This document shows, in pieces, positions 1 through 64,000 of a DNA stretch of 64,000 nucleotides. The DNA is taken from assembly GCA_016288795.1 (NCBI GenBank), contig JAEELI010000012.1, forward strand, positions 1 to 64,000. Reading direction: 5' to 3'. Position numbers and translations under genes: made by a program. Below the pieces are notes generated by a model that had not been told where the DNA came from, did no database searches, and worked only from the letters and a program-made list of their open reading frames with translations. The first letter of the stretch is position 1; every line of letters starts with the position of its first letter. Origin of the DNA: Caryophanales bacterium (GTDB lineage Bacteria; Bacillota_I; Bacilli_A; RF39; UBA660).

Positions 1-255
1 AATCTTATTTAAAGATGATTTAATAAACTCTATATCTTGTTCAGTTGCACTTTTTTCCATATAAACAACAATACTTAATTCGCTTTCTAAATCCTTAGTT
101 ACATTTTGAATATTTCCAGCAATTATTAAAGAAATTGCTACAACCAAAAGAGTTATGGTTGCACATAGTATTGAAGCCATACTTAAACTAAAATTACGAA
201 ATACACTTTTAAAAGCATCTCTTATGCTTCTTCCAAATATTCTAAATGCTTTCAT
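1..255 (-). CDS. ftsX: Cell division ABC transporter permease FtsX, N-terminal part
   Basis: The window cuts this gene, so only the first 85 residues are seen. It begins MKAFRIFGRSIRDAF, then has one membrane segment at about residues 24-45, followed by the start of the extracellular loop (SELSIVVYMEK), as in FtsX. FtsX is the permease partner of FtsE; in Bacilli the pair activates cell wall hydrolases at the membrane. The start codon lies inside the end of ftsE (14-base overlap), which indicates translational coupling. The assignment rests on the N-terminus plus the adjacent ftsE. Confidence 0.88.
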   Translation of the reverse strand, partial: MKAFRIFGRSIRDAFKSVFRNFSLSMASILCATITLLVVAISLIIAGNIQNVTKDLESELSIVVYMEKSATEQDIEFIKSSLNKI

Positions 256-943
256 GTGATTTATAACTTCCTTTCATTTTGTCTCCAGTTAGAACCCCAT
301 GTTCAATTAGAATAACTCTCTTCTTCATTCTATTAACTATTTCTTTATCATGAGTAGCCATTATTACTGTTGTTTTTAAATCCTTATTAATGCTATCAAT
401 CACATCCATTATTTCTTTAGATGTATCTGGATCTAAGTTTCCTGTTGGCTCATCACAAATAAGCAATTTTGGCTCATTAACTATCGCCCTAGCAATACAA
501 ACTCTTTGTTGTTCTCCACCAGATAATTGATGAGGAAAACTACGAACTTTTTCTTTTAAGCCAACTATTTCAATTGCACGCATTACTTTAGGCTTTATGT
601 CTTTAGACTTCATTCCAATGCATTCTAAAGCAAAGGCTACATTTTCATAGACTGTTAGCTTAGGCAATAATTTAAAATCTTGGAATACAACACCAATTTT
701 TCTTCTTAATTTATAAACTCTTCTATTACGTAATTTTGCAACATTAACACCACCAACTATAACGCTTCCTTTAGTTGGTTTTTCTTCTCTATATAGCATT
801 TTAATAAATGTAGATTTACCACTTGCAGTATGACCAATTACAAATACAAATTCACCTTTGTCAATTGAAAGGGATAAATCTGCTAAAGCGGTAACGCCAG
901 TAGAATAAGTTTTATTAACATTTTTTAATTCAATAAACTTCAT
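242..943 (-). CDS. ftsE: Cell division ATP-binding protein FtsE
   Basis: A 233-residue ABC ATPase, the usual FtsE length. Walker A is GHTASGKST at residues 37-45, the signature LSGGEQQRV is near residue 140, and Walker B with CDEPTGNLDP is near 165. The Walker A sequence has H-T-A-S-G where most FtsE have G-x-S-G-A-G, still a valid P-loop. It works with the FtsX encoded immediately downstream to control peptidoglycan hydrolysis. A 40-base gap without a terminator separates it from the YitT gene upstream, so the three genes may be cotranscribed. Confidence 0.95.
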   Translation of the reverse strand: MKFIELKNVNKTYSTGVTALADLSLSIDKGEFVFVIGHTASGKSTFIKMLYREEKPTKGSVIVGGVNVAKLRNRRVYKLRRKIGVVFQDFKLLPKLTVYENVAFALECIGMKSKDIKPKVMRAIEIVGLKEKVRSFPHQLSGGEQQRVCIARAIVNEPKLLICDEPTGNLDPDTSKEIMDVIDSINKDLKTTVIMATHDKEIVNRMKKRVILIEHGVLTGDKMKGSYKSHESI

Positions 944-983
944 ATTTTACTCCTAGTCATTTAATTATATCAAATTTTAACTC

Positions 984-1877
984 TTATATAAATGGTAAAT
1001 TTGACCTTTTTACCCCACCTTGAACTTCGTAACAATCACTTACAACAAAGAAAGCGGTCTCATCTATTTCTAAAATTCTACTTTTAAACCAGTTAACATC
1101 TCTATTTCTTATAACACACATAATCATAGATCCATGAATGTGTGAATGTCCTCCAATAGTAGGAAATATCGTAAATCCAGCATGAAAATCATCAGCGATT
1201 AATGCTTTAATTTTCTTAACTTCTCTTGTATATATCATAAATTTTTTAGAGTTAGATATACCTATTGAAATCTTATCCACTAATATAGAACTAATAACTA
1301 ATATAATAGTTGCATATACTGCAGTATTAACTCCAAATACGAACGCACCAGCTAAGATTATTATAATATTAAATGATAATATAGCTTTCCCTTCGCTAAC
1401 ATGTAACCATTTGCATAGAAGTTTTACTATAACATCACTTCCACCAGTTGAATAACCATATTTATAAATAATACCATTACTAACTCCATATAATAAACTT
1501 GCTAAAATAACAGTAACTAATATTTCTTGAAAAGATAAAAAGTATAAAAGAACTTTAGCTACCGGAGCAGTAAATGTAACGAATAACGGGTACAATAAAG
1601 ACCCAATACATATTTTCTTGAATTCATGAACTCCTAAGAATATGTAGGCCATAGCCATTAAGATTATGGATGATGCATAAATAAATAATTGAGCATTTAA
1701 ACCAGTAAGGTTATTTAATACTATTGCTAAACCTGACATTCCTCCAACTACAAAATTATTAGGAACAAAAAACAGGTTATAACATAAAGCTAAAAGAAAA
1801 GTACCAAAAACAAATGCAGTTCCTATAACAACAGCATCTACCATTTCATTACTATAATGTCTCCCTTTTTTATTCAT
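984..1877 (-). CDS. YitT/DUF2179 family membrane protein
   Basis: The protein has about 297 residues with five to six membrane segments (YitT_membrane) in the first two thirds and a soluble C-terminal DUF2179 domain (about residues 215-290, FTIFPTIGGHSH and CVIRNRDVNW). I start it at MNKKGRHYS rather than at an in-frame codon 45 bases upstream, because the upstream codon would lie before the -10 box of the promoter seen here. Function of the family is unknown; members are common in Bacillota. It faces gerQ on the other strand and is followed by ftsE-ftsX in the same direction. Confidence 0.9.
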   Translation of the reverse strand: MNKKGRHYSNEMVDAVVIGTAFVFGTFLLALCYNLFFVPNNFVVGGMSGLAIVLNNLTGLNAQLFIYASSIILMAMAYIFLGVHEFKKICIGSLLYPLFVTFTAPVAKVLLYFLSFQEILVTVILASLLYGVSNGIIYKYGYSTGGSDVIVKLLCKWLHVSEGKAILSFNIIIILAGAFVFGVNTAVYATIILVISSILVDKISIGISNSKKFMIYTREVKKIKALIADDFHAGFTIFPTIGGHSHIHGSMIMCVIRNRDVNWFKSRILEIDETAFFVVSDCYEVQGGVKRSNLPFI

Positions 1878-1893
1878 ACTATCGCCTATTATA

Positions 1894-1922
1894 ATTATAC
1901 ATAAAATATCAATCTCTTGCAA
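1894..1922 (-). promoter_or_regulatory. Sigma-A-type promoter of the YitT gene
   Basis: On the minus strand, TTGCAA (1917-1922) and TATAAT (1894-1899) are separated by 17 bases. The predicted transcript start is near 1887, only about 10 bases before the ATG at 1877, so the leader is very short and the ribosome site (AGGCGA) is weak. Confidence 0.55.
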
Positions 1923-1948
1923 TATTTATTGGGGAAAAGACATATAGT
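1922..1948 (+). promoter_or_regulatory. Possible mother-cell (sigma-E/K-like) promoter of gerQ
   Basis: ATATTT at 1922-1927 is followed after 13 bases by CATATAGT at 1941-1948, which resembles the ATATT / CATACAnT pattern of sigma-E promoters; there is no good sigma-A -10 box close to the gene. The match is partial and rests on the coat-protein identity of the gene downstream. Confidence 0.35.
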
Positions 1949-1966
1949 TTACCGAGGTGAATTATT

Positions 1967-2314
1967 GTGAACGGTAGTTATTATCCAAATCCTTCTTTTC
2001 CTAGTGGTGCTCTGGAAAGTCCTCCAGGTAATATTTCAATTATGAGCACATTGCCTATTGAACAAAGTTATATTGAAAACATCTTAAGATTAAATAAAGG
2101 AAAAAGAATAAATGCTTATGTGTCATATCCAGATAGTTCTGCTTGGCAAAATAAAGCTTATAAAGGAATAATAGAGGAAGCTGGCAGAGATCACTTAATA
2201 ATAAGTGATCCTGAAACAGGAACATGGTTCCTAATTAGATTAATATATTTGGATTATGTGGAATTCATGGAAAAGATTAATTATGAAGAGCCACTCAGTC
2301 AAATAAAAGTGTAG
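1967..2314 (+). CDS. gerQ: Spore coat protein GerQ
   Basis: A 115-residue protein with the GerQ family core: SYIENILRLNKGK, then YVSYPDSSAW, DHLIISDPETGTWFLI and YLDYVEFME. In Bacillus, GerQ is a coat protein cross-linked by the transglutaminase Tgl and needed for normal germination. The N-terminal region is much shorter than the Gln-rich region of the B. subtilis protein (181 residues). I take the GTG at 1967 as start because GAGGTGA lies 7 bases upstream. The gene is monocistronic, closed by a hairpin overlapping its stop. Confidence 0.9.
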   Translation: MNGSYYPNPSFPSGALESPPGNISIMSTLPIEQSYIENILRLNKGKRINAYVSYPDSSAWQNKAYKGIIEEAGRDHLIISDPETGTWFLIRLIYLDYVEFMEKINYEEPLSQIKV

Positions 2315-2332
2315 ATTATCTACACTTTTATT
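2302..2332 (+). terminator. Rho-independent terminator after gerQ
   Basis: A perfect 14-base inverted repeat (2302-2315 and 2319-2332, loop TTA) ends in CTTTTATT and overlaps the gerQ stop codon. Confidence 0.7.
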
Positions 2333-2378
2333 GTGACCATATCTTTGACATAATCTAAGTAAAATAACCTATTATCTC

Positions 2379-2408
2379 TTGTAATTAAGTAGCCAAATAA
2401 AATATAAT
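2379..2408 (+). promoter_or_regulatory. Sigma-A-type promoter of the flippase-LemA pair
   Basis: TTGTAA (2379-2384) and TATAAT (2403-2408), spacer 18. The ATG at 2428 follows a ribosome site AGGAG. Confidence 0.5.
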
Positions 2409-2427
2409 AGAGTATAGGAGTGGCTTT

Positions 2428-4044
2428 ATGAAGAAAAGAGACTTTATTGAAGGCGCATTTATTGCGACAGTTGCAATATTCTTTAGTAAATTCATAGGCA
2501 TTATATATGCAATACCTTTTAAACATATAATTGGTGACCAAGGTGGAGCATTATACGGATATGCTTATAATATATATAATCTTTTTTTAGTTATTTCTTG
2601 TGCTGGGATTCCCTTAGCCATAAGCAAATTAACTAGTGAATATAATGCTTTAAATAAAATTGAAGAAAAAGAATATATGTTTTATGCTGCCAAGAGAATC
2701 ATTGCTATCTTCTCTGTGTTAGCCTTTTTGGTATGTTTTTTAGGAGCACCATTCATTGCTAAAGTTATAATAGGTAATATTACTGGTGGTAATACTACTG
2801 GGGATGTAACTTTTGTTATAAGATGTGTATCTTTTGCCATTTTAGTTGTTCCTCTTTTATCAATAAATCGAGGATATTTACAAGGACACGGATACATAGG
2901 CCCAGCGTCTTTAAGCCAAGTTATTGAACAAATATTAAGAGTAGCAGTCGTTTTAGGTGGTAGTTATTGGACATTAAACGTTTTACATCTAAGTCTTAAA
3001 AATGCAGTAGGTGTTGCCGTCTTTGGGGCCTGTGTTGGAGCCATCGCAGCATACGTTTACTTAGTAGATAAAACTTTAAAAATTAAAAAGAAAAATACTT
3101 CTTATGATAATATTAATAAAGAAAATAGAACTATTATTATAAAAAAGATTATTTTATATTCATTACCTTTCATTGTCACCAATATAGCAAATTCTTTATA
3201 TAACACTACTGATATGATTTTATTAAGATATGGACTACATAATGTTGGATATGCAACTACTAAAATAGAGACTGTAAGTAGTATATTTACTACATGGGGT
3301 AGTAAATTAAACACTATTATCACTAGCATTGCAACTGGAATTGCAATTAGTTTAGTCCCAAGCGTTGCTAAAAGTAACGCCAAAGGAGATCTTAAAGATA
3401 TCAATGATAAATTTAATAAAACTCTCCAAATCTTCCTATATGTAGCTTTACCTTTAGCAATATTTATGAGTATATTTGCTACTCAAATATGGACTATATT
3501 CTATGGTCCAAGTGAACTTGGCCCAATAGTATTTAAATTTTCTATAATAACTGCAGCAGTAGATGCCTTATACATTATGATGTGCAATGGATTACAAGGA
3601 TTAAATAAAACTAAGCTTATTTTTGCCTCTGTTGGGCTAGGATTATTAATTAATCTATGCTTAGATATACCATTAATATACTTATTTAATAATCTTGGCA
3701 TATATCCATTCTATGGGGCAATAACTGCCACTATTATAGGTTACTCAATATCTTTAATCATTCCATTAGTTACATTAAAAAGAAAATATAATTTAAATTA
3801 TAAAAACACTATAGATAAATTACCAAAATTATTATTAGTTTATGCATTAATGATATTCTTATCTTTACTATATCGTGGTATAATAACTATGATAGATAGC
3901 AAATTACTATTATTATTATTAATTGCTATAATTGGAATTATTCTATTAGTAATATATTATTACCTTAATAAAAAAGAAATTGAAGAAATATTTGGTTTAA
4001 AGATAAAAAAATTATTAAGAAAGAAAAGGGATATTAATGAATAG
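2428..4044 (+). CDS. Oligosaccharide/lipid II flippase family protein (SpoVB/MurJ-like)
   Basis: A 538-residue polytopic protein with about 14 membrane segments and the N-terminus RDFIEGAFIATVAIFFSKFIGIIYAIPF typical of the MATE-like polysaccharide biosynthesis (SpoVB, YtgP/MurJ) family, including the GYLQGHGYIGPASLSQ loop near residue 150. Relatives flip lipid-linked peptidoglycan precursors across the membrane; SpoVB acts in spore cortex synthesis. Sequence alone does not decide between a vegetative MurJ role and a spore-specific SpoVB role; position next to gerQ makes either possible. The last 8 bases overlap the LemA-like gene. Confidence 0.85.
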   Translation: MKKRDFIEGAFIATVAIFFSKFIGIIYAIPFKHIIGDQGGALYGYAYNIYNLFLVISCAGIPLAISKLTSEYNALNKIEEKEYMFYAAKRIIAIFSVLAFLVCFLGAPFIAKVIIGNITGGNTTGDVTFVIRCVSFAILVVPLLSINRGYLQGHGYIGPASLSQVIEQILRVAVVLGGSYWTLNVLHLSLKNAVGVAVFGACVGAIAAYVYLVDKTLKIKKKNTSYDNINKENRTIIIKKIILYSLPFIVTNIANSLYNTTDMILLRYGLHNVGYATTKIETVSSIFTTWGSKLNTIITSIATGIAISLVPSVAKSNAKGDLKDINDKFNKTLQIFLYVALPLAIFMSIFATQIWTIFYGPSELGPIVFKFSIITAAVDALYIMMCNGLQGLNKTKLIFASVGLGLLINLCLDIPLIYLFNNLGIYPFYGAITATIIGYSISLIIPLVTLKRKYNLNYKNTIDKLPKLLLVYALMIFLSLLYRGIITMIDSKLLLLLLIAIIGIILLVIYYYLNKKEIEEIFGLKIKKLLRKKRDINE

Positions 4045-4564
4045 TTATATTATTATTTTGATTGTATTAGCATTTTTAGCAATCCTTGCTTTAATATTCT
4101 TTTCCAGTTATGGGAAATTAAAAGACTATAAAGAAAAGATGGATAAAGCCGAAAGTATAATAGAAACTAATCTAAATAAAAAAAGTGATATTATTATTAA
4201 AATGAATTCTATTATAAAGAAGGTAACTGGTAAAAAAGACTACTTAAAAGATTATATTGATTTAGATAGTTTGATTATATCTAATATAGAAAAAGATTGG
4301 AAATTAGATGAAGCAGTTAAACTAGTAAATAATATAGCTATAGATTATAAAGATATTATTAATGATAATAAATATAAAGATTTGAAAAATGATTTAAGAG
4401 ATACCGATGAAAAATTAACTTCAGCTAAGAACATGTTTAATTCAAATGCATTAAATTCAAATCAAACAATTAAATCTTTTCCAAATAACGTAATAGCTAA
4501 ATTAGCTAGATTTAAAATAAGAAGTTATTATAATACTAAAACTGATGAAAAAGATACATTTTAA
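4037..4564 (+). CDS. LemA family protein
   Basis: A 175-residue protein with one N-terminal membrane helix (residues 3-23) and an alpha-helical, Lys/Asp-rich body. The segment ESIIETNLNKKSDIIIKMNSI corresponds to the LemA stretch with 'RRADLIPNLV', and the C-terminal part (TSAKNMFNSNALNSNQTIKSF followed by P-N-N-V-I-A) corresponds to the LemA 'aRxxYNxxVxxYNxxIxxFPxNxIA' motif. LemA proteins are membrane-anchored helical bundles of unknown role. Translation is probably coupled to the flippase (8-base overlap). The family call is by motif memory and is good but not certain. Confidence 0.75.
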   Translation: MNSYIIILIVLAFLAILALIFFSSYGKLKDYKEKMDKAESIIETNLNKKSDIIIKMNSIIKKVTGKKDYLKDYIDLDSLIISNIEKDWKLDEAVKLVNNIAIDYKDIINDNKYKDLKNDLRDTDEKLTSAKNMFNSNALNSNQTIKSFPNNVIAKLARFKIRSYYNTKTDEKDTF

Positions 4565-4595
4565 AAGGAATTATTAAAATAATAATTCCTTTTTT
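4563..4595 (+). terminator. Terminator after the flippase-LemA operon
   Basis: Inverted repeat AAAAGGAATTATT / AATAATTCCTTTT followed by two more T residues on the plus strand, directly after the stop codon. Confidence 0.8.
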
Positions 4596-4702
4596 ATCAG
4601 CAACTTTAATCTATAATAAGCAAATTTGTTTATCACCAACTCTATGTTAATTATATAAGAATGAATCACATATAAAAAGCCCCCGGTAGGGTCACCTTTT
4701 AT

Positions 4703-5362
4703 CTATAATTGCCAATTTATTGGCCCAATATTGTTCTTTTTTAAAAACTCATTAGTTTTAGAGAATGGTTTGGAACCAAAGAAACCATAATTAGCAGAAA
4801 ATGGTGATGGATGAGCGCTTGTTAGAACTAAATGACGTTTATTAGTTATTAATTTTTGCTTTGCTTTAGCAAAGTTTCCCCAAAGTATAAATACTATCGG
4901 TTCTTCTTTTTCATTTAAAGTTGATATTATATAATCTGTTAATAGCTCCCAGCCAATGGAACGATGAGATGCTGGTTTATCTTTCTCTACAGTTAAAACA
5001 GCATTTAATAATAGAACTCCTTCCTTGGCCCATTTTGTCAAATCACCATCGCTATGTGGGGCAATGCCTAAGTCTGAATATAGTTCTTTATATATATTTT
5101 GTAATGATGGAGGAATTTTGACTCCTTTTCGAACACTAAAAGATAAACCATGGGCTTCGCCTTCGCCATGGTAGGGATCTTGTCCCACAATTACTACTTT
5201 TGTATCTTTATAACTAGTTAGTTTTAAAGCATTGAATATAAATTCTTTAGGTGGATAAACCACACTTCCTTTGTATTTATCATCTATTAAATGCATAAAT
5301 TTCTTAAATCCAGGGCTATTTTCAATAATTGTTAATTTCTCATCCCAATCATTTCCTATCAT
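4703..5362 (-). CDS. ung: Uracil-DNA glycosylase
   Basis: A 219-residue family 1 UNG. The water-activating motif GQDPYHGEGEAHGLSF lies near residues 59-74 and the DNA-intercalating loop HPSPFSANYGFFGSKPFS near 183-200. It removes uracil from DNA in base excision repair. It is the last gene of the rplI operon and overlaps the MFS gene by 14 bases. About 100 bases without recognisable content separate it from the terminator of the plus-strand operon. Confidence 0.97.
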   Translation of the reverse strand: MIGNDWDEKLTIIENSPGFKKFMHLIDDKYKGSVVYPPKEFIFNALKLTSYKDTKVVIVGQDPYHGEGEAHGLSFSVRKGVKIPPSLQNIYKELYSDLGIAPHSDGDLTKWAKEGVLLLNAVLTVEKDKPASHRSIGWELLTDYIISTLNEKEEPIVFILWGNFAKAKQKLITNKRHLVLTSAHPSPFSANYGFFGSKPFSKTNEFLKKNNIGPINWQL

Positions 5363-6539
5363 TTTCTAACCTCAATTCAGTAATAGATTTTATACCAAAG
5401 TATATTTGGAAAAATATAAATACTGCAGCGATTAAAAAGTTTATTCTAACACTTACAACAACTGCTAAACCACATATTAAAGTTCCAATTGAACGAGAAA
5501 AATATCCAACCATTGACCTCAAATTACAAAAAGCTAATTGATAATCATTATCAAAACGGTTTACGTATGGAGCATCAGTAACATGAGTATAGGCATCACT
5601 TGATAATTTTAAGTATATTATAGATATTAAGAATATATATTTATTAGCAAATATAAAGGCTAAAGTATATAGAACAAATCTAACTCCAAATTTAATTAAA
5701 AAGTTTATATAATTATTCTTTAAAGTTAATTTTCTTAATATTATAATACCAACAACTACTGAACCAATACCTAAAGCCAATAATAAGTTAGATGCATATG
5801 TTGGAGACATATCAAGTTTATTAGTTAAAATTGATAGTAATAGACCAGATATCGCATAATAAGATATATCACCCATAAATACATATAATAAATGTAATTT
5901 AGATATTTTATCTTCTTTTAATGACTTAATTAAAGAATAGAATGCTGCATTATTATCGTCATCATCCTTTTTATAATAATTATCTATTTTTAGACTAGAT
6001 ATAACTATAAAAGCAAATAATAATGTAATTGAGGCAAGTAAATTATAAAAATTATAATTTATATTGAATAATAATATGGACTTACCTAGTAATAAACTAG
6101 TTAATAAGACTCCTAGAAAATAAAACATATCATATACTAAACCTCGGCTAGCATATATCTTATCACTTTTTGTTATAAGACTAATCATTGGATAAGAACA
6201 TATAAATATTTCTACATCTAAGGCAAAATCTACCATAATTAAAAACTTAATTAGTATATTTAAGCCACTGTTATGTAACAAGAATACTATGAATAATAAG
6301 ATTACTTTTAAGGCTATCATAATTTGCGAAAAAGATTTTAATCTTCGGACCTTAACTAAATTAGAACATATAAATATCATAGATACAGCTATTAGAGAAC
6401 ATAAACTAAATACTATACCAATGGTTTTTAAAGACATATTGTTTTCTAACATCCATAATTGTTGAAAGTTATAGAATAGACCTCCAGCAAAGGCATATAA
6501 ACTTAAAAACACAAAAATTTTCTTTAATTCTTTATTCAT
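5349..6539 (-). CDS. Major facilitator superfamily transporter, substrate unknown
   Basis: A 396-residue protein with about 12 predicted membrane helices split by a central hydrophilic loop (about 190-210, with the acidic run KKDDDDNN), the usual MFS layout. No motif allows a substrate guess. Small charged residues mark the loop between helices 2 and 3 (KVRRLKSF). It sits between rlmH (15-base gap) and ung (14-base overlap), an accessory insertion into an otherwise housekeeping operon. Confidence 0.75.
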   Translation of the reverse strand: MNKELKKIFVFLSLYAFAGGLFYNFQQLWMLENNMSLKTIGIVFSLCSLIAVSMIFICSNLVKVRRLKSFSQIMIALKVILLFIVFLLHNSGLNILIKFLIMVDFALDVEIFICSYPMISLITKSDKIYASRGLVYDMFYFLGVLLTSLLLGKSILLFNINYNFYNLLASITLLFAFIVISSLKIDNYYKKDDDDNNAAFYSLIKSLKEDKISKLHLLYVFMGDISYYAISGLLLSILTNKLDMSPTYASNLLLALGIGSVVVGIIILRKLTLKNNYINFLIKFGVRFVLYTLAFIFANKYIFLISIIYLKLSSDAYTHVTDAPYVNRFDNDYQLAFCNLRSMVGYFSRSIGTLICGLAVVVSVRINFLIAAVFIFFQIYFGIKSITELRLENDRK

Positions 6540-6554
6540 AATATCTTCCCTTTT

Positions 6555-6992
6555 TTATTTGTGGTAAGTTTCATTATTATTAATTTTAAATGATCTATAT
6601 ATTTGCTCAAGAAGAATAGACCTAAATAAACCATGTGGAAAAGTTAGTTTTGAAAAACTAATCTTTTCATTACACATTTTAATTATATCATCCTCTAATC
6701 CATTTGAGCCACCTATAATAAAAGCAATTGAACCATAATTATTAAATAATTTATCAATCTTCTTAGCAAAATCTAAACTACTATATTCATTTCCATCAAT
6801 TGCTAAGGCTATATTATAGTCCTTAGAGTTAATAACATTTATTAATTCTTTAGTTTCTTTTTTTATATCTTCATTATCTTTAAGTTCTATTATTTCTATT
6901 TTATGATATCTATTAATTCTAAATAAATAATCATTAATCATATCATTTAAATAGTTTTCTTTTATTTTACCAACACATATAATTTTTATCAT
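6555..6992 (-). CDS. rlmH: 23S rRNA (pseudouridine1915-N3)-methyltransferase RlmH
   Basis: A 145-residue SPOUT methyltransferase, slightly shorter than the usual 155-159. The SAM-binding knot shows AFIIGGSNGLEDDI and the C-terminus LLEQIYRSFKI...YHK that ends nearly every RlmH. It methylates m3-pseudouridine 1915 in 23S rRNA helix 69. It overlaps walJ by an ATGA, matching the Bacillus walJ...rlmH neighbourhood. Confidence 0.96.
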   Translation of the reverse strand: MIKIICVGKIKENYLNDMINDYLFRINRYHKIEIIELKDNEDIKKETKELINVINSKDYNIALAIDGNEYSSLDFAKKIDKLFNNYGSIAFIIGGSNGLEDDIIKMCNEKISFSKLTFPHGLFRSILLEQIYRSFKINNNETYHK

Positions 6993-7753
6993 ATTTCAAT
7001 CACTTCGCTTATATTATCTTGTTCAGCACATTTAATATCTTCAAAAGGAATATCATATTCACTAAGGACTGATTTAACAGTCTCTAGAGCAATATCACTA
7101 TTATTATTTATTTCACTTAAATGCATTAGATACACTTTTTTTGTTTTATCGCCAATTAACTTAGATAGATAAAAACCTGAAGCCTGGTTAGATAAGTGGC
7201 CTTCATCGCTTAATACTCTTCTTTTAAGCCACTCTGGATATGGTCCATGAGTCAACATTTCTATATCATGATTACTCTCTATTAGATAAATATCTCTATT
7301 CTTTAATATGTTAAAATATTTACTTTTAATATATCCTGTATCAGTTATTTGAACTATAGATGTTCCATCTTCTTCAATTATAAAGTTACGAGATGCTATA
7401 GCGTTATGGCTAGATTTAATAGTTTTAATAACTATATCACCTAAATCTATGTTATCGGTATAGAATAAGGTGTTATCGTAGTCACTTATATTTTCCAAAG
7501 AATCAAACATTTCTTTGGGAATACAAACTTTAGGTTTATATCTTTTTAGAAAAGACTCCAAAGCTGATATATGATCGGCGTGACCATGACTTATTAAAAT
7601 AATATCTATTGCCTTAGGATCTACACCAATTGCTTTTAATGAATCAACAATATATTTTTTGTTTTTGCCCATATCTAATAAAATATGATGATTTTTTGTT
7701 TCAATATAAGTACAATTGCCTTTAGAGCCACTCGCAAAAATACATACTTTCAT
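6989..7753 (-). CDS. walJ: MBL-fold metallohydrolase WalJ (YycJ)
   Basis: A 254-residue metallo-beta-lactamase-fold protein. It starts with CIFASGSKGNCTYI and has the metal-binding ISHGHADHISAL near residue 55 and later NHDIEMLTHGPYP and HLSNQASG. YycJ/WalJ proteins are predicted exonucleases linked to cell division and DNA repair and in Bacillus lie at the end of the walRKHIJ operon. Here walR, walK, walH and walI are absent from the locus; an M23 peptidase gene ends one base into the walJ start (TAATG). Confidence 0.92.
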   Translation of the reverse strand: MKVCIFASGSKGNCTYIETKNHHILLDMGKNKKYIVDSLKAIGVDPKAIDIILISHGHADHISALESFLKRYKPKVCIPKEMFDSLENISDYDNTLFYTDNIDLGDIVIKTIKSSHNAIASRNFIIEEDGTSIVQITDTGYIKSKYFNILKNRDIYLIESNHDIEMLTHGPYPEWLKRRVLSDEGHLSNQASGFYLSKLIGDKTKKVYLMHLSEINNNSDIALETVKSVLSEYDIPFEDIKCAEQDNISEVIEI

Positions 7754-9258
7754 TATTTAAATAGTCCTCTAGGGTTTTGATAACTTCCTTGACCAGGATA
7801 TCCAATTGATAAACCGAAGTGTAAGTGTGTTCCACGTGATTGTCCACTATTACCCATGTAACCTACTACTGTTCCTCTTGATAATTGTTGTCCTTCTTTA
7901 ACTGTAACATTGCTGGTTAGGTGGGCATACACCGTATAGATGTTATCTCCATGGTTAATGTATACGGAATTACCATATCCACCACCACAACTATTTGGAT
8001 AAGAACCATTATCTGGACAATTCTTAACTACTTTAACTACAACTCCATCATTGGCAGCATAAATTTTTGATCCCCATCCTGAACCAGAAATATCGATACC
8101 GTTATGTTGTCTTCCCCAACGCCATGCAAATTCACTTGTTACAGCATATGGGTTTTCTGTTGGCCAACGCCATCCACTACCAGTATCCTCGTATCTTTGC
8201 CATCCCCAAACAGCTTCTTTTCTACCTTTAGTAGTTACTTGGTCAACTTTTTCTCTAACTACTTCACGACTATCAATAACTTCTTCACTATTTTGTTCAC
8301 CGTTTACTACATCATAGTGACTGTGAATAATTGATATACCTTTTACTCCTGGAGTAGTAATTTCTGAATAACTAGCTGGTTTGCTCTTATCACGAACAAC
8401 TACAGTATCATAATCATATTCAACTTTTTTAGCTTCAGATACTGTATAGGCAAAAGCTAATTGAGGATTAATCAATGTAATATTAACCTTATCACCAATT
8501 ACAAGTAAACTATCTGGACTAGAATAATTAGGGTTAGCTATTAAAAATTCTTGAGGGTTCAATGAATTACTTTCAGATATAGATTCAATTGTATCACCAG
8601 ACTTAATTACATAGCTTTGTTCTTTATAATCAAAGCCAAATAATAATTCTTGCGCTAATTCTTCACTATTTTCATATATCTTTTCATTAGTAGAAATGTA
8701 TTTTTCTCTAATTGAAACTTCTTCAAGTATTTTCATATCTTGGTATAGTATACCTAAACCTTCTAATTCATCTTGACTACCATTCATATATGCTTCATAG
8801 TCTTCTTCAGAAATAAACGCTAATACGAATTTTTTTATAGCATCATAAAAAACTTGTTTGTCTAAAACATAGATACTATATTCATTGTGGTCTTGTGTTG
8901 AAGAAAACTTAACTTCATAACCATATATATTAAATTCATTAGCACTTTCTATTTTTTCATAAATAGTATTTAAATCCGTTAATTCAACCTCATAAGTCCA
9001 ATTTTCTAATACTTGTAAAGAACTTGGCGGATAAACATTAGTTACATTATACTTTTCTTTAATAGCATTTTGCTTTTTATCAATTAAATCATATAACTTT
9101 TCTTTTGAAGAAATTGCTCCAATCATTTCCCCATTTAAATACACATTATATACTTTACTAGCATCAGCATTCATTGAATTATAACTAGCTACAATTACAT
9201 ATACTATTACAATTATAATACTAATTAACCCCGTAATTATTTTATCTTTTACTTTCAT
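7753..9258 (-). CDS. Membrane-anchored M23 peptidase with LysM and G5 domains
   Basis: About 501 residues. An N-terminal membrane helix (about 7-27) is followed by an alpha/beta region, a LysM domain (YVIKSGDTIESIS near 218), a G5-like domain (about 275-345) and a C-terminal M23 domain with zinc ligands H and D in HNGIDISG, and HLHFG. It is predicted to cleave peptidoglycan outside the membrane; vegetative or spore-linked use cannot be told. I start it at MKVKDK (9258), because AAGGA lies 8 bases upstream while the earlier in-frame ATG has no spaced ribosome site. It stands between dnaC (1-base gap) and walJ. Confidence 0.9.
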   Translation of the reverse strand: MKVKDKIITGLISIIIVIVYVIVASYNSMNADASKVYNVYLNGEMIGAISSKEKLYDLIDKKQNAIKEKYNVTNVYPPSSLQVLENWTYEVELTDLNTIYEKIESANEFNIYGYEVKFSSTQDHNEYSIYVLDKQVFYDAIKKFVLAFISEEDYEAYMNGSQDELEGLGILYQDMKILEEVSIREKYISTNEKIYENSEELAQELLFGFDYKEQSYVIKSGDTIESISESNSLNPQEFLIANPNYSSPDSLLVIGDKVNITLINPQLAFAYTVSEAKKVEYDYDTVVVRDKSKPASYSEITTPGVKGISIIHSHYDVVNGEQNSEEVIDSREVVREKVDQVTTKGRKEAVWGWQRYEDTGSGWRWPTENPYAVTSEFAWRWGRQHNGIDISGSGWGSKIYAANDGVVVKVVKNCPDNGSYPNSCGGGYGNSVYINHGDNIYTVYAHLTSNVTVKEGQQLSRGTVVGYMGNSGQSRGTHLHFGLSIGYPGQGSYQNPRGLFK

Positions 9259-9259
9259 T

Positions 9260-10600
9260 TTATTCATCCTTATTATCTTGTGCTACATTACGAAAAGCAC
9301 TCATATTTAATTCAAACAATAAATTGATTGTTCCTAAACTTCCTTTTCTATGTTTAGCAATAACAAGTTCAGCAGGAACTATTTTTTCTTTTTGATCCTT
9401 TCTTGCTTCATAATAATCTTTTCTATTAATGAATAGAACCATATCTGCATCTTGTTCGATTGAACCAGACTCACGCAAATCAGCAAGCATAGGCATATTA
9501 CTTTCTCTTCTTTCAGCATTTCTTGATAATTGAGATAATGCTAAAACCGGGACACCAAGTTCTAAGGCCATTGTCTTTAAACTTCTAGATATTTCTGATA
9601 CCTCAACTTGTCTTGATTCAACTCTTTTATTACCTGTTGTGACCAATTGTAAGTAGTCTATGACTACTAATCCTAATCCTTTAGGCAGGCTTGCTAGTCT
9701 TCGACATCTCGCTTTAATTTCTGATACTGTAACTCCAGAATTGTCCTCAATATATAAATTAGTCTCTGCAAGTTGGTTCATAGCTTCATTGTATCTTTTC
9801 CAATCTCTTTCTTGCATGTTACCAGTTTGTAATTTATAGTAATCAATTCCACCTTGAGCACTTATTATTCTATTAACTAATTGCTCAGCAGGCATTTCCA
9901 AATTGAATATCGCTACTGCTTTTTCGGTTGTAGTTGCAGCATAAGTTGCCATATTTAATGCTAAAGCAGTTTTACCCATACCAGGACGAGCTGCTAAAAT
10001 AATTAATTCACCAGGTTGAAATCCAGTTGAAATACGATCGAAATCATAAAAACCAGTTTCTAATCCTGTTATTAACTTTTTGTTTTTTGCAAGTTCTTCT
10101 AACTTTGCTTGAGCTCTTCTCAGTATTTCTTGAATTGGAACAAAGTCATTAACTTTTCTAACTCTAACAACATTCAAGATATTTCTCTCTGCATTATCTA
10201 ATATTGTAGTAATCTCTGATTCATCGTATGCTTCAGTAACAATGTCAGTTGCAGTATTAATTAAATTTCTTCTTATTGCTTGTTCATTTAAAATATTAAT
10301 ATAGTATTTTAAATTAGCTGTAGTAATAACTGAATCAATAACCTCACTTATATAATCAATTCCGCCAATAGAGTTTAATCTTTTTTTCTTATCTAATTCA
10401 TTCTTAACCATACCTGGATCTATTGGAACATTATTGGTGTTTAATTCTTTTATAGCTTCAAACAAGTATTTATTTCTTTCATCATAGAACATATCTTCAT
10501 TAACTTGTTCACATATGTCTCCAACTAGGGAATTATCAATAAAACAAATACCTAAAACACTCATTTCTGCTTCTTTATTCGCGGGCATTGTTCTCGCCAT
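9260..10600 (-). CDS. dnaC: Replicative DNA helicase (DnaB family, DnaC in Bacillus nomenclature)
   Basis: A 446-residue RecA-type hexameric helicase of normal length. The N-terminal primase-binding domain starts PANKEAEMSVLGICF; Walker A is AARPGMGKTALAL near residue 202 and the Walker B region VVIDYLQLV near 313, with SRNAERR after it. It unwinds DNA at the replication fork. rplI lies 4 bases upstream, the common rplI-dnaB pairing of Bacillota. Confidence 0.98.
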   Translation of the reverse strand: MARTMPANKEAEMSVLGICFIDNSLVGDICEQVNEDMFYDERNKYLFEAIKELNTNNVPIDPGMVKNELDKKKRLNSIGGIDYISEVIDSVITTANLKYYINILNEQAIRRNLINTATDIVTEAYDESEITTILDNAERNILNVVRVRKVNDFVPIQEILRRAQAKLEELAKNKKLITGLETGFYDFDRISTGFQPGELIILAARPGMGKTALALNMATYAATTTEKAVAIFNLEMPAEQLVNRIISAQGGIDYYKLQTGNMQERDWKRYNEAMNQLAETNLYIEDNSGVTVSEIKARCRRLASLPKGLGLVVIDYLQLVTTGNKRVESRQVEVSEISRSLKTMALELGVPVLALSQLSRNAERRESNMPMLADLRESGSIEQDADMVLFINRKDYYEARKDQKEKIVPAELVIAKHRKGSLGTINLLFELNMSAFRNVAQDNKDE

Positions 10601-10604
10601 ATTA

Positions 10605-11048
10605 TCACCACTTTTCTAATAAAACTATTATATTAAATTTAACTTTTTTATGTAATTCAATTAGAACTTGGTGAGAACCCAAGACATCTATTGAACCATC
10701 TACTTTTATACATTTCTTATCTATATTATATCCTATATTTTTCAATTCTTCAGCAATTTGCTTAGTTGAAATATTACCAAACACTTTATCTTCTTTACCA
10801 GTTTTAACTTTAAACTTTATTGTTTTGCCTTCTAAGCTTTTTTTAATCTCTTCACATTCACTAATAATCTTATCTTCAGCTTTCTTTCTATTATCAATTT
10901 CCTTGTCTAAAACCTTTTTACTTCCTTCAGTATACAAAACTGCCAACTTGTTTTTTATTAAATAGTTCTTGCCATATCCATCACTAACATTGATGATATC
11001 GTCTTTCTTCCCTTTTCCTTTAACATTTTCAAGTAATATTACTTTCAT
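10605..11048 (-). CDS. rplI: 50S ribosomal protein L9
   Basis: 147 residues, normal for L9, with the N-terminal signature MKVILLENVKGKGKKDDIINV and a long central helix. I place the start at 11048, where AGGAGGGTAT precedes ATG; an in-frame codon 66 bases upstream adds residues not found in L9. It heads the operon rplI-dnaC-M23-walJ-rlmH-MFS-ung. Confidence 0.97.
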   Translation of the reverse strand: MKVILLENVKGKGKKDDIINVSDGYGKNYLIKNKLAVLYTEGSKKVLDKEIDNRKKAEDKIISECEEIKKSLEGKTIKFKVKTGKEDKVFGNISTKQIAEELKNIGYNIDKKCIKVDGSIDVLGSHQVLIELHKKVKFNIIVLLEKW

Positions 11049-11072
11049 ATACCCTCCTAAAACGTTTTTAAT

Positions 11073-11102
11073 ATTATAACATGAGTAGTAAAATAAGTCC
11101 AA
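11073..11102 (-). promoter_or_regulatory. Sigma-A-type promoter of the rplI operon
   Basis: Minus-strand TTGGAC (11097-11102) and TATAAT (11073-11078) with an 18-base spacer, 25 bases before the L9 start. Confidence 0.55.
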
Positions 11103-11114
11103 GAACTTACACAA

Positions 11115-11144
11115 AAAAATCTCACAAATAAATGTGAGATTTTT
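11115..11144 (-). terminator. Terminator after the SH3/membrane protein operon
   Basis: Stem AAAAATCTCAC / GTGAGATTTTT with an 8-base loop; on the minus strand it is followed by seven T residues. It overlaps the stop codon of the 118-residue membrane protein. Confidence 0.85.
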
Positions 11145-11499
11145 AGTAAATTATCATATTAATGAAAATACCAATAATATAGGACATTGCATTCAGTATA
11201 AGAGATAATATAATTGGATTAATCTTATTATATTTTAAATACTTTTTATAAATTAATCCTTCTACCAAAACTACAATTATCTCCATGGGAATTATTAATA
11301 TCTTTCTCCATTTCAAACCAAATTCAAGGTTAATATATAATGATAATGATACTAATAGTGGATTAGTTAATATGTTTACTAATACTACATTAATAATATC
11401 TTTTTTATCTCTAACTTTTAAAGCTAGCGCGGTTAAAACTTCAATTATTAATGTACAACTCAAACTAATTAACAAGATTTTTAATAAAAACCAAATCAT
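11143..11499 (-). CDS. Uncharacterised integral membrane protein (118 aa)
   Basis: I do not recognise a named family. Four membrane segments are likely (about residues 2-25, 38-57, 67-84 and 95-117) with a charged loop KVRDKKDI after the first. It starts inside the end of the SH3 gene (ATGA overlap) and is the last gene of the envelope operon, so it probably acts with the SH3-domain surface protein. There is no catalytic motif. Confidence 0.65.
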   Translation of the reverse strand: MIWFLLKILLISLSCTLIIEVLTALALKVRDKKDIINVVLVNILTNPLLVSLSLYINLEFGLKWRKILIIPMEIIVVLVEGLIYKKYLKYNKINPIILSLILNAMSYIIGIFINMIIY

Positions 11500-12671
11500 T
11501 GTTCTATATTATCTTTTTTTACTTCTTTTTTCTTATTAACAAGCTTAATTGTTACTATTGTAACTGCTACTAGTAAAATGACTCCACCAACAATATCTAA
11601 TATCAATTCATTAAGTGGTAATCCACTAGGATCAGTATATACAGGTTCATCTTTAGATGGCTCTGTAGGGGTTTCAATATCACCTTCATAACCTAAAGAT
11701 TTAATAAATTCTTCTGATCTAAAGCCTTGAACACCATCAGGATAATTAATTTTTTCATGCCATAGACTATCTCCACTCTCTGATTCGTAGTATATCCATC
11801 CTTTTATACCATCTACTTCTATATATAGCCAAGAATCATAATCGTGTGCTAAATGTTGAATAACTTCTGTATTGCTTGGAATAGTTTTAATAACTTCACT
11901 TTTTGAATCAGCAGTAGTATATAATTTGAACTCTTTTAACAACACAGCCTTTCTACTTTCATAATAGCATTGATAATCATCAAAATAGACTTTGCCTTCT
12001 TTATCATTTATTTTTATATAAAATGAGTTACTCCATGGATCTAATTGAAGAGTATTCTCTAATAAACTATTTGCTTTAACTGTGCCGATAACTTTTCCAT
12101 TACTATCTTTTATATCAACATCTCTAACAGTCATACATACTGTATTAGGTTCCATTCCAACTGCACCTTCTAAGATATTAATCCATCCAGAGGTTCCGTT
12201 ATAAGTAACGTATAAATATGCATCTTGATAATATTTATAATTTAATTTTGTTCCTTTTGGAATAGTTACCCCTGTGCCTTTATACGCTTCTGCTGGACCT
12301 TTTTTAATTTCTACTTTATCTTTTAATACAATTAAATATTTTTCTTTTTCAAGTGTGTTAGTAGTGCCTTTTTTTAAACTAGCTTCTAAATCAAATACTT
12401 CCTTTAAAGGGGTTATATCTTTAATATAAACCAAATATTCAGTTCCATTTAAAGAAAAAGTTCCAGTATTATCATATTCAAATGATATTGTTATTTTTTC
12501 ATTATAATCTAGATGTCCAGCAACTATATGACCATTTGTCTCGTAGTAATCAACTCCATTCGGATTAGTTACAACGGCTTCGTATTCTGGTATCATCGGT
12601 GCCCCCATATCAGCATGAACTATCAATGGGAATAATAATAAAACTAATAAACTTACAATAATTTTTTTCAT
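11496..12671 (-). CDS. SH3-domain surface protein with signal peptide and C-terminal membrane anchor
   Basis: 391 residues. A signal peptide (residues 1-20, cleavage likely after VHA) is followed by a conserved-looking DMGAPMIPEYEAVVTNPNGV, then about three bacterial SH3-like repeats ending in GWINI (near 168), a middle copy with FYIKINDKEGKVYF (near 225) and GWIYYE (near 300). A Pro/Asp/Glu linker (TPTEPSKDEPVY) leads to one membrane helix (about 358-378) and a Lys-rich tail. Predicted topology: most of the chain outside, tail inside. SH3b repeats often bind cell wall. There is no LPxTG sorting motif. The ribosome site AAGGAGATAG overlaps the end of the 47-residue gene. Confidence 0.8.
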   Translation of the reverse strand: MKKIIVSLLVLLLFPLIVHADMGAPMIPEYEAVVTNPNGVDYYETNGHIVAGHLDYNEKITISFEYDNTGTFSLNGTEYLVYIKDITPLKEVFDLEASLKKGTTNTLEKEKYLIVLKDKVEIKKGPAEAYKGTGVTIPKGTKLNYKYYQDAYLYVTYNGTSGWINILEGAVGMEPNTVCMTVRDVDIKDSNGKVIGTVKANSLLENTLQLDPWSNSFYIKINDKEGKVYFDDYQCYYESRKAVLLKEFKLYTTADSKSEVIKTIPSNTEVIQHLAHDYDSWLYIEVDGIKGWIYYESESGDSLWHEKINYPDGVQGFRSEEFIKSLGYEGDIETPTEPSKDEPVYTDPSGLPLNELILDIVGGVILLVAVTIVTIKLVNKKKEVKKDNIEQ

Positions 12672-12674
12672 ATC

Positions 12675-12818
12675 CTATCTCCTTTTCAATTCTTTTCTAA
12701 CTAAAAATATTGTAATAATAATTATTAATATTGTTGTAATAATTGTTAAAGTAAACGGCCAAAACCCTCGTTTTAAAATGTAATCTTTAAATATTAACTC
12801 AACCGCTTTCACGATCAT
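12675..12818 (-). CDS. Small single-pass membrane protein (47 aa)
   Basis: A short reading frame lies between the MFS gene and the SH3 gene: it starts MIVKAVELIFKDY, has one hydrophobic helix (TLTIITTILIIIITIFLV) and ends KELKRR. It overlaps the MFS gene by 20 bases and stops 3 bases before the SH3 start codon, so it fills the gap exactly. Charge pattern fits an N-out or re-entrant single-pass helix with a basic cytoplasmic tail. No family is recognised. It could be chance, but frame length, hydrophobic composition and tight fit favour a real gene. Confidence 0.55.
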   Translation of the reverse strand: MIVKAVELIFKDYILKRGFWPFTLTIITTILIIIITIFLVRKELKRR

Positions 12819-13881
12819 CTGCCTTTCTAATTATATATAACAATATTAATAAACAAATTATAGTAGATACAACAATGACTAATGCATTAGCCATAAATGT
12901 AATTAACTTAATGAAAAATATTGGGGCCGTTCCTAAGAATAAGCCAATAGTGGTTAGACCAAAGGCTAACCCAGGGGTTTTCTTTAAAACCGAGACTAGT
13001 AACCCCAAAGTAATAGACATAGTCATACTAAATAAGGTAATTCCTATTAAGGATACTATCATAACATTATCTCCAAATAATAGGAATGGTAATGAAAATA
13101 ACACACTCATGATTGCTACTTTTCTTATTCCAAATGCATCACTTAAGATACCTCCAAAGGCTTTTCCAAAGCCCATGGCAAAGTATAATAATAATGCTTG
13201 AAGAACTGTTTTATTCCAGCTAGTCGGAATACCATATCCCATATATCCTCTAACAATGACTACAAATACTGCTAATAGAATAATTATTCCTGGTTTAACT
13301 TTAGGATTATGATAATTAAATGATTTACAAGCATCCTCTTGATTCTTTATATCATTTTTATAGTATTCAGCTAGCAAAACAAACGGAATTATTGATAATC
13401 CTAATAAACTAATAAACCAATAAGAGATTCGCGTTTTTGCAAGAAGTTTTCCTGTTATAACTCCAAATGATCCTCCACTTACAAAAATAGCACTAGGAGA
13501 CAATTTACCATTAGATGACTTTAATGTAACTTCAGCTCCAGACACATGGATACATGCGTTACCAAGGCATAATATTATGAGTTCTGTAAATGTTCCTGGA
13601 AGTAGATTTAAAAAATATGTAGTAAATCCAAATACCAATAAAACTGTTCCAATTATACCAATATTTATTTTTGGGTGTTTATCACTCCAATAACCTATAA
13701 TTGATTGAGGAACAAATGCTGCCATATCATAAATAAATGGCGTTAACCAAAGAATTATACTATCGCCAAATACCTTAGCAAGAACAAAAAAGCATAAAAC
13801 TTCAGTCACGTAGTGAATATAAAAATATAGATAACCTGCCCCAATATTAGGCATTTTCATAGTCTCAATTACTCTCTTCAT
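12799..13881 (-). CDS. MFS-type membrane protein, uncharacterised
   Basis: 360 residues with about 11-12 predicted membrane helices. The segment FVPQSIIGYWSDKHPK near residue 57 is the MFS loop 2-3 motif (G-x-x-x-D-R/K), and GKAFGGILSDAFGIRK near 245 is the second-half copy, as in sugar-phosphate or Fsr-like efflux proteins. LCLGNACIHVSGAEVTLKSS near 105-125 may form part of the translocation path. Substrate unknown. It is translated with the HTH gene upstream (3-base gap) and the 47-residue membrane peptide downstream (overlap). Confidence 0.75.
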   Translation of the reverse strand: MKRVIETMKMPNIGAGYLYFYIHYVTEVLCFFVLAKVFGDSIILWLTPFIYDMAAFVPQSIIGYWSDKHPKINIGIIGTVLLVFGFTTYFLNLLPGTFTELIILCLGNACIHVSGAEVTLKSSNGKLSPSAIFVSGGSFGVITGKLLAKTRISYWFISLLGLSIIPFVLLAEYYKNDIKNQEDACKSFNYHNPKVKPGIIILLAVFVVIVRGYMGYGIPTSWNKTVLQALLLYFAMGFGKAFGGILSDAFGIRKVAIMSVLFSLPFLLFGDNVMIVSLIGITLFSMTMSITLGLLVSVLKKTPGLAFGLTTIGLFLGTAPIFFIKLITFMANALVIVVSTIICLLILLYIIRKADDRESG

Positions 13882-13884
13882 ATA

Positions 13885-14115
13885 TCACCTACTATTTAAA
13901 TAGATTATATCATAATTTCTCTTTATCATCCAATATCTATTATTACCATTTCTATTCAATTCTATATAATTATTATCCTTAAGTATTTTAAAATATCTCC
14001 TTATAGTTCTTTCAGATACATTATATCTTGTAGCTAAGCTATTTTCCTGAATATTATCGAAATAATCTATTTCATAAATAATACATATTAAAAGCACTTC
14101 ATTTAACTTTTTCAT
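13885..14115 (-). CDS. Small winged-helix/HTH regulator
   Basis: 76 residues. ENSLATRYNVSERTIRRYFKIL (about 24-45) is a helix-turn-helix of the HTH_11/DeoR type, followed by a short wing (NYIELNRNGNNRYWMI). There is no ligand-binding domain. It heads the envelope operon, so it may regulate that operon itself. The 73 bases upstream hold AGAGGGAGAG as ribosome site; I see no clean -35/-10 pair and no clear terminator for the preceding gene there. Confidence 0.75.
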   Translation of the reverse strand: MKKLNEVLLICIIYEIDYFDNIQENSLATRYNVSERTIRRYFKILKDNNYIELNRNGNNRYWMIKRNYDIIYLNSR

Positions 14116-14188
14116 ATATCTCTCCCTCTAATATATATTTAGTTAAATGGAGTGCTCATTTCCTTCTTATTATACTTGTTTTATTATT

Positions 14189-15208
14189 TTAATCTTCATA
14201 GCAGTAAAAAGTTTCATAATTATTCCAATTACCATCCGTAAAACACCCCTGGTCTGTTATTTGACTCACACAATCTCTATTTTCTTCCCTAGAAATCCGA
14301 CAATAGGTAGTTTCATCTTCACATATTAGCCAGCTTTCTCCTAAACTACAAGTCGCTCCTAAGGCTTCCATTTCAGCTTTATATACTAATCTATCATGCC
14401 AAGGATTAGCGCGAAAGCACACTTCGCTTCCAGAAAAAGAACCACAAATCTCGTCATAAGTATTGGCAGAATATCCTTTTAGATAAGCTGTTAATCCAGC
14501 ATTGCTTCTTAAGGGGGATGATATATACCCATTTGATGATTTTGTAGAATCATATACATAATAATATGGCTCTGAAGCAATGTTGCAAGAAAAGGAATTT
14601 ACGGTAAATGTAAATGTAATATCCTTGTTTTTTAATACAGATTGATCAACTGTTCCTTTATTATATATATTAAATCCAGCCTTAATTATATTTGATTTGC
14701 TTGCGGTTATACCATTTAATTCTCCAGTATAGGTTATTGGGAATAAGTTGGCTGTGTAAAAAGAATACCTTTTATGGTTAATATAAAAATGAATATCGGT
14801 ATCAGATTTGTTTTCCCAATTTTGAAATGCTGTGTATAGATTATTTGTGCCAGTAGCCGAAACATTCATGGTATATGAACAATTATATGTTCCTGGGCCA
14901 GTCACTTGAGTATGAGCCAATTGAACATAGGACCAAGTATCTAATCCAAATGTTCCATTTTCATTTAAATAATAGAATCCACCATTACCTAACATCATTT
15001 GTTCAGAACTTAGTGTTGCTGTAACGTTAGTTACGTCACTTATTAGAGAAACGCTTCCAACTTGTGGAGCGCTAGCACTAATAGTTTTTGACCCAAAACT
15101 ATTAGTAGATGTCACACTAAAATAAGCATAAGATGCTCCGGCTACTAAAACTAGCAAACTTAAAAAAACTATTGAAGCATATAGGATTATTTTCTTTCTA
15201 TTATCCAT
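14189..15208 (-). CDS. TasA/camelysin-like exported protein with Cys-rich C-terminus
   Basis: 339 residues. The N-terminus (RKKIILYASIVFLSLLVLV then A-G-A-S-Y-A-Y-F-S) is the SipW-type signal peptide of TasA/camelysin family proteins, which form extracellular fibres or act as surface proteins. The body is Ser/Thr/Asn-rich with probable beta structure. The last 110 residues carry about ten Cys (EICGSFSGSEVC, TCSLGESWLIC, TTYC, RDCVSQITDQGC and the terminal CYED), which suggests disulfide bonds outside the cell. No sipW-like peptidase gene is in the window. RBS AGGAGATAG. Single gene between the rpsR terminator and the HTH gene. Confidence 0.7.
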   Translation of the reverse strand: MDNRKKIILYASIVFLSLLVLVAGASYAYFSVTSTNSFGSKTISASAPQVGSVSLISDVTNVTATLSSEQMMLGNGGFYYLNENGTFGLDTWSYVQLAHTQVTGPGTYNCSYTMNVSATGTNNLYTAFQNWENKSDTDIHFYINHKRYSFYTANLFPITYTGELNGITASKSNIIKAGFNIYNKGTVDQSVLKNKDITFTFTVNSFSCNIASEPYYYVYDSTKSSNGYISSPLRSNAGLTAYLKGYSANTYDEICGSFSGSEVCFRANPWHDRLVYKAEMEALGATCSLGESWLICEDETTYCRISREENRDCVSQITDQGCFTDGNWNNYETFYCYED

Positions 15209-15237
15209 AACTATCTCCTACCATCTATCACATATTA

Positions 15238-15267
15238 TTAATACTATATATACTCCCATCCCGTCAA
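15238..15267 (-). promoter_or_regulatory. Candidate promoter of the TasA-like gene
   Basis: Minus-strand TTGACG (15262-15267) and TATTAA (15238-15243), spacer 18, in the gap after the rpsR terminator. The -10 box is imperfect. Confidence 0.4.
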
Positions 15268-15284
15268 TGCAGTATATAATTAAA

Positions 15285-15312
15285 TAAAAAAATTTCACTA
15301 ATAAGTGAAATT
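15285..15312 (-). terminator. Terminator after rpsR
   Basis: Stem AATTTCACT / AGTGAAATT (15291-15299 and 15304-15312), loop AATA, with seven T residues following on the minus strand. Confidence 0.85.
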
Positions 15313-15314
15313 AA

Positions 15315-15530
15315 TTATTTAACATATGGTATTAATGCCATAAATCTTGCATATTTAACTTGTTCTGCAATATGTCTTTGATGTTTAGCACAAGCGCCAG
15401 TAACTCTTCTTGGTAATATCTTACCTTTTTCATTAATATATTTATTAATAATCATTACATCTTTATAATCAACGCTTTTACCTGCGCACATTTGACATAT
15501 TTTCTTTTTCTTACGATAAAATTCTGCCAT
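15315..15530 (-). CDS. rpsR: 30S ribosomal protein S18
   Basis: 71 residues with the S18 core: IINKYINEKGKILPRRVTGAC, AKHQRHIAEQVKYARFMALI. The N-terminal RKKKKICQMCAGK keeps two Cys. S18 binds 16S rRNA as a heterodimer with S6. It is the last gene of rpsF-ssb-rpsR. RBS AGGAGGAATAAAA. Confidence 0.97.
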   Translation of the reverse strand: MAEFYRKKKKICQMCAGKSVDYKDVMIINKYINEKGKILPRRVTGACAKHQRHIAEQVKYARFMALIPYVK

Positions 15531-15544
15531 TTTTATTCCTCCTT

Positions 15545-16018
15545 TTAGAATGGTAAATCATCACTACTTAAAGTAATCTCTTCGCCAAAACTCTTGAAAG
15601 GATCTTCAGATAAATCTGTAGTCTCCATACTATTCATAGCACCTTCAGCATTAAATGATGCCTCCTCTGAAGAAAATCCTCCATTTTGATTAGCACTATC
15701 GCTCTTTGAACTCAAGAATGTTACTGAATCACATACTACTTCAGTTACGTATCTTTTTGTTCCATCTTGAGCATCATAACTACTAGTTCTTATTCTTCCT
15801 TCAGCAGAAACCAAAGAACCTTTATGACAATATTTAGAAATATTTTCAGCTTGTTTTCCCCAAGCACTACAATTGATAAAATCTGCTCCTCTTTCACCAT
15901 TTTTATTTGTAAAAGGTTGAGATACTGCAATTGTAAATCTTGCCACGTTCATACCTGTTTGAGTTGTTCTCAATTCTGGATCCCTTGTAAGTCTTCCTAC
16001 TAACATTGCTCTATTCAT
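15545..16018 (-). CDS. ssb: Single-stranded DNA-binding protein
   Basis: 157 residues. The OB fold (MNRAMLVGRLTRDPELRTTQTG to about residue 105) is followed by a disordered Ser/Asn/Glu-rich linker and the acidic tip DDLPF, the docking peptide for repair and replication proteins. Gene order rpsF-ssb-rpsR is the usual one in Bacillota and places SSB synthesis under the S6 leader. Confidence 0.97.
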   Translation of the reverse strand: MNRAMLVGRLTRDPELRTTQTGMNVARFTIAVSQPFTNKNGERGADFINCSAWGKQAENISKYCHKGSLVSAEGRIRTSSYDAQDGTKRYVTEVVCDSVTFLSSKSDSANQNGGFSSEEASFNAEGAMNSMETTDLSEDPFKSFGEEITLSSDDLPF

Positions 16019-16021
16019 GTT

Positions 16022-16312
16022 TTACTCGCTTTCTTTATTTAAAGTTAAATGTCTTAAAATATTTTCATTAATTCTAAGTTTACGATCAAATTCTTTAACT
16101 TTGTCAGAACTTAATTCCATATTCATTAAATAGTAGAAGCCAGAAACTTCTTTATTAATTGGATATGCCAATTTCTTTCTTCCTAAGTCTTTGAATTCGA
16201 TAACTTTTCCTTTATTGTCACTTACTAATTTTTGAACTTCCTTAGTAACTGCTCCGATTGCATTTTCATCCAATGTAGCCTTAACAATAAACATTACTTC
16301 GTATTTAGTCAT
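16022..16312 (-). CDS. rpsF: 30S ribosomal protein S6
   Basis: 96 residues, normal for S6: TKYEVMFIVKATLDENAI, GRKKLAYPINKEVSGFYYL and the terminal ILRHLTL. I start it at 16312, where AAGGAGGTGGAAAAG precedes ATG; the frame is open 87 bases further but that part lies in the leader. S6 pairs with S18 on the platform of the small subunit. First gene of rpsF-ssb-rpsR. Confidence 0.97.
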   Translation of the reverse strand: MTKYEVMFIVKATLDENAIGAVTKEVQKLVSDNKGKVIEFKDLGRKKLAYPINKEVSGFYYLMNMELSSDKVKEFDRKLRINENILRHLTLNKESE

Positions 16313-16374
16313 CTTTTCCACCTCCTTATGGTCTAATGGCTTACAAATGTAAGCAAGGAGTAATAAATTACTCG
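16313..16374 (-). ncRNA. rpsF leader with two hairpins (possible S6:S18 autoregulatory element)
   Basis: The leader between promoter and ribosome site contains two consecutive hairpins on the minus strand, GAGTAA/TTACTC and GCTTAC/GTAAGC, just before the purine-rich ribosome site. Bacterial rpsF leaders are known to bind the S6:S18 dimer; I cannot confirm the conserved CCG-containing motif here, so the call is tentative. Confidence 0.35.
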
Positions 16375-16380
16375 TTAGAT

Positions 16381-16409
16381 AGTATACCAAAAATATCATT
16401 AAAAGTAAA
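16381..16409 (-). promoter_or_regulatory. Sigma-A-type promoter of rpsF-ssb-rpsR
   Basis: Minus-strand TTTACT (16404-16409) and TATACT (16381-16386), spacer 17. Confidence 0.6.
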
Positions 16410-16473
16410 CAAAATTATAATGATTAAACTATCATAATTTGCTATAATATCTATATGTGGAGTGTATGATATT

Positions 16474-17823
16474 ATGAAAAAAATAATTACTTTTCTATTA
16501 ATTATAATATTTCCTATATTTGCTTATGCAGAAGATATAACAAGTTCTTCTAAAATAACTATTAATGGAAGTTCCTATGAAAAAATAAAGGATAATAATG
16601 AGAATTCTTATGTTAGTATAAATAAAGAATCAGAATTAAAAATTAGTAATGAAAAAGATATTAAAGGGTTATATGTAATATATGAATTAAAGAGTGTTCC
16701 TGGGGTTTTAAACGCCAATGATACATTAATTAATATTGGGGAAAATGGATTTCTTCATGAATATATAGATTTAAATAAGAATAGTTCTAAGGAAATATCT
16801 ATTAAATATAATGAAAACGTTAAAATTGGAGAAATTTATGTTCTATCAGAAGGAGAGTTACCTAGCTATGTTGAAACATGGAATAAACCTTTAGAAAAGG
16901 CAGATTTACTTCTTCTTTCAACTCATAGTGATGATGAACAGTTATTCTTTGCAGGATTAATGCCATATTATGTTGCTAAAGGAGCTAAGGTCCAAGTAGT
17001 ATACTTTACTAATCATAATGATAAACCTAGTAGATTGCATGAACAGATTCATGGTTTATGGACAGTGGGTATAACAAACTATCCTATTATCGGTTTTGTT
17101 CCTGATGCTTGGTCTGAAAGTTTAGATGAAGCTATCACAAACTTAAAGAAAGCTCATTATACTCAAGACGATACAATTAAATACCAAGTAGAGATTATTA
17201 GAAGATTTAAACCTCAAGTAGTTGTAGGACACGATGAAAAAGGAGAATACTCCCATGGCCAACATATATTAAATACTTGGGCGTTGGAAAAAGCTTTAGA
17301 ACTAACTAATGACAAATCATATGACGAACAATCTGCTAATAATTATGGTGTATGGGATGTGCCAAAAACATACCTTCATTTATATGAAAAAAATAAAATT
17401 GTCATGAATTATGATGAACCATTAGAGTATTTTAATGGTCAAACTGCTTATGAAATGTCAAAAAAAGGATTTAGTAAACATTCTAGTCAACAATGGACAT
17501 GGTTTACTAAATGGTTAACTGGCCTAGATTATCATGGAAATGGAACTGCTTATACTAAAGCAACAGAAATTACTAAGTATTCTCCATTAGAATATGGATT
17601 ATATAGAACTTTAGTTGGAGAAGATAAAGAAAAAAATGATATGTTTGAAAATCTTACTCTTTTAAAAGATCAAAAAGATAAGAAAGAAGATAAAAATATT
17701 ATAGATGTAACTATTGAAAGAATTGTTAATAATGGTGGATTCAATTATTACTATCTACTATTTGGGGGAGCATTTCTTCTATTGTTAATAATTATAATAC
17801 ACAAAAGAAAAAAGTATAAATAA
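16474..17823 (+). CDS. Secreted, membrane-anchored PIG-L family deacetylase
   Basis: About 449 residues. A signal peptide (residues 1-20, cut after AYA) is followed by a beta-rich N-domain and a PIG-L/LmbE domain: LLLLSTHSDDEQLFFAG (metal-binding H-x-D-D; Ser replaces the usual Pro) near residue 147, VVGHDEKGEYSHGQH near 250. A C-terminal membrane helix (YYLLFGGAFLLLLIIII) and Lys/Arg tail anchor it. PIG-L enzymes remove N-acetyl from GlcNAc sugars; here the active site is outside the cell. I start at ATG 16474 with GGAG 11 bases upstream; a GTG 12 bases earlier overlaps that site. A TATAAT box lies at 16443-16448. Confidence 0.85.
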   Translation: MKKIITFLLIIIFPIFAYAEDITSSSKITINGSSYEKIKDNNENSYVSINKESELKISNEKDIKGLYVIYELKSVPGVLNANDTLINIGENGFLHEYIDLNKNSSKEISIKYNENVKIGEIYVLSEGELPSYVETWNKPLEKADLLLLSTHSDDEQLFFAGLMPYYVAKGAKVQVVYFTNHNDKPSRLHEQIHGLWTVGITNYPIIGFVPDAWSESLDEAITNLKKAHYTQDDTIKYQVEIIRRFKPQVVVGHDEKGEYSHGQHILNTWALEKALELTNDKSYDEQSANNYGVWDVPKTYLHLYEKNKIVMNYDEPLEYFNGQTAYEMSKKGFSKHSSQQWTWFTKWLTGLDYHGNGTAYTKATEITKYSPLEYGLYRTLVGEDKEKNDMFENLTLLKDQKDKKEDKNIIDVTIERIVNNGGFNYYYLLFGGAFLLLLIIIIHKRKKYK

Positions 17824-17835
17824 TTATACTTTTTT
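17808..17835. terminator. Bidirectional terminator between convergent genes
   Basis: Stem AAAAAAGTATA / TATACTTTTTT with a 6-base loop; A- and T-runs on both sides allow termination in both directions. It overlaps the stop codons of the PIG-L gene and of the 311-residue gene, which meet here. Confidence 0.8.
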
Positions 17836-18759
17836 CATTGGTTCATTTTTATCTAATAAATCAATATATTCATCTAAATCTATACGACCATAATTATATA
17901 ACTCTTCAATTAAATAGTTATAATTATATTCACCAATTATTGGTTTAAAAGCTTTTAGACCTGAGACGATTAAATCGTCCTTTGTTAATAAAAACTTTAA
18001 TATTTCATCAGCATTTGTCCAAGTTTCTATTTTAGGCTTATTAGAAACCTTAGCTAATTCATCTTCTGGGTATATATGTAATGCCTCTAAAGATTTAATA
18101 AAGTCATCATATTCACTAAGCTTCATAGTGTTTTTTAAACACTCTATCATTTCTAAAGACAAATAACCATTAATGGCCAAAATAATTAAGCCAGAATTAT
18201 ATTCTTTAGTTTCTATTTCAGCATTATCAGAAATATCTTTAACTTCTTCACTACCATTTTTAGTCATTACAGCAATAGCTGCTTCGACTCTATTTTTTTG
18301 TTCCTTTAACCTATCAAAAGACATATCTTCTTTAGTCCAATTCTTCTTATGAGAACCAACTTCAAGCTTTTTACATATACTATTAAATCTATCTTTATCT
18401 TCTTTTAAGATTAAGTAGTTTCCAACAAGAATTAGTTCGTCAGCTCTATGATTATAGGCCTTAGTAAGTATTTCTTTTAATTCAACAAATTCACTTTGTT
18501 CATTTATTTTTGAATCACATTCACTTATTAATTCTTTGTTTTGGACTCTTTCTAGATTGTTTTTTATTGTCCAAAAAGTCTCTTCGGCTATTAGCAAGTC
18601 TTTAAATTCAGAGATATATTCTTTGAAAATAGGGCGAAATAATTTTCTTTCAAAAAAACTATCAATATTTTCACCATTAGCAATTAATTCTTCTCTTTTT
18701 TGATCACTTAATATAATTATTTCGCTAAGTCTTTTTATTATATCTCCATAAGTATTCAT
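17824..18759 (-). CDS. Conserved-looking protein of unknown function (311 aa)
   Basis: I do not recognise the family. It is a soluble, Glu/Lys/Leu-rich, mostly helical protein without signal peptide, membrane segment or clear catalytic motif. The C-terminal part (KFLLTKDDLIVSGLKAFKPI and ELYNYGRIDLDEYIDLL) looks like paired helices. It ends the operon soj-spo0J-DUF951-abgT-ychF and starts 11 bases after ychF, so it may be cotranscribed with the GTPase. Confidence 0.75.
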   Translation of the reverse strand: MNTYGDIIKRLSEIIILSDQKREELIANGENIDSFFERKLFRPIFKEYISEFKDLLIAEETFWTIKNNLERVQNKELISECDSKINEQSEFVELKEILTKAYNHRADELILVGNYLILKEDKDRFNSICKKLEVGSHKKNWTKEDMSFDRLKEQKNRVEAAIAVMTKNGSEEVKDISDNAEIETKEYNSGLIILAINGYLSLEMIECLKNTMKLSEYDDFIKSLEALHIYPEDELAKVSNKPKIETWTNADEILKFLLTKDDLIVSGLKAFKPIIGEYNYNYLIEELYNYGRIDLDEYIDLLDKNEPMKKV

Positions 18760-18770
18760 AATATCCCTTT

Positions 18771-19871
18771 CTATACATTAAATCTAAAATAACATATATC
18801 GCCATCTTGCATTAAATAATCTTTTCCTTCTAATCTTAACTTTCCATTTTCTTTTACTTTTAATTCACTACCCAAATCATATAAATCATTAAAACTCATT
18901 ATCTCAGCCTTAATAAAACCTTTTTCAAAATCAGTATGTATTATTCCGGCACACTCTGGAGCTTTCATACCTCTTTTAAAGGTCCAAGCACGACATTCGT
19001 CTGCGCCTGAAGTAAAAAATGTTTGTAATCCGAGTAAATCATAGGTTGCAAATATTAATTTGTCAAGACCACTATTGGTAATTCCAACATCTTCTAAGAA
19101 TTTTTTCTTCTCTTCATCTTCTAAGTCAGCTAAATCACTTTCTAATTTAGCACACATAACTACAACACTTGCTTTTTCACTATCAGCAAGTTTTTTTAAT
19201 GTTAATGAATATTCATTATCTCCAACTGAGGCAGATAAATCATCTACATTTGCTACATATATTAATTTTTTTAATGTAATAAAATTAAAGTTTTTTAATA
19301 TTGCCAATTCATCTTTATCAAAATCTACTAATCTTAAGGCAACTTCTTTTTCTAGGTTTTCTTTAACTTTTTTTAATACATTTACTTCTAAAATTGCTTC
19401 TTTATCTTTTGTTGTTTCGGCTTTCTTTTCTATTTTTCCTAATCTATTTAATGCTATTTCTAAATCAGCTAGTATTAATTCCGTATTGATGATACCAACA
19501 TCTCTTAAAGGATCACAAGCACCTTCAACATGAGTAATATTTTCATCATCAAAACACCTAACTACCTCAACTATGGCATCTACTTCACGGATATGAGCTA
19601 AGAATTTATTTCCTAACCCTTCTCCTTTGCTAGCGCCACTAACTAAACCAGCAATGTCGATAAATTCAAAAGTTGTTGGCACAACGCTCTTAGGTTTATA
19701 TAAACTAACTAAGAAATCTAATCGACTATCAGGAACAGTTACTACTCCTACATTGGGTTCAATTGTTGCAAAAGGATAATTAGCTGCTAAAATATGTTTT
19801 TTTGTAATTGCGTTAAATAGTGTTGATTTACCGACATTGGGTAATCCAACTATTCCTGCTTTTAAACTCAC
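18771..19871 (-). CDS. ychF: Ribosome-binding GTPase/ATPase YchF
   Basis: 366 residues, the normal length. G1 is GLPNVGKSTLFNA (residues 9-21), G3 DIAGLVSGASKGEGLGNKFL near 72, a coiled-coil insertion in the middle, and a C-terminal TGS domain (FFTSGADECRAWTFKRG then HTDFEKGFIKAE). YchF/OLA1 hydrolyses ATP in preference to GTP and binds ribosomes. The start is GTG with AGGAGG 8 bases upstream. The ychF gene also neighbours soj-spo0J and rpsF in Bacillus. Confidence 0.97.
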   Translation of the reverse strand: MSLKAGIVGLPNVGKSTLFNAITKKHILAANYPFATIEPNVGVVTVPDSRLDFLVSLYKPKSVVPTTFEFIDIAGLVSGASKGEGLGNKFLAHIREVDAIVEVVRCFDDENITHVEGACDPLRDVGIINTELILADLEIALNRLGKIEKKAETTKDKEAILEVNVLKKVKENLEKEVALRLVDFDKDELAILKNFNFITLKKLIYVANVDDLSASVGDNEYSLTLKKLADSEKASVVVMCAKLESDLADLEDEEKKKFLEDVGITNSGLDKLIFATYDLLGLQTFFTSGADECRAWTFKRGMKAPECAGIIHTDFEKGFIKAEIMSFNDLYDLGSELKVKENGKLRLEGKDYLMQDGDICYFRFNV

Positions 19872-19883
19872 CTTAAAAACCTC

Positions 19884-21425
19884 CTAAATACTAGGGAATA
19901 CATTTATTCCTAGTGGCAATCCAATTATAAACCATAGAACTAATAAAACTAGTAAAGATAAACTAATAATAATAGTATATGGTATTTGATATTTTATAGA
20001 TTCGAATAATCTAATTTTCTTATCGCTTTGATTATACTTTTCTAAAAATGATAGATAAACAATAAAGTATGCTAGTAATGGTGTTATATTCATAAAACTA
20101 GTTTCTGCAAAACGATATAAAACTTGAGCAAATTCTGGACTCATTCCTGCATTCAACATAGCAGGTATGATTGATGGTGATAAGATATACCATTTAACTT
20201 GAGTAGATGGGACAAATATAGTCGCAAGACCAACTCCCAGGAATACTAAGACTATTAAAGGAATGCCTATGAAACCAGAATTAGCAATTACTTGACCAAC
20301 TGATGCCACAAAAACATTTCCTAAATTAGTTCTTTTAAAAATACTAATAAATGCTGATGCTAAGAATATCATAACTAGGACATTTCCAATGTCATCTAAA
20401 GAATGACCTAGGTTATTAAAGAAATCTTTATGATTTTTAATACTTTTAACACCTATACCATAGAATAATCCTAATAAGATAAATAACATGGTTACGATAA
20501 ATACAAACCCATTACTAAAGAATGAATTAGGATTGAATAACTTATCTATATATGCTACTTGGTTTCTATCCAATAAAGCTCCACTTAATGGTAATCCTGG
20601 AATAATACAGTAAATAAATATTATTAAATATACTATAGCACTACTACATGCATATATCATTCCTTTTTTCTCACCTTTAGTTACAACATCTTCTTCTAGT
20701 TCAGCTTCAGTAAACTCGTATTTTGGCAATTTTTTAACTATAATAGTTTCGGTAACGATTGTTATTATATAAGAAACAACTAGCACTGCAACTATCATGA
20801 TAAACAAATACATACCGAAATTAAATGTGTAATTTTGATTAATTGTTCCGGTGGCTAACCTGGTAAAATAAAGCAATGTTGAATCACTACTAGTAAATAA
20901 AAAGTTTATTCCACTACCACAAGCTAAGGCTGCAAAGGAAGCAATTATTCCTATAGCAGGGTTTCTTTTTCCATAATAGAAAAGTAAAGCTCCTAAAGGA
21001 ATAAATATCAAATAAGATAACTCTCCAAATATACTAGATATTACACATATTAAGACGAATAAAAATGTAACTGTTTTCTTCTTCAGTTTTTTTGTAGTTA
21101 GGGTAATTGTAGTTTGAAGGAAACCACTTTTATCCATAATACTAATACCCATTAATAATATGATTAAGTTAGTTAAAACAGTGAAATTAGCAAAGTTTGC
21201 TACTGTATTAGTAAATATATATTTAATTCCACTTAAACTAAATAAGGATGTTACTACTTCGGTTTGAGGAATCAATTCGTAATTAATAGTATTTACTTTA
21301 TTAAATGTAGATTGGGAATCCAAAGCATAGAATATACCACTTAGAACTATTGTTGCTAATATAAGCAATACATAGGCCATTAATGGATGTAATTCTCTGT
21401 TCTTTGGTCTTTTTAATTTACGCAT
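19884..21425 (-). CDS. AbgT-family transporter
   Basis: 513 residues with about 11-13 membrane helices, an N-terminal cytoplasmic KLKRPKNRELHPLMAY and a large periplasmic/extracellular loop (QSTFNKVNTINYELI). The signatures GSGINFLFTSSDSTL near 178 and IFVPSTQVKWYILSP near 425 fit the AbgT (p-aminobenzoyl-glutamate / drug efflux) family, one helical hairpin in each half. The substrate is not predictable; members take up folate breakdown products or export sulfonamides. It overlaps the DUF951 gene by 8 bases. Confidence 0.85.
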   Translation of the reverse strand: MRKLKRPKNRELHPLMAYVLLILATIVLSGIFYALDSQSTFNKVNTINYELIPQTEVVTSLFSLSGIKYIFTNTVANFANFTVLTNLIILLMGISIMDKSGFLQTTITLTTKKLKKKTVTFLFVLICVISSIFGELSYLIFIPLGALLFYYGKRNPAIGIIASFAALACGSGINFLFTSSDSTLLYFTRLATGTINQNYTFNFGMYLFIMIVAVLVVSYIITIVTETIIVKKLPKYEFTEAELEEDVVTKGEKKGMIYACSSAIVYLIIFIYCIIPGLPLSGALLDRNQVAYIDKLFNPNSFFSNGFVFIVTMLFILLGLFYGIGVKSIKNHKDFFNNLGHSLDDIGNVLVMIFLASAFISIFKRTNLGNVFVASVGQVIANSGFIGIPLIVLVFLGVGLATIFVPSTQVKWYILSPSIIPAMLNAGMSPEFAQVLYRFAETSFMNITPLLAYFIVYLSFLEKYNQSDKKIRLFESIKYQIPYTIIISLSLLVLLVLWFIIGLPLGINVFPSI

Positions 21426-21606
21426 TTTTAAGCACCTTCTTTAACTTTCTTTGAAATTCTAGTCTATCCATCATAATTTCACGACCACAGTTGCAACATT
21501 TAATTTTAACATCTACACCAACTCTAGTAATAACCCATTTATTACTACCGCAGGCATGTTGTTTTCGCATTTCGACTGAATCACCTAAATTAAAAGTTTT
21601 ATCCAT
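21418..21606 (-). CDS. DUF951 family protein
   Basis: 62 residues: FNLGDSVEMRKQHACGSNKW, VDVKIKCCNCGREIMMDR and FQRKLKKVL match the DUF951 family of Bacillota. Cys at HACG and CCNCG could bind zinc. Function unknown. It is typically found beside ychF and spo0J, as here (1-base overlap with spo0J). Confidence 0.9.
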   Translation of the reverse strand: MDKTFNLGDSVEMRKQHACGSNKWVITRVGVDVKIKCCNCGREIMMDRLEFQRKLKKVLKNA

Positions 21607-22490
21607 TATTCATCTCCAATAGAAATATTAAATATTTCCATTATTCTTTCTAAATCTTTTACTGAATTATAACTAATTTCTATTTTTTTATTATTTATTT
21701 TTACTTTATTACCTATCTTATCACTAATAACATTTTCGTAAATTCCTAGCTTTGGATCTCTTGTTTGAGAAGTTTTAATTGGTTTTCTTTTTACTACTTC
21801 TTCTTTATTAGTAATACTTTCTACTTCTCTAACATTTAATCCCTCAGTTTTGATTCTATTTGCTAGAGAAATTATTTCTTCTTCATTATCTAACTTACTC
21901 AACACTCTAGCATGAGATGCACTGATTTCGTTATTAATTAACATCTTTTGAACTGGAGCAGGTAATTTTAGTAATCCTAAAAGATTAGTTACATAACTTC
22001 TGCTTTTTCCAAATCTTTTAGCGAATTCTTCTTGAGTGTAATTCTTTAATCTAATTATATTATTAACACTCTTGGCCTCATCTATAGGATTTAAATCTTC
22101 TCTTTGAATATTTTCTATTAAAGCTATTTCCATCATTTCTTGATCAGTAAAGTCTTTAATAATAGCAGGAACTTCTTGTAGGCCAGCAAGTTTAGATGCT
22201 TTGCATCTTCTTTCTCCTGCAACTAGTTCATAACCTTTAATACTCTTTTTTACTATTACTGGTTGAACAACTCCATATTCTTTTATAGATTGAGCTAATT
22301 CATTTAAACTATCTTCATTAAATACTTTTCTAGGTTGATAAGGATTACTTCTAATCTCATCTAATTTAATCATAGTTATGTCGCTTTTGTTTTCACTAAC
22401 AATTTTTTCTTCAAAGTTATTAAAATCTATGACATTATTAGCAAATAATTGCTCTAATCCCTTTCCTAATGCTTTATGTTTAGTCTCCAT
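21606..22490 (-). CDS. spo0J: Chromosome partitioning protein Spo0J (ParB)
   Basis: 294 residues. The CTPase motif box (GYELVAGERRCKASKLAG near 85 and ENIQREDLNPIDEA near 130) and the HTH region (TQEEFAKRFGKSRSYVTNLLGLL near 155) are intact, with a C-terminal dimerisation domain. It loads at parS and spreads as a CTP-dependent clamp. It overlaps soj by 11 bases. I found no perfect parS in the window. Confidence 0.96.
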   Translation of the reverse strand: METKHKALGKGLEQLFANNVIDFNNFEEKIVSENKSDITMIKLDEIRSNPYQPRKVFNEDSLNELAQSIKEYGVVQPVIVKKSIKGYELVAGERRCKASKLAGLQEVPAIIKDFTDQEMMEIALIENIQREDLNPIDEAKSVNNIIRLKNYTQEEFAKRFGKSRSYVTNLLGLLKLPAPVQKMLINNEISASHARVLSKLDNEEEIISLANRIKTEGLNVREVESITNKEEVVKRKPIKTSQTRDPKLGIYENVISDKIGNKVKINNKKIEISYNSVKDLERIMEIFNISIGDE

Positions 22491-23265
22491 TTCTACTAAT
22501 CACTTCCTTTGCTAAGTTTCTATAAGCTTCAGTAGCTCTACTAGTTGGATCATATTCATTAATTGGTTTACCATGACTTGGTGCCTCAACTAATCTAACT
22601 AATCTTGGTATTATAGTATTAAATACTTTATCTTTAAAATATTTTCTAATTTCTTCTATTACTTCTAATCCGATATTTGTTCTACCATCTAACATAGTTA
22701 GTAAAACTCCTTCTATACGAAGATTTGGATTCATACTAGATTGAACCATAATTATTGAGTTTAATAGCAGTGTTATTCCTTCTAGAGCAAAGAATTCACA
22801 TTGAACTGGAATAATAACAGAATCACTAGCTACCAAAGCATTCATTGTACCAACACCTAAAGAAGGCTGACAATCTATAATAATATAATCAAAGATATGT
22901 TTAATATCCTTAATTGCGTTCTTTAATTGCTCATTTTGATGAAATTCTTTATCTTCTAACATTCTTTTAACAAATTCAATGTCTATACCAGCTAAGTTTA
23001 GAGTAGAAGGTATAACTGCTAAATTATCAAATTTAGTTTTGATAATAGCTTGCTCTATTGAATATGCACCAGATATAACACCATAAATATCATTATTAAA
23101 ATCATTAGAATTTAGCCCCAACCCAGTTGTGGCATTTCCTTGTGGATCTAAATCTATTAATAATACTTTTTTACCTTCTTTACCTAAAGCTGCTGCTAAA
23201 TTAATACTTGTTGTTGTTTTGCCAACTCCACCTTTTTGATTAACCAAAGAAATAACTTTTGCCAT
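22480..23265 (-). CDS. soj: Chromosome partitioning ATPase Soj (ParA)
   Basis: 261 residues. The deviant Walker A KGGVGKTTTSIN (residues 10-21), DLDPQGNATTGLG near 39 and DCQPSLGVGTMNAL near 131 are diagnostic. It works with Spo0J in origin segregation and controls DnaA. First gene of the six-gene operon down to the 311-residue unknown. RBS GAGGTG. Confidence 0.96.
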   Translation of the reverse strand: MAKVISLVNQKGGVGKTTTSINLAAALGKEGKKVLLIDLDPQGNATTGLGLNSNDFNNDIYGVISGAYSIEQAIIKTKFDNLAVIPSTLNLAGIDIEFVKRMLEDKEFHQNEQLKNAIKDIKHIFDYIIIDCQPSLGVGTMNALVASDSVIIPVQCEFFALEGITLLLNSIIMVQSSMNPNLRIEGVLLTMLDGRTNIGLEVIEEIRKYFKDKVFNTIIPRLVRLVEAPSHGKPINEYDPTSRATEAYRNLAKEVISRNGD

Positions 23266-23353
23266 AACACACCTCTAATTTTTATACAAATTTCACTACT
23301 TAATATTTTATCATATATTAAGATATTCGCCTAGATAAATATTCTTGGAAATT

Positions 23354-23387
23354 AAAAATGTTGAAAACTTTATAGTTTTCAACATTT
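23354..23387 (-). terminator. Terminator after the 333-residue gene
   Basis: Stem AAATGTTGAAAACT / AGTTTTCAACATTT, loop TTAT, followed by T residues on the minus strand. Nearly the same stem is used after pgk (42806-42834). Confidence 0.8.
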
Positions 23388-23390
23388 ATT

Positions 23391-24392
23391 TTATTTTGCT
23401 CTTAATATTTGGTCTTCTTCAACCAATTCTTTACCTTCATATTCTTCTTTATATATTGTTGTCCAAACTAGAATATCGTGCGCAAAATCATTTTTTGCTA
23501 AATATGGTAATGAGCTTTCTTCAATTGCTTTAATAATCACTTTAGCTAATGCATCTGCTGGTATCATATTAATACCAATATTTAATAAATATCTTTTAAT
23601 ATCTTCTTTTAGGTAAGCACATTCATCTTCAACTAGATAGTCATGAAATCCACTAGCATTGTCTTGAACAAAATCTAAAGTATCATATAATTTTGCCAAT
23701 CTTTCTTCAACTTCAACATAAATAAAATCCATTACTTCTTCTATAGAATTATTTAATTGTTTATATGTTGATTTTTCTATAGTTATAGAATCTAATACTC
23801 TAGTATTCTTAAGATTTTTTCTTAAATTACTCATAATAATTTGTAATTTGTCTTGTTTTTCTTTAGAATCTAAATATATAAATGGTGCTCTAGATATAAC
23901 TGCTCTATAGTATTGTTTAGCTGCACTTAAAGCAATATCATCATATAAGAAATATTTTTCTATTAAACTTTCAGTTCCCTCTAAATTATCTATATCTTCT
24001 TTAATCTCTTCATTTAATGATTTTGAATAATCTTTAATATGCTTTGTTTTCTTATCAAAATATTTTTCTACTATAGTATCAAAAACACTAACATTTATAT
24101 CTTCTAAAAAATCATAGGCAAACTCACTAACTCCAAATCTATCAACTAACCAATCATTTAAATCTTCGTTATCTGATACGTTTAAAAATTCCATTAAATA
24201 GTGATTTAATTTTGCCTTTCTTAATTCAGAACGAACTACACCCTTATTATCTATTAATAGTTGTCTTAATTCACTAGTGTTTTTTTCATTATCTAGCGAA
24301 AGTGACTCAGCATAAAGAGTTTTAATACGCTTTGCTAAGCCATTGGCCCATTCTTTTGTATAGCCTAAGCTATCTCTTTCAAATCTCTTCAT
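23391..24392 (-). CDS. Protein of unknown function (333 aa)
   Basis: No family recognised. A soluble, acidic, helix-rich protein without membrane segments: EWANGLAKRIKTLYAESLSL near the start, a central region rich in Asp/Glu/Lys and FVQDNASGFHDYLVEDECAYL near 240. No catalytic motif stands out. It has a good ribosome site (AAAGGAGTAG) and its own terminator, and forms a single-gene unit between soj and the cyclophilin genes. Confidence 0.75.
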   Translation of the reverse strand: MKRFERDSLGYTKEWANGLAKRIKTLYAESLSLDNEKNTSELRQLLIDNKGVVRSELRKAKLNHYLMEFLNVSDNEDLNDWLVDRFGVSEFAYDFLEDINVSVFDTIVEKYFDKKTKHIKDYSKSLNEEIKEDIDNLEGTESLIEKYFLYDDIALSAAKQYYRAVISRAPFIYLDSKEKQDKLQIIMSNLRKNLKNTRVLDSITIEKSTYKQLNNSIEEVMDFIYVEVEERLAKLYDTLDFVQDNASGFHDYLVEDECAYLKEDIKRYLLNIGINMIPADALAKVIIKAIEESSLPYLAKNDFAHDILVWTTIYKEEYEGKELVEEDQILRAK

Positions 24393-24498
24393 TTTCTACT
24401 CCTTTTCTAACATAATTTTTCTTAAGATAAAATCTATAATATAAAAAAAACACTAATATGTCAATATTATAATAGTGGATACTTAATAGAAGATTTGA

Positions 24499-24504
24499 TA
24501 TAAT
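24499..24504 (+). promoter_or_regulatory. -10 box of the cyclophilin gene, giving a leaderless or near-leaderless mRNA
   Basis: TATAAT at 24499-24504 ends 6 bases before the ATG at 24511, so transcription would begin at or next to the start codon. There is no Shine-Dalgarno sequence in the 20 bases upstream. The -35 region is weak. A second TATAAT lies at 24468-24473 and would give a normal-length leader. Confidence 0.45.
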
Positions 24505-24510
24505 ATTTGT

Positions 24511-25107
24511 ATGAAAAAGATAGTATTGATTTTATGTTGTTTATTAGTTTTGGGTGGATGTTCTAAAGAAAAAAATCCACTAGTTACAATGGAGATAGAA
24601 AACTATGGTTCAATTAAAATTGAACTATACCCTAAGTTTGCTCCAAACACAGTTGCAAACTTTGTAAACTTAGTTCAAGATGGGTTTTATGATAACAATT
24701 CATTCCATCGCTTAGCTCCTGGTTTTGTTTTACAAGGAGGAGATCCTCAAGGAAATGGATTCGGTGGGCCTGGTTATACTATAGAGGGTGAATTTGCTGA
24801 AAACGGCTATGATAAAAACACAATTAAACATGTAACAGGAATTGTTTCAATGGCCAGAGCAACAAAGCCAGATACTGCTGGAAGTCAATTTTTTATAGTT
24901 CTTTCTGATAATGTTGGTAGCAGTTTAAATAATAAATATGCTGCATTCGGAAAAGTTATTGAAGGAATGGATATTATAAAAAATATTGAAGAAAGCGAAG
25001 AAATTGAAGATAATGTTTCTGGTAAATTAAAGAAAAATATAACTATAAAAAAAGCTACAGTAGAAACATATGGAAAGAAGTACAAGGTAAAAAAGGTAAA
25101 TGGATAA
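24511..25107 (+). CDS. Cyclophilin-type peptidyl-prolyl isomerase, lipoprotein
   Basis: 198 residues. A lipoprotein signal peptide ends in the lipobox LVLGGC (Cys 17), so the enzyme is anchored on the outer face of the membrane. The cyclophilin domain shows FHRLAPGFVLQGGDPQGNGFGG, FAENG, GIVSMARATKPDTAGSQFFI and YAAFGKVIEG, with the catalytic Arg in FHRLAPGF. It likely folds exported proteins. It overlaps the 109-residue gene by 8 bases. Confidence 0.93.
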   Translation: MKKIVLILCCLLVLGGCSKEKNPLVTMEIENYGSIKIELYPKFAPNTVANFVNLVQDGFYDNNSFHRLAPGFVLQGGDPQGNGFGGPGYTIEGEFAENGYDKNTIKHVTGIVSMARATKPDTAGSQFFIVLSDNVGSSLNNKYAAFGKVIEGMDIIKNIEESEEIEDNVSGKLKKNITIKKATVETYGKKYKVKKVNG

Positions 25108-25429
25108 GGATTTTATATTGAAAGTTAAAAGAGTTTATAATAGAGCTGGTGAATCAATTAATAATGAATTAATTGATAAAATAACTCCGGAAATAAATCA
25201 AATGATTAATAATAAAATACAGGATACTAATACAATAGAAAATTATTTGGATATATTGATTGGTTTACAAACTAAAAAAGCTATGAATTTGTTTATTACT
25301 TTATGCACATATTATGAAACAGTTAATATAGATTTTGCCAATGACTATTGGGGCTTGTTTAGAGAAGAATATGATTTAGATAATCAAATGGAATTAAAAA
25401 GAGCAAAAAAAATAGAACCTAAGAAATAG
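25100..25429 (+). CDS. Small protein of unknown function (109 aa)
   Basis: A soluble, charged, helical protein: MDKDFILKVKRVYNRAGES, a middle LDILIGLQTKKAMNLFITL and a Lys-rich end KRAKKIEPKK. No family is recognised. It overlaps the cyclophilin gene by 8 bases, which suggests coupled translation, and ends in the terminator shared with rplQ. Confidence 0.7.
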   Translation: MDKDFILKVKRVYNRAGESINNELIDKITPEINQMINNKIQDTNTIENYLDILIGLQTKKAMNLFITLCTYYETVNIDFANDYWGLFREEYDLDNQMELKRAKKIEPKK

Positions 25430-25439
25430 GTTCTATTTT
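25409..25439. terminator. Bidirectional terminator between rplQ and the cyclophilin operon
   Basis: Stem AAAATAGAACCT / AGGTTCTATTTT with a 7-base loop; on the minus strand it is followed by a run of T and closes the whole ribosomal operon. Confidence 0.85.
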
Positions 25440-25774
25440 ACTAACTCTAATTTTACTTCTAAAGCGTCATCGCCACGACGTTCACTTAACTTAATAAGTT
25501 TAGTATATCCGCCAGCACGATTTTCATATCTTTTAGCTAAGTCATTAAATATTTTGTTAGTTACATCTTTGTCGTTATGTAAAAACGCTAATGCTTTTCT
25601 ACGTGATACTAATGTTCCTCTTTTTCCATAAGTAATCATTTTATCAACAAACTTACGAACTTCTTTAGCTCTTGCTTCAGTAGTAACAATTGATTCATGC
25701 ATAATAACATCTTTAGTTAATCCTGCAAGAATACTTCTTCTAATACGAGTTTCTCTTCCTAATTTTCTATACAT
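25433..25774 (-). CDS. rplQ: 50S ribosomal protein L17
   Basis: 113 residues, of bacterial L17 size: RKLGRETRIRRSILAGLTKD at the start and the C-terminal RRGDDALEVKLELV. It lines the exit tunnel region of the large subunit. Last gene of the S10-spc-alpha operon, 5 bases after rpoA. Confidence 0.97.
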   Translation of the reverse strand: MYRKLGRETRIRRSILAGLTKDVIMHESIVTTEARAKEVRKFVDKMITYGKRGTLVSRRKALAFLHNDKDVTNKIFNDLAKRYENRAGGYTKLIKLSERRGDDALEVKLELVK

Positions 25775-25779
25775 ATTGA

Positions 25780-26724
25780 TTACTCCTTAAATGTAAGTCC
25801 TAAATCAGCTACTTTATCAAGAACTTCTTTTAGACTCTTCTTTCCTAAATTTCTAATCTTAGTTACTTCAGTTTCCTTTTTGTCAACTAAGTCTTGAACT
25901 GTATGAATACCAGCTCTCTTTAAGCAATTGTATGCTCTAACACTAAACTCAACTTCTTCAATTGGAGTTTCCAAAGTTTTAGTTATAGTATCTACTTTCT
26001 TTTCTTGCATTAATCCAGAGAAATCACTAATAGAGTTTAAATCCGCAATTATGTTGAAATGTTCAACTAATATCTTTGCAGATAAAGCCATAGCTTCTTC
26101 AGGAGTAATACTTCCGTTTGTAGATATTTCCATAATTAACTTATCATAATTTTCATTTTGACCAACACGAGTATCTACTACTTCATATTTAACTAATTCA
26201 ATAGGTGAATAAGATGAATCTATAGCAATTGTTCCAACTGCTGCATCTTCTAATCTCTTTTTATTTTCTTTCGCATCAACATATCCACGACCATTTTCAA
26301 CAGTCATTTCCATATCGATTTTTCCACCTTCAACAAGTGTACAAATTACTAAATCAGGATTCATTATTTCTACATCTGGATCTAATGTAATCATGCTAGC
26401 TTTAACGACTCCTTCTTCATTAGCAGATAATCTTAAAGTCTTCTTTTCGTTAGTATGATTTTTTACAACTAAGTTTTTAATAGCTAAAACTATACTTGTA
26501 ACATCTTCAACTACACCTTCAATTTTTTGAAATTCATGTAATACTCCATCAATTTTGATAGATGTAACAGCACTACCAGGTAAACTAGATAGTAAAACTC
26601 TACGTAATGCGTTTCCAATAGTTGTTCCAAATCCTCTTTCTAATGGGTCGATTTCAAATTTTCCAAAATGGTTATTTTCTTGATATTCAGTTATTTTGTA
26701 CTCTGGTTTTTCAAATTTTATCAT
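25780..26724 (-). CDS. rpoA: RNA polymerase alpha subunit
   Basis: 314 residues, normal. The N-terminal assembly domain has FGKFEIDPLERGFGTTIGNA and RRVLLSSLPGSAVTSI; the C-terminal domain (about 240-314) has SVRAYNCLKRAGIHTVQDL and IRNLGKKSLKEV, which contacts UP elements and activators. Between rpsK and rplQ as in most bacteria. Confidence 0.98.
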   Translation of the reverse strand: MIKFEKPEYKITEYQENNHFGKFEIDPLERGFGTTIGNALRRVLLSSLPGSAVTSIKIDGVLHEFQKIEGVVEDVTSIVLAIKNLVVKNHTNEKKTLRLSANEEGVVKASMITLDPDVEIMNPDLVICTLVEGGKIDMEMTVENGRGYVDAKENKKRLEDAAVGTIAIDSSYSPIELVKYEVVDTRVGQNENYDKLIMEISTNGSITPEEAMALSAKILVEHFNIIADLNSISDFSGLMQEKKVDTITKTLETPIEEVEFSVRAYNCLKRAGIHTVQDLVDKKETEVTKIRNLGKKSLKEVLDKVADLGLTFKE

Positions 26725-26748
26725 AGTCCAATATCCCTTTCTTTCAAA

Positions 26749-27132
26749 TTAATTTCTTGGTCTTTTAGGTGGACGACATCCATTGTGAGGTATTGGAGTT
26801 TCATCAATAATACTTGTTACTTCCAATCCTGCACTTTGTAATGATCTAATAGCATTTTCACGTCCAGGTCCTAAGCCTTTAACATATACTTCAACTTTTT
26901 TAACGCCTTCAAGTATTGCAGCTTGAGCAGCAGCTTCAGCAGTTAATCCAGCAGCAAAAGGAGTTTTCTTCTTACTTCCTTTGTAACCAATTCTTCCAGC
27001 ACTTGACCAACTAATTGCGTTTCCTTCTTTATCAGAGATAGTTACTATTGTGTTATTGTATGTTGAATGAATATGAGCTTCTGCTTCTGGAATATTTTTC
27101 TTAATTTTTCTTTTTCTTCTATTATATGCCAT
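26749..27132 (-). CDS. rpsK: 30S ribosomal protein S11
   Basis: 127 residues: [38 protein letters not shown] and the end [13 protein letters not shown]-like [14 protein letters not shown] are diagnostic. Part of the 30S platform. Eleven bases after rpsM. Confidence 0.98.
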
Positions 27133-27142
27133 AAGTTAACCT

Positions 27143-27517
27143 CTACTTTCCAACCTTTTTCTTGTTAGCTACAACTTTTCCTTTACCTTTACGAGTCTTA
27201 GCATTTCTATTAGTTCTTTGACCACGAACTGGTAATCCTTTTTTGTGTCTAACTCCTTCATAACAATTAATTTCCATTTTGTTTTTAATACTCATTTGAA
27301 CGTCTCTACGTAGATCTCCTTCAACAGTATATTTATCTACTTCCTTACGTAAACGAGTAACTTCATCATCAGTTAAATCTTTAATTTTTTTTGTTTCATC
27401 TACACCAGCATCTTTGCAAATTGTTTTTGCTAAAGGACGTCCTATTCCATATATAGCAGTTAATCCTATGCAAGTATGTTTTTCTCCTGGTAATTCGATA
27501 TTCTTAATTCTTGCCAT
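27143..27517 (-). CDS. rpsM: 30S ribosomal protein S13
   Basis: 124 residues: GIELP-like [21 protein letters not shown], a central helix region, [20 protein letters not shown] and a basic tail. Contacts tRNA and the inter-subunit bridge. RBS AGGAGGATTT. Follows rpmJ by 8 bases. Confidence 0.98.
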
Positions 27518-27525
27518 AAATCCTC

Positions 27526-27639
27526 CTAACCTTGAACTTGTTTGTGTTTAGGGTTATCACAGATAACCATTACACGTCCATTTCTTCTAATAATTTTACA
27601 TTTTTTACATATCTTTTTTACAGATGGTCTAACTTTCAT
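27526..27639 (-). CDS. rpmJ: 50S ribosomal protein L36
   Basis: A 37-residue protein found by translating the gap between infA and rps[18 protein letters not shown], then [20 protein letters not shown]. The zinc ligands C-x2-C, Cys and His are all present, so this is the zinc-binding (C+) form. RBS GGAGGGAATTT. Standard place between infA and rpsM. Confidence 0.97.
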
Positions 27640-27689
27640 AAATTCCCTCCATTATTTCTTTTATTATCCCACGTATTAATAATCTATAA

Positions 27690-27917
27690 TTACCTTTTAT
27701 TCCAAGTAATTATACCTCTAGTTAAGTCGTATGGCGATAATTGCACTGTAACTGTATCACCTGGTAGAATACGTATCATATTAATGCGCATTTTACCAGA
27801 AACGTAGGCTTTTACAGTATGACCATTTTGAAGTTCAACAAGGTAATCACTACCCTTTAGGACTTCAACGACTTTTCCTTCTACTTCAATTTTATCATTT
27901 CTTTTGGATTCAACCAT
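27690..27917 (-). CDS. infA: Translation initiation factor IF-1
   Basis: 75 residues, one S1-type OB fold: [40 protein letters not shown] and [13 protein letters not shown] start at 27917 ([13 protein letters not shown]); the frame is open upstream but those residues are not part of IF-1. GTGGAG lies before the start. The methionine aminopeptidase gene (map) that usually precedes infA in Bacilli is missing. Confidence 0.96.
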
Positions 27918-27951
27918 ATCATCACTCTCCACTCTATGTAAACCCTTACAT

Positions 27952-27992
27952 AACACCCGTAGAGAAGCGCTTTAGCACTTCTCTATAGTGTT
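27952..27992 (-). other. Large hairpin between adk and infA
   Basis: An 11-base stem with one mismatch or G-U (27960-27970 and 27975-27985, loop TTTA) is enclosed by a second helix AACAC/GTGTT (27952-27956 and 27988-27992). It begins 3 bases after the adk stop. No T-run follows on the minus strand, so it looks like an RNA processing, stabilising or attenuating element rather than a full terminator. Confidence 0.55.
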
Positions 27993-27994
27993 TA

Positions 27995-28630
27995 TTATGC
28001 ATTCTTTATTAATGGTTCTATTTGATTATATACATAATCAGATGATTTTGAATCAACAACATACAATATTCCTTTATTATTATAATAATCTAATATTGCT
28101 GGTGCATTTTGTTCATATACATCATAACGAACATTAAATGATTCTTCATTATCATCACTTCTAATGTTCAATTTAGAACCACATACATCACATATTTCTC
28201 CATTCTTTGGAGATAATTCTTGAAAATAAACATTATATATTTTATTACACTTAGGGCAATTTACTCTACCTAATGTTCTTTTCTTAGCTAGTTCCCTTTC
28301 AACACTCAAATTAACAACTATATAATTGTCGAAAATAGTATCTAGCATTTTAGCTTGTTCTATGTTTCTAGGATATCCTTCAATAATAATTGCTTTTCCT
28401 TCAAACTTAGCTAACTCTTCTTTTAATGCTTTTAAAACTATATCATCGGGAGTTAAAACTCCTTTATCTTGCGATTCTATAATCGCTCTTCCTACTTCAG
28501 TTTCTGGATTTCTTTGATTTCTCAAAACTTGACCTATAGATAAAACATTATAATTAAAATCCTTCTTTAATAATTCACATATAGTTCCTTTTCCTGCAGC
28601 AGGTGGAGCATATAATACTAAATTCTTCAT
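27995..28630 (-). CDS. adk: Adenylate kinase (divergent active-site motifs)
   Basis: 211 residues in the standard secY-adk place. The P-loop is APPAAGKGT (8-16) instead of GxPGAGKGT, the AMP-binding S-T-G-D is S31-I-G-Q, and the usual DGFPR is IEGYPR, so the family is clear but the motifs are divergent. The lid has four Cys (CPKCNKIY and CDVCGSK), typical of zinc-binding Gram-positive enzymes. It converts ATP + AMP to 2 ADP. I start at 28630 (MKNLVLYAPP), one base after the secY stop; the longer frame runs into secY. Confidence 0.9.
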   Translation of the reverse strand: MKNLVLYAPPAAGKGTICELLKKDFNYNVLSIGQVLRNQRNPETEVGRAIIESQDKGVLTPDDIVLKALKEELAKFEGKAIIIEGYPRNIEQAKMLDTIFDNYIVVNLSVERELAKKRTLGRVNCPKCNKIYNVYFQELSPKNGEICDVCGSKLNIRSDDNEESFNVRYDVYEQNAPAILDYYNNKGILYVVDSKSSDYVYNQIEPLIKNA

Positions 28631-28631
28631 A

Positions 28632-29894
28632 TTATCTAATTCTTTTTCTCTTTTCTTTATAACTTTTAGCAAGTAAGCTACTTTCTAATTGTTTATATGA
28701 TTCAATAGCAACACCAACAACGATTAATAATCCGGTTCCACCAATAGTAACACTACTAGATAGATTTGAATATTTACTCATTAAAACTGGTAGGACTGCT
28801 ATAATCATTAGGAAGAAACTACCTACTATAGTTAATTTACTTAGAGATGAACTAATATATTTAGAAGTATCATTTCCTGGACGAATACCAGGTATATAAC
28901 CTCCTCTTTCATTTAAATTCTTACTCATTTCTTCAGGATTCATTACCATAAAGGTATAGAAATATCCAAAGAACATAATTAAGATTAAATATAATATTAA
29001 TCCTGTATTACTTGTATAAACAATATATTTATTTACAAAGTCAATAGCGGCTTGTTTTTTTGTGAAAGCCACGATGGTTGATGGAACAGTTAGTAATATT
29101 TGAGCAAATATTACTGGAATAACTCCAGCAGAGTTAATCTTTATTGGCAAATAACTTTGCTCTGCTCCATAAGCACTTGTTGTTCTATTTGCATATTGAA
29201 TAGGTATTCTTCTTTCAGCTAATTGAATATATATAATACCTACTAAAACCAATATATAAATTAATATAAATACTACAAATAAAGTAATTCCCAAAGGTAA
29301 TTTAAATACCCCATTAATAAAGGAATTATATGCTCCGACAAATATTCTTGGCATACTTTGAATAATACCTGCCATGATTATCATTGAAGCACCATTTCCT
29401 AATCCTTTTTTAGTTATTTGATCACCTAACCAAAGACAAAATGCAGTTCCAGCAGTCATAACTAGTGCTGTCTTAATCATATCTCCAGTTCCTAGGGATT
29501 TCATATAGAATAGACATAAAGCATAAGATTGAACAAAACCTAGAAAAATAGCTAAATATCTTGTTATCTTATTAATCTTTTGTCTACCAGTATAACCTTG
29601 GTCTTTTAGTTCTTTAAAATAAGGAATTATATCCATTTGTAATAACTCAGTAATGATAGATGCAGTAATGTAAGGAGATACTCCCAAAGCAAAGATTGAG
29701 AAGTTTTGTAATCCACCACCACTCATTAGGTTAAATATTTCTAAAAAACCTAAATCTTGATATATTTTACTAGCCCAAGGTATTGTTACAGTAGTTCCTA
29801 AACAAAATAACCCTAAACAAAATAGTGTAAAATATATTCTTTTTCTAACATCTTTATTAGATTTACTAAAAAGTTGGGAAAACCCACGAAACAT
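28632..29894 (-). CDS. secY: Preprotein translocase subunit SecY
   Basis: 420 residues with ten membrane helices. Diagnostic: FSIFALGVSPYITASIITELLQ-like segment near 65, the loop YLPIKINSAGVIPVIFAQ near 250 and MSKNLNERGGYIPGIRPG near 325. It forms the protein-conducting channel with SecE and SecG. It begins 1 base after rplO ends. Confidence 0.98.
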   Translation of the reverse strand: MFRGFSQLFSKSNKDVRKRIYFTLFCLGLFCLGTTVTIPWASKIYQDLGFLEIFNLMSGGGLQNFSIFALGVSPYITASIITELLQMDIIPYFKELKDQGYTGRQKINKITRYLAIFLGFVQSYALCLFYMKSLGTGDMIKTALVMTAGTAFCLWLGDQITKKGLGNGASMIIMAGIIQSMPRIFVGAYNSFINGVFKLPLGITLFVVFILIYILVLVGIIYIQLAERRIPIQYANRTTSAYGAEQSYLPIKINSAGVIPVIFAQILLTVPSTIVAFTKKQAAIDFVNKYIVYTSNTGLILYLILIMFFGYFYTFMVMNPEEMSKNLNERGGYIPGIRPGNDTSKYISSSLSKLTIVGSFFLMIIAVLPVLMSKYSNLSSSVTIGGTGLLIVVGVAIESYKQLESSLLAKSYKEKRKRIR

Positions 29895-30338
29895 CTAAAT
29901 CACCTCAGCTTTGCCACCAGCATCTTCGATTTTAGTAACAGCTTTACTAGAAAATCTTTGAGCTTTAACAGTTAATTTTTTATCTAAATTACCATTAGCT
30001 AAAACTTTAATACCGCTTAAGTTTTTCTTAATTATTCCTCTTTCATTTAATATTTCTGGTGTTACAACATCACCAGCTTTGAAGAATTTATTTAAATCAC
30101 TTAGATTGATTGTAGCAAATTCAGTTCTAAATCTTTTATTATTAAAACCTCTCTTTGGAATTCTTCTATAAATTGGAGATTGACCACCTTGGAACCAAGC
30201 AGGAATTGAAGCTCCACTTCTTGATTTTTGACCATTTTCTCCACGAGTTGATGTTTTACCCATTCCAGATCCTGGTCCACGGCCAACTCTTTTATTTACT
30301 TTTGTTTCTTTTGATTTTGGTAAATTTTCTAATTTCAT
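29895..30338 (-). CDS. rplO: 50S ribosomal protein L15
   Basis: 147 residues: the start MKLENLPKSKETKVNKRVG, then GRGPGSGMGKTSTRGENGQK, SIPAWFQGGQSPIYRRIPK and a C-terminal half near normal. I start at 30338 because the upstream frame is the shadow of rpsE. Only 1 base separates it from rpsE, so rpmD (L30), normally between them, is absent. Confidence 0.97.
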   Translation of the reverse strand: MKLENLPKSKETKVNKRVGRGPGSGMGKTSTRGENGQKSRSGASIPAWFQGGQSPIYRRIPKRGFNNKRFRTEFATINLSDLNKFFKAGDVVTPEILNERGIIKKNLSGIKVLANGNLDKKLTVKAQRFSSKAVTKIEDAGGKAEVI

Positions 30339-30339
30339 A

Positions 30340-30876
30340 TTATAATTCCTCCACTTTCTTACCGCGAAGTTCAGCAATATGTTCTGGAGTTCTTTGACTC
30401 TTTAATGCCTCTAAAGTTGATTTAGCAACATTAATTTGTGTATTAGCTCCTAGACTTTTAGCAACTATATCTTTAACACCAGCTAATTCTAAAACAGCAC
30501 GAGCTGCTCCACCAGCGATGATTCCACGTCCTTCTTTAGCAGGTTTAAGTAAAACAACACTTCTACCAACTTTTCCAGTTTCTTCATGTGGAATAGTTCT
30601 ATTATCTATTAATGCAATTTTAATTACATTTTTGTTTGCAGCTTGAATTGCTTTCTTAATAGCTTCAGATACTTCATTTGCTTTACCAGTTCCAATACCA
30701 ACTAGTCCTTTTCTATTACCAACAGCAACATCTGCTTTAAAACGGAAATGTCTACCACCTTTGGTAACCTTTGTTACCTTAGATATAGAGATTACTTTTT
30801 CTTCTAATAAATTCTTTTTTGTATCATTATTTCTTTTAAATGTTTTCTTAACTTCTTTATTATCTTTATTTTCCAT
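30340..30876 (-). CDS. rpsE: 30S ribosomal protein S5
   Basis: 178 residues. After a charged N-terminal extension (about 20 residues, [20 protein letters not shown]) come the conserved [34 protein letters not shown] and the C-terminal [20 protein letters not shown]. It acts in decoding fidelity. Confidence 0.98.
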
Positions 30877-30884
30877 AAGTCCTC

Positions 30885-31241
30885 CTATATCTCTAATCCA
30901 GCTTCTCTAGCTGCATCTGCTAAAGCACTTACACGACCATGATATAAATATCCTCCACGATCGAATACTACTTTTTTAATTTTTGCTTTCTTACATTTTT
31001 CAGCAATGTCTTTACCAACAGTTTTTGCTGCTTCAACATTTCCACCGTTTTTTAATTTAAGACTACGACTTGAAGACGATACTAAAGTATTTCCAGTTAC
31101 ATCATCAATAACTTGAGCATAAATTTCTTGATTAGAACGGAAAACATTAAGTCTTGGCATTTCTTTTGTGCCACTTATGTTTTTTCTAACTCTCTTATGT
31201 CTAATTAAACGAGTTTCATTTCTAGATTCTTTCTTTATCAT
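30885..31241 (-). CDS. rplR: 50S ribosomal protein L18
   Basis: 118 residues: [36 protein letters not shown] and the end [19 protein letters not shown]. It binds 5S rRNA with L5. Twelve bases after rplF. Confidence 0.98.
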
Positions 31242-31252
31242 ATTTTACCTCC

Positions 31253-31789
31253 TTAAGCCGCTTTCTTTCCTTCTTTACGACGAACAAATTCGCCTTTATA
31301 ACGAATACCTTTGCCTTTATATGGCTCTGGTTCTCTTATTTTTCGAACGTTTGCTGCAAACTCAGCCACTCTTTGTTTATCAATTCCTTTAATAGTTATT
31401 TCGGTGTTAGATACAAGTTCAACCTTGATTCCATCAGGAACGATAACTTCAACAGGATGACTATAACCGGCACTAACAACTATTTTGTTACCTTGAACAT
31501 TGAAACGATAACCTACACCAACAGCCTCTAAGCTTTTTTCAAAACCATCTGATACTCCTGTTAGCATACTTCCAATTAATGAGTTTGTAGTTCCTTGCAT
31601 AATATTAGCTTCTTTAGAAGGCTTCTTTTGAATAGTCTTAACAACACCGTCTTCAACTTTAACTTCTACTAAAGGGCTAACTCTTAATTCTAATGATCCT
31701 TTTGAACTCTTAATAGTTACTAAAGAACCTTCAACAGTTACTTCTACACCTGTAGGTATAGTTAATTTTCTTTCACCAATTCTACTCAT
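31253..31789 (-). CDS. rplF: 50S ribosomal protein L6
   Basis: 178 residues: MSRIGERKLTIPTGVEV, VGVGYRFNVQGNKIVVSAG and PEPYKGKGIRYKGEFVRRKE at the end. I start at the ATG 31789 rather than at the in-frame TTG two codons earlier. It lies near the factor-binding site of the large subunit. Confidence 0.97.
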   Translation of the reverse strand: MSRIGERKLTIPTGVEVTVEGSLVTIKSSKGSLELRVSPLVEVKVEDGVVKTIQKKPSKEANIMQGTTNSLIGSMLTGVSDGFEKSLEAVGVGYRFNVQGNKIVVSAGYSHPVEVIVPDGIKVELVSNTEITIKGIDKQRVAEFAANVRKIREPEPYKGKGIRYKGEFVRRKEGKKAA

Positions 31790-31795
31790 AATCAA

Positions 31796-32194
31796 TTACC
31801 ATATATAGGCAATTACTTCGCCTCCTAACTTAGCTGCTCTAGCTTCTTTATCAGTCATAAGACCTTTTGAAGTAGAGATAATAGCAATACCTAAGCCGTT
31901 AAGAACACGAGGAACTTCTGAAGCTTTTGCATATACACGTAATCCAGATTTACTAATTCTTTTTAAACCAGTAATAACTCTTTCTTTCTTAGCACCATAT
32001 TTAAGTGTTAATGTCAAGGTATCACCAGTAGTATTCTTTTCATAATTAAAATCTTCTATGTAACCTTCTTTTTTTAATATTTCTGCTATACCTAAAGTCA
32101 TCTTTGTTCCAATAACATCAACAGTAGGATATCTCATAATATTAGCATTTCTAATACGAGTTAACATATCAGCTATCTTATCTTGTACAAACAT
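31796..32194 (-). CDS. rpsH: 30S ribosomal protein S8
   Basis: 132 residues: [20 protein letters not shown], then [20 protein letters not shown] and the end [10 protein letters not shown] start at 32194, where AAGGAGGAATAAT stands before ATG; the longer frame overlaps rpsN. It binds 16S rRNA early in assembly. Confidence 0.97.
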
Positions 32195-32208
32195 ATTATT
32201 CCTCCTTC

Positions 32209-32394
32209 TTACCAACTAGATTTCTTTACGCCAGGTATTTGGCCTTTATTAGCAAGTTCTCTAAAGCAAATACGACATAATTTGAATTTTGATAAGACAC
32301 CATGAGGACGTCCACATCTTTCACATCTTGTGTATTCTCTAGTAGAAAACTTTTGTTTTCTTTTGTTTTTTACTTTCATACTTGTCTTAGCCAT
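32209..32394 (-). CDS. rpsN: 30S ribosomal protein S14, zinc-binding type
   Basis: 61 residues, the short zinc (C+) form: [20 protein letters not shown] has the four-Cys knuckle, and the C-terminus is [16 protein letters not shown] zinc-free paralogue is not in the window. Confidence 0.97.
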
Positions 32395-32402
32395 AATTAC
32401 AC

Positions 32403-32942
32403 CTAACCTTTAAATGGCATTCCAAATGCCTTTAGTAATGCACGAGCTTCGTCATTACTCTTTGCTGTAGTTACGAATACAATATCCATACCACGAATTT
32501 TATAAACATTATCATATTCAATTTCTGGGAATATTAATTGTTCTTTAATACCTAAAGTATAATTTCCTTTTCCATCAAATGAATTACTTGATACTCCACG
32601 GAAATCTCTAACTCTTGGTAAACCAATTTTAATTAATTTTTCCATAAAATTATACATGTTTTCTCCTCTTAGTGTTACTTTAACACCAACAGGTTGACCT
32701 TCTCTTAATTTGAAGCCAGCGATTGATTTACGAGCATTTGTTATAACTGCTTTTTGACCAGCAATTAACTCTAAATCTTTTTGAGCAGCTTCGATGAATT
32801 TTACATCGTGGCAACCTTCACCAACGCCCATATTAATAACTATCTTATCTAATTTAGGAACTTCCATAATACTTTTATATTTAAATTCTTTCATTAGATT
32901 ATTTTTTATTTCTTTATTATATAATTCTTTAAAGTTACTCAT
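32403..32942 (-). CDS. rplE: 50S ribosomal protein L5
   Basis: 179 residues: [55 protein letters not shown] and [20 protein letters not shown]. It binds 5S rRNA and contacts S13. Confidence 0.98.
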
Positions 32943-32950
32943 AAATTCAC

Positions 32951-33283
32951 CTACTTACTAGCTTTCTTTGTAGATTTCTTGGTCTCTTTTTTTGCTTCAG
33001 TCTTAGATTCTACTTTTTTAGTAGTTTTCTTTGTTTCTTTAGCAACTTTTTCATCTACTTTTTTACTATCTATTTTTTTAAGATTTGATACATGGATAGG
33101 CATTTCTATATCGAAAATACCTCCCTTATCATTATTTGTTCTAGGTTTAGTGTGTCTCTTTGAGATATTTATACCTTCAACAACAACTTTATTTTCATTT
33201 TTTAAAGTCTTTAAAACTTTACCAGTTTTACCTTTATCTTTTCCGGCTAAAACTTTTACATTGTCATTAACTTTTATCTTCAT
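32951..33283 (-). CDS. rplX: 50S ribosomal protein L24 with basic C-terminal tail
   Basis: 110 residues. The KOW domain ([40 protein letters not shown]) is normal. The last 35 or so residues are a low-complexity Lys/Thr/Ala/Glu tail ([15 protein letters not shown]) that most L24 proteins do not have. It starts large-subunit assembly. Confidence 0.96.
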
Positions 33284-33291
33284 AGATCCTC

Positions 33292-33660
33292 CTATAAAAC
33301 CTCAGGAGCTAAAGATACGATTTTCATATAATCTTTTTCTCTTAATTCTCTAGCTACTGGACCTAATACTCTAGTTCCAATTGGACTCTTATCTTCTCTA
33401 ATTAGAACACAAGCATTGTCATCAAACTTAATATAAGAACCATCTGCTCTTCTAACACCTTCAACAGATCGAACTATAACAGCTTTTACAACTTTTCCCT
33501 TAGGAATTGGACTGTTAGGAATAGCTTTCTTTACTGTTCCAATAACAACATCACCAATATTACCGCTTCTAACTCTGCTGCCTCCAACTACTTTAATAAC
33601 TAGTAGTTCACGAGCACCAGTGTTATCAGCTACTTTTAATCTTGATTCTTGACTAACCAT
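33292..33660 (-). CDS. rplN: 50S ribosomal protein L14
   Basis: 122 residues: [39 protein letters not shown] and [20 protein letters not shown]. It interacts with L19 and the small subunit in bridge B8. Confidence 0.98.
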
Positions 33661-33670
33661 AAGTGACCTC

Positions 33671-33928
33671 CTAAAGGATTACAGCTTTTTGAATAACTTC
33701 AACTAACTCATATCTCTTTGTTTTAGATAATGGTTTAGTCATTCTTATTCTAACTGTATCTCCTACTTTTGCTTCATTTTTTTCATCATGTGCTGAATAC
33801 TTTTTAGAGTATTTAACACGTTTATTATATAGAGGATGACGTTTATAAGTTTCAACTAAAACAGTAATAGTTTTTTCGTTCTTATCACTTACAACTTTTC
33901 CCGTTAATTCTTGAATACTATTTGCCAT
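33671..33928 (-). CDS. rpsQ: 30S ribosomal protein S17
   Basis: 85 residues: [40 protein letters not shown] and [19 protein letters not shown] primary 16S rRNA binder. Its ATG overlaps the rpmC stop by 1 base. Confidence 0.98.
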
Positions 33929-34131
33929 TATTTCTTACCTCCATCTAACATTCTTTCTTTAAGAACAGTTTTCATCTTTGCAACATCATGTCTTAAAACT
34001 CTTAATTCTGTAGGATGTTCTAATGTTCCATTTGCTTGTTGCATTCTCTTTGTGAATAATTCTTCTTTAGTTTCTGTAATCTTTTTCTTTAAATCAGCAT
34101 CAGATAACTTTCTAATATCTTTAATATCCAC
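33928..34131 (-). CDS. rpmC: 50S ribosomal protein L29
   Basis: 67 residues: [40 protein letters not shown] and [11 protein letters not shown] two-helix protein at the tunnel exit, near the signal recognition particle site. Confidence 0.97.
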
Positions 34132-34133
34132 TA

Positions 34134-34547
34134 TTATTCACCATCCTTTTTAACAAACTTACATTTGATTGGAAGTTTATGAGATGCAAGTCTTAAAGCT
34201 TCTCTTGCTATATCTTCAGTAACTTCTGTTATTTCAAACATAATTTTACCTTCTTTAACTACAGCAACATATTGGTCAACTCCACCTTTTCCTTTACCTT
34301 GACGAGTTTCCAATGGTTTCTTAGTTATTGGTAAATGTGGGAAAATATTGATAAATACTTTTCCACCACGTTTCATATAACGAGTCATTGCAATACGGGC
34401 AGCTTCAATTTGTCTAGCTGATACCCAAGCTCCTTCTAAAGCCATTAATCCATAATCACCTTTAGTTAGTGTTGTGTTTCCCTTAGCATGACCATCATAT
34501 GTTAATCTATGCGACTTTCTATATTTAGTCCTTTTTGGCATCAACAT
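34134..34547 (-). CDS. rplP: 50S ribosomal protein L16
   Basis: 137 residues: [58 protein letters not shown] and the PLxTRxGKGKG motif. It overlaps rpsC by 23 bases, a common feature of this pair. Confidence 0.98.
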
Positions 34548-35205
34548 TTTGAGTCGCCTCCTTTTTTACGCTTTTCTTAGCTGGTAATATTTCATCTTTG
34601 TAAATCCATACTTTTACACCGATTTTTCCATATGTTGTATTAGCTTCGCTTTGAGCAAAATCAATATCTGCTCTAATTGTATGTAGAGGAACTGTTCCTT
34701 CAGTATATCCTTCACTTCTAGCCATTTCAACACCATTTAATCTTCCAGATACTAAAGTTTTAATTCCTTTTGCTCCAGCCTTCATAGTGTCTCTAATAGC
34801 TCTCTTTTGAGCAGATCTAAATGGAGCACGGTTTTCTATTTGCATTGCAATATTATCTGCAACTAATTTTGCATTTAAGTTTGGATTCTTTTCTTCAACT
34901 ATGTTAATAAATACTTCTTCTTTAACAAGTTTAGAAATTTTCTTACGTAGAGCATCAATATCTTCTCCACCACGACCTATAATTACACCAGGTTTAGCGG
35001 TTTTGATTGTTACATCAGCTCTATTTTTCTTTCTTTCTATAACTACTGAAGAGATTGATGCTTCTTTTAGATTCTTTAGAATGTATTCACGAATCTTTAT
35101 GTCGTTGTTTAACTTAGTTGCATAGTCTTCTTTTGCATACCAACGAGATTCCCAATCTTTATTAACACCTAAACGATATCCAACAGGATTAACTTTTTGT
35201 CCCAT
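34525..35205 (-). CDS. rpsC: 30S ribosomal protein S3
   Basis: 226 residues: [20 protein letters not shown], the KH domain with [19 protein letters not shown], and [19 protein letters not shown] with [20 protein letters not shown]. It lies at the mRNA entry site. A short Lys-rich tail follows. Confidence 0.98.
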
Positions 35206-35561
35206 TATTTAGCATCTCCTTCCTCATTTTTGTTATCAGTAACTACTACTTTGATATGACTAGTTCTCTTGTCATGTCTATCAACATTACCACGGCTAGC
35301 AAATTGAATTCTTTTTAGTATTGTTCCTGGATTAACAAAACATTCTTTAATAACTAAATCATCTTCTTTTAATCCTAGGTTATTTGTAGCATTAGCTACT
35401 GCCGAATTTAATACTTTTAAGATTAATCTACTTGCTTTAGTATTTGTAGTCTCTAAAATAGATTTAGCAGTCTTAACATCTTTTCCTCTTATTAAATCCA
35501 TAGTCATTCTTGCTAATCTAGGTTTAATAATTGCACCTTTATGAATTGCATAAGCTTCCAT
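35205..35561 (-). CDS. rplV: 50S ribosomal protein L22
   Basis: 118 residues: [32 protein letters not shown] and [20 protein letters not shown], the tunnel-lining hairpin region. TAATG coupling with both neighbours (1-base overlaps). Confidence 0.98.
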
Positions 35562-35824
35562 TATTTACTACCTCCATGACCATTGAATTTACGAGTTAAA
35601 GCAAACTCACCTAATTTATGTCCAACCATTTCTTCAGTTATATATACAGGAATAAAATCTTTTCCATTATGAACTGCAATAGTGTGACCTACAAATTCAG
35701 GAAATATTGTGCTTCTTCTAGACCATGTTTTAACTACTGTCTTTTTATTATCTTGATTTAATTTTTGAACCTTCTTTAATAATGATTCTTCAACATAAGG
35801 TCCTTTTTTCAAACTTCTTGCCAT
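35561..35824 (-). CDS. rpsS: 30S ribosomal protein S19
   Basis: 87 residues: [39 protein letters not shown] and the end [18 protein letters not shown]. It forms the head with S13. Confidence 0.98.
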
Positions 35825-35837
35825 ATTATCCTCCTAT

Positions 35838-36668
35838 TTATTTCTTCCTACTAATAATTAATTTTTCAGAAGCTTTTTTAGATTTGCGAGTTTTATGACC
35901 AAGGGCTGGTTTACCCCAAGGAGTCATTGGACTCTTACGACCTATAGGTGCACGTCCTTCTCCACCACCATGAGGGTGATCGTTAGGATTCATTACGCTA
36001 CCACGAACAGTAGGTTTAATACCCATGTGTCTTTTTCTTCCAGCTTTTCCTAAATTAACTAAATTAGCATCTTCATTTCCAACAACACCAATTGTTGCAA
36101 TACAAGTTCCTAATATCTTTCTTGTTTCACCTGATTGTAAACGAACTATAACATATTTGCCATCACGTCCTAGTATTTGAGCACTAGTTCCAGCAGCACG
36201 ACATAATTCAGCTCCTTTACCAGGTTTTAATTCTACACAGTGAACCATAGTTCCAACTGGTATAGCTGCTAATGGTAAAGCATTACCAACTTTGATATCT
36301 GCCTTTTCACCATTTTCAATTATCATATCAACTTTTAATCCATTAGGTGCAATAATGTATCTTTTTTCACCATCACGATAGTTAATTAAAGCAATATTTG
36401 CATTTCTATTTGGATCATATTCTATTGATGCAACAAGACCTGTAACATCAACTTTATTTCTTTTAAAATCAATAACACGGTATTTTTTGGTTGAACCGCC
36501 ACCAATATGACGAACAGTCAACTTACCTTGATTATTTCTTCCACCAGTTTTATTTACCTTTTTAACTAAAGATTTAGTAGGATTATTACTTACAGTAATT
36601 TCTTCATTAGAAAGTGAAGTCATTCCTCTACGACCATTAGTTGTAGGTTTATAATGTTTTATTGCCAT
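35838..36668 (-). CDS. rplB: 50S ribosomal protein L2
   Basis: 276 residues: [36 protein letters not shown] and the peptidyl-transferase-near [19 protein letters not shown] with the conserved His. Normal length. Confidence 0.98.
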
Positions 36669-36679
36669 AATATATCCTC

Positions 36680-36955
36680 CTATAAATCTATTGTAGAGCC
36701 ATCTTTTAAGGTAACTATAGCCTTTTTATAAGTTTTAGTTTTACCTGCATATTTACCAACTCTACGTCTTTTTGATTTAGTATTTAAAGTATTAACGCTC
36801 TTAACACTAACCTTAAATGCTTCTTCTATAGCGAACTTGATTTCATCTTTAGTTGCATTTTTAGCTACTTTAAAGATGTATACATTATTTTGTCTTTCTG
36901 CCATAGATTTTTCAGTAATAACTGGCGCTATAATAATATCACTATAATGTTTCAT
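36680..36955 (-). CDS. rplW: 50S ribosomal protein L23
   Basis: 91 residues: [38 protein letters not shown] and a basic [20 protein letters not shown] loop. Docking site for trigger factor and SRP at the exit tunnel. 1-base overlap with rplD. Confidence 0.97.
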
Positions 36956-37578
36956 TATTTAAGCACCTCCTCAATTTTCTTAACTGCATCTTCAGTAACA
37001 ACTAACATATCAGCATTAACTAAATCATAACAATTAAGTTCATCTGCCATAAGAACTAAGATATTTCCTAAGTTTCTTGTAGCCATATATAAATTTTCGT
37101 TTTCATCATTTGTAACAAATATAACTTTTCCAGATAATTTTAAATTATCTAATATTTTAGTTATTTCACTAGTTTTTAAAGATTTTAATTCAATTTTATC
37201 TAAAACTAGTAAGGCTTTCTCTTTAACTTTATATGTTAAAGCACTCTTTAATGCTAAAACTCTTTCCTTCTTGTTAATTTTAAAAGAGTAGTCACGAGGA
37301 TTAACACCAAAAGCAATTCCGCCACCACGCCATTGAGTAGCTCTGATACTACCTTGACGAGCACGTCCTGTTCCTTTTTGTTTCCAAGGCTTTTTACCGC
37401 CACCAGATACTTCTGCTCTTGTTTTAGTTTTTCTTGTCCCTTGACGCATACTATCTAGTTGTAATCTAATCATTTTCTTTAATGCATCATCACTAACTTC
37501 AACATTCCAAACTGAACTTTCAAGATTTAAATCTTTTACAGCTTCGCCCTTAACGTTCTTAACGCTTACTTTTGCCAT
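36955..37578 (-). CDS. rplD: 50S ribosomal protein L4
   Basis: 207 residues: RQGTRKTKTRAEVSGGGKKP, WKQKGTGRARQGSIRATQWR and GVNPRDYSFKINKKERVLAL. The long loop lines the exit tunnel. 1-base overlaps with rplC and rplW. Confidence 0.98.
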   Translation of the reverse strand: MAKVSVKNVKGEAVKDLNLESSVWNVEVSDDALKKMIRLQLDSMRQGTRKTKTRAEVSGGGKKPWKQKGTGRARQGSIRATQWRGGGIAFGVNPRDYSFKINKKERVLALKSALTYKVKEKALLVLDKIELKSLKTSEITKILDNLKLSGKVIFVTNDENENLYMATRNLGNILVLMADELNCYDLVNADMLVVTEDAVKKIEEVLK

Positions 37579-38384
37579 TATGCTTCCTCCTTACTTTCTT
37601 CTGGAGTTTCTTCTGCTTTAGCTTCTTCAACAACAACTTGTTCTTTTTCTTCGACAGCTTCAGTTGATTCGACTTCTACATTTTCAGTAACTTCTTCAAC
37701 TTGATCAACAACTGTTTCTTCTTCATAAGAAATTATTTCTTTAGCTTTTGCTTTTTTAGAATTCTTATTTGCTTCTTTAATAAGCACTAATGCATCTTTA
37801 GCTCCTGGAACATTACCACTTACTAAAATGTAATTATCATTAGTATTAGCTTCAATAATTTCTAAATTTTGAACTGTTACAGTTTCAACACCCATATGTC
37901 CAGGTAACTTTTTACCTTTCAAAACTCTCTTTGGTAACATTGTTCCCATTGAACCTGGTCTTCTATGATAATGTGAACCATGTCCCATAGGACCACGTGA
38001 TTGATTGTGTCTTTTAATAACACCTTGTGTGCCTTTTCCTTTTGAAGTTCCAGTAACATCTACTATTTCTCCAACTTCAAAAATATCTACTCCAATTTTG
38101 TCGCCAACATTATAATTCCCTGCAGCGTCTTTAATTTCTTTTAAGAAGCGCTTAGGATTAGTGTTTGCTTTTTGTGCTTTGCCTTTTTCAGCTTTATTAG
38201 CACGATTTTCTTTTTTGTCTACTACGCCAAGTTGAATTGCATTGTAACCATCTTTTTCAACTGTCTTAACTTGCATAACTACATTTGGTTCACAAGCAAC
38301 TACAGTTACAGGAATTAATTTACCATCTTTGGTAAATACTTGAGTCATTCCAACTTTGCGTCCTAAGATTCCTTTCATTTTCAT
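37578..38384 (-). CDS. rplC: 50S ribosomal protein L3 with acidic C-terminal extension
   Basis: 268 residues against about 210 for most L3. The normal part has [39 protein letters not shown] and [19 protein letters not shown]. From about residue 213 follows a basic KKAKAKE and then about 50 residues made mainly of Glu, Val, Thr and Ala ([33 protein letters not shown]). The start may be 38384 or the ATG two codons later; AAGGAAGGA precedes both. Confidence 0.96.
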
Positions 38385-38395
38385 TTCCTTCCTTA

Positions 38396-38704
38396 CTATA
38401 ATTTAATATCGATATCAACACCACTTGGTAAATCCAAATGAGTTAAAGCATCAACTGTTTCCTTACTAGGATTTTTAATATCTATAAGTCTCTTATGAGT
38501 TCTTCTTTCAAATTGCTCACGTGAATCCTTATATTTGTGAACCGCTCTTAAAACTGTCCACTTTTCAACTTCTGTCGGAAGTGGTACTGGGCCAGATACC
38601 TCGCCACCAGTTCTCTTAACAGTATCAACTATTTTTAAAGCAGCTGCATCCAATAATCTATGGTCATATGCTTTTAAGTTGATTCTCACCCTGTTATTTG
38701 ACAT
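38396..38704 (-). CDS. rpsJ: 30S ribosomal protein S10
   Basis: 102 residues, the normal length from the ATG at 38704 ([19 protein letters not shown]), with [20 protein letters not shown] and [28 protein letters not shown] stands 8 bases before this ATG; an in-frame ATG two codons earlier is too close to it. First gene of the ribosomal operon; S10 also binds NusB in antitermination. Confidence 0.97.
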
Positions 38705-38832
38705 TTCCATGTCCTCCTTTCGCCTATATCTAGTATAGACTTGCTCCACTCGAATTCCCTGGGTTAACTAGAGATAATTTTACCAACTTATCCTAGCGTA
38801 TCAGCAACCTCGCGCATCATCGCAGTCATACG
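38705..38832 (-). ncRNA. rpsJ (S10 operon) leader RNA
   Basis: About 128 bases of leader between the promoter and rpsJ, GC-richer than the surroundings and rich in short complementary segments (for example GCGATGATGCGCG, and GGGAATTCGAGTGGAGCAAG next to CCCAGG). This looks like a structured ribosomal protein leader. Leaders before rpsJ are known in Bacillota, but I cannot confirm the family or the regulator. Confidence 0.5.
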
Positions 38833-38838
38833 AATATG

Positions 38839-38868
38839 ATTATATCACACTAATTATATGAAAAGCAA
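38839..38868 (-). promoter_or_regulatory. Sigma-A-type promoter of the S10-spc-alpha operon
   Basis: Minus-strand TTGCTT (38863-38868) and TATAAT (38839-38844), spacer 18. Transcript start expected near 38832. Confidence 0.6.
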
Positions 38869-38913
38869 CCCTAAAATTAACTATTTTTCTTGTTAACCCA
38901 ACATTTCATTGCA

Positions 38914-38939
38914 TAAAAAAATTCCCCTGAGGGAATTTT
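38914..38939 (-). terminator. Terminator after the 462-residue gene
   Basis: Stem AAAATTCCC / GGGAATTTT (38918-38926, 38931-38939), loop CTGA, followed by T residues on the minus strand. Confidence 0.85.
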
Positions 38940-38941
38940 AA

Positions 38942-40330
38942 TTAATAAGTAAATGAATTGGCATATGGACTTAGTTTGTTTATATCTTGATATAATGATA
39001 CAAATCCTTCTTTTTTAGATAAGTTTTGCATTATTTCTAATGAAGTATTATCATCAATTTTATCAACATCCACATAGTCCGCAAATTCTTTTGTAGATAC
39101 TCCACTAATAGGCTTCATTGTATATGACATCTTAATATTTCCGGAAACTTCATTTGTTACAAGTGACATTGTTGCTTCACCCTTTTGATCGTTTCCTTCC
39201 ATTTTCATATTTAGTTTTACACCCATGAAGTCCATATCTATTGAACCACTTTCGTTTTTACCATTTCTAGTAATTGAATAACCTAATTTTAATCCATTAT
39301 AATCGATGTTAATTGCAAAAGTATTATTATTCATTGTTAAAGTTCCAATTGTAACAAATTCTCCATTCATATTAACATTAATGTCATATTTATCATTATT
39401 CTTTTCTAGAACAATTTCTGTTTCACTTTCCTTTATTGATATTTTTTCAACGTCTTTTGACCCCTTAGTCCAAACATTAACTACTAGGTTATATTCTTCT
39501 ACAGTTAAACTGTTTTTAGATTCTAAAATATCATTTTTAACTTCTTCAACTGTCTTATTAGTAAGTTTTCCAACAGTTGTTAACACTTTTTCATTTTTGC
39601 TTAAATCATCTAATATATTTGATTCAAATTCAATTTTATTTTGACCATCCATAGTTAATGTTACTTTCTTAAGTGCTCCATCATTTGATACAGTGAAGTA
39701 TTTATCTTGAAGATTATTCTTTATAGTCTTAGAAATTTCATCTATTAATACTTCATAATCATCTAAGTTATATACTTCCCAAATCATTTTTAATTCTTCT
39801 GAACTTTGTTTTAGCGCTTTACTATATAAATCATCACTCTTTATATACATATCTTGATTGTTTAGAACTACTAAAGCCTTAAGCAACTCCTTATTATTAT
39901 ACTTTATATCATAATTAACATTAGCTAATTTGTTTTTATAGTCTAACTCTGTGTTCATTTTGATATTCATTTTGTTAATTAAATCTGTGATTGCTTTATA
40001 ATCAGAACTAGTTGAATTAAAGTTAAGTTTAATATCAAAATCAACACTACTAGGTTTTTCTACAAACATTTCTGCACTCTTAATTGAGTTTTTTGCTTCA
40101 CTAGCGATTCTATCAATTATATTTGAATAAATCACTTTAGGTGAACCATTCCCTTTAAATAATAGGAAATAGCACACCACTAAGGCAACCAAAGCCACGA
40201 TTGCTATTCCAAGTCCTATTAATAGTCCTTTCTTATTCTTTGGATTAGTCATATTAACTGGTTCCACCGGACTGACCACTTCCACTGGATTATTATTATT
40301 TTGAACAATATTTACATTATTCTCTTCCAT
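38942..40330 (-). CDS. Membrane-anchored protein of unknown function (462 aa)
   Basis: A cytoplasmic Asn/Pro/Val-rich N-terminus (about 1-32) leads into one membrane helix (LLIGLGIAIVALVALVVCYF), so about 400 residues lie outside. The outer part repeats a beta-strand pattern (YKNKLANVNYDIKYNNKELL; KYDINVNMNGEFVTIGTLTM; KLNMKMEGNDQKGEATMSLV) that resembles lipoprotein-like or DUF-type sheet domains. No catalytic motif and no named family. It follows gpmI by 30 bases and may be cotranscribed with it. Confidence 0.75.
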   Translation of the reverse strand: MEENNVNIVQNNNNPVEVVSPVEPVNMTNPKNKKGLLIGLGIAIVALVALVVCYFLLFKGNGSPKVIYSNIIDRIASEAKNSIKSAEMFVEKPSSVDFDIKLNFNSTSSDYKAITDLINKMNIKMNTELDYKNKLANVNYDIKYNNKELLKALVVLNNQDMYIKSDDLYSKALKQSSEELKMIWEVYNLDDYEVLIDEISKTIKNNLQDKYFTVSNDGALKKVTLTMDGQNKIEFESNILDDLSKNEKVLTTVGKLTNKTVEEVKNDILESKNSLTVEEYNLVVNVWTKGSKDVEKISIKESETEIVLEKNNDKYDINVNMNGEFVTIGTLTMNNNTFAINIDYNGLKLGYSITRNGKNESGSIDMDFMGVKLNMKMEGNDQKGEATMSLVTNEVSGNIKMSYTMKPISGVSTKEFADYVDVDKIDDNTSLEIMQNLSKKEGFVSLYQDINKLSPYANSFTY

Positions 40331-40360
40331 ACTATCAAACTCCTTTTCTATATATAAATA

Positions 40361-41857
40361 TTATTTAACCAATAATATATCGGTTTCCTTCATTTCTTCT
40401 GGGACTGCTATATCCATATACTCAAGTATAGTTGGAGCAACATTAGTTAAGTCCCCTTCTTTTTTTAGAGATACATTCTTATCCATTATAATGAATGGCA
40501 CTTTAGATAAAGTATGAGTTGTAACTTTATTACCTTCCTCATCAAACATTATATCTGCATTTCCATGATCTGCTAAGATTATTACCTTATAAAAGTTTTC
40601 TTCTGCTTTCTCTATTATTTTATTTAAGCATAAGTCCACTGCCTTACAGGCGTTAACTGCTGCGTTAAATACTCCCGTATGTCCAACCATATCCGGATTA
40701 GCAAAGTTAACTAAGATAAAATCATAATCTTGAATCATACATTCAATAACTTTCTTTGTAACTCCTACCGCGCTCATTTCCGGTTTTAAATCATATGTCT
40801 TTACTTCAGGTGATGGGATATGAAAAGTAGAACACTTAGGTATTTTACCATTAAATCCTCCATCAAAGAAATATGTAACATGAGGAAATTTTTCTGTCTC
40901 AGCAATTCTTGCTTGAGTTAAATCTAACTTAGATAAATATATACCTAAAGGGTTATTAACATTTTCTTCTTTTATAAATACTTTTGTTGGAATATTCTCA
41001 TCTATAACTAAGAAACTATATACTTCAACATCTTCCATATTATAAGTTCTAAATGGTATTTCTGATGGATTAACAAAAGTCGATATTATTTGTTTAGCCC
41101 TATCAGCCCGATAATTCATCCAAATAAGGACATCGCCATTTTTTATTGTTGCAGAACTATCCAGTATTATAGGGTTTAGAAATTCATCAGTTATCTTTCT
41201 TTCATACATCATATTTATGATTCTTTCATAATCTGTAGTTTGAATTCCTACTCCTCTAGTAACTAACTCATAATATTTTTGAGTTCTATCATAGTTGTGA
41301 TCCCTATCCATTGCATAATATCTACCACATATACTTGCAATAGAACCAATGTTAAATTTTTTTATTTCTTCTTCTATTTGTTTAATATACTTAACTGCAT
41401 CTGTTTCTTTGGTATCTCTACCATCAGTAATTAGATGAAAATGAATTTTCTTAAATCCTTTTTGAACTAATATATTATATAGTTTAATAAAATCATCTAT
41501 ACCTGCATGAACATTTCCATCACTACAGAGCCCCATGATATGCACATTTTTATCCTTTTTTTCAAGTAAATCCTGAAATGTTGGGTTCTCTTCAACTGGA
41601 CTATCTAAAAACTCATCAACCAAAGTTTCGTTTTGTTTAATTAATCTTCCAGCACCAATTGTCTGATGCCCTGTTTCACTATTACCAAATTGGCCTTTTT
41701 TAAGACCTACAGCCTCTTCTGAGGCTTTTAAAAGTGAATGTGGGTATTCTTCCCATAACCCATTAAAACAGGTCATATTTGCGTTTCTTATGGCGTTTCC
41801 AGCCGTTTCTTCTCTATAGCCGAATCCGTCTAGTATAATAGTTAAAATTTTTTTCAC
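40361..41857 (-). CDS. gpmI: 2,3-bisphosphoglycerate-independent phosphoglycerate mutase
   Basis: 498 residues, alkaline-phosphatase fold. The phospho-Ser motif is FGNSETGHQTIGAG near 58, the metal ligands include LDGFGYRE near 10, ADHGNADIMFD near 430 and MVGHTGVFNAAVNA near 390. It interconverts 3- and 2-phosphoglycerate with Mn2+. The start is GTG with AAGGTGAT upstream. Its promoter lies in the spo0A terminator. pgk and gapA stand on the far side of spo0A; tpiA and eno are not here. Confidence 0.97.
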   Translation of the reverse strand: MKKILTIILDGFGYREETAGNAIRNANMTCFNGLWEEYPHSLLKASEEAVGLKKGQFGNSETGHQTIGAGRLIKQNETLVDEFLDSPVEENPTFQDLLEKKDKNVHIMGLCSDGNVHAGIDDFIKLYNILVQKGFKKIHFHLITDGRDTKETDAVKYIKQIEEEIKKFNIGSIASICGRYYAMDRDHNYDRTQKYYELVTRGVGIQTTDYERIINMMYERKITDEFLNPIILDSSATIKNGDVLIWMNYRADRAKQIISTFVNPSEIPFRTYNMEDVEVYSFLVIDENIPTKVFIKEENVNNPLGIYLSKLDLTQARIAETEKFPHVTYFFDGGFNGKIPKCSTFHIPSPEVKTYDLKPEMSAVGVTKKVIECMIQDYDFILVNFANPDMVGHTGVFNAAVNACKAVDLCLNKIIEKAEENFYKVIILADHGNADIMFDEEGNKVTTHTLSKVPFIIMDKNVSLKKEGDLTNVAPTILEYMDIAVPEEMKETDILLVK

Positions 41858-41874
41858 ACTATCACCTTGAAATT

Positions 41875-41903
41875 ACTATACCATAATCAAAAAAAAATTA
41901 CAA
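41875..41903 (-). promoter_or_regulatory. Promoter of gpmI embedded in the spo0A terminator
   Basis: Minus-strand TTGTAA (41898-41903), which is the distal arm of the terminator stem, and TATAGT (41875-41880), spacer 17 made largely of the terminator T-run. Confidence 0.5.
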
Positions 41904-41916
41904 TTTTTTGTAATTT
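41888..41916 (-). terminator. Terminator after spo0A
   Basis: Stem AAATTACA / TGTAATTT with a 6-base A/T loop, then nine T residues on the minus strand; overlaps the spo0A stop. Confidence 0.85.
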
Positions 41917-42670
41917 AATTATAGACTAATCTTTGATTTAATCTTAGCCTATCGGCTATGGTTAATAAATATTCAGCGTTAGTTGGTTTATCTCTATTAA
42001 TATCTAAACTATTACCAAATATTTCTTCCATTAGATTAATATCTCCTCTTGTCCAACTAACCTCAATGGCATGCCTAATTGACCTTTCAACTCTAGTCGC
42101 AGTTGTATTATACTTCTTGGCTATCTCTGGATATATTTCTTTGGTAACATAGGATATCATTTGTTGGTTACTTAACACTATGGCTATGCCTGTTTTTATA
42201 TATTGATAGCCTCTTATGTGTGAAGGTATACCTAATTTATGTAGCAAATTAACTATTATTGCCTCTTGATTAAATATTAATTCTTTCCTTTCTTTGGCAT
42301 TAATACCTAAAATCCTCTTTTCTAGATTAAGGAAATTAATTGGTTTCAACATGTAATAATCGACACCAAATTTATTAGCCTCATCCATTACATCATCATC
42401 TTTAAAACTAGTAACAATAATTATATCCTTTTTTATACTTCTTCTTTCTAACTCTTGAAGTATAAATAAACCATCTAATTTAGGTAATATTAAATCCATT
42501 ATAATAATATCTATTCTAGTATAATTATTTAATATATATTGGAGACCTTCCTCTCCATCATTTAAACAAGCTACTACATTAATTACTTCATGACTGCTAA
42601 AATACTTCTCAATTCCTTTAGCTAATGATTCATTGCTATCAATAACTAAAGTATTAATCTTATTTTTCAT
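41915..42670 (-). CDS. spo0A: Sporulation master regulator Spo0A
   Basis: About 251 residues. The receiver domain has IDSNES (acid pocket D11), the phospho-acceptor D59 in IIIMDLILPKLDG, and the Lys of MLKPI. The C-terminal DNA-binding domain has the Spo0A-only signature ATRVERSIRHAIEVSWTRGD near 200-220 and LRLNQRLVYN at the end. Phosphorylated Spo0A binds TGNCGAA boxes and starts sporulation. Two ATG codons are adjacent; the second (42670) has the better spacing from AAGGAG. In Bacillus spo0A lies beside spoIVB; here it lies between pgk and gpmI. Confidence 0.97.
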   Translation of the reverse strand: MKNKINTLVIDSNESLAKGIEKYFSSHEVINVVACLNDGEEGLQYILNNYTRIDIIIMDLILPKLDGLFILQELERRSIKKDIIIVTSFKDDDVMDEANKFGVDYYMLKPINFLNLEKRILGINAKERKELIFNQEAIIVNLLHKLGIPSHIRGYQYIKTGIAIVLSNQQMISYVTKEIYPEIAKKYNTTATRVERSIRHAIEVSWTRGDINLMEEIFGNSLDINRDKPTNAEYLLTIADRLRLNQRLVYN

Positions 42671-42715
42671 CATTTTCTCCTTTTAAAAATAAATTTTTGT
42701 ACTGCTTGTAAATTA

Positions 42716-42721
42716 ATTATA
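42716..42721 (-). promoter_or_regulatory. -10 box upstream of spo0A
   Basis: Minus-strand TATAAT 46 bases before the start codon. No good -35 stands at the right distance, which fits an activated promoter. A second possible start is TTGACG (part of the Spo0A box at 42763) with a poor -10. Confidence 0.45.
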
Positions 42722-42762
42722 AAAGAATATTTGACAAAAAGCCATAGGAAGTTTTGACAAGT

Positions 42763-42791
42763 TTCGTCAAATAATGTCAATGGTTGTCGAA
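42763..42791. promoter_or_regulatory. Two Spo0A boxes upstream of spo0A
   Basis: TTCGTCA at 42763-42769 (TGACGAA on the minus strand) and TGTCGAA at 42785-42791 both match the known Spo0A box TGNCGAA exactly. Their centres are 22 bases apart, about two helical turns, in opposite orientation, and lie about 57 and 79 bases upstream of the likely transcript start. This suggests Spo0A autoregulation. Confidence 0.65.
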
Positions 42792-42805
42792 TTGTGAAAT
42801 AAATA

Positions 42806-42834
42806 AAAATGTTGAAAACTATTTAGTTTTCAAC
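42806..42834 (-). terminator. Terminator after pgk
   Basis: Stem GTTGAAAACT / AGTTTTCAAC (42811-42820, 42825-42834), loop ATTT, followed by T residues on the minus strand; it overlaps the pgk stop codon. Confidence 0.8.
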
Positions 42835-43983
42835 ACCATTTTCTTTTATCCAATCTAATGCTTTCAAACTCCCGAAGGCTACATACTCCAAGGTGGCACC
42901 GCCACCACTGGATAAATATTTAAAGCTATCTTTATATCCAAACTTAATTGTGGCTCCAACAGTATCTCCTCCACCAATAAATACAGAGGCACTTGTATCA
43001 TTTAAATCTTTTAATAATTGCAAAGTTCCAAACTCATATTCTTTTTCTTCATATTTACCGCATGTGCCATTGTAAAAGATAATTTTACCATCATTTAATA
43101 TATCTAATAAATTAGGAATATTATCATATATAATATCTCCATCTTGAATATCTTTTAGAGAAACAGTTAGAATCTCCCCGTTTCTTTTGATAACAAACTT
43201 ATCTCCGAAGAACAATTTTTCTTTATTATTATTTAAAACTCTTCTAACACTTTCTAAAACATCCTCTTCTTTGCTAACCAAACTTTGGCCCACATTTTTT
43301 CCAGACACTTTCAAAAATGTATTAAGAATACCCCCAGTTAAGATTAATTTATCACACTTCTTTAAGATACTCTCAATTATTTTAATTTTATCATCTACTT
43401 TTGCGCCACCCATTATAACTATAAATGGATGTAATTCGTTATTAACTAATGGCTCAAGATTATTTAATTCCTTTTCAACTAAAAAACCATAATAGGTTGG
43501 CAAATATTTACTTATTCCAGCAGTTGATGAGTGAGCCCTGTGTAAAGACGCGAAAGCATCTATTACAAACACATCACCAAAACTAGCCCAATATTTAGCC
43601 AAATCTAAGTCATTTACACTTTCTTTTTTTTCAGGGACATCAGTCCATCTTGTGTTTTCTACAAGAAAACAATTGCAGTTGGTAACGTCCGTTACTTTGG
43701 ATAAATCTAAAGGATTATTTATAAATTCTAACTCAATATAATCTTTTAAATATTCATACACTATAGCTAAACTATTATTTGCTTTATCTTCTTCAGTTTT
43801 AACTCTACCTAAATGGCTAAATATTATTACCTTATTATTATTATCTAAAAGGTGCTTAATAGTTTCTAAACTTTTTTGAATTTTACTATCATCTATAATT
43901 GTCCCGTCTTTATATGTAACATTAAAATCACATCTTAATAAAACTTTTTTATTAGTTATGGTTGATTCACTCAATGCTTTCAT
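42823..43983 (-). CDS. pgk: Phosphoglycerate kinase
   Basis: 386 residues, near normal. LLRCDFNVTYKDGTIIDDSK at the start, FSHLGRVK, GGAKVDDKIKI near 193, the nucleotide site GGGDTVGATIKFG and YLSSGGGATLEYVAFG near the end. It forms 3-phosphoglycerate and ATP. Downstream of gapA across a short hairpin. Confidence 0.97.
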   Translation of the reverse strand: MKALSESTITNKKVLLRCDFNVTYKDGTIIDDSKIQKSLETIKHLLDNNNKVIIFSHLGRVKTEEDKANNSLAIVYEYLKDYIELEFINNPLDLSKVTDVTNCNCFLVENTRWTDVPEKKESVNDLDLAKYWASFGDVFVIDAFASLHRAHSSTAGISKYLPTYYGFLVEKELNNLEPLVNNELHPFIVIMGGAKVDDKIKIIESILKKCDKLILTGGILNTFLKVSGKNVGQSLVSKEEDVLESVRRVLNNNKEKLFFGDKFVIKRNGEILTVSLKDIQDGDIIYDNIPNLLDILNDGKIIFYNGTCGKYEEKEYEFGTLQLLKDLNDTSASVFIGGGDTVGATIKFGYKDSFKYLSSGGGATLEYVAFGSLKALDWIKENGVEN

Positions 43984-44023
43984 ATCATCACCATTTTAAT
44001 TTTAACATATTTTTTTCGAAATA

Positions 44024-44048
44024 TAAAAAAAGAAGTTATCAAACTTCT
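44024..44048 (-). terminator. Weak terminator or attenuator between gapA and pgk
   Basis: Stem AGAAGTT / AACTTCT (44031-44037, 44042-44048), loop ATCA, then seven T residues on the minus strand. The stem is short, so partial read-through into pgk is likely. Confidence 0.65.
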
Positions 44049-45052
44049 CATTTAAACATTCTCTTGGCAGTTCTTAGCATTTGAACTGTGTATCCCAATT
44101 CGTTATCATACCAAGCGATTATTTTATAAAGCTTTTTGCCATCGACAGTAACTTCTTTTGTTAAAAGTGTATCTACTAAAGCTCCGATACGTGACCCGAT
44201 AACATCAGATGATACAATAGGATCTTTCGTAGCTTTAATTGTTTCATTTTGATTATTAAAGAAAGTATTATTTATATCGTCGACTGAAACATCGCTTTTT
44301 AATTCTAGTGTTACATCTATCAAAGAACCATCTGGAGTAGGAACTCTTAAGGCCATACCATCCATTTTCCCATTTAACTCAGGTATAACTTTACCTATAG
44401 ATGATGCTGCCCCGGTAGATGCCGGAACAATGTTTAGTGCTGAAGCTCTTCCCCTACGAGATAAAATTCCCTTTTTATGAGTTCCATCTAAAGTGTTTTG
44501 ATCAGATGTATACGCATGAATGGTAGTCATAAATCCTTTTTCTATTCCATAGTTATCATTTATTACTTTTAGAACTGGAGCTAGACAATTTGTGGTGCAG
44601 CTAGAGGCAGAAACAACTTCTTCTGTTCCATCCAATATATTATCATTTACATTATAAACTATTGTTTTCATTTCTCCTTTACCTGGAGCTGATATCAAAA
44701 CTTTTTTTGCTCCGGCAGTAATGTGTTTTTTTGCATCTTCTAAAGAAGTAAATAAACCTGTGCACTCTAAAACTAAATCTATTCCTAAATCTTTCCAAGG
44801 TAAAGTTTCTGGATCTTTTTCAGTAAATACTCTAATTTTTTTTCTGCCTGCAATAATAATATTATCTTCGTCAAAACTTATTAAATCTTCGTGAAAAGAA
44901 CGATGAACTGAATCATATTTTGCAAGATATGATAATTCTTCAGCGTCTTTAGTGCTATTAACTGCAATCAAATCAAAATCCTTTGAAGTTAATATTTCTC
45001 TAAAGGCAATTCTGCCAATTCTACCAAAACCATTTATTGCAACTCTAATCAT
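44048..45052 (-). CDS. gapA: Glyceraldehyde-3-phosphate dehydrogenase
   Basis: 334 residues. INGFGRIGR at 6-14, the active-site SASSCTTNCLAPV near 150 and WYDNELGYTVQML at the end. After the second strand the usual VND is VNS (Ser 33 where NAD enzymes have Asp), the position that discriminates NAD from NADP. It oxidises glyceraldehyde 3-phosphate with phosphate. RBS GGAGGTAATA; the start overlaps the kinase gene by 8 bases. Confidence 0.96.
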   Translation of the reverse strand: MIRVAINGFGRIGRIAFREILTSKDFDLIAVNSTKDAEELSYLAKYDSVHRSFHEDLISFDEDNIIIAGRKKIRVFTEKDPETLPWKDLGIDLVLECTGLFTSLEDAKKHITAGAKKVLISAPGKGEMKTIVYNVNDNILDGTEEVVSASSCTTNCLAPVLKVINDNYGIEKGFMTTIHAYTSDQNTLDGTHKKGILSRRGRASALNIVPASTGAASSIGKVIPELNGKMDGMALRVPTPDGSLIDVTLELKSDVSVDDINNTFFNNQNETIKATKDPIVSSDVIGSRIGALVDTLLTKEVTVDGKKLYKIIAWYDNELGYTVQMLRTAKRMFK

Positions 45053-46688
45053 TATTACCTCCTATAAACTCTCTTATAATAGAATCATTAGTAACATACT
45101 CTCCAGGAATAGGATAGAATGGCTTTAAGAAATTTAATAACCTTCTAGCTTCCTCATAATAGTGACTATTAACATTAATTGAACGAAGTAATGGTTCAGC
45201 AAATACTTTTTCTACTCCAATTTCATATGGAAGCGCTGTATTAATAATAATATCTGCTTGATGAATGAATGGAAAAATATTTTTTTCTTCGCCATTTCTT
45301 ACTCTTTGCCATGATTCAATTGTTTTATTAACATTGTATCCTCTAGTTCTATTATCTCTAATTATTCTTCTAAGTAATCTTAAATCAACAGTAGAAATAT
45401 AATTATGACGATCTATATTTAAAGGAATAAATGGACTTAAATATATTTTGTATTTTAAACTAGGATCAACTGATGGTAGCAAATCATCATTTAAAGCATG
45501 TAATCCTTCTATTAAAACTATTCCATTATCTTTTAATTCTAAATAATTATCATTAAACTCTTTTTTTCCAGTTATAAAATTATATTGAGGAATGTTTGCT
45601 TTTTTTCCATTTAATAAGTCACTAAGTACATTATTAAATAATTCTATATCTATAGCACTTAATGATTCAAAATCATATTTACCATTCTCATCTTTAGGAG
45701 TCTCATCTCTTTCTAAGAAGAAATCATCTATAGATAAACATATTGGTTCATATCCTTGAGCAAGAAAATAAGATGATAGTCTTTTTGTTGTAGTAGTTTT
45801 ACCACTTGATGATGGTCCAGCTATTAAAACAAACTTAATATTCTTATTATTGTATATTTCATCTGCAGCTTTCGCCACATTCATATTAAATACTAACTCA
45901 CAAGATTTTATAAAATCTTTAATCTTGCCATTTCCTATGGTTTGATTGATTGAAGTAGCGTATTTCATATTCAATCTTTCTAACCAATTTTTACCAACTA
46001 AAAATGAATTTATAATATTATCGTAATGAACATATTCCGGAATTTGACCATTTTTTGACTTCCCTGGAATCATAAAAACAAATCTATTTCTACCTAAGAA
46101 AATAATTTCATATTTAGTAATACTTCCAGTAGAATATGGCATATCATTATAATAATAATTATAGAACCCTTTCAATTCATATAAAGTAACAACTTTATCA
46201 GATATATTTTGAATATTTTGTTCCTTTTCTACTTGTTTGATTTTGTGATAGAACTGAATTGCTTCTTTTTTCTTAATATTTAATTTTTTAAACTTAATAT
46301 TATCATTTACTATTCTAGCCATCATTTCTTTAATTTTGGATAAATCTTCTTGAGTAAGAATTTTATCTCCAGTTACTTCACCTAGGAATCCTTTAGGAAC
46401 ACTGTGTTGATAAGTAATATCTAAATCCGGAAATAATGTTTTTAGTGCTACTTCAAAAATAAACTCTAGTCCACTTTTATATATTTTATTTCCTATTAAA
46501 TCATGTAAGTCTATAAACTCTACTTCAGCATCTGCAAGTGCTACCTCTTGTAAAGAAAAAACCTCGTTTTTTATTTTAACTGCTAAGATATTTTTGCCCA
46601 AATTAAAAGTTTTACTAATTTCGTAGTAAGTTGTATTCTTTTTTATTTCTTTACTTTCACCATTGTATGTAATCTTTATATTCTCCAT
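45045..46688 (-). CDS. TGS-domain / uridine kinase-like fusion
   Basis: 547 residues. An N-terminal TGS-like domain (KITYNGESKEIKKNTTYYEI) and a region like the second domain of threonyl-tRNA synthetase (HDLIGNKIYKSGLEFIFEVA) precede a P-loop kinase: LIAGPSSSGKTTTTKRLSSY near 290, SIDDFFLERDETP near 320 and VDLRLLRRIIRDNRTRGY near 440. Such nucleoside (uridine/cytidine) kinase fusions are common in Bacillota; substrate unproven. The gene heads the gapA-pgk group. Confidence 0.88.
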   Translation of the reverse strand: MENIKITYNGESKEIKKNTTYYEISKTFNLGKNILAVKIKNEVFSLQEVALADAEVEFIDLHDLIGNKIYKSGLEFIFEVALKTLFPDLDITYQHSVPKGFLGEVTGDKILTQEDLSKIKEMMARIVNDNIKFKKLNIKKKEAIQFYHKIKQVEKEQNIQNISDKVVTLYELKGFYNYYYNDMPYSTGSITKYEIIFLGRNRFVFMIPGKSKNGQIPEYVHYDNIINSFLVGKNWLERLNMKYATSINQTIGNGKIKDFIKSCELVFNMNVAKAADEIYNNKNIKFVLIAGPSSSGKTTTTKRLSSYFLAQGYEPICLSIDDFFLERDETPKDENGKYDFESLSAIDIELFNNVLSDLLNGKKANIPQYNFITGKKEFNDNYLELKDNGIVLIEGLHALNDDLLPSVDPSLKYKIYLSPFIPLNIDRHNYISTVDLRLLRRIIRDNRTRGYNVNKTIESWQRVRNGEEKNIFPFIHQADIIINTALPYEIGVEKVFAEPLLRSINVNSHYYEEARRLLNFLKPFYPIPGEYVTNDSIIREFIGGNND

Positions 46689-46735
46689 TAGCCTAACCCT
46701 TTACTATAGATAGTTTAACACAAATTTATTCTTTT

Positions 46736-46764
46736 TTGAATAAAAAGTTCAATATTTTTATATT
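46736..46764 (+). promoter_or_regulatory. Sigma-A-type promoter of clpP
   Basis: TTGAAT (46736-46741) and TATATT (46759-46764), spacer 17, 18 bases before the clpP ATG. No CtsR operator is evident. Confidence 0.55.
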
Positions 46765-46782
46765 ATATTTATAGGTGAATAT

Positions 46783-47355
46783 ATGAACATAATTCCTACT
46801 GTCTTAGAAAAGAACAATTCGAGAGAATACGCATACGATTTGTATTCTCGTTTGTTAAACGATCGAATCATCTTCTTAACTGGTGAAATTAATGACTCTG
46901 TATCTAGTATTATAATATCTGAATTACTATATTTGGATAGTTTAAATCACAATGATATATTTTTATATATAAATAGCCCAGGCGGTTCAATTACAAGTGG
47001 GATGGCCATTTTGGATACAATGAATTATATTAAAAGTGATGTTAGAACAATATGCATTGGTTTAGCTGCAAGTATGGGAGCTTTTTTACTTGCTAATGGC
47101 ACCACCGGTAAAAGATGTTCTCTTCCAAATTCAGAAATAATGATTCATCAACCGCTTGGTGGAATTGAGGGACAAGCTACCGATATTAAAATAGCAGCTG
47201 ATAGAATAATAAGAATAAAGAACAAATTAAATAAAATATTAGCTAAAGCAACAAATAAAAGTGAAAAGCAAATTGAAAAAGAGACTGAAAGGGATAATTT
47301 TATGGATGCTAAAGAAGCTTTAGCGTTCGGTTTAATAGATATTATTATCACATAA
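46783..47355 (+). CDS. clpP: ATP-dependent Clp protease proteolytic subunit
   Basis: 190 residues. The catalytic triad is Ser 97 (GLAASMGAF), His 122 ([10 protein letters not shown]) and an Asp near 171 ([12 protein letters not shown]). It forms the 14-mer that degrades proteins delivered by ClpX or ClpC. A single plus-strand gene between two minus-strand groups. RBS weak (AGGTG). Confidence 0.97.
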
Positions 47356-47377
47356 AAAAACCTATTTCTAGGTTTTA
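47353..47377. terminator. Bidirectional terminator between clpP and divIC
   Basis: Stem AAAACCTA / TAGGTTTT, loop TTTC, with an A-run and a T-run on the sides. It overlaps both stop codons. Confidence 0.8.
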
Positions 47378-47659
47378 ATCCATTTTTATAATTGTATCTC
47401 CTTCTCTAGATAACATATACTTTTCTTTAGCATATCTTGCAAGATATTCATCATCTTGTAATTTTGTAATTTCAGCATTTAGTTTTTCTTCATTATCTAA
47501 TAAAGTATTATATTTACTTGTTAATTCAACCTCTAACTGTCTATTTTTTAATATTTGTTGCCAATCCTTATAAACACTGCCAACTAAAACAACTAGCAAA
47601 GTAACAATTGCTACAGTAATAATTAATAATCGTTTCTTTTCTTTCCTGCTAGTTTTCAT
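47375..47659 (-). CDS. divIC: Septum formation initiator DivIC (FtsB family)
   Basis: 94 residues. A basic cytoplasmic N-terminus (KTSRKEKKR), one membrane helix (LLIITVAIVTLLVVLVGSVY), a coiled coil (RQLEVELTSKYNTLLDNEEK) and the family signature LQDDEYLARYAKEKYMLSRE. It stabilises the divisome with FtsL/DivIB. Downstream of yabP-yabQ as in Bacillus. I start at the ATG 47659, which has AGG spaced upstream; another ATG 9 bases earlier has none. Confidence 0.9.
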   Translation of the reverse strand: MKTSRKEKKRLLIITVAIVTLLVVLVGSVYKDWQQILKNRQLEVELTSKYNTLLDNEEKLNAEITKLQDDEYLARYAKEKYMLSREGDTIIKMD

Positions 47660-47700
47660 CCTAATCATCCTATTTCACTATGAATGTTAGCATAAGTCTA

Positions 47701-48009
47701 TTACTTTTTCAATTTGCTTAATAAGCGATTTACAACAATTTTACTATGTTTTTTGTATAATAATAGCCCTAAAAGAAATGATATAGCTGTTGTTCCTAAA
47801 TAATATATATGAAAATAACCATTATTTATGTAAAACATTATTAATGAATATATGACAATCATGTCAAGAACAAAGATGGAAGTGATACTGTTTTTAATAA
47901 TTGGCTTTAATTTGTTAGTTATTTTATAGTTATATATAGTTAATAAGGAAAAAATTAATCCATAGATAGAAGAATATAGAAATGATAATAATTGAATGGA
48001 AGCACTCAT
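47701..48009 (-). CDS. yabQ: Spore cortex protein YabQ
   Basis: 102 residues with about three membrane helices (SIQLLSFLYSSIYGLIFSLL, then FVLDMIVIYSLIMFYI, then a short third) and a basic tail. The N-terminus SASIQLLSFLYSSIYG is typical of YabQ, a mother-cell membrane protein needed for cortex formation in Bacillus. Coupled to yabP by TAATG. Shorter than the B. subtilis protein. Confidence 0.85.
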   Translation of the reverse strand: MSASIQLLSFLYSSIYGLIFSLLTIYNYKITNKLKPIIKNSITSIFVLDMIVIYSLIMFYINNGYFHIYYLGTTAISFLLGLLLYKKHSKIVVNRLLSKLKK

Positions 48010-48296
48010 TATTTAAATATTTTAGTCCATATACTTTCATCTTTATTCTTTTTAGTATCAATATAACTAATACTATCTAAAATGCCTCTAATTTTTACAT
48101 TTCCATCATGAGTATCTAATCTTACTAACTCTAATTTTTTACCCTTCAACTCTATTAATCCCATATTAGATTCCATAATAAACTCTTGATCGTCAAAACT
48201 ATCTATCTTACTAATACCACTTAAACTTATTATTCCTCTATCTACCACTCTTATTTCTTGATTACCATAATTATTATTATCTACTCTATTATCCAT
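48009..48296 (-). CDS. yabP: Sporulation protein YabP
   Basis: 95 residues: EIRVVDRGIISLSGISKIDS, DQEFIMESNMGLIELKGKKL and KIRGILDSISY fit the YabP/YqfC family needed for cortex and coat. I start at 48296 (MDNRVDNNN), where AGGAGGAATA stands; the frame is open to 48359 but that part overlaps spoVG. It is separated from spoVG by a terminator, so it needs its own promoter; CATATTAT just upstream is a possible mother-cell -10. Confidence 0.9.
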   Translation of the reverse strand: MDNRVDNNNYGNQEIRVVDRGIISLSGISKIDSFDDQEFIMESNMGLIELKGKKLELVRLDTHDGNVKIRGILDSISYIDTKKNKDESIWTKIFK

Positions 48297-48330
48297 TATT
48301 CCTCCTAGTAGATAATATGCAGGAATTAAA

Positions 48331-48353
48331 AAAATTAGCACTTGGCTAATTTT
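48331..48353 (-). terminator. Terminator after spoVG
   Basis: Stem AAAATTAGC / GCTAATTTT, loop ACTTG, then T residues on the minus strand. It overlaps the spoVG stop. Confidence 0.8.
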
Positions 48354-48612
48354 CTTCACTTGGATTATTATATTCTTCTAGTATTTTTGCTTCAAACATT
48401 TCTCTAGTTTCAGAATTAGTTGGATGAACTATATCTTCAAATTTATCATCACTTACTTTACGACTAGGCATTGCGCAAAATAATCTATTTGCTCCTTCAA
48501 TTATTCTAATGTTGCTTATAACAAAGCAATCATCAATAGTTACAGTTGCATAACCTTTAAGTCTTGAATCCTCTCTATCTACTTTGTGAACGCGTACTTT
48601 TGTAATCTCCAT
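48346..48612 (-). CDS. spoVG: RNA-binding regulator SpoVG
   Basis: 88 residues: MEITKVRVHKVDREDSRLKG, DDCFVISNIRIIEGANRLF, MPSRK and FEDIVHPTNSETREM are diagnostic. SpoVG binds nucleic acids and affects septation and sporulation. Monocistronic here between its promoter and terminator. Confidence 0.97.
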   Translation of the reverse strand: MEITKVRVHKVDREDSRLKGYATVTIDDCFVISNIRIIEGANRLFCAMPSRKVSDDKFEDIVHPTNSETREMFEAKILEEYNNPSEEN

Positions 48613-48648
48613 ATTACCACTCCTATCTTGATTTCACAACCTATTTAT

Positions 48649-48677
48649 ATTTTAAAACAAGACAATACTTTTTTCAA
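48649..48677 (-). promoter_or_regulatory. Sigma-A-type promoter of spoVG
   Basis: Minus-strand TTGAAA (48672-48677) and TAAAAT (48649-48654), spacer 17. In B. subtilis spoVG uses sigma-H; I see no strong sigma-H match. Confidence 0.5.
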
Positions 48678-48682
48678 CTAAT

Positions 48683-48895
48683 TTATAAATATTTTATTTT
48701 AATGTCTCCAATTATATAATCGTTATAAGAAAAACTCTTTTCCACCCCATTATCTATAATAGAAAAAATATTGGGATATGTCTTATATAGAGTTCCTTTA
48801 TACTTTTTAATTTTATTTCTCAAACCATAAACAGTGATTAAAACCTCTCTATCAATATTATTATTTATTTCATTTCTAACTAAATCTATATTCAT
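48683..48895 (-). CDS. veg: Veg protein
   Basis: 70 residues: DLVRNEINNNIDREVLITVY, GLRNKIKKYKGTLYKTYPNI and FSYNDYIIGDI match Veg, a small conserved protein linked to biofilm gene control and germination outgrowth. Next to yabG as in Bacillus, but here it overlaps yabG by ATGA, so it may be cotranscribed with it. Confidence 0.88.
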   Translation of the reverse strand: MNIDLVRNEINNNIDREVLITVYGLRNKIKKYKGTLYKTYPNIFSIIDNGVEKSFSYNDYIIGDIKIKYL

Positions 48896-49665
48896 TCTCT
48901 GGGATACCCCACAAACATTAAACCTCTAGTTACTATTCCTCCCATTCCATCAGAACCATACTTAGTTTTATCTAATATTTCCTTTAAGTTAATATCTTTA
49001 TTTCTTTCAGTTAAGGCAATAGATACTGCTATAATGGCCGGATCTAATGCATGAATATTAACTCTCTTTGGACTAGATGCAAAATTTGCACCTGCTTTAA
49101 TCAATTCTTCATAATCACTTTGACATGCTCCAGCTATGATTACCAATTTTTCATGGCTTTTTTCATAATTCCTTGCTATATTTATTGCTTTAATAAAATT
49201 TTTTGTGTTCTTATAATTATTAATATCATTTTTATTTCCTTTTTTCTTATAATAGGCATCATGCCCAGTAATAATGACTATGTCTGGTTTATATTCCTTT
49301 AAAAGACTTCCAATTTGTTCATATATACTTTCTTCTCTAATCTTCTTACCAATTGCAAATACATTCATTTTTTTATAAAACTTTAAACATCTTTCTAAAT
49401 ATTCATCATCACCATCTATATGTAAAACTTTCCCTGGTAAATAAAAATATTCATCCTTTATTTCAATTTTACTTTTTCTGCTATCTTCAAAATTATCTTC
49501 TTTATAATCTAAACACTTTTTTAAATCACTTAAATAACTATCTGCATAGAGACGAACTTCAACACCCTTTAAATAATAAATGCCGTCTTTAATATTAATT
49601 ACCTTAAATATAGTATCATTATTATAGCTATTCCTTGTTACATAATCGTTTATATTTATGTCCAT
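48892..49665 (-). CDS. yabG: Sporulation-specific protease YabG
   Basis: 257 residues: a KOW-like N-terminal part (DYVTRNSYNNDTIFKVINI), then VLHIDGDDEYLERCLKFYKK, IVIITGHDAYYKKKG and ACQSDYEELIKAGANFASSP with NIHALDPA, matching peptidase family U57. YabG trims coat and germination proteins in the mother cell. B. subtilis YabG is about 30 residues longer. RBS GGTGAT. Confidence 0.95.
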   Translation of the reverse strand: MDININDYVTRNSYNNDTIFKVINIKDGIYYLKGVEVRLYADSYLSDLKKCLDYKEDNFEDSRKSKIEIKDEYFYLPGKVLHIDGDDEYLERCLKFYKKMNVFAIGKKIREESIYEQIGSLLKEYKPDIVIITGHDAYYKKKGNKNDINNYKNTKNFIKAINIARNYEKSHEKLVIIAGACQSDYEELIKAGANFASSPKRVNIHALDPAIIAVSIALTERNKDINLKEILDKTKYGSDGMGGIVTRGLMFVGYPRE

Positions 49666-49679
49666 AACATCACCAGTAA

Positions 49680-49687
49680 ATTATATG
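49680..49687 (-). promoter_or_regulatory. Possible mother-cell -10 element of yabG
   Basis: CATATAAT on the minus strand lies just upstream of yabG and resembles the CATAnnnT -10 of sigma-K and sigma-E promoters; it also contains TATAAT, so sigma-A use is equally possible. Confidence 0.3.
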
Positions 49688-49796
49688 TTATTAAAAAAAA
49701 TAATAACACTAACTAGTAGCAACAGATGTTGCCATCGGAGTTTTGTTTTTATTTATTATAAATTTATGTTAGAATTTATATTGAGGATGATATATT

Positions 49797-50636
49797 ATGA
49801 AAGAAGGAAAGAAGAAACTAAGATTAAAAAAGAAATATGATCGTATTCTAACTAACTTTGTAATCGTAATTCTTCTAGGTCTATTGTTATTCTCAAGTTT
49901 TAAAATATATGAATGGTTACGTGATACAAGTAATGCCAACAAAATAGAAAATGATATTCTTAACAAAGTTGAAATAAATCCAATAGTAGATGAAGGAGAA
50001 GTTACAGAACCTAGTGATATTCAAAAAGATTCTCTATATTGGAAATATAAAGATGTTGCTTTGATAGATGTTGATATTTCAAAATTAAAAGAAGAAAATA
50101 ATGAAACTGTTGGATGGATACAAGTTGAGGGAACAAACGTTAATTATCCAGTTGTTAAAGCAAATTCAAATGATTATTATTTAAATCATGATTTCTTGAA
50201 AAAATCTAATAAAGCTGGATGGATATTTGCTGACTACAGGAATGATTTAAATAATTTAAGTAATAACACAATTATATATGGTCATAAGATGAAGAATAAA
50301 TCAATGTTTGGCTCATTAAGTAATCTTTTAAATAGCAGCTGGTTAAATAACACTGATAATCACATAATAAAATTAGCAACAGATAATTATAGTTATTTAT
50401 TTCAAATTTTTAGTATATATACCATAGAAGATGAATCTTACTATTTAACTACAAGTTTTGCAAGTAATGATAAACATCAAGAGTTTATAGATACTATCAC
50501 TGGAAGAAGTAGACATAATTTTAAAACTAGCATTTCTACTAATGACAATATACTTACTTTATCTACATGCCATAGTTCAAGTAAAAGATTGGTAGTTCAT
50601 TCTAAATTAATTAGAGCAATAAAAAAATTATCTTAG
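49797..50636 (+). CDS. srtB: Class B sortase
   Basis: 279 residues. A basic N-terminus, one membrane helix (FVIVILLGLLLFSSFKIYEWL), and a sortase domain with VGWIQVEGTNVNYPVVKANS, NDYYLNHDFLK, the catalytic His in TIIYGHKMKNKSMFG, the Cys in LTLSTCHSS and the Arg in KRLVVHSK. It would join surface proteins to the cell wall. I see no obvious sorting signal on the surface proteins of this window. RBS GAGGAT. A possible promoter is TTGTTT...TATGTT. Confidence 0.88.
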   Translation: MKEGKKKLRLKKKYDRILTNFVIVILLGLLLFSSFKIYEWLRDTSNANKIENDILNKVEINPIVDEGEVTEPSDIQKDSLYWKYKDVALIDVDISKLKEENNETVGWIQVEGTNVNYPVVKANSNDYYLNHDFLKKSNKAGWIFADYRNDLNNLSNNTIIYGHKMKNKSMFGSLSNLLNSSWLNNTDNHIIKLATDNYSYLFQIFSIYTIEDESYYLTTSFASNDKHQEFIDTITGRSRHNFKTSISTNDNILTLSTCHSSSKRLVVHSKLIRAIKKLS

Positions 50637-50643
50637 ATAATTT
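50621..50643 (-). terminator. Terminator at the 3' end of rsmA
   Basis: Stem AAATTATC / GATAATTT, loop TTA, then seven T residues on the minus strand. It lies inside the overlapping ends of rsmA and the sortase gene. Confidence 0.65.
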
Positions 50644-51401
50644 GCTATTTCAACAAATATATCTTCAGATAATTCTTCTGCTCTAACATTAGGAGTTAGT
50701 CCATTTTTTATAAGAATAGGTTCTATTTTATTATATCTATCTGACCCTAAGTTATTCTTTAGGGTTTTTCTTTTCATTTTAAAACAATCGTCTACTAACT
50801 TAAAATATACCTCTTCATTTACTTTTGGTTTATCTATTCTTTTTTCAAACTTAATAATTGCGCTTTCTACCTTAGGAATAGGATTAAAAGCTCTCTTGCT
50901 AACTTTAAATAATTTAGAAATATTAAAATAATAATTCAAATACAGAGTTATGCTTCCATATTCCTTTGAATTGGGTTTAGATGTCCATCTATTCGCTACT
51001 TCTTCCTGAACCATGAAATACATTTCTTTAGCGTCTATATTTGATTCTATTATTTTTTTTATTATTGGGGTTGTAATGTAATATGGCAAATTCCCCACAA
51101 CAAAAAGATTATTATACTTAATGCTTTTTATATCATCTTCAACATTTGCATTCAAAAAATCTTTGTATATAATCTTAGTCTTGTTATCCTCAAGAGCATT
51201 TAAATACACTCTTAAATCTTGATCTATCTCATAACATATTATATTAGCACTTTTAGTTTTTAAGAGTTTAGTTAATGCTCCTCTTCCAGGGCCAATTTCA
51301 ATTATTAAATCTTCTTTTTCTACATTTATAGAATTGATTATTTTATTGATAATGTTTTGGTCAATCAAAAAATTTTGGCCTAAACTTTTTTTTGCTTTCA
51401 T
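50628..51401 (-). CDS. rsmA: 16S rRNA (A1518/A1519-N6)-dimethyltransferase
   Basis: 257 residues: KKSLGQNFLIDQNIINKIIN, the SAM motif EIGPGRGALTKLL, the catalytic NLPYYITTPIIKK and KRAFNPIPKVESAII are diagnostic. It dimethylates two adenosines of 16S helix 45. The ATGA overlap couples it to the 3D gene. The RNase M5 gene, which lies just upstream in B. subtilis, is absent. Confidence 0.97.
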   Translation of the reverse strand: MKAKKSLGQNFLIDQNIINKIINSINVEKEDLIIEIGPGRGALTKLLKTKSANIICYEIDQDLRVYLNALEDNKTKIIYKDFLNANVEDDIKSIKYNNLFVVGNLPYYITTPIIKKIIESNIDAKEMYFMVQEEVANRWTSKPNSKEYGSITLYLNYYFNISKLFKVSKRAFNPIPKVESAIIKFEKRIDKPKVNEEVYFKLVDDCFKMKRKTLKNNLGSDRYNKIEPILIKNGLTPNVRAEELSEDIFVEIANYLR

Positions 51402-51937
51402 GAATTAGTTTTTCCCCAACCTTGTCTTAGAACATCATACGTAATAACACTTCTACCTAATTTAACGGCATAATCATAATCTGGGCTTAATAAATCTAAT
51501 GCGTTGCCACGAACTCCTCTATCAAGAACTATAGCAATTACAGGTTCTTCAGATACTCTTTTAGTATTAAATCTAACAATAGAACCACAAGGTAGATTTG
51601 AAGATGAAGCAACTATTCTTACATTTCCATATACTTCATCAGGATAAGTTGTTTTACCATCTGTTATATCGTAACTTCTCTTACAGCCTAATGTTCCATT
51701 ACATAATGGACAATTATATATATATCCAGTTAAATCTCCAGTGAAAGTATCTTTTACACTATAAATATCATTTTCTTTAAATTCTTCTAATTTTAATGCC
51801 ATTGTGGACAAATTAACATTTTTGTTAATATTTCCACTGTAAGTTTTACTTTCAATTATATGAACGTAACAAGTAGATGACACAACAAAAAGAATTATTA
51901 AAGAAATTTGAATTGTTCTTAGGACTATTCTTTTCAT
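51398..51937 (-). CDS. 3D-domain exported protein (YabE-like)
   Basis: 179 residues. A signal anchor (VLRTIQISLIILFVVSSTCY) is followed by about 45 residues and a C-terminal 3D domain: FTGDLTGYIYNCPLCNGTLGC, NVRIVASSSNLPCGSIVRFN and AIVLDRGVRGNALDLLSPD, with the three conserved Asp. Relatives (YabE, Rpf-like, MltA) act on peptidoglycan. The G5 domain of YabE is absent. The locus fits yabE-rsmA in Bacillus. Confidence 0.85.
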   Translation of the reverse strand: MKRIVLRTIQISLIILFVVSSTCYVHIIESKTYSGNINKNVNLSTMALKLEEFKENDIYSVKDTFTGDLTGYIYNCPLCNGTLGCKRSYDITDGKTTYPDEVYGNVRIVASSSNLPCGSIVRFNTKRVSEEPVIAIVLDRGVRGNALDLLSPDYDYAVKLGRSVITYDVLRQGWGKTNS

Positions 51938-51962
51938 TAAATCACCTTCTATTTCCTTAATA

Positions 51963-51991
51963 ATTATAACGAATTATTGCTTTTTTGTAAA
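51963..51991 (-). promoter_or_regulatory. Sigma-A-type promoter of the 3D-rsmA pair
   Basis: Minus-strand TTTACA (51986-51991) and TATAAT (51963-51968), spacer 17. Confidence 0.6.
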
Positions 51992-52014
51992 GGCTAGAGG
52001 ATATAATAAATATA

Positions 52015-52044
52015 AAGCAAGAGAACTAATTAGTTCTCTTGCTT
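52015..52044 (-). terminator. Perfect 30-base palindrome at the end of tatD
   Basis: AAGCAAGAGAACTAA and its exact complement stand back to back and overlap the tatD stop. On the minus strand only a broken T-run (TTTATATTTATT) follows, so termination may be partial. Confidence 0.65.
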
Positions 52045-52792
52045 AGATTCCAAAAATTCTCTTAATATTATTATTTGTTATTTTAGATAAATCTTCTAGA
52101 TTGATATCATAGAGCTTAGCAACAAATGTTGCTATGTCCATAATATGGCTTGGATTATTTTGTTTGCCACGATGTGGCTCCGGTGTTAGATATGGAGAAT
52201 CAGTCTCAAGAATAATTCTATCTAGAGGAATGTTTTTTATAACATCTTTTATATTTGCATTCTTAAAAGTTATAACACCATTAATGCCAAAGCAAAAGCC
52301 CAATTTCATATATTCCTTGGCAGTTTCTAAACTTCCAGAAAAAGAATGAATAACTCCATGAACTTTATACTTTTTTATTGTTTTTAAAGTATCCTCAGTC
52401 GCTTCACGACTATGGATAATAACTGGTAAGTTATTATCTTGGGCTATCTTTAACATTCTTTCAAATAAAACTATTTGTTTTTCTTTATCTTCCTTGGAGT
52501 AATGATAATCTAACCCTATTTCTCCAATTGCTATAACTTTATTATTATTTAGGTTATCAACAATAAACTTTATATCTTCTTCACCATAATCATTAACATT
52601 TTCCGGATGAATTCCTAATGCTCCAAACATTCCTTCATATTCACTAATTAAGTTAATAACTTCCTCATTGGTTTTAGTTTCACATCCATTATTTATCCAT
52701 CTATCTACATTGCTTTTTTTAGATTCTTCTAATATTGAGTTAATATTATCATAATATTCACTATAGATATGAGCATGGGTATCAGTAAACAT
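52043..52792 (-). CDS. tatD: TatD family 3'-5' DNase
   Basis: 249 residues, TIM-barrel metalloenzyme: TDTHAHIYSEYYD, IGEIGLDYHYSK, PVIIHSREA, GVIHSFSGSLE and LETDSPYLTPEPHRGKQN give the metal ligands. It follows metG by TAATG, as in Bacillus (metS-yabD). Confidence 0.95.
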   Translation of the reverse strand: MFTDTHAHIYSEYYDNINSILEESKKSNVDRWINNGCETKTNEEVINLISEYEGMFGALGIHPENVNDYGEEDIKFIVDNLNNNKVIAIGEIGLDYHYSKEDKEKQIVLFERMLKIAQDNNLPVIIHSREATEDTLKTIKKYKVHGVIHSFSGSLETAKEYMKLGFCFGINGVITFKNANIKDVIKNIPLDRIILETDSPYLTPEPHRGKQNNPSHIMDIATFVAKLYDINLEDLSKITNNNIKRIFGI

Positions 52793-54327
52793 TATTTATC
52801 CTCGATTCTTTGGAATAAGACTTTAGCTTCGCCAACATTTAAACTATTGTAATATCCAAATTTATCTAATGAATCATAATCTCTATACTTTGTATTAATT
52901 ATTTCAAATATATTATTAGCAGTTTCTGGTAAAAAAGCTTGTAATAAAACTGTTCCAAATCTTATTGATTCAATTAAATTATATAAAACTGTTGATAATC
53001 TTTCTTTTTTACTTTCATCTTTAGCTAATATCCATGGTGTTGTTTCGTCAATATATTTATTACATCTACTATATAATTCAAATATTTTATCAATAGCGTC
53101 AGCTACTCTAAGATTATTCATTTTTTCCTCAACAACACTTGGCAAATCTATTGCCATAGTAACTAATTCATCATCAATTTCTTCTTTAGAATCATAATTA
53201 ATTACTACACCATCAAAATATTTATTAATCATACCTATTGTTCTATTAACTAAGTTTCCTAAATTGTTAGCTAGATAATTATTAATACTATCTATAAACA
53301 ATTCTTTAGTCCATGTTCCATCACTTGAATAAGGCATTTCGTGCTCTAAATAGAATCTAACTGCATCTATACCATATTCTTTTACAAGATCATCAGCATA
53401 AACAATATTACCTTTACTTTTACTCATCTTATCACTGCCAAATAATAACCATGGATGGCCAAATATTTTTTTAGGTAATGGTTCTCCTAATGCATGAAGC
53501 ATTATAGGCCAATATATAGTATGAAATCTAAGTATATCTTTACCAATTAGATGAATATCACATGGCCAATATTTATTATATTCCTTAGAACTTTGGCCAT
53601 CTACTTGATAACCTAAGAAAGTAATGTAATTAGATAGGGCATCTATCCATACATAAATAACATGATTAGTATTAAATGTAACTGGAATACCCCATTTAAA
53701 ACTTGTTCTAGATACACATAAATCTTGTAAACCAGGGAGAATAAAGTTATTCATAATTTCATTTTTTCTTGATTCCGGTTCAATAAATCCTGGATTATCA
53801 TTTATATAGTCTTTTAACCATTCAGAGTATTTACTCATTTTAAAGAAATAAGCCTCTTCCTTAGCTTCGTGAACCTTTCCATTACAATCAGGACAATTTC
53901 CATCAACTAATTGGGATTCAGTCCAAAAAGATTCACAAGCAGAACAGTATAAACCTTTATATTCACCTAGATATATATCTCCTTTATCATATAACTTTTT
54001 GAAAATATCTTGAACTACTTTTTCATGTTTTTTATCTGTTGTTCTAACAAATTTATCATAACTAACATTCATTATATCCCAGATACTTTTTATTTCATTA
54101 GCTATATTATCCACATATTCTTGTGGTGACATATTATTATCTTTAGCTTTATTCTCAATTTTTTCTCCATGTTCATCTGTTCCTGTTTGAAAATATACAT
54201 CATATCCTTGTAATCTTTTATATCGCGCAATAGCGTCTGCTAAGACTGCTTCGTACGTATTACCTATATGAGGCTTAGAAGAGGTGTAAGCTATTGCTGT
54301 AGATATATAAAACTTTTCCTTTTTCAT
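52792..54327 (-). CDS. metG: Methionyl-tRNA synthetase
   Basis: 511 residues. AIAYTSSKPHIGNTYEAVLA is the HIGH region, SDKMSKSKGN the KMSKS loop, and CSACESFWTESQLVDGNC with PDC the zinc knuckle. The C-terminal tRNA-binding (Arc1p/EMAP) domain of longer MetRS is absent, so this is the short form. RBS AAGGAGGAATTATTT. Second gene of dut-metG-tatD under a T-box leader. Confidence 0.97.
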   Translation of the reverse strand: MKKEKFYISTAIAYTSSKPHIGNTYEAVLADAIARYKRLQGYDVYFQTGTDEHGEKIENKAKDNNMSPQEYVDNIANEIKSIWDIMNVSYDKFVRTTDKKHEKVVQDIFKKLYDKGDIYLGEYKGLYCSACESFWTESQLVDGNCPDCNGKVHEAKEEAYFFKMSKYSEWLKDYINDNPGFIEPESRKNEIMNNFILPGLQDLCVSRTSFKWGIPVTFNTNHVIYVWIDALSNYITFLGYQVDGQSSKEYNKYWPCDIHLIGKDILRFHTIYWPIMLHALGEPLPKKIFGHPWLLFGSDKMSKSKGNIVYADDLVKEYGIDAVRFYLEHEMPYSSDGTWTKELFIDSINNYLANNLGNLVNRTIGMINKYFDGVVINYDSKEEIDDELVTMAIDLPSVVEEKMNNLRVADAIDKIFELYSRCNKYIDETTPWILAKDESKKERLSTVLYNLIESIRFGTVLLQAFLPETANNIFEIINTKYRDYDSLDKFGYYNSLNVGEAKVLFQRIEDK

Positions 54328-54340
54328 AAATAATTCCTCC

Positions 54341-54820
54341 TTATTTTCCAGTGGAACCTATTCCACCATTTCTTTCTTTTATAATTTCTTTTTCATTATC
54401 TACTACTAAATAATTAACAAATATGCCTTGGGCAATTTTATCGCCTTTGTTAATTATTAAATCTTCATCTCCTAGATTAATTAATCTTATTTTAAAGTGT
54501 CCTTCATTATCCGGATTATTATAATAATCTTTATCAATAATGCCAACACTGTTGACTAGTGTAGTGTTATATTTATATCCGAATGAACTGCGACTATAAA
54601 TAGTCAAAACTTCATTATCATTCATATTAACTTTAAGTCCTGTTCCGAAGGTCTCGGCCACACCTTTTTTTAGCACTTTATCTTCTATGCTTTTAATATC
54701 ATATCCTGCACTATACTTAGTAGATCTTCTAGGAATTTCAATACTATTATACAAATCTAAGTCATCACCAATATCTTTTTTAAATTGTTCATAGCTAATC
54801 TTTTCAAAATATCTACTCAT
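54341..54820 (-). CDS. dut: dUTP diphosphatase (trimeric dUTPase)
   Basis: 159 residues. Motif 1 KYSAGYDIKS, motif 2 YSRSSFGYKYNT, motif 3 VNSVGIIDKDYYN, motif 4 GDKIAQGIFV and motif 5 ERNGGIGSTGK are all seen. It hydrolyses dUTP to dUMP and PPi, and so limits uracil in DNA (compare ung at the left end). First gene after the T-box. Confidence 0.94.
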   Translation of the reverse strand: MSRYFEKISYEQFKKDIGDDLDLYNSIEIPRRSTKYSAGYDIKSIEDKVLKKGVAETFGTGLKVNMNDNEVLTIYSRSSFGYKYNTTLVNSVGIIDKDYYNNPDNEGHFKIRLINLGDEDLIINKGDKIAQGIFVNYLVVDNEKEIIKERNGGIGSTGK

Positions 54821-54832
54821 TTTTCCTCCTAA

Positions 54833-55032
54833 ATAAAAAAATCCATAAACTAAAGGACGAGAGAACCCGCGGTACCACCTTAATTTATGAATTTATCATA
54901 CACTTTTATCTTTATCGCAGATATGCGCTTTAACTCCTAAGTTCATACCAAATTAGTTTTGTTATTAGTTTCCATCAACCACTAACTTTCTTTAAACATT
55001 CCTAATTCTAACACTTATTCCTCGTTAACTAG
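54833..55032 (-). ncRNA. T-box leader controlling dut-metG-tatD, probably Met-specific
   Basis: The minus strand carries the T-box core AAGGTGGTACCGCGGGTTC (complement at 54862-54880), then a terminator pairing CATAAATTAA with TTAGTTTATG and seven T residues (54835-54841). Upstream a stem GCGCATATCTGCG and a stem I region are seen. A candidate specifier codon is ATG followed by A (54944-54946), which agrees with metG downstream. Uncharged tRNA would stabilise the antiterminator. Confidence 0.85.
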
Positions 55033-55036
55033 GTTT

Positions 55037-55065
55037 AGTTTAGCATACATTTAATTAGGACGCAA
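55037..55065 (-). promoter_or_regulatory. Promoter of the T-box operon
   Basis: Minus-strand TTGCGT (55060-55065) and TAAACT (55037-55042), spacer 17. The -35 lies inside the end of spoVT. Confidence 0.5.
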
Positions 55066-55561
55066 TATCTATTTTTTGAACTAATAGTTTTTGAATTATT
55101 TTAGCATATTTAATATCATCTTCATGATACTTATTGTTGCATATCATAACTAATCCCGAAGAGTCTTCCGTAGTAATAATGGGTATAATTGTCCAAAAAC
55201 AATCAATATTATAATATGTTTCTTTTACTTTACTTTGATAAGACTCCCTACCATCTATTAATTCTTTGTGTTTTGATGTAAGTTCTCCGTTATCAATATT
55301 CTTTGTTGAAACAATGATTCTTTCCCTATCACTTATAACAACATCAACTTCAAATACATCTTTTATAATTAAACATAGTTTTTCACTAAAAGGCTTGTAA
55401 TTATCTAACTGAGAAAACTTATCAATAATAATTTTATTATCTTCAACAAATATTTCTAAATTGTCTCCTTCTCTTATTCCTAGATTATATCTAATTTCTT
55501 TAGGAACAACAATTCTACCTAATTCGTCTATTTTTCTAGTAATACCACTTTTTTTCAACAC
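55055..55561 (-). CDS. spoVT: Stage V sporulation protein T
   Basis: 168 residues. An AbrB-type swapped-hairpin DNA-binding domain (SGITRKIDELGRIVVPKEIR, YNLGIREGDNLEIF) is followed by a GAF-like domain (ICNNKYHEDDIKYAKI near the end). SpoVT is a forespore regulator. The start is GTG with GGAG 6 bases upstream. It follows mfd as in Bacillus. Confidence 0.95.
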   Translation of the reverse strand: MLKKSGITRKIDELGRIVVPKEIRYNLGIREGDNLEIFVEDNKIIIDKFSQLDNYKPFSEKLCLIIKDVFEVDVVISDRERIIVSTKNIDNGELTSKHKELIDGRESYQSKVKETYYNIDCFWTIIPIITTEDSSGLVMICNNKYHEDDIKYAKIIQKLLVQKIDIAS

Positions 55562-55609
55562 TACTCACTCCATTCTTTAATAGTGTGAATAGTTTTTCCT
55601 TTATTATAC

Positions 55610-58600
55610 TTAATTGTCCTTGATACTAATCAGTAATTGAACTAAGTAATATATATAGTGTCTTTCTAAATTTTTATAGAATAGAGTTATTATTATATTT
55701 TTATGAATATATTGAATATTGAATTTAGAACTAATACTCATAGTTTCAAACAATAACTTATCACCTTTTATGTTATTAGATAATTCCTCTGGAAGAACTA
55801 TTTCTACCGTTCTATCAGTCTTTTTAATTCTAGTTATATTTAGTTCTTTAGCTAAGTAACTAAAATATTCTTCATACATGTATATTTCCAATGTTTCACT
55901 AATAGGGCCAAATCTATCTACTAACTCTTCTTTAACATTTCTTAATTTTTCTAATGAATCTATTTCATTTATTTTTTGATGAATTTCTATTTTAATATCT
56001 TCATCTGATACATAGTTATCATCTATATGAGTTTCTACCTCAATTGGACTAGTTCCTTCTTCTTCATCACTTTCGACATATTCGCCTTTAGCTTTTTTTA
56101 GTTCATCTTCAACCATTTTCATATATAGTGAAATTCCTACAGAATCAACAAAACCTGCTTGATCACTACCAAAGATATCACCTGAACCACGTAAGGACAA
56201 ATCGCGCATAGCTATTTTGTAACCTGATCCTAATTCAGTAAATTCCTTAATTGTTTGCAATCTTTTTACCGCGATGTCATTTAACATTTTCTTATTATCA
56301 TAAAGAAGATATGCGTAAGCAATTCTATTACTACGGCCAACTCTTCCTCTAATTTGATATAATTGGCCTAACCCAAAATGATCGGCATTATACACAATTA
56401 AAGTGTTGGCATTAGCAATGTCTATACCATTTTCAATAATTGTTGTGCATATTAAAATATCAAATTTATAATCAACAAAATCTTCCATTATTGTCTCTAA
56501 TTTTTCTTTCGTCATTTTGCCATGGGCGTAAGCAATTCTTGCTTCAGGAACTAATTTTTGGATTTTATCGACAATTGTATCTAAAGTTTCTATTTTATTA
56601 TAAAGAATAAATATTTGACCATGACGAGATAGTTCTTTATAAATAACATCTTTTACTAATAAATCATTTTCATTAACAACATAAGTTTGAACTGGATATC
56701 TATTTACTGGAGCTGAGTCTATAATAGATAAATCTCTTAAACCGGATAGAGCCATTTTTAATGTTCTTGGAATTGGAGTTGCAGATAAAGTTAAGACATT
56801 AACATCATTTTTTAATTCTTTTATTTTTTCTTTGTGTTGAACGCCAAAACGTTGTTCTTCATCAACTATTAAAAGACCTAATTTAGATGGTTTAATATCA
56901 TTGCTTAAAATTCTATGTGTTCCCACTAAAATATCTATTGTTCCCTTTTCTAATTTACTTAATATTTCTTTTTCTTCTTTTGCTGTAGTAAATCTATTTA
57001 ATAATCTTATCTCTACAGGAATATCTTTAAATCTTTCTTTTAAAACGTTGTATTGTTGCTTAGATAAGATAGTTGTAGGACATAAATACATAACTTGTTT
57101 ATTATTTAAGACTGTTTTAAAGATACCTCTCATAGCAACTTCGGTTTTACCAAAACCAACATCACCACATAGTAATCTATCCATTGGAACAGATGATTTT
57201 AAATCATTATTTATTTCCTCGATTGCTTTGGTTTGATCCCTTGTTTCTTCGTAAGGGAAAGCTGAAGCAAACAAGGCTTCTTCTGGATAATCTTTATATG
57301 CTGGGCCTTTAATACTTGCTCTTTTTGAATATAATGCAAGCAATTCTTGAGAAATGTCTTTAGCCTTAGACTTAATATAAGTTTTGGTTTTAGCCCAACT
57401 GGTAGAATTTAACTTATTTAATTTTGGTTTAACTCCATCTTTATCTGAATATTTGTAAATATTATTTATTTTTTCTACCGGAACATATATTTTATCATTA
57501 CCATCATAAAGTAGTTGAATATAGTCTTTTTTTAATCCATCTTTTGTTAGTGAAACAAGACCATTATATATTCCAATTCCGTGGTTAATATGAACTACAT
57601 AGTCCCCTTTAATTAAATCATTATAACTCTTTATTTTTTTACCAATTCTTAAATTATTTTTATAAAGTGTTTGAGTTGGAACATGAACTCCTATATCATT
57701 TTCACCAATACAAACAATGTTATTGAATATAAATCCTTTAGTAATAGCTCTTTTAATAATATTTGCACTAGGAAGTAATGATTTAATCTTTTTTATTTGT
57801 TTATCTTTATTTAGAAAGAAATATATTTCTTTATTCTCTTTTTTCCACTTGCTATAAGTATCTTTTAGTAATTCAAAATTTTCATTAAATCCATTTAACT
57901 CACCAGAAATAAAATCGGTTGGATTATTTATGGTATCGATAAATAACTCATATCGAGGATGTATTTCTTCAATATTAAACATGTATTTTTCATTTTTATT
58001 ATTGGATTCATTATATGACATTATTTCTTCGTGTAGCTTTTTATATGCTATATTTATTTGATCTTTATTGTAAAAAACCACTATTCCATTATTTGTCCAA
58101 TCATATAAAGAGTTTTTATCTGATGTTGCTATTTCTTGAAAATTCTTTATTGTTATCTTTTTTATCTCTTCTACAGTTCTTTGGGTATTTTCATCAAAAT
58201 ATCTGATTGTTTCAATTGTATTTCCAAATAATTCTAATCTAATTGGGTGATCTTCATTTATCGGAAATATATCGATAATATATCCACGCACAGAGTATTC
58301 TCCAGTTGAAGTAACTAGTGATTCTCTTTTATAACCAAAGTCATCTAATTTAGATATTAATTCATCTCGATTAATTGTAGAGTTTTTACTCAACTCTATT
58401 GTGTTTTCAACACTCTTGCTTGGTAAATATTTTAAATATCCCATAAGATTTGTTATAATTACTAACTTTTCATCTTTTAATCTATCTAGGGTACTTATTC
58501 TTCCTAATTCGAACTCAGGTGATTTAGCAATTACCCTTGAGGTAATAAAATCATCCATAGGAAATAGGGAAACGTTATTCATATGAGGACTAATATAGTT

Positions 58601-58756
58601 ATATAATTTATTACTATCATACAAATTGCTAGTAACTAAAATTATATTCTTATTCTCTTTTTTAAATAATTCTTCAACGTAAAAGGAGATTAACTCATTA
58701 GTTAATCCGTATGTTACAGAACCATTTTTAAAATCAAAATATTTACTAAAATTCAT
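55610..58756 (-). CDS. mfd: Transcription-repair coupling factor
   Basis: 1048 residues; B. subtilis Mfd has about 1180. UvrB-like N-terminal domains (TGEYSVRGYIIDIFPINEDH), the RNA polymerase-binding domain (GDYVVHINHGIGIYNGLV), the translocase with LCGDVGFGKTEVAMRG and VDEEQRFGVQHKEKIKEL, and the TRCF C-terminal domain are all present. It frees stalled polymerase and recruits UvrA. Between pth and spoVT as in Bacillus (without fin). Confidence 0.97.
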   Translation of the reverse strand: MNFSKYFDFKNGSVTYGLTNELISFYVEELFKKENKNIILVTSNLYDSNKLYNYISPHMNNVSLFPMDDFITSRVIAKSPEFELGRISTLDRLKDEKLVIITNLMGYLKYLPSKSVENTIELSKNSTINRDELISKLDDFGYKRESLVTSTGEYSVRGYIIDIFPINEDHPIRLELFGNTIETIRYFDENTQRTVEEIKKITIKNFQEIATSDKNSLYDWTNNGIVVFYNKDQINIAYKKLHEEIMSYNESNNKNEKYMFNIEEIHPRYELFIDTINNPTDFISGELNGFNENFELLKDTYSKWKKENKEIYFFLNKDKQIKKIKSLLPSANIIKRAITKGFIFNNIVCIGENDIGVHVPTQTLYKNNLRIGKKIKSYNDLIKGDYVVHINHGIGIYNGLVSLTKDGLKKDYIQLLYDGNDKIYVPVEKINNIYKYSDKDGVKPKLNKLNSTSWAKTKTYIKSKAKDISQELLALYSKRASIKGPAYKDYPEEALFASAFPYEETRDQTKAIEEINNDLKSSVPMDRLLCGDVGFGKTEVAMRGIFKTVLNNKQVMYLCPTTILSKQQYNVLKERFKDIPVEIRLLNRFTTAKEEKEILSKLEKGTIDILVGTHRILSNDIKPSKLGLLIVDEEQRFGVQHKEKIKELKNDVNVLTLSATPIPRTLKMALSGLRDLSIIDSAPVNRYPVQTYVVNENDLLVKDVIYKELSRHGQIFILYNKIETLDTIVDKIQKLVPEARIAYAHGKMTKEKLETIMEDFVDYKFDILICTTIIENGIDIANANTLIVYNADHFGLGQLYQIRGRVGRSNRIAYAYLLYDNKKMLNDIAVKRLQTIKEFTELGSGYKIAMRDLSLRGSGDIFGSDQAGFVDSVGISLYMKMVEDELKKAKGEYVESDEEEGTSPIEVETHIDDNYVSDEDIKIEIHQKINEIDSLEKLRNVKEELVDRFGPISETLEIYMYEEYFSYLAKELNITRIKKTDRTVEIVLPEELSNNIKGDKLLFETMSISSKFNIQYIHKNIIITLFYKNLERHYIYYLVQLLISIKDN

Positions 58757-58763
58757 ATGACTC

Positions 58764-59315
58764 CTAGCGATTATTATAAGTAACCATTGTTTTTTCTATT
58801 CCCTCATTAATAAATGAATCTATAATTTCATTAAATACATCAAAATTTACCATTATTTCTTTTAATTCTTTTGATGAAAAAGAACTTAAAACATATTTAT
58901 CTGTTGGAATACATTCACTTTTTCCAATACCAATCTTTAATCTAGCAAATTCCATAGAATTTAGCTCACTTATGATTGATTTTATACCATTGTGACCACC
59001 AGACGAACTATTTTTCTTAATTTTATAACTTCCCACTGGTAAGTCTAAATCATCATGAATAATTAAAACATCCTCAATAGGAACTTTATAATATTTAATT
59101 AATTTTTTTACTGATAATCCCGAAAGATTCATATATGTTAGTGGTTTTGCAAAGATTATTTTTTCACCATTTTTTTCTTCAACATAAACATAAGCTTCAT
59201 GTTTTAATTTATATGAAACTTTACCTAAATAATTATCTATAACCATAAATCCTAAATTATGACGTGTTTTTTTATACTCACGTCCAGGATTACCTAATCC
59301 AACAATTAATTTCAT
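58764..59315 (-). CDS. pth: Peptidyl-tRNA hydrolase
   Basis: 183 residues: LIVGLGNPGREYKKTRHNLG with the catalytic His, KPLTYMNLSGLSV and IHDDLDLPVGSYKIKK, GGHNGIKSII. It recycles peptidyl-tRNA. Start overlaps the methyltransferase gene by ATGA. RBS AGGAGGAAAT. Confidence 0.97.
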   Translation of the reverse strand: MKLIVGLGNPGREYKKTRHNLGFMVIDNYLGKVSYKLKHEAYVYVEEKNGEKIIFAKPLTYMNLSGLSVKKLIKYYKVPIEDVLIIHDDLDLPVGSYKIKKNSSSGGHNGIKSIISELNSMEFARLKIGIGKSECIPTDKYVLSSFSSKELKEIMVNFDVFNEIIDSFINEGIEKTMVTYNNR

Positions 59316-60022
59316 ATTTCCTCCTTAAATAGATTTTGATATGTTTTTAATTCTTCTATTACAATTATATCATTCATTTTAATTCCCATTCTAGAGTCCT
59401 TAATACATTTTACCAATGCAATGGTGGGTTTTCTTATTTCTTTGGTCTTTATTAATTGAATTACTTTAACATTAAGACGATATTTGTTTCCCAAAATAAT
59501 AATTTCATCTAGTCTTTCAACACGATGAACTAAATAAAACTCTCCACCTGTTTGAAGATGGCTTGAAGCAATAGCAAATATTTCCTCTAAAGTAATAGCA
59601 ATTTCATGTCTTGCTATAGCCAAAGATTCGCTTTCATTTACATTACTATTTTCATTTACTCTAAAATATGGGGGATTGCATGTAATTATATCATATTTTT
59701 TATTAAAATGATTATCTATATTTTTTATAGAGTCATTCACTATATTGATATTATCCATATTATTATATTTTATAGACTTTAGGCCTAGATTATATATTAA
59801 ATCTTGAATTTCTATTGCGTCAATGTGAGCATTTGTTTTGGTTCTCAAAATCATAGGAATAACGGCATTGCCTGTGCATAAATCTAAAATATTCTTAGTT
59901 TTATTCTTAACGTTGACAAACTCAGCCAATAAAACTGAATCTAAAGAAAACTTAAAACTATCAGGAGATTGATATATTTTTAAGTTTTTATAATCGAATA
60001 AATCATTTAGAACTTCGTTCAT
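59312..60022 (-). CDS. tRNA1(Val) (adenine37-N6)-methyltransferase family (TrmN6/YabB)
   Basis: About 236 residues. A Rossmann-type SAM site (LDLCTGNAVIPMILRTKTN) and the N6-adenine methylase motif ITCNPPYFRVNE, with SLAIARHEIAITLEE after it. Close to B. subtilis YabB. I start at the ATG 60022 with GGAAAG upstream; a TTG 12 bases earlier is the alternative. It overlaps yaaT by 20 bases. Confidence 0.9.
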   Translation of the reverse strand: MNEVLNDLFDYKNLKIYQSPDSFKFSLDSVLLAEFVNVKNKTKNILDLCTGNAVIPMILRTKTNAHIDAIEIQDLIYNLGLKSIKYNNMDNINIVNDSIKNIDNHFNKKYDIITCNPPYFRVNENSNVNESESLAIARHEIAITLEEIFAIASSHLQTGGEFYLVHRVERLDEIIILGNKYRLNVKVIQLIKTKEIRKPTIALVKCIKDSRMGIKMNDIIVIEELKTYQNLFKEEI

Positions 60023-60791
60023 TAGGCTTTCCAAACTCTACCTCTTCTTTAATGCTGCCGACAATGGCCTTACATTTTCTATTTAATATATCGACGCTTA
60101 TAACTTTTCCTTCTCCACTGCTAGTTTTAATTGTATCTCCAATACTAGGCATACCTTTTGAACAGGCTACATAGTTTTCATCTTCATATTGTAAACAACA
60201 AAGAAGTCTTCCACATACTCCATTTATTTTTGAAGGATTTAGAGCAAGATTTTGATTTTTAGCCATATTCATAGATATGGCATCAATGTGATCTAGAAAT
60301 CTTGCACAGCATAATCTTTGCCCACATACACCTATTCCATCTACTTCTTTAGCTTTATCCCTTGCACCAACTTGCCTCAATTCTATTCTAGTTCGGTAAA
60401 TACTAGCTAATTTCTTGGCTAATTCTCGGAAATCTATTCTTTCATCAGCAACAAAACTAAACATTAATTGATTCTTATCAAATGTCCAATCGGCATTTAA
60501 AATATTCATATTCAATTCTAACTTTTTAGCAATTTCTTTGCATTTTTTTAAAGCTTCTATATTTTCTTTTTGAATTTTATGATAAGTCTTTTCGTCTTCC
60601 TTTGTAGCTAATCTGATGATAGATTTATAAATGTTATTCTTTGCATCTTCTTCAATTATTTTATTTATCTTTCCATATTGAAGACCTCTTTCAGTTTCAA
60701 CTATTACTTTATCATCAACACTATAATTATCCTCACCATTGAAATAGTAACCTTTACCATTTAATTTAAATATTACACTAAATACCTTCAT
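60003..60791 (-). CDS. yaaT: PSP1 domain protein YaaT (RicT)
   Basis: 262 residues: KFSVIF-type start, the PSP1 domain (VVETERGLQYGKINKIIEED), IELRQVGARDKAKEVDGIGV, then CGQRLCCARFLDHIDAISM and INGVCGRLLCCLQYE with Cys clusters that in B. subtilis RicT take part in iron-sulfur binding. It acts with YlbF and YmcA in mRNA processing and in sporulation phosphorelay control. It overlaps holB by 14 bases. Confidence 0.95.
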   Translation of the reverse strand: MKVFSVIFKLNGKGYYFNGEDNYSVDDKVIVETERGLQYGKINKIIEEDAKNNIYKSIIRLATKEDEKTYHKIQKENIEALKKCKEIAKKLELNMNILNADWTFDKNQLMFSFVADERIDFRELAKKLASIYRTRIELRQVGARDKAKEVDGIGVCGQRLCCARFLDHIDAISMNMAKNQNLALNPSKINGVCGRLLCCLQYEDENYVACSKGMPSIGDTIKTSSGEGKVISVDILNRKCKAIVGSIKEEVEFGKPNERSSK

Positions 60792-61644
60792 TATTTATTC
60801 CATCCATTTCTAATACAAATCTGTCCAATAGCAATTCTATATTAACGTTATAGTTTATTTGACCAAGTATTTTAATGATTAAATCAACCTTTCTTTTTAG
60901 TTTAGTTGGAGAATTGCTTTTTAAATAATTATAATTATTATACTTGTTTTCTATATTATAACAATTATTACAATAATTTTGATAAATATCTAATAATATT
61001 TTCAATATTATTTTTATATCTTCTCTTTCCATTTCACTAAAGTATTTTTTATTATAAAGAATTAATTCTTTTCTTTCTACTTCCAAATCATTCAAATAAT
61101 TTGACACAATCTCAATGAGTTCATCAAATTTATCCTTATCAATGTCTAAGTCCTCAAATAACTCGTTTTGGAATATTATGTCTATTTGCTGACACCTACT
61201 TTGAATTGTTGGCAAAACATTATCCAAATGATTAGTAATAAAGAATCCTATAACATTATCTGAAGGCTCCTCTAAAAATTTTAATATTGTATTGGCAGAT
61301 TCCTTATTCATTTTTTCACATTGATTAATAATGTAAATATTTTTGTTTGTTATTTGAGATGATTTTGAAAAAATATTTCTTAATTCCAAAACTTGATTCT
61401 TTTTTATAAGTGCCCCATCAGGATTTATTATTTTTAAACTTGGAAGAGCATTAATATCTATTAAATGACATAAAGAACATTTATTGCATTTTTCTGAATA
61501 CTCATCATCACAAAAAAGGTTCTTTATAACATTTAAAAGAACTTCCATACATTTTTGATTATTATTTGTGGATATTAAATAAGCATGTGCTAATCTATCC
61601 TCATGGTAATAATCAATCAATTTTTCTAATTCAGTTTTATTAAT
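60778..61644 (-). CDS. holB: DNA polymerase III delta' subunit, possible ATT start
   Basis: 280-288 residues. AHAYLISTNNNQKCMEVLL near the start, the zinc module CDDEYSEKCNKCSLC, IYIINQCEKMNKESANTILK and FLEEPSDNVIGFFITNHLDN followed by IQSRCQQ are those of HolB. The Walker A GxxGxGK is degenerate (STNNNQK), as usual for delta'. The only AGGAGG (61650-61655) is 5 bases before an in-frame ATT at 61644; the in-frame TTG at 61620 has no ribosome site. I therefore annotate ATT as the likely start (lower certainty for the start than for the gene). Confidence 0.88.
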   Translation of the reverse strand: MNKTELEKLIDYYHEDRLAHAYLISTNNNQKCMEVLLNVIKNLFCDDEYSEKCNKCSLCHLIDINALPSLKIINPDGALIKKNQVLELRNIFSKSSQITNKNIYIINQCEKMNKESANTILKFLEEPSDNVIGFFITNHLDNVLPTIQSRCQQIDIIFQNELFEDLDIDKDKFDELIEIVSNYLNDLEVERKELILYNKKYFSEMEREDIKIILKILLDIYQNYCNNCYNIENKYNNYNYLKSNSPTKLKRKVDLIIKILGQINYNVNIELLLDRFVLEMDGINNEGI

Positions 61645-61653
61645 AATTTCCTC

Positions 61654-61839
61654 CTATTTTATTAGAAAGAAAATCGCAAATAATGATAATAAACCAGGAA
61701 CCCCTAAGATAGACGTTATTCCAATCGTGATCATATTAATTGGAAAATATATTCCAGTAAATCTTAACCCAACATTTATTCCATATATTATTCCAAAAGC
61801 AAACACGATTTTTCTTATTATTATTCCAATTTTTTTCAA
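61654..61839 (-). CDS. bofA: Pro-sigma-K processing inhibitor BofA
   Basis: 61 residues with two membrane helices: IRKIVFAFGIIYGINVGLRF, then INMITIGITSILGVPGLLSL and the end FAIFFLIK. The IGxxxxxGxPG-like ITSILGVPG is the conserved BofA motif. In B. subtilis (87 residues) it inhibits the SpoIVFB protease that releases sigma-K. The start is TTG with GGGTGATAA upstream. Between recR and holB as in Bacillus. Confidence 0.9.
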   Translation of the reverse strand: MKKIGIIIRKIVFAFGIIYGINVGLRFTGIYFPINMITIGITSILGVPGLLSLFAIFFLIK

Positions 61840-61891
61840 TTGTTATCACCCAATAAATAATATTAATTATTATTATATTTATTCTTGGTAA

Positions 61892-62494
61892 CTAGTCTGA
61901 TATCTTTTTACGATCTTCTAACGCTTTATCCAAAGTTATTATATCTAAATAGTCTATTTCTGCTCCGATTGGTATTCCATATGATAATCTAGATATGGTA
62001 ACTTTCTTATTTTCAAATATCTTTTTTATATACAGTGTTGTTGTCTCACCTTCAATTGAAGATTTCAAAGCTAAAATTATCTCCGGATTTTCTAATTTTT
62101 CCACTCTTTTAACTAAATTAGATATATTAATATCTTCTGGCCCAACACCATCCATTGGTGATATTAATCCATTCAGAACGTGATATACACCTTGGAAATT
62201 ACCAACTTTTTCAAAAGAAAATACACTCTTATAATCCTCAATGACACATATTAAATTATGATTTCTATTTTCATTTGCACATATTGAACAAATATCATTT
62301 TCTGTTAAATGTCCACATTCTGAACAAGGATGTAATTTTTCTTTTGCTAAAGTGATATTAATTGAAAAGTCGTTTATATCTTTTTCTGACATATCTAAAG
62401 TGGCTAAAGCCATTCTTTCAGCAGACTTTTCTCCTATACCAGGTAACTTCTTATAATAATCAATTAATTTTTGCAATAATTCAGGATATATCAT
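61892..62494 (-). CDS. recR: Recombination mediator RecR
   Basis: 200 residues: MIYPELLQKLIDYYKKLPGI, the HhH region KSAERMALATL, the zinc finger CSECGHLTENDICSIC and Toprim (CVIEDYKSVFSFEKVG, HVLNGLISPMDGVGPEDI). It helps load RecA with RecO. Two bases after ybaB. Confidence 0.97.
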   Translation of the reverse strand: MIYPELLQKLIDYYKKLPGIGEKSAERMALATLDMSEKDINDFSINITLAKEKLHPCSECGHLTENDICSICANENRNHNLICVIEDYKSVFSFEKVGNFQGVYHVLNGLISPMDGVGPEDINISNLVKRVEKLENPEIILALKSSIEGETTTLYIKKIFENKKVTISRLSYGIPIGAEIDYLDIITLDKALEDRKKISD

Positions 62495-62496
62495 AA

Positions 62497-62796
62497 TTAC
62501 ATTAACCCATCTAGTGCGCCAGCATATTGTCCTAATTTTTCGTTCATTGCTTTATTAATTTGACTAAACGCATCCTTAATAGCTATTTGAACCATGTCCT
62601 CAAGTATTTCTTTATCTTCGGAACTTAGATCTCCTTCGTGTAAAATTTTAACCTTTTGCACTTCTCTTGCACCATTAAAAGTAATTTCTACTAGTTCAGA
62701 TTTTCCAGTAAAATTCATTTTTTCTAGTTCTTCTTTTTTTTGATTTATTTCTCTTTGCATTCTTTGTGCTTGTGCCATTATATTTTGCATATTCAT
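62497..62796 (-). CDS. ybaB: YbaB/EbfC family nucleoid-associated protein
   Basis: 99 residues: MNMQNIMAQAQRMQREINQK, FNGAREVQKVKI and EILEDMVQIAIKDAFSQINK. It binds DNA as a tweezer-shaped dimer. I start at the ATG 62796 with GGAGG 8 bases upstream; the in-frame GTG earlier overlaps that site. Between dnaX and recR as in most bacteria. Confidence 0.96.
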   Translation of the reverse strand: MNMQNIMAQAQRMQREINQKKEELEKMNFTGKSELVEITFNGAREVQKVKILHEGDLSSEDKEILEDMVQIAIKDAFSQINKAMNEKLGQYAGALDGLM

Positions 62797-62817
62797 GTTT
62801 ATCACCTCCTCATTTAC

Positions 62818-64000
62818 TTAAACAATTTCTACTTTATTAACATCAAATACTTCGGTTAATACCGGAACTTTTTCTTCTTCTTTTTCTTTAATTAATTCAT
62901 ATTTTTTTCCATTTTTAATATTTTTAATATATTCTTCTTTTTCTCTATTCCATTCTTCTTCAGAAATAAATGCTGTCTTTTTTCCTAATATATCATCAAT
63001 TTTTTTGCATAGTTCATTCGCGTTATTTGCTTGATGTTCATTTAAACAACTAAATATTAAATATTCATCGGACGCTACTACAAGGTTTGCGTCTATTAGC
63101 AATGCCTTAGCCTTTCCCTTTATCTTATTATCTTTTAAAAGATTATCAATCATTTCTTTACCCTCATTTAAATATTTCTTTTGCGCATTTACAAAACAAT
63201 TATTAATTCTGATTTTAACCCAGTCATTTTCTTCTTTTGATTCAATTTTTTTATCAACTATTTCTTTAGAACTTTCCTTTTCTTCACTTACTAATTTTGT
63301 TACTTTATTGACTTTTTTAGTTTGAGTTTCAAAATAATCTAACATAATCATTTCAATTATAGTATATGGATTTACATTTATATTTATTTTGGTAAAAGCT
63401 TCAGTTAATTCCAAAATCAAGTTCTTATAGTCCTGAAAACTCAACCTGGTAACTAAACCACTATTCTTTATTTTTTTAGCCCTAGAACTTATATTATCAA
63501 TAATTTTTTTAATAAGACTTTTATAATCTACAGCTCTTGTTTTAAAATCTTCAACCATATTTAAAAAATTGGAAATATCGTTGTTTTCAATAGAGTCAAT
63601 TAAGTCATTTATACTTTTTGTAGATATAGTTTTTATTTCTTTTTCAATTAATTCAAGGGTTATAGTTTCTTTGTTTTTAGAAAGTTGATCAAGAATACTT
63701 AGTGCATCTCTCATTCCACCTTCAGCCAAATATGCTATCTCTAGTAATGCTTCCTCAGTAACTTTTATATTTTCTTTTTCAGCAACACCTTTTAAGTTTT
63801 CAACAAGTTTATCTTCTTTTATTTTTTGAAAATCAAATCGTTGACACCTAGATAATATAGTTATTGGAACACTTTCTATGTTTGTTGTTGCCAAGATAAA
63901 AACAACATGTGAAGGTGGTTCTTCTAATGTTAATAAAAGAGCATTAAATGCGCTTGTTGTTAGCATATGAACTTCATCAATTATATATATTTTATATTTA
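62818..64000 (-). CDS. dnaX: DNA polymerase III gamma/tau subunit, C-terminal part
   Basis: The window cuts the 5' part. The last 394 residues are seen, beginning [13 protein letters not shown] (Walker B), then [39 protein letters not shown] (with the Arg finger) and [13 protein letters not shown]. After the AAA+ region come the collar domain III and a long charged tail with [19 protein letters not shown], similar to tau of Gram-positive bacteria. No obvious slippage site for gamma was found. Confidence 0.96.

Follow-up and report, generated by a model that had tools for sequence, protein, structure and literature searches.

An MFS transporter gene with distant kinship to Fsr is linked to genes of a four-helix membrane protein family in two bacterial classes

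A conserved cassette of four genes, encoding an MFS protein, a 47-aa peptide, an SH3 protein and a 118-aa protein with four membrane helices (4TM), was identified in a 64,000-bp stretch of DNA (the window) from the 0.98-Mb draft genome of a gut bacterium. Judged by its sequence, the MFS protein is a distant relative of the fosmidomycin efflux pump Fsr of Escherichia coli. In all 31 places in which the MFS gene was found among the genomes searched in two classes of bacteria, it had a 4TM gene as its neighbor, which argues, short of proof, against single-component action of the cassette MFS. We tentatively propose, with slightly more doubt than conviction, that the cassette encodes a multi-part membrane transporter, i.e. 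an exporter of the Fsr kind whose accessory subunits are obligate and include one exposed at the surface.

The cassette is part of a set of five minus-strand genes at positions 11143-14115, which was confirmed in the ORF listing of the window (Table 1). Calculated from the coordinates in the 5' to 3' direction of the operon, the HTH and MFS genes are separated by 3 bp, the MFS and peptide genes overlap by 20 bp, the peptide and SH3 genes are again 3 bp apart, and the SH3 and 118-aa protein genes overlap by 4 bp, in agreement with the tight packing reported in a preliminary description of this region. The strong terminator placed there at the end of the operon is also borne out, as none of 200 shuffled sequences folded as well as the hairpin. 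A consensus terminator scanner gave no call for this structure, probably because its stem extends into the T tail. The operon is flanked by rplI (10605 onward) and, upstream, by a gene for a 339-aa protein (14189-15208, minus strand), which has an N-terminal hydrophobic segment and matched nothing in Pfam or NCBIfam at E ≤ 1. On the opposite strand, at 16462-17823 (+), a secreted PIG-L-type deacetylase is encoded (Pfam PF02585, 41.8 bits), which ends in a hydrophobic segment and a basic tail.

Table 1. Coordinates of the operon genes and of the terminator in the window
Feature	Position	Strand	Basis
Winged-helix HTH protein, 76 aa	13885..14115	-	Pfam HTH_11 above cut-off; neighbor, not a conserved member
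MFS transporter, 360 aa	12799..13881	-	AlphaFold2 model, PDB matches, distant Fsr kinship
Single-span peptide, 47 aa	12675..12818	-	Present in 52/65 cassettes with enough downstream DNA
Secreted SH3 protein, 391 aa	11496..12671	-	Pfam SH3_3; 75-member cluster in 63 loci
Four-helix membrane protein (4TM), 118 aa	11143..11499	-	79-sequence alignment, AlphaFold2, no Pfam family above cut-off
Intrinsic terminator hairpin	11108..11150	-	-14.9 kcal/mol, z -5.8

The AlphaFold2 model of the MFS protein (pLDDT 95.1) has an ordinary MFS fold. Among PDB structures, 192 matched it at E ≤ 0.001; the top 50 were MFS transporters or MFS-like carriers, e.g. ENT1 (6ob6), and TM values relative to the query reached 0.71 among the matches listed. 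The Pfam family MFS_1 gave 19.2 bits with the window protein, below its cut-off of 33.4, and matched 46 of 73 relatives at E ≤ 0.001 (best 4.1e-16). The MFS alignment takes 73 of 96 matches, selected by a filter on length and 80% identity. When E. coli MFS proteins were compared with the MFS profile, Fsr (b0479) scored 45 bits (hhalign, 97%), while LplT, EmrD, MdfA and SetA scored at most 3.3 bits where listed, and YajR and Bcr were not listed by HMMER. With hhalign, the six other E. coli MFS proteins stayed at or below 16.5%, the next after Fsr being YajR (16.5%).

Fsr and the cassette MFS have in common H34, Q77, H131 and a G-G...D motif in the second half of the protein, with histidines in TM1 and TM4 of both. 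Two further residues, R211 and K240, are invariant across 92 MFS rows. They align with S247 and T280 of Fsr, in which they are not kept, and the substrate of the cassette MFS therefore need not be that of Fsr. The conserved arginine and lysine hint at an anionic substrate.

For the 118-aa protein, AlphaFold2 predicted four helices (pLDDT 96.4). Residues T16, E20, N46, E73, E80 and N103 are invariant in an alignment of 79 sequences, which comprises 78 of 79 rows filtered from 91 matches (length and 80% identity) plus the protein of locus L025, the second copy in L124 being omitted. None of the 79 members matched a Pfam family above cut-off (three single weak matches, best E 0.0034), and NCBIfam gave no match for the proteins of the window and L025. 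Comparisons with solved structures revealed no clear known fold: the best E value was 2.0 with Foldseek and 0.77 by sequence, and the best VIA-align Z of 6.9 falls within the noise range of helical bundles; weak or absent matches of this sort are no proof of a new fold. The basic residues of the protein lie between helices 1 and 2 and between helices 3 and 4, and in fusion proteins (see below) a secreted ectodomain precedes helix 1. The N-terminus is therefore probably outside, which would place the conserved polar residues in the middle and inner part of the membrane. As far as shown by the libraries and literature searched, 4TM is an undescribed family.

The MFS gene is present in 7 of the 98 genomes of the window's family, each time with a relative of the 118-aa protein gene close by. 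Across 247 genomes of the class Bacilli, the MFS model had matches in 14 genomes and the 4TM model in 52, and in each of the 14 places a 4TM relative adjoined the MFS gene. A second, clostridial class (that of G325, a Mogibacterium-labelled MAG; 245 genomes) yielded 17 places in 16 genomes with the MFS model, at E up to 1e-25, and 39 places in 36 genomes with the 4TM model; here the MFS gene adjoined a 4TM relative in 17 of 17 places. Neighboring pairs were matched by reading the two tables for genes on the same strand within 1.4 kb. Because the MFS models were built from MFS matches alone, the linkage is not built into the search. In one genome (G163) the 4TM gene precedes the MFS gene. Given its frequency in both classes and the lack of a Pfam family above cut-off, the 4TM domain appears to represent a common membrane protein family without a name or a function.

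Gene content was determined in 65 loci, i.e. those among 81 (the window and the best 80 of 443 relatives) with at least 2.2 kb of DNA downstream of the MFS gene; the 16 loci excluded were 15 with short downstream DNA and one (L119) in which no MFS was found. The peptide was present in 52 of the 65 loci, a relative of the 118-aa protein in 62 and an SH3-type protein in 59. The commonest order in the relatives is MFS, peptide, 4TM, SH3-type protein. Among the 62 loci with 4TM, the SH3-type gene follows it in 47, precedes it in 10 (the window included) and is lacking in 5. Over 93 loci, the MFS gene recurred in 87, 4TM in 74 and the SH3-type gene in 63, and no further neighbor was found in more than 12. 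Four loci (L019-L022), being the same places as L050, L091, L081 and L111, respectively, were dropped from the neighbor, motif and distance-correlation counts. A secreted protein of ∼656 aa is encoded downstream of the cassette in 5 of the 93 loci (L063:8716-10692, L080:8809-10779 and three others). In locus L176 (genome G322) the cassette looks broken, the MFS matches being short ORFs only and the 4TM ORF having 70 aa.

The MFS and 4TM proteins have evolved in parallel. Their distances correlate with r 0.80 over 86 loci and 0.63 over the 74 close ones, and none of 2,000 shuffles gave a correlation as high. Of the five genes, those for the MFS, peptide, SH3 and 118-aa proteins stay together in distant genomes, and the HTH gene does not stay with them. 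The co-occurrence of the four genes makes a partner complex of the MFS protein, also suggested in that description, the natural reading. Linkage in two classes, correlated distances and the domain fusion described below together make a physical complex of the cassette proteins likely.

The SH3 protein of the window is composed of a signal peptide, an ADMGAP motif, SH3 stretches, a C-terminal TM segment and a basic tail. Pfam SH3_3 was detected in two stretches (37.1 bits; cut-off, 27). In the window's group, an AD...P motif is present in 68 of 75 SH3-type proteins and, among the remaining ORFs with 150 aa or more, in 3 of 598; 73 of the 75 have the C-terminal TM segment with the basic tail. 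This motif count was made on homology clusters (the SH3-type cluster has 75 members in 63 loci); an earlier count of 67 of 80 was biased because its proteins had been picked partly by the motif. The SH3 protein of L019 has shrunk to a secreted single-span protein of 81 aa that bears DVAAP. Clostridial cassettes often have as the partner a single-span peptide with D-V-x-x-P or an SH3-like ectoprotein, and in a few of them (e.g. L197) the filter found no such partner. A D/N-x-x-P motif, predicted to be extracytoplasmic, is common to the 4TM partners.

The 47-aa peptide matched no Pfam family above cut-off. In the window its gene begins within the end of the MFS gene, with an overlap of 20 bp, and such overlaps are frequent in relatives. 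It was not found in 13 of the 65 cassettes with at least 2.2 kb of downstream DNA, and several distant cassettes have no such peptide between MFS and 4TM.

The 4TM domain is not confined to the MFS cassette. At the thresholds used, 43 of 57 4TM places in the Bacilli and 22 of 39 in the class of G325 had no MFS match, although 4 of the 43 contain an MFS ORF or a fragment of one. The 4TM protein therefore cannot be solely a part of the MFS system. In 44 proteins (counted in 53 loci among ORFs with 200 aa or more, with the 4TM domain starting after residue 90) the domain forms the C-terminal half behind a secreted ectodomain. These fusions comprise (i) 34 of a GPK type (e.g. ADMGPKPS), (ii) 7 with NSAEPP-type starts, and (iii) 3 others of a similar kind. 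Scans of three GPK-type fusions against Pfam and NCBIfam gave no match at E ≤ 0.1. Fusions of ∼240-320 aa are found in L142, L146, L147, L150, L152-L155, L157 and other loci, and in L143, L148, L149, L151 and L156 the 4TM gene is unfused and forms a pair with the gene for a lipoprotein that contains NSPAP or a similar sequence. A common ancestry of the GPK-type and SH3-type ectodomains was considered and set aside: the hhalign match (96% over ∼45 columns) covers the signal peptide and was therefore not relied on.

According to one alternative, which we regard as rather doubtful, the D/N-x-x-P ectoprotein and 4TM form an envelope module in its own right (for anchoring, assembly or ion binding) that is used by the MFS protein in some lineages. 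In keeping with this, 4TM plus an ectodomain, as one chain or as a pair, is commoner without the MFS gene than with it, and an SH3 and 4TM pair lacking the MFS gene is present in genome G094. However, this view leaves unexplained why the searches of the two classes revealed no MFS gene lacking 4TM. It is unlikely that the cassette is a surface sensor, whose ectoprotein would bind a ligand of the envelope or the outside, with 4TM relaying the signal and the MFS protein acting as a gated transporter or receptor-like partner. The ectodomains do vary widely (SH3, GPK and NSAEPP types, NSPAP lipoproteins) while 4TM is kept, as for interchangeable heads, but genes for an output, such as a kinase or a sigma factor, do not recur next to the cassette, and the HTH gene is not conserved.

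The HTH protein, which matches Pfam HTH_11 (28.3 bits; cut-off, 25), had been suggested as the regulator of the system. This role as a conserved regulator was rejected. No HTH relative was found near other cassettes, apart from one match of 19% identity (E 0.025) in L117, and in G088, a genome of the same genus without the MFS gene, a 47%-identical HTH gene lies by itself, directly upstream of rplI. The arrangement in G088 indicates that the cassette probably landed next to a resident HTH gene, separating it from rplI; alternatively, G088 may have lost the cassette. The HTH gene is a neighbor that may or may not control the cassette.

An operon of convenience, in which unrelated membrane genes are co-transcribed, would fit the tight spacing of the five genes, a common feature of small genomes, but is strongly disfavored by the linkage in 31 of 31 places in two classes and by the correlated MFS and 4TM distances, and we consider it highly improbable. 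A phage defense or mobile cargo system, which the patchy distribution (7 of 98 family genomes, and absence from G088) might suggest, is very improbable and was rejected, since none of the four cassette proteins had a PADLOC match at E ≤ 0.01 (weak HTH-type matches came from the HTH protein alone) and the MFS protein had no match among 72,556 plasmid and 50,697 phage records. Two fused 4TM proteins likewise had no match among the plasmid records. Wide horizontal transfer was also rejected: the MFS tree, for which organism labels were taken from MAG titles and grouped by hand and in which bootstrap is not settled, mostly clusters by label (10 changes over three groups, whereas shuffles gave 24.5); for Clostridia and for Bacilli, 8 or more changes are forced in each case.

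In the multi-part transporter that we favor, the Fsr-like MFS protein would be the transport unit and 4TM an obligate accessory subunit within the membrane. Two single-span proteins predicted to have an outside N-terminus, namely the 47-aa peptide and the SH3 protein, which starts with ADMGAP, would complete the complex, and the SH3 part would extend to the cell wall. Export is the first guess in view of the kinship to Fsr, and with the conserved arginine and lysine also considered the most likely job would be the proton-gradient-driven export of a small anionic compound. The occurrence of the 4TM domain without the MFS gene and of cassettes in which no peptide was found count against this reading, and the linkage may also stem from common regulation. 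A broader possibility, toward which we are somewhat more skeptical, is that 4TM with a D/N-x-x-P ectodomain constitutes an unnamed Bacillota-wide module, building obligate multi-subunit MFS machines or acting alone, by a mechanism undescribed for any MFS system.

The MFS protein itself is of a known kind, while its linked partners are undescribed in the libraries and literature searched; among the papers retrieved, judged by their listings, none was recognized as dealing with the MFS/4TM module. With bacterial SH3 surface proteins the window protein shares SH3_3 above cut-off, but its cassette family is distinguished by the common AD...P start and the C-terminal TM segment with a basic tail. 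Small accessory peptides of transporters are known, such as AcrZ, and the 47-aa peptide resembles these in its very small size, its single membrane span and the position of its gene next to that of a transporter. The usual view of MFS transporters is that they function alone, and a subfamily that searches of two classes did not turn up without 4TM would provide a clear example of a multi-subunit MFS transporter. The Fsr of Sinorhizobium meliloti is reported to be a proton-dependent efflux pump whose loss causes fosfomycin sensitivity, and is termed a single-component transporter (PMC12095868). In contrast to that protein, the cassette MFS comes with 4TM and bitopic partners.
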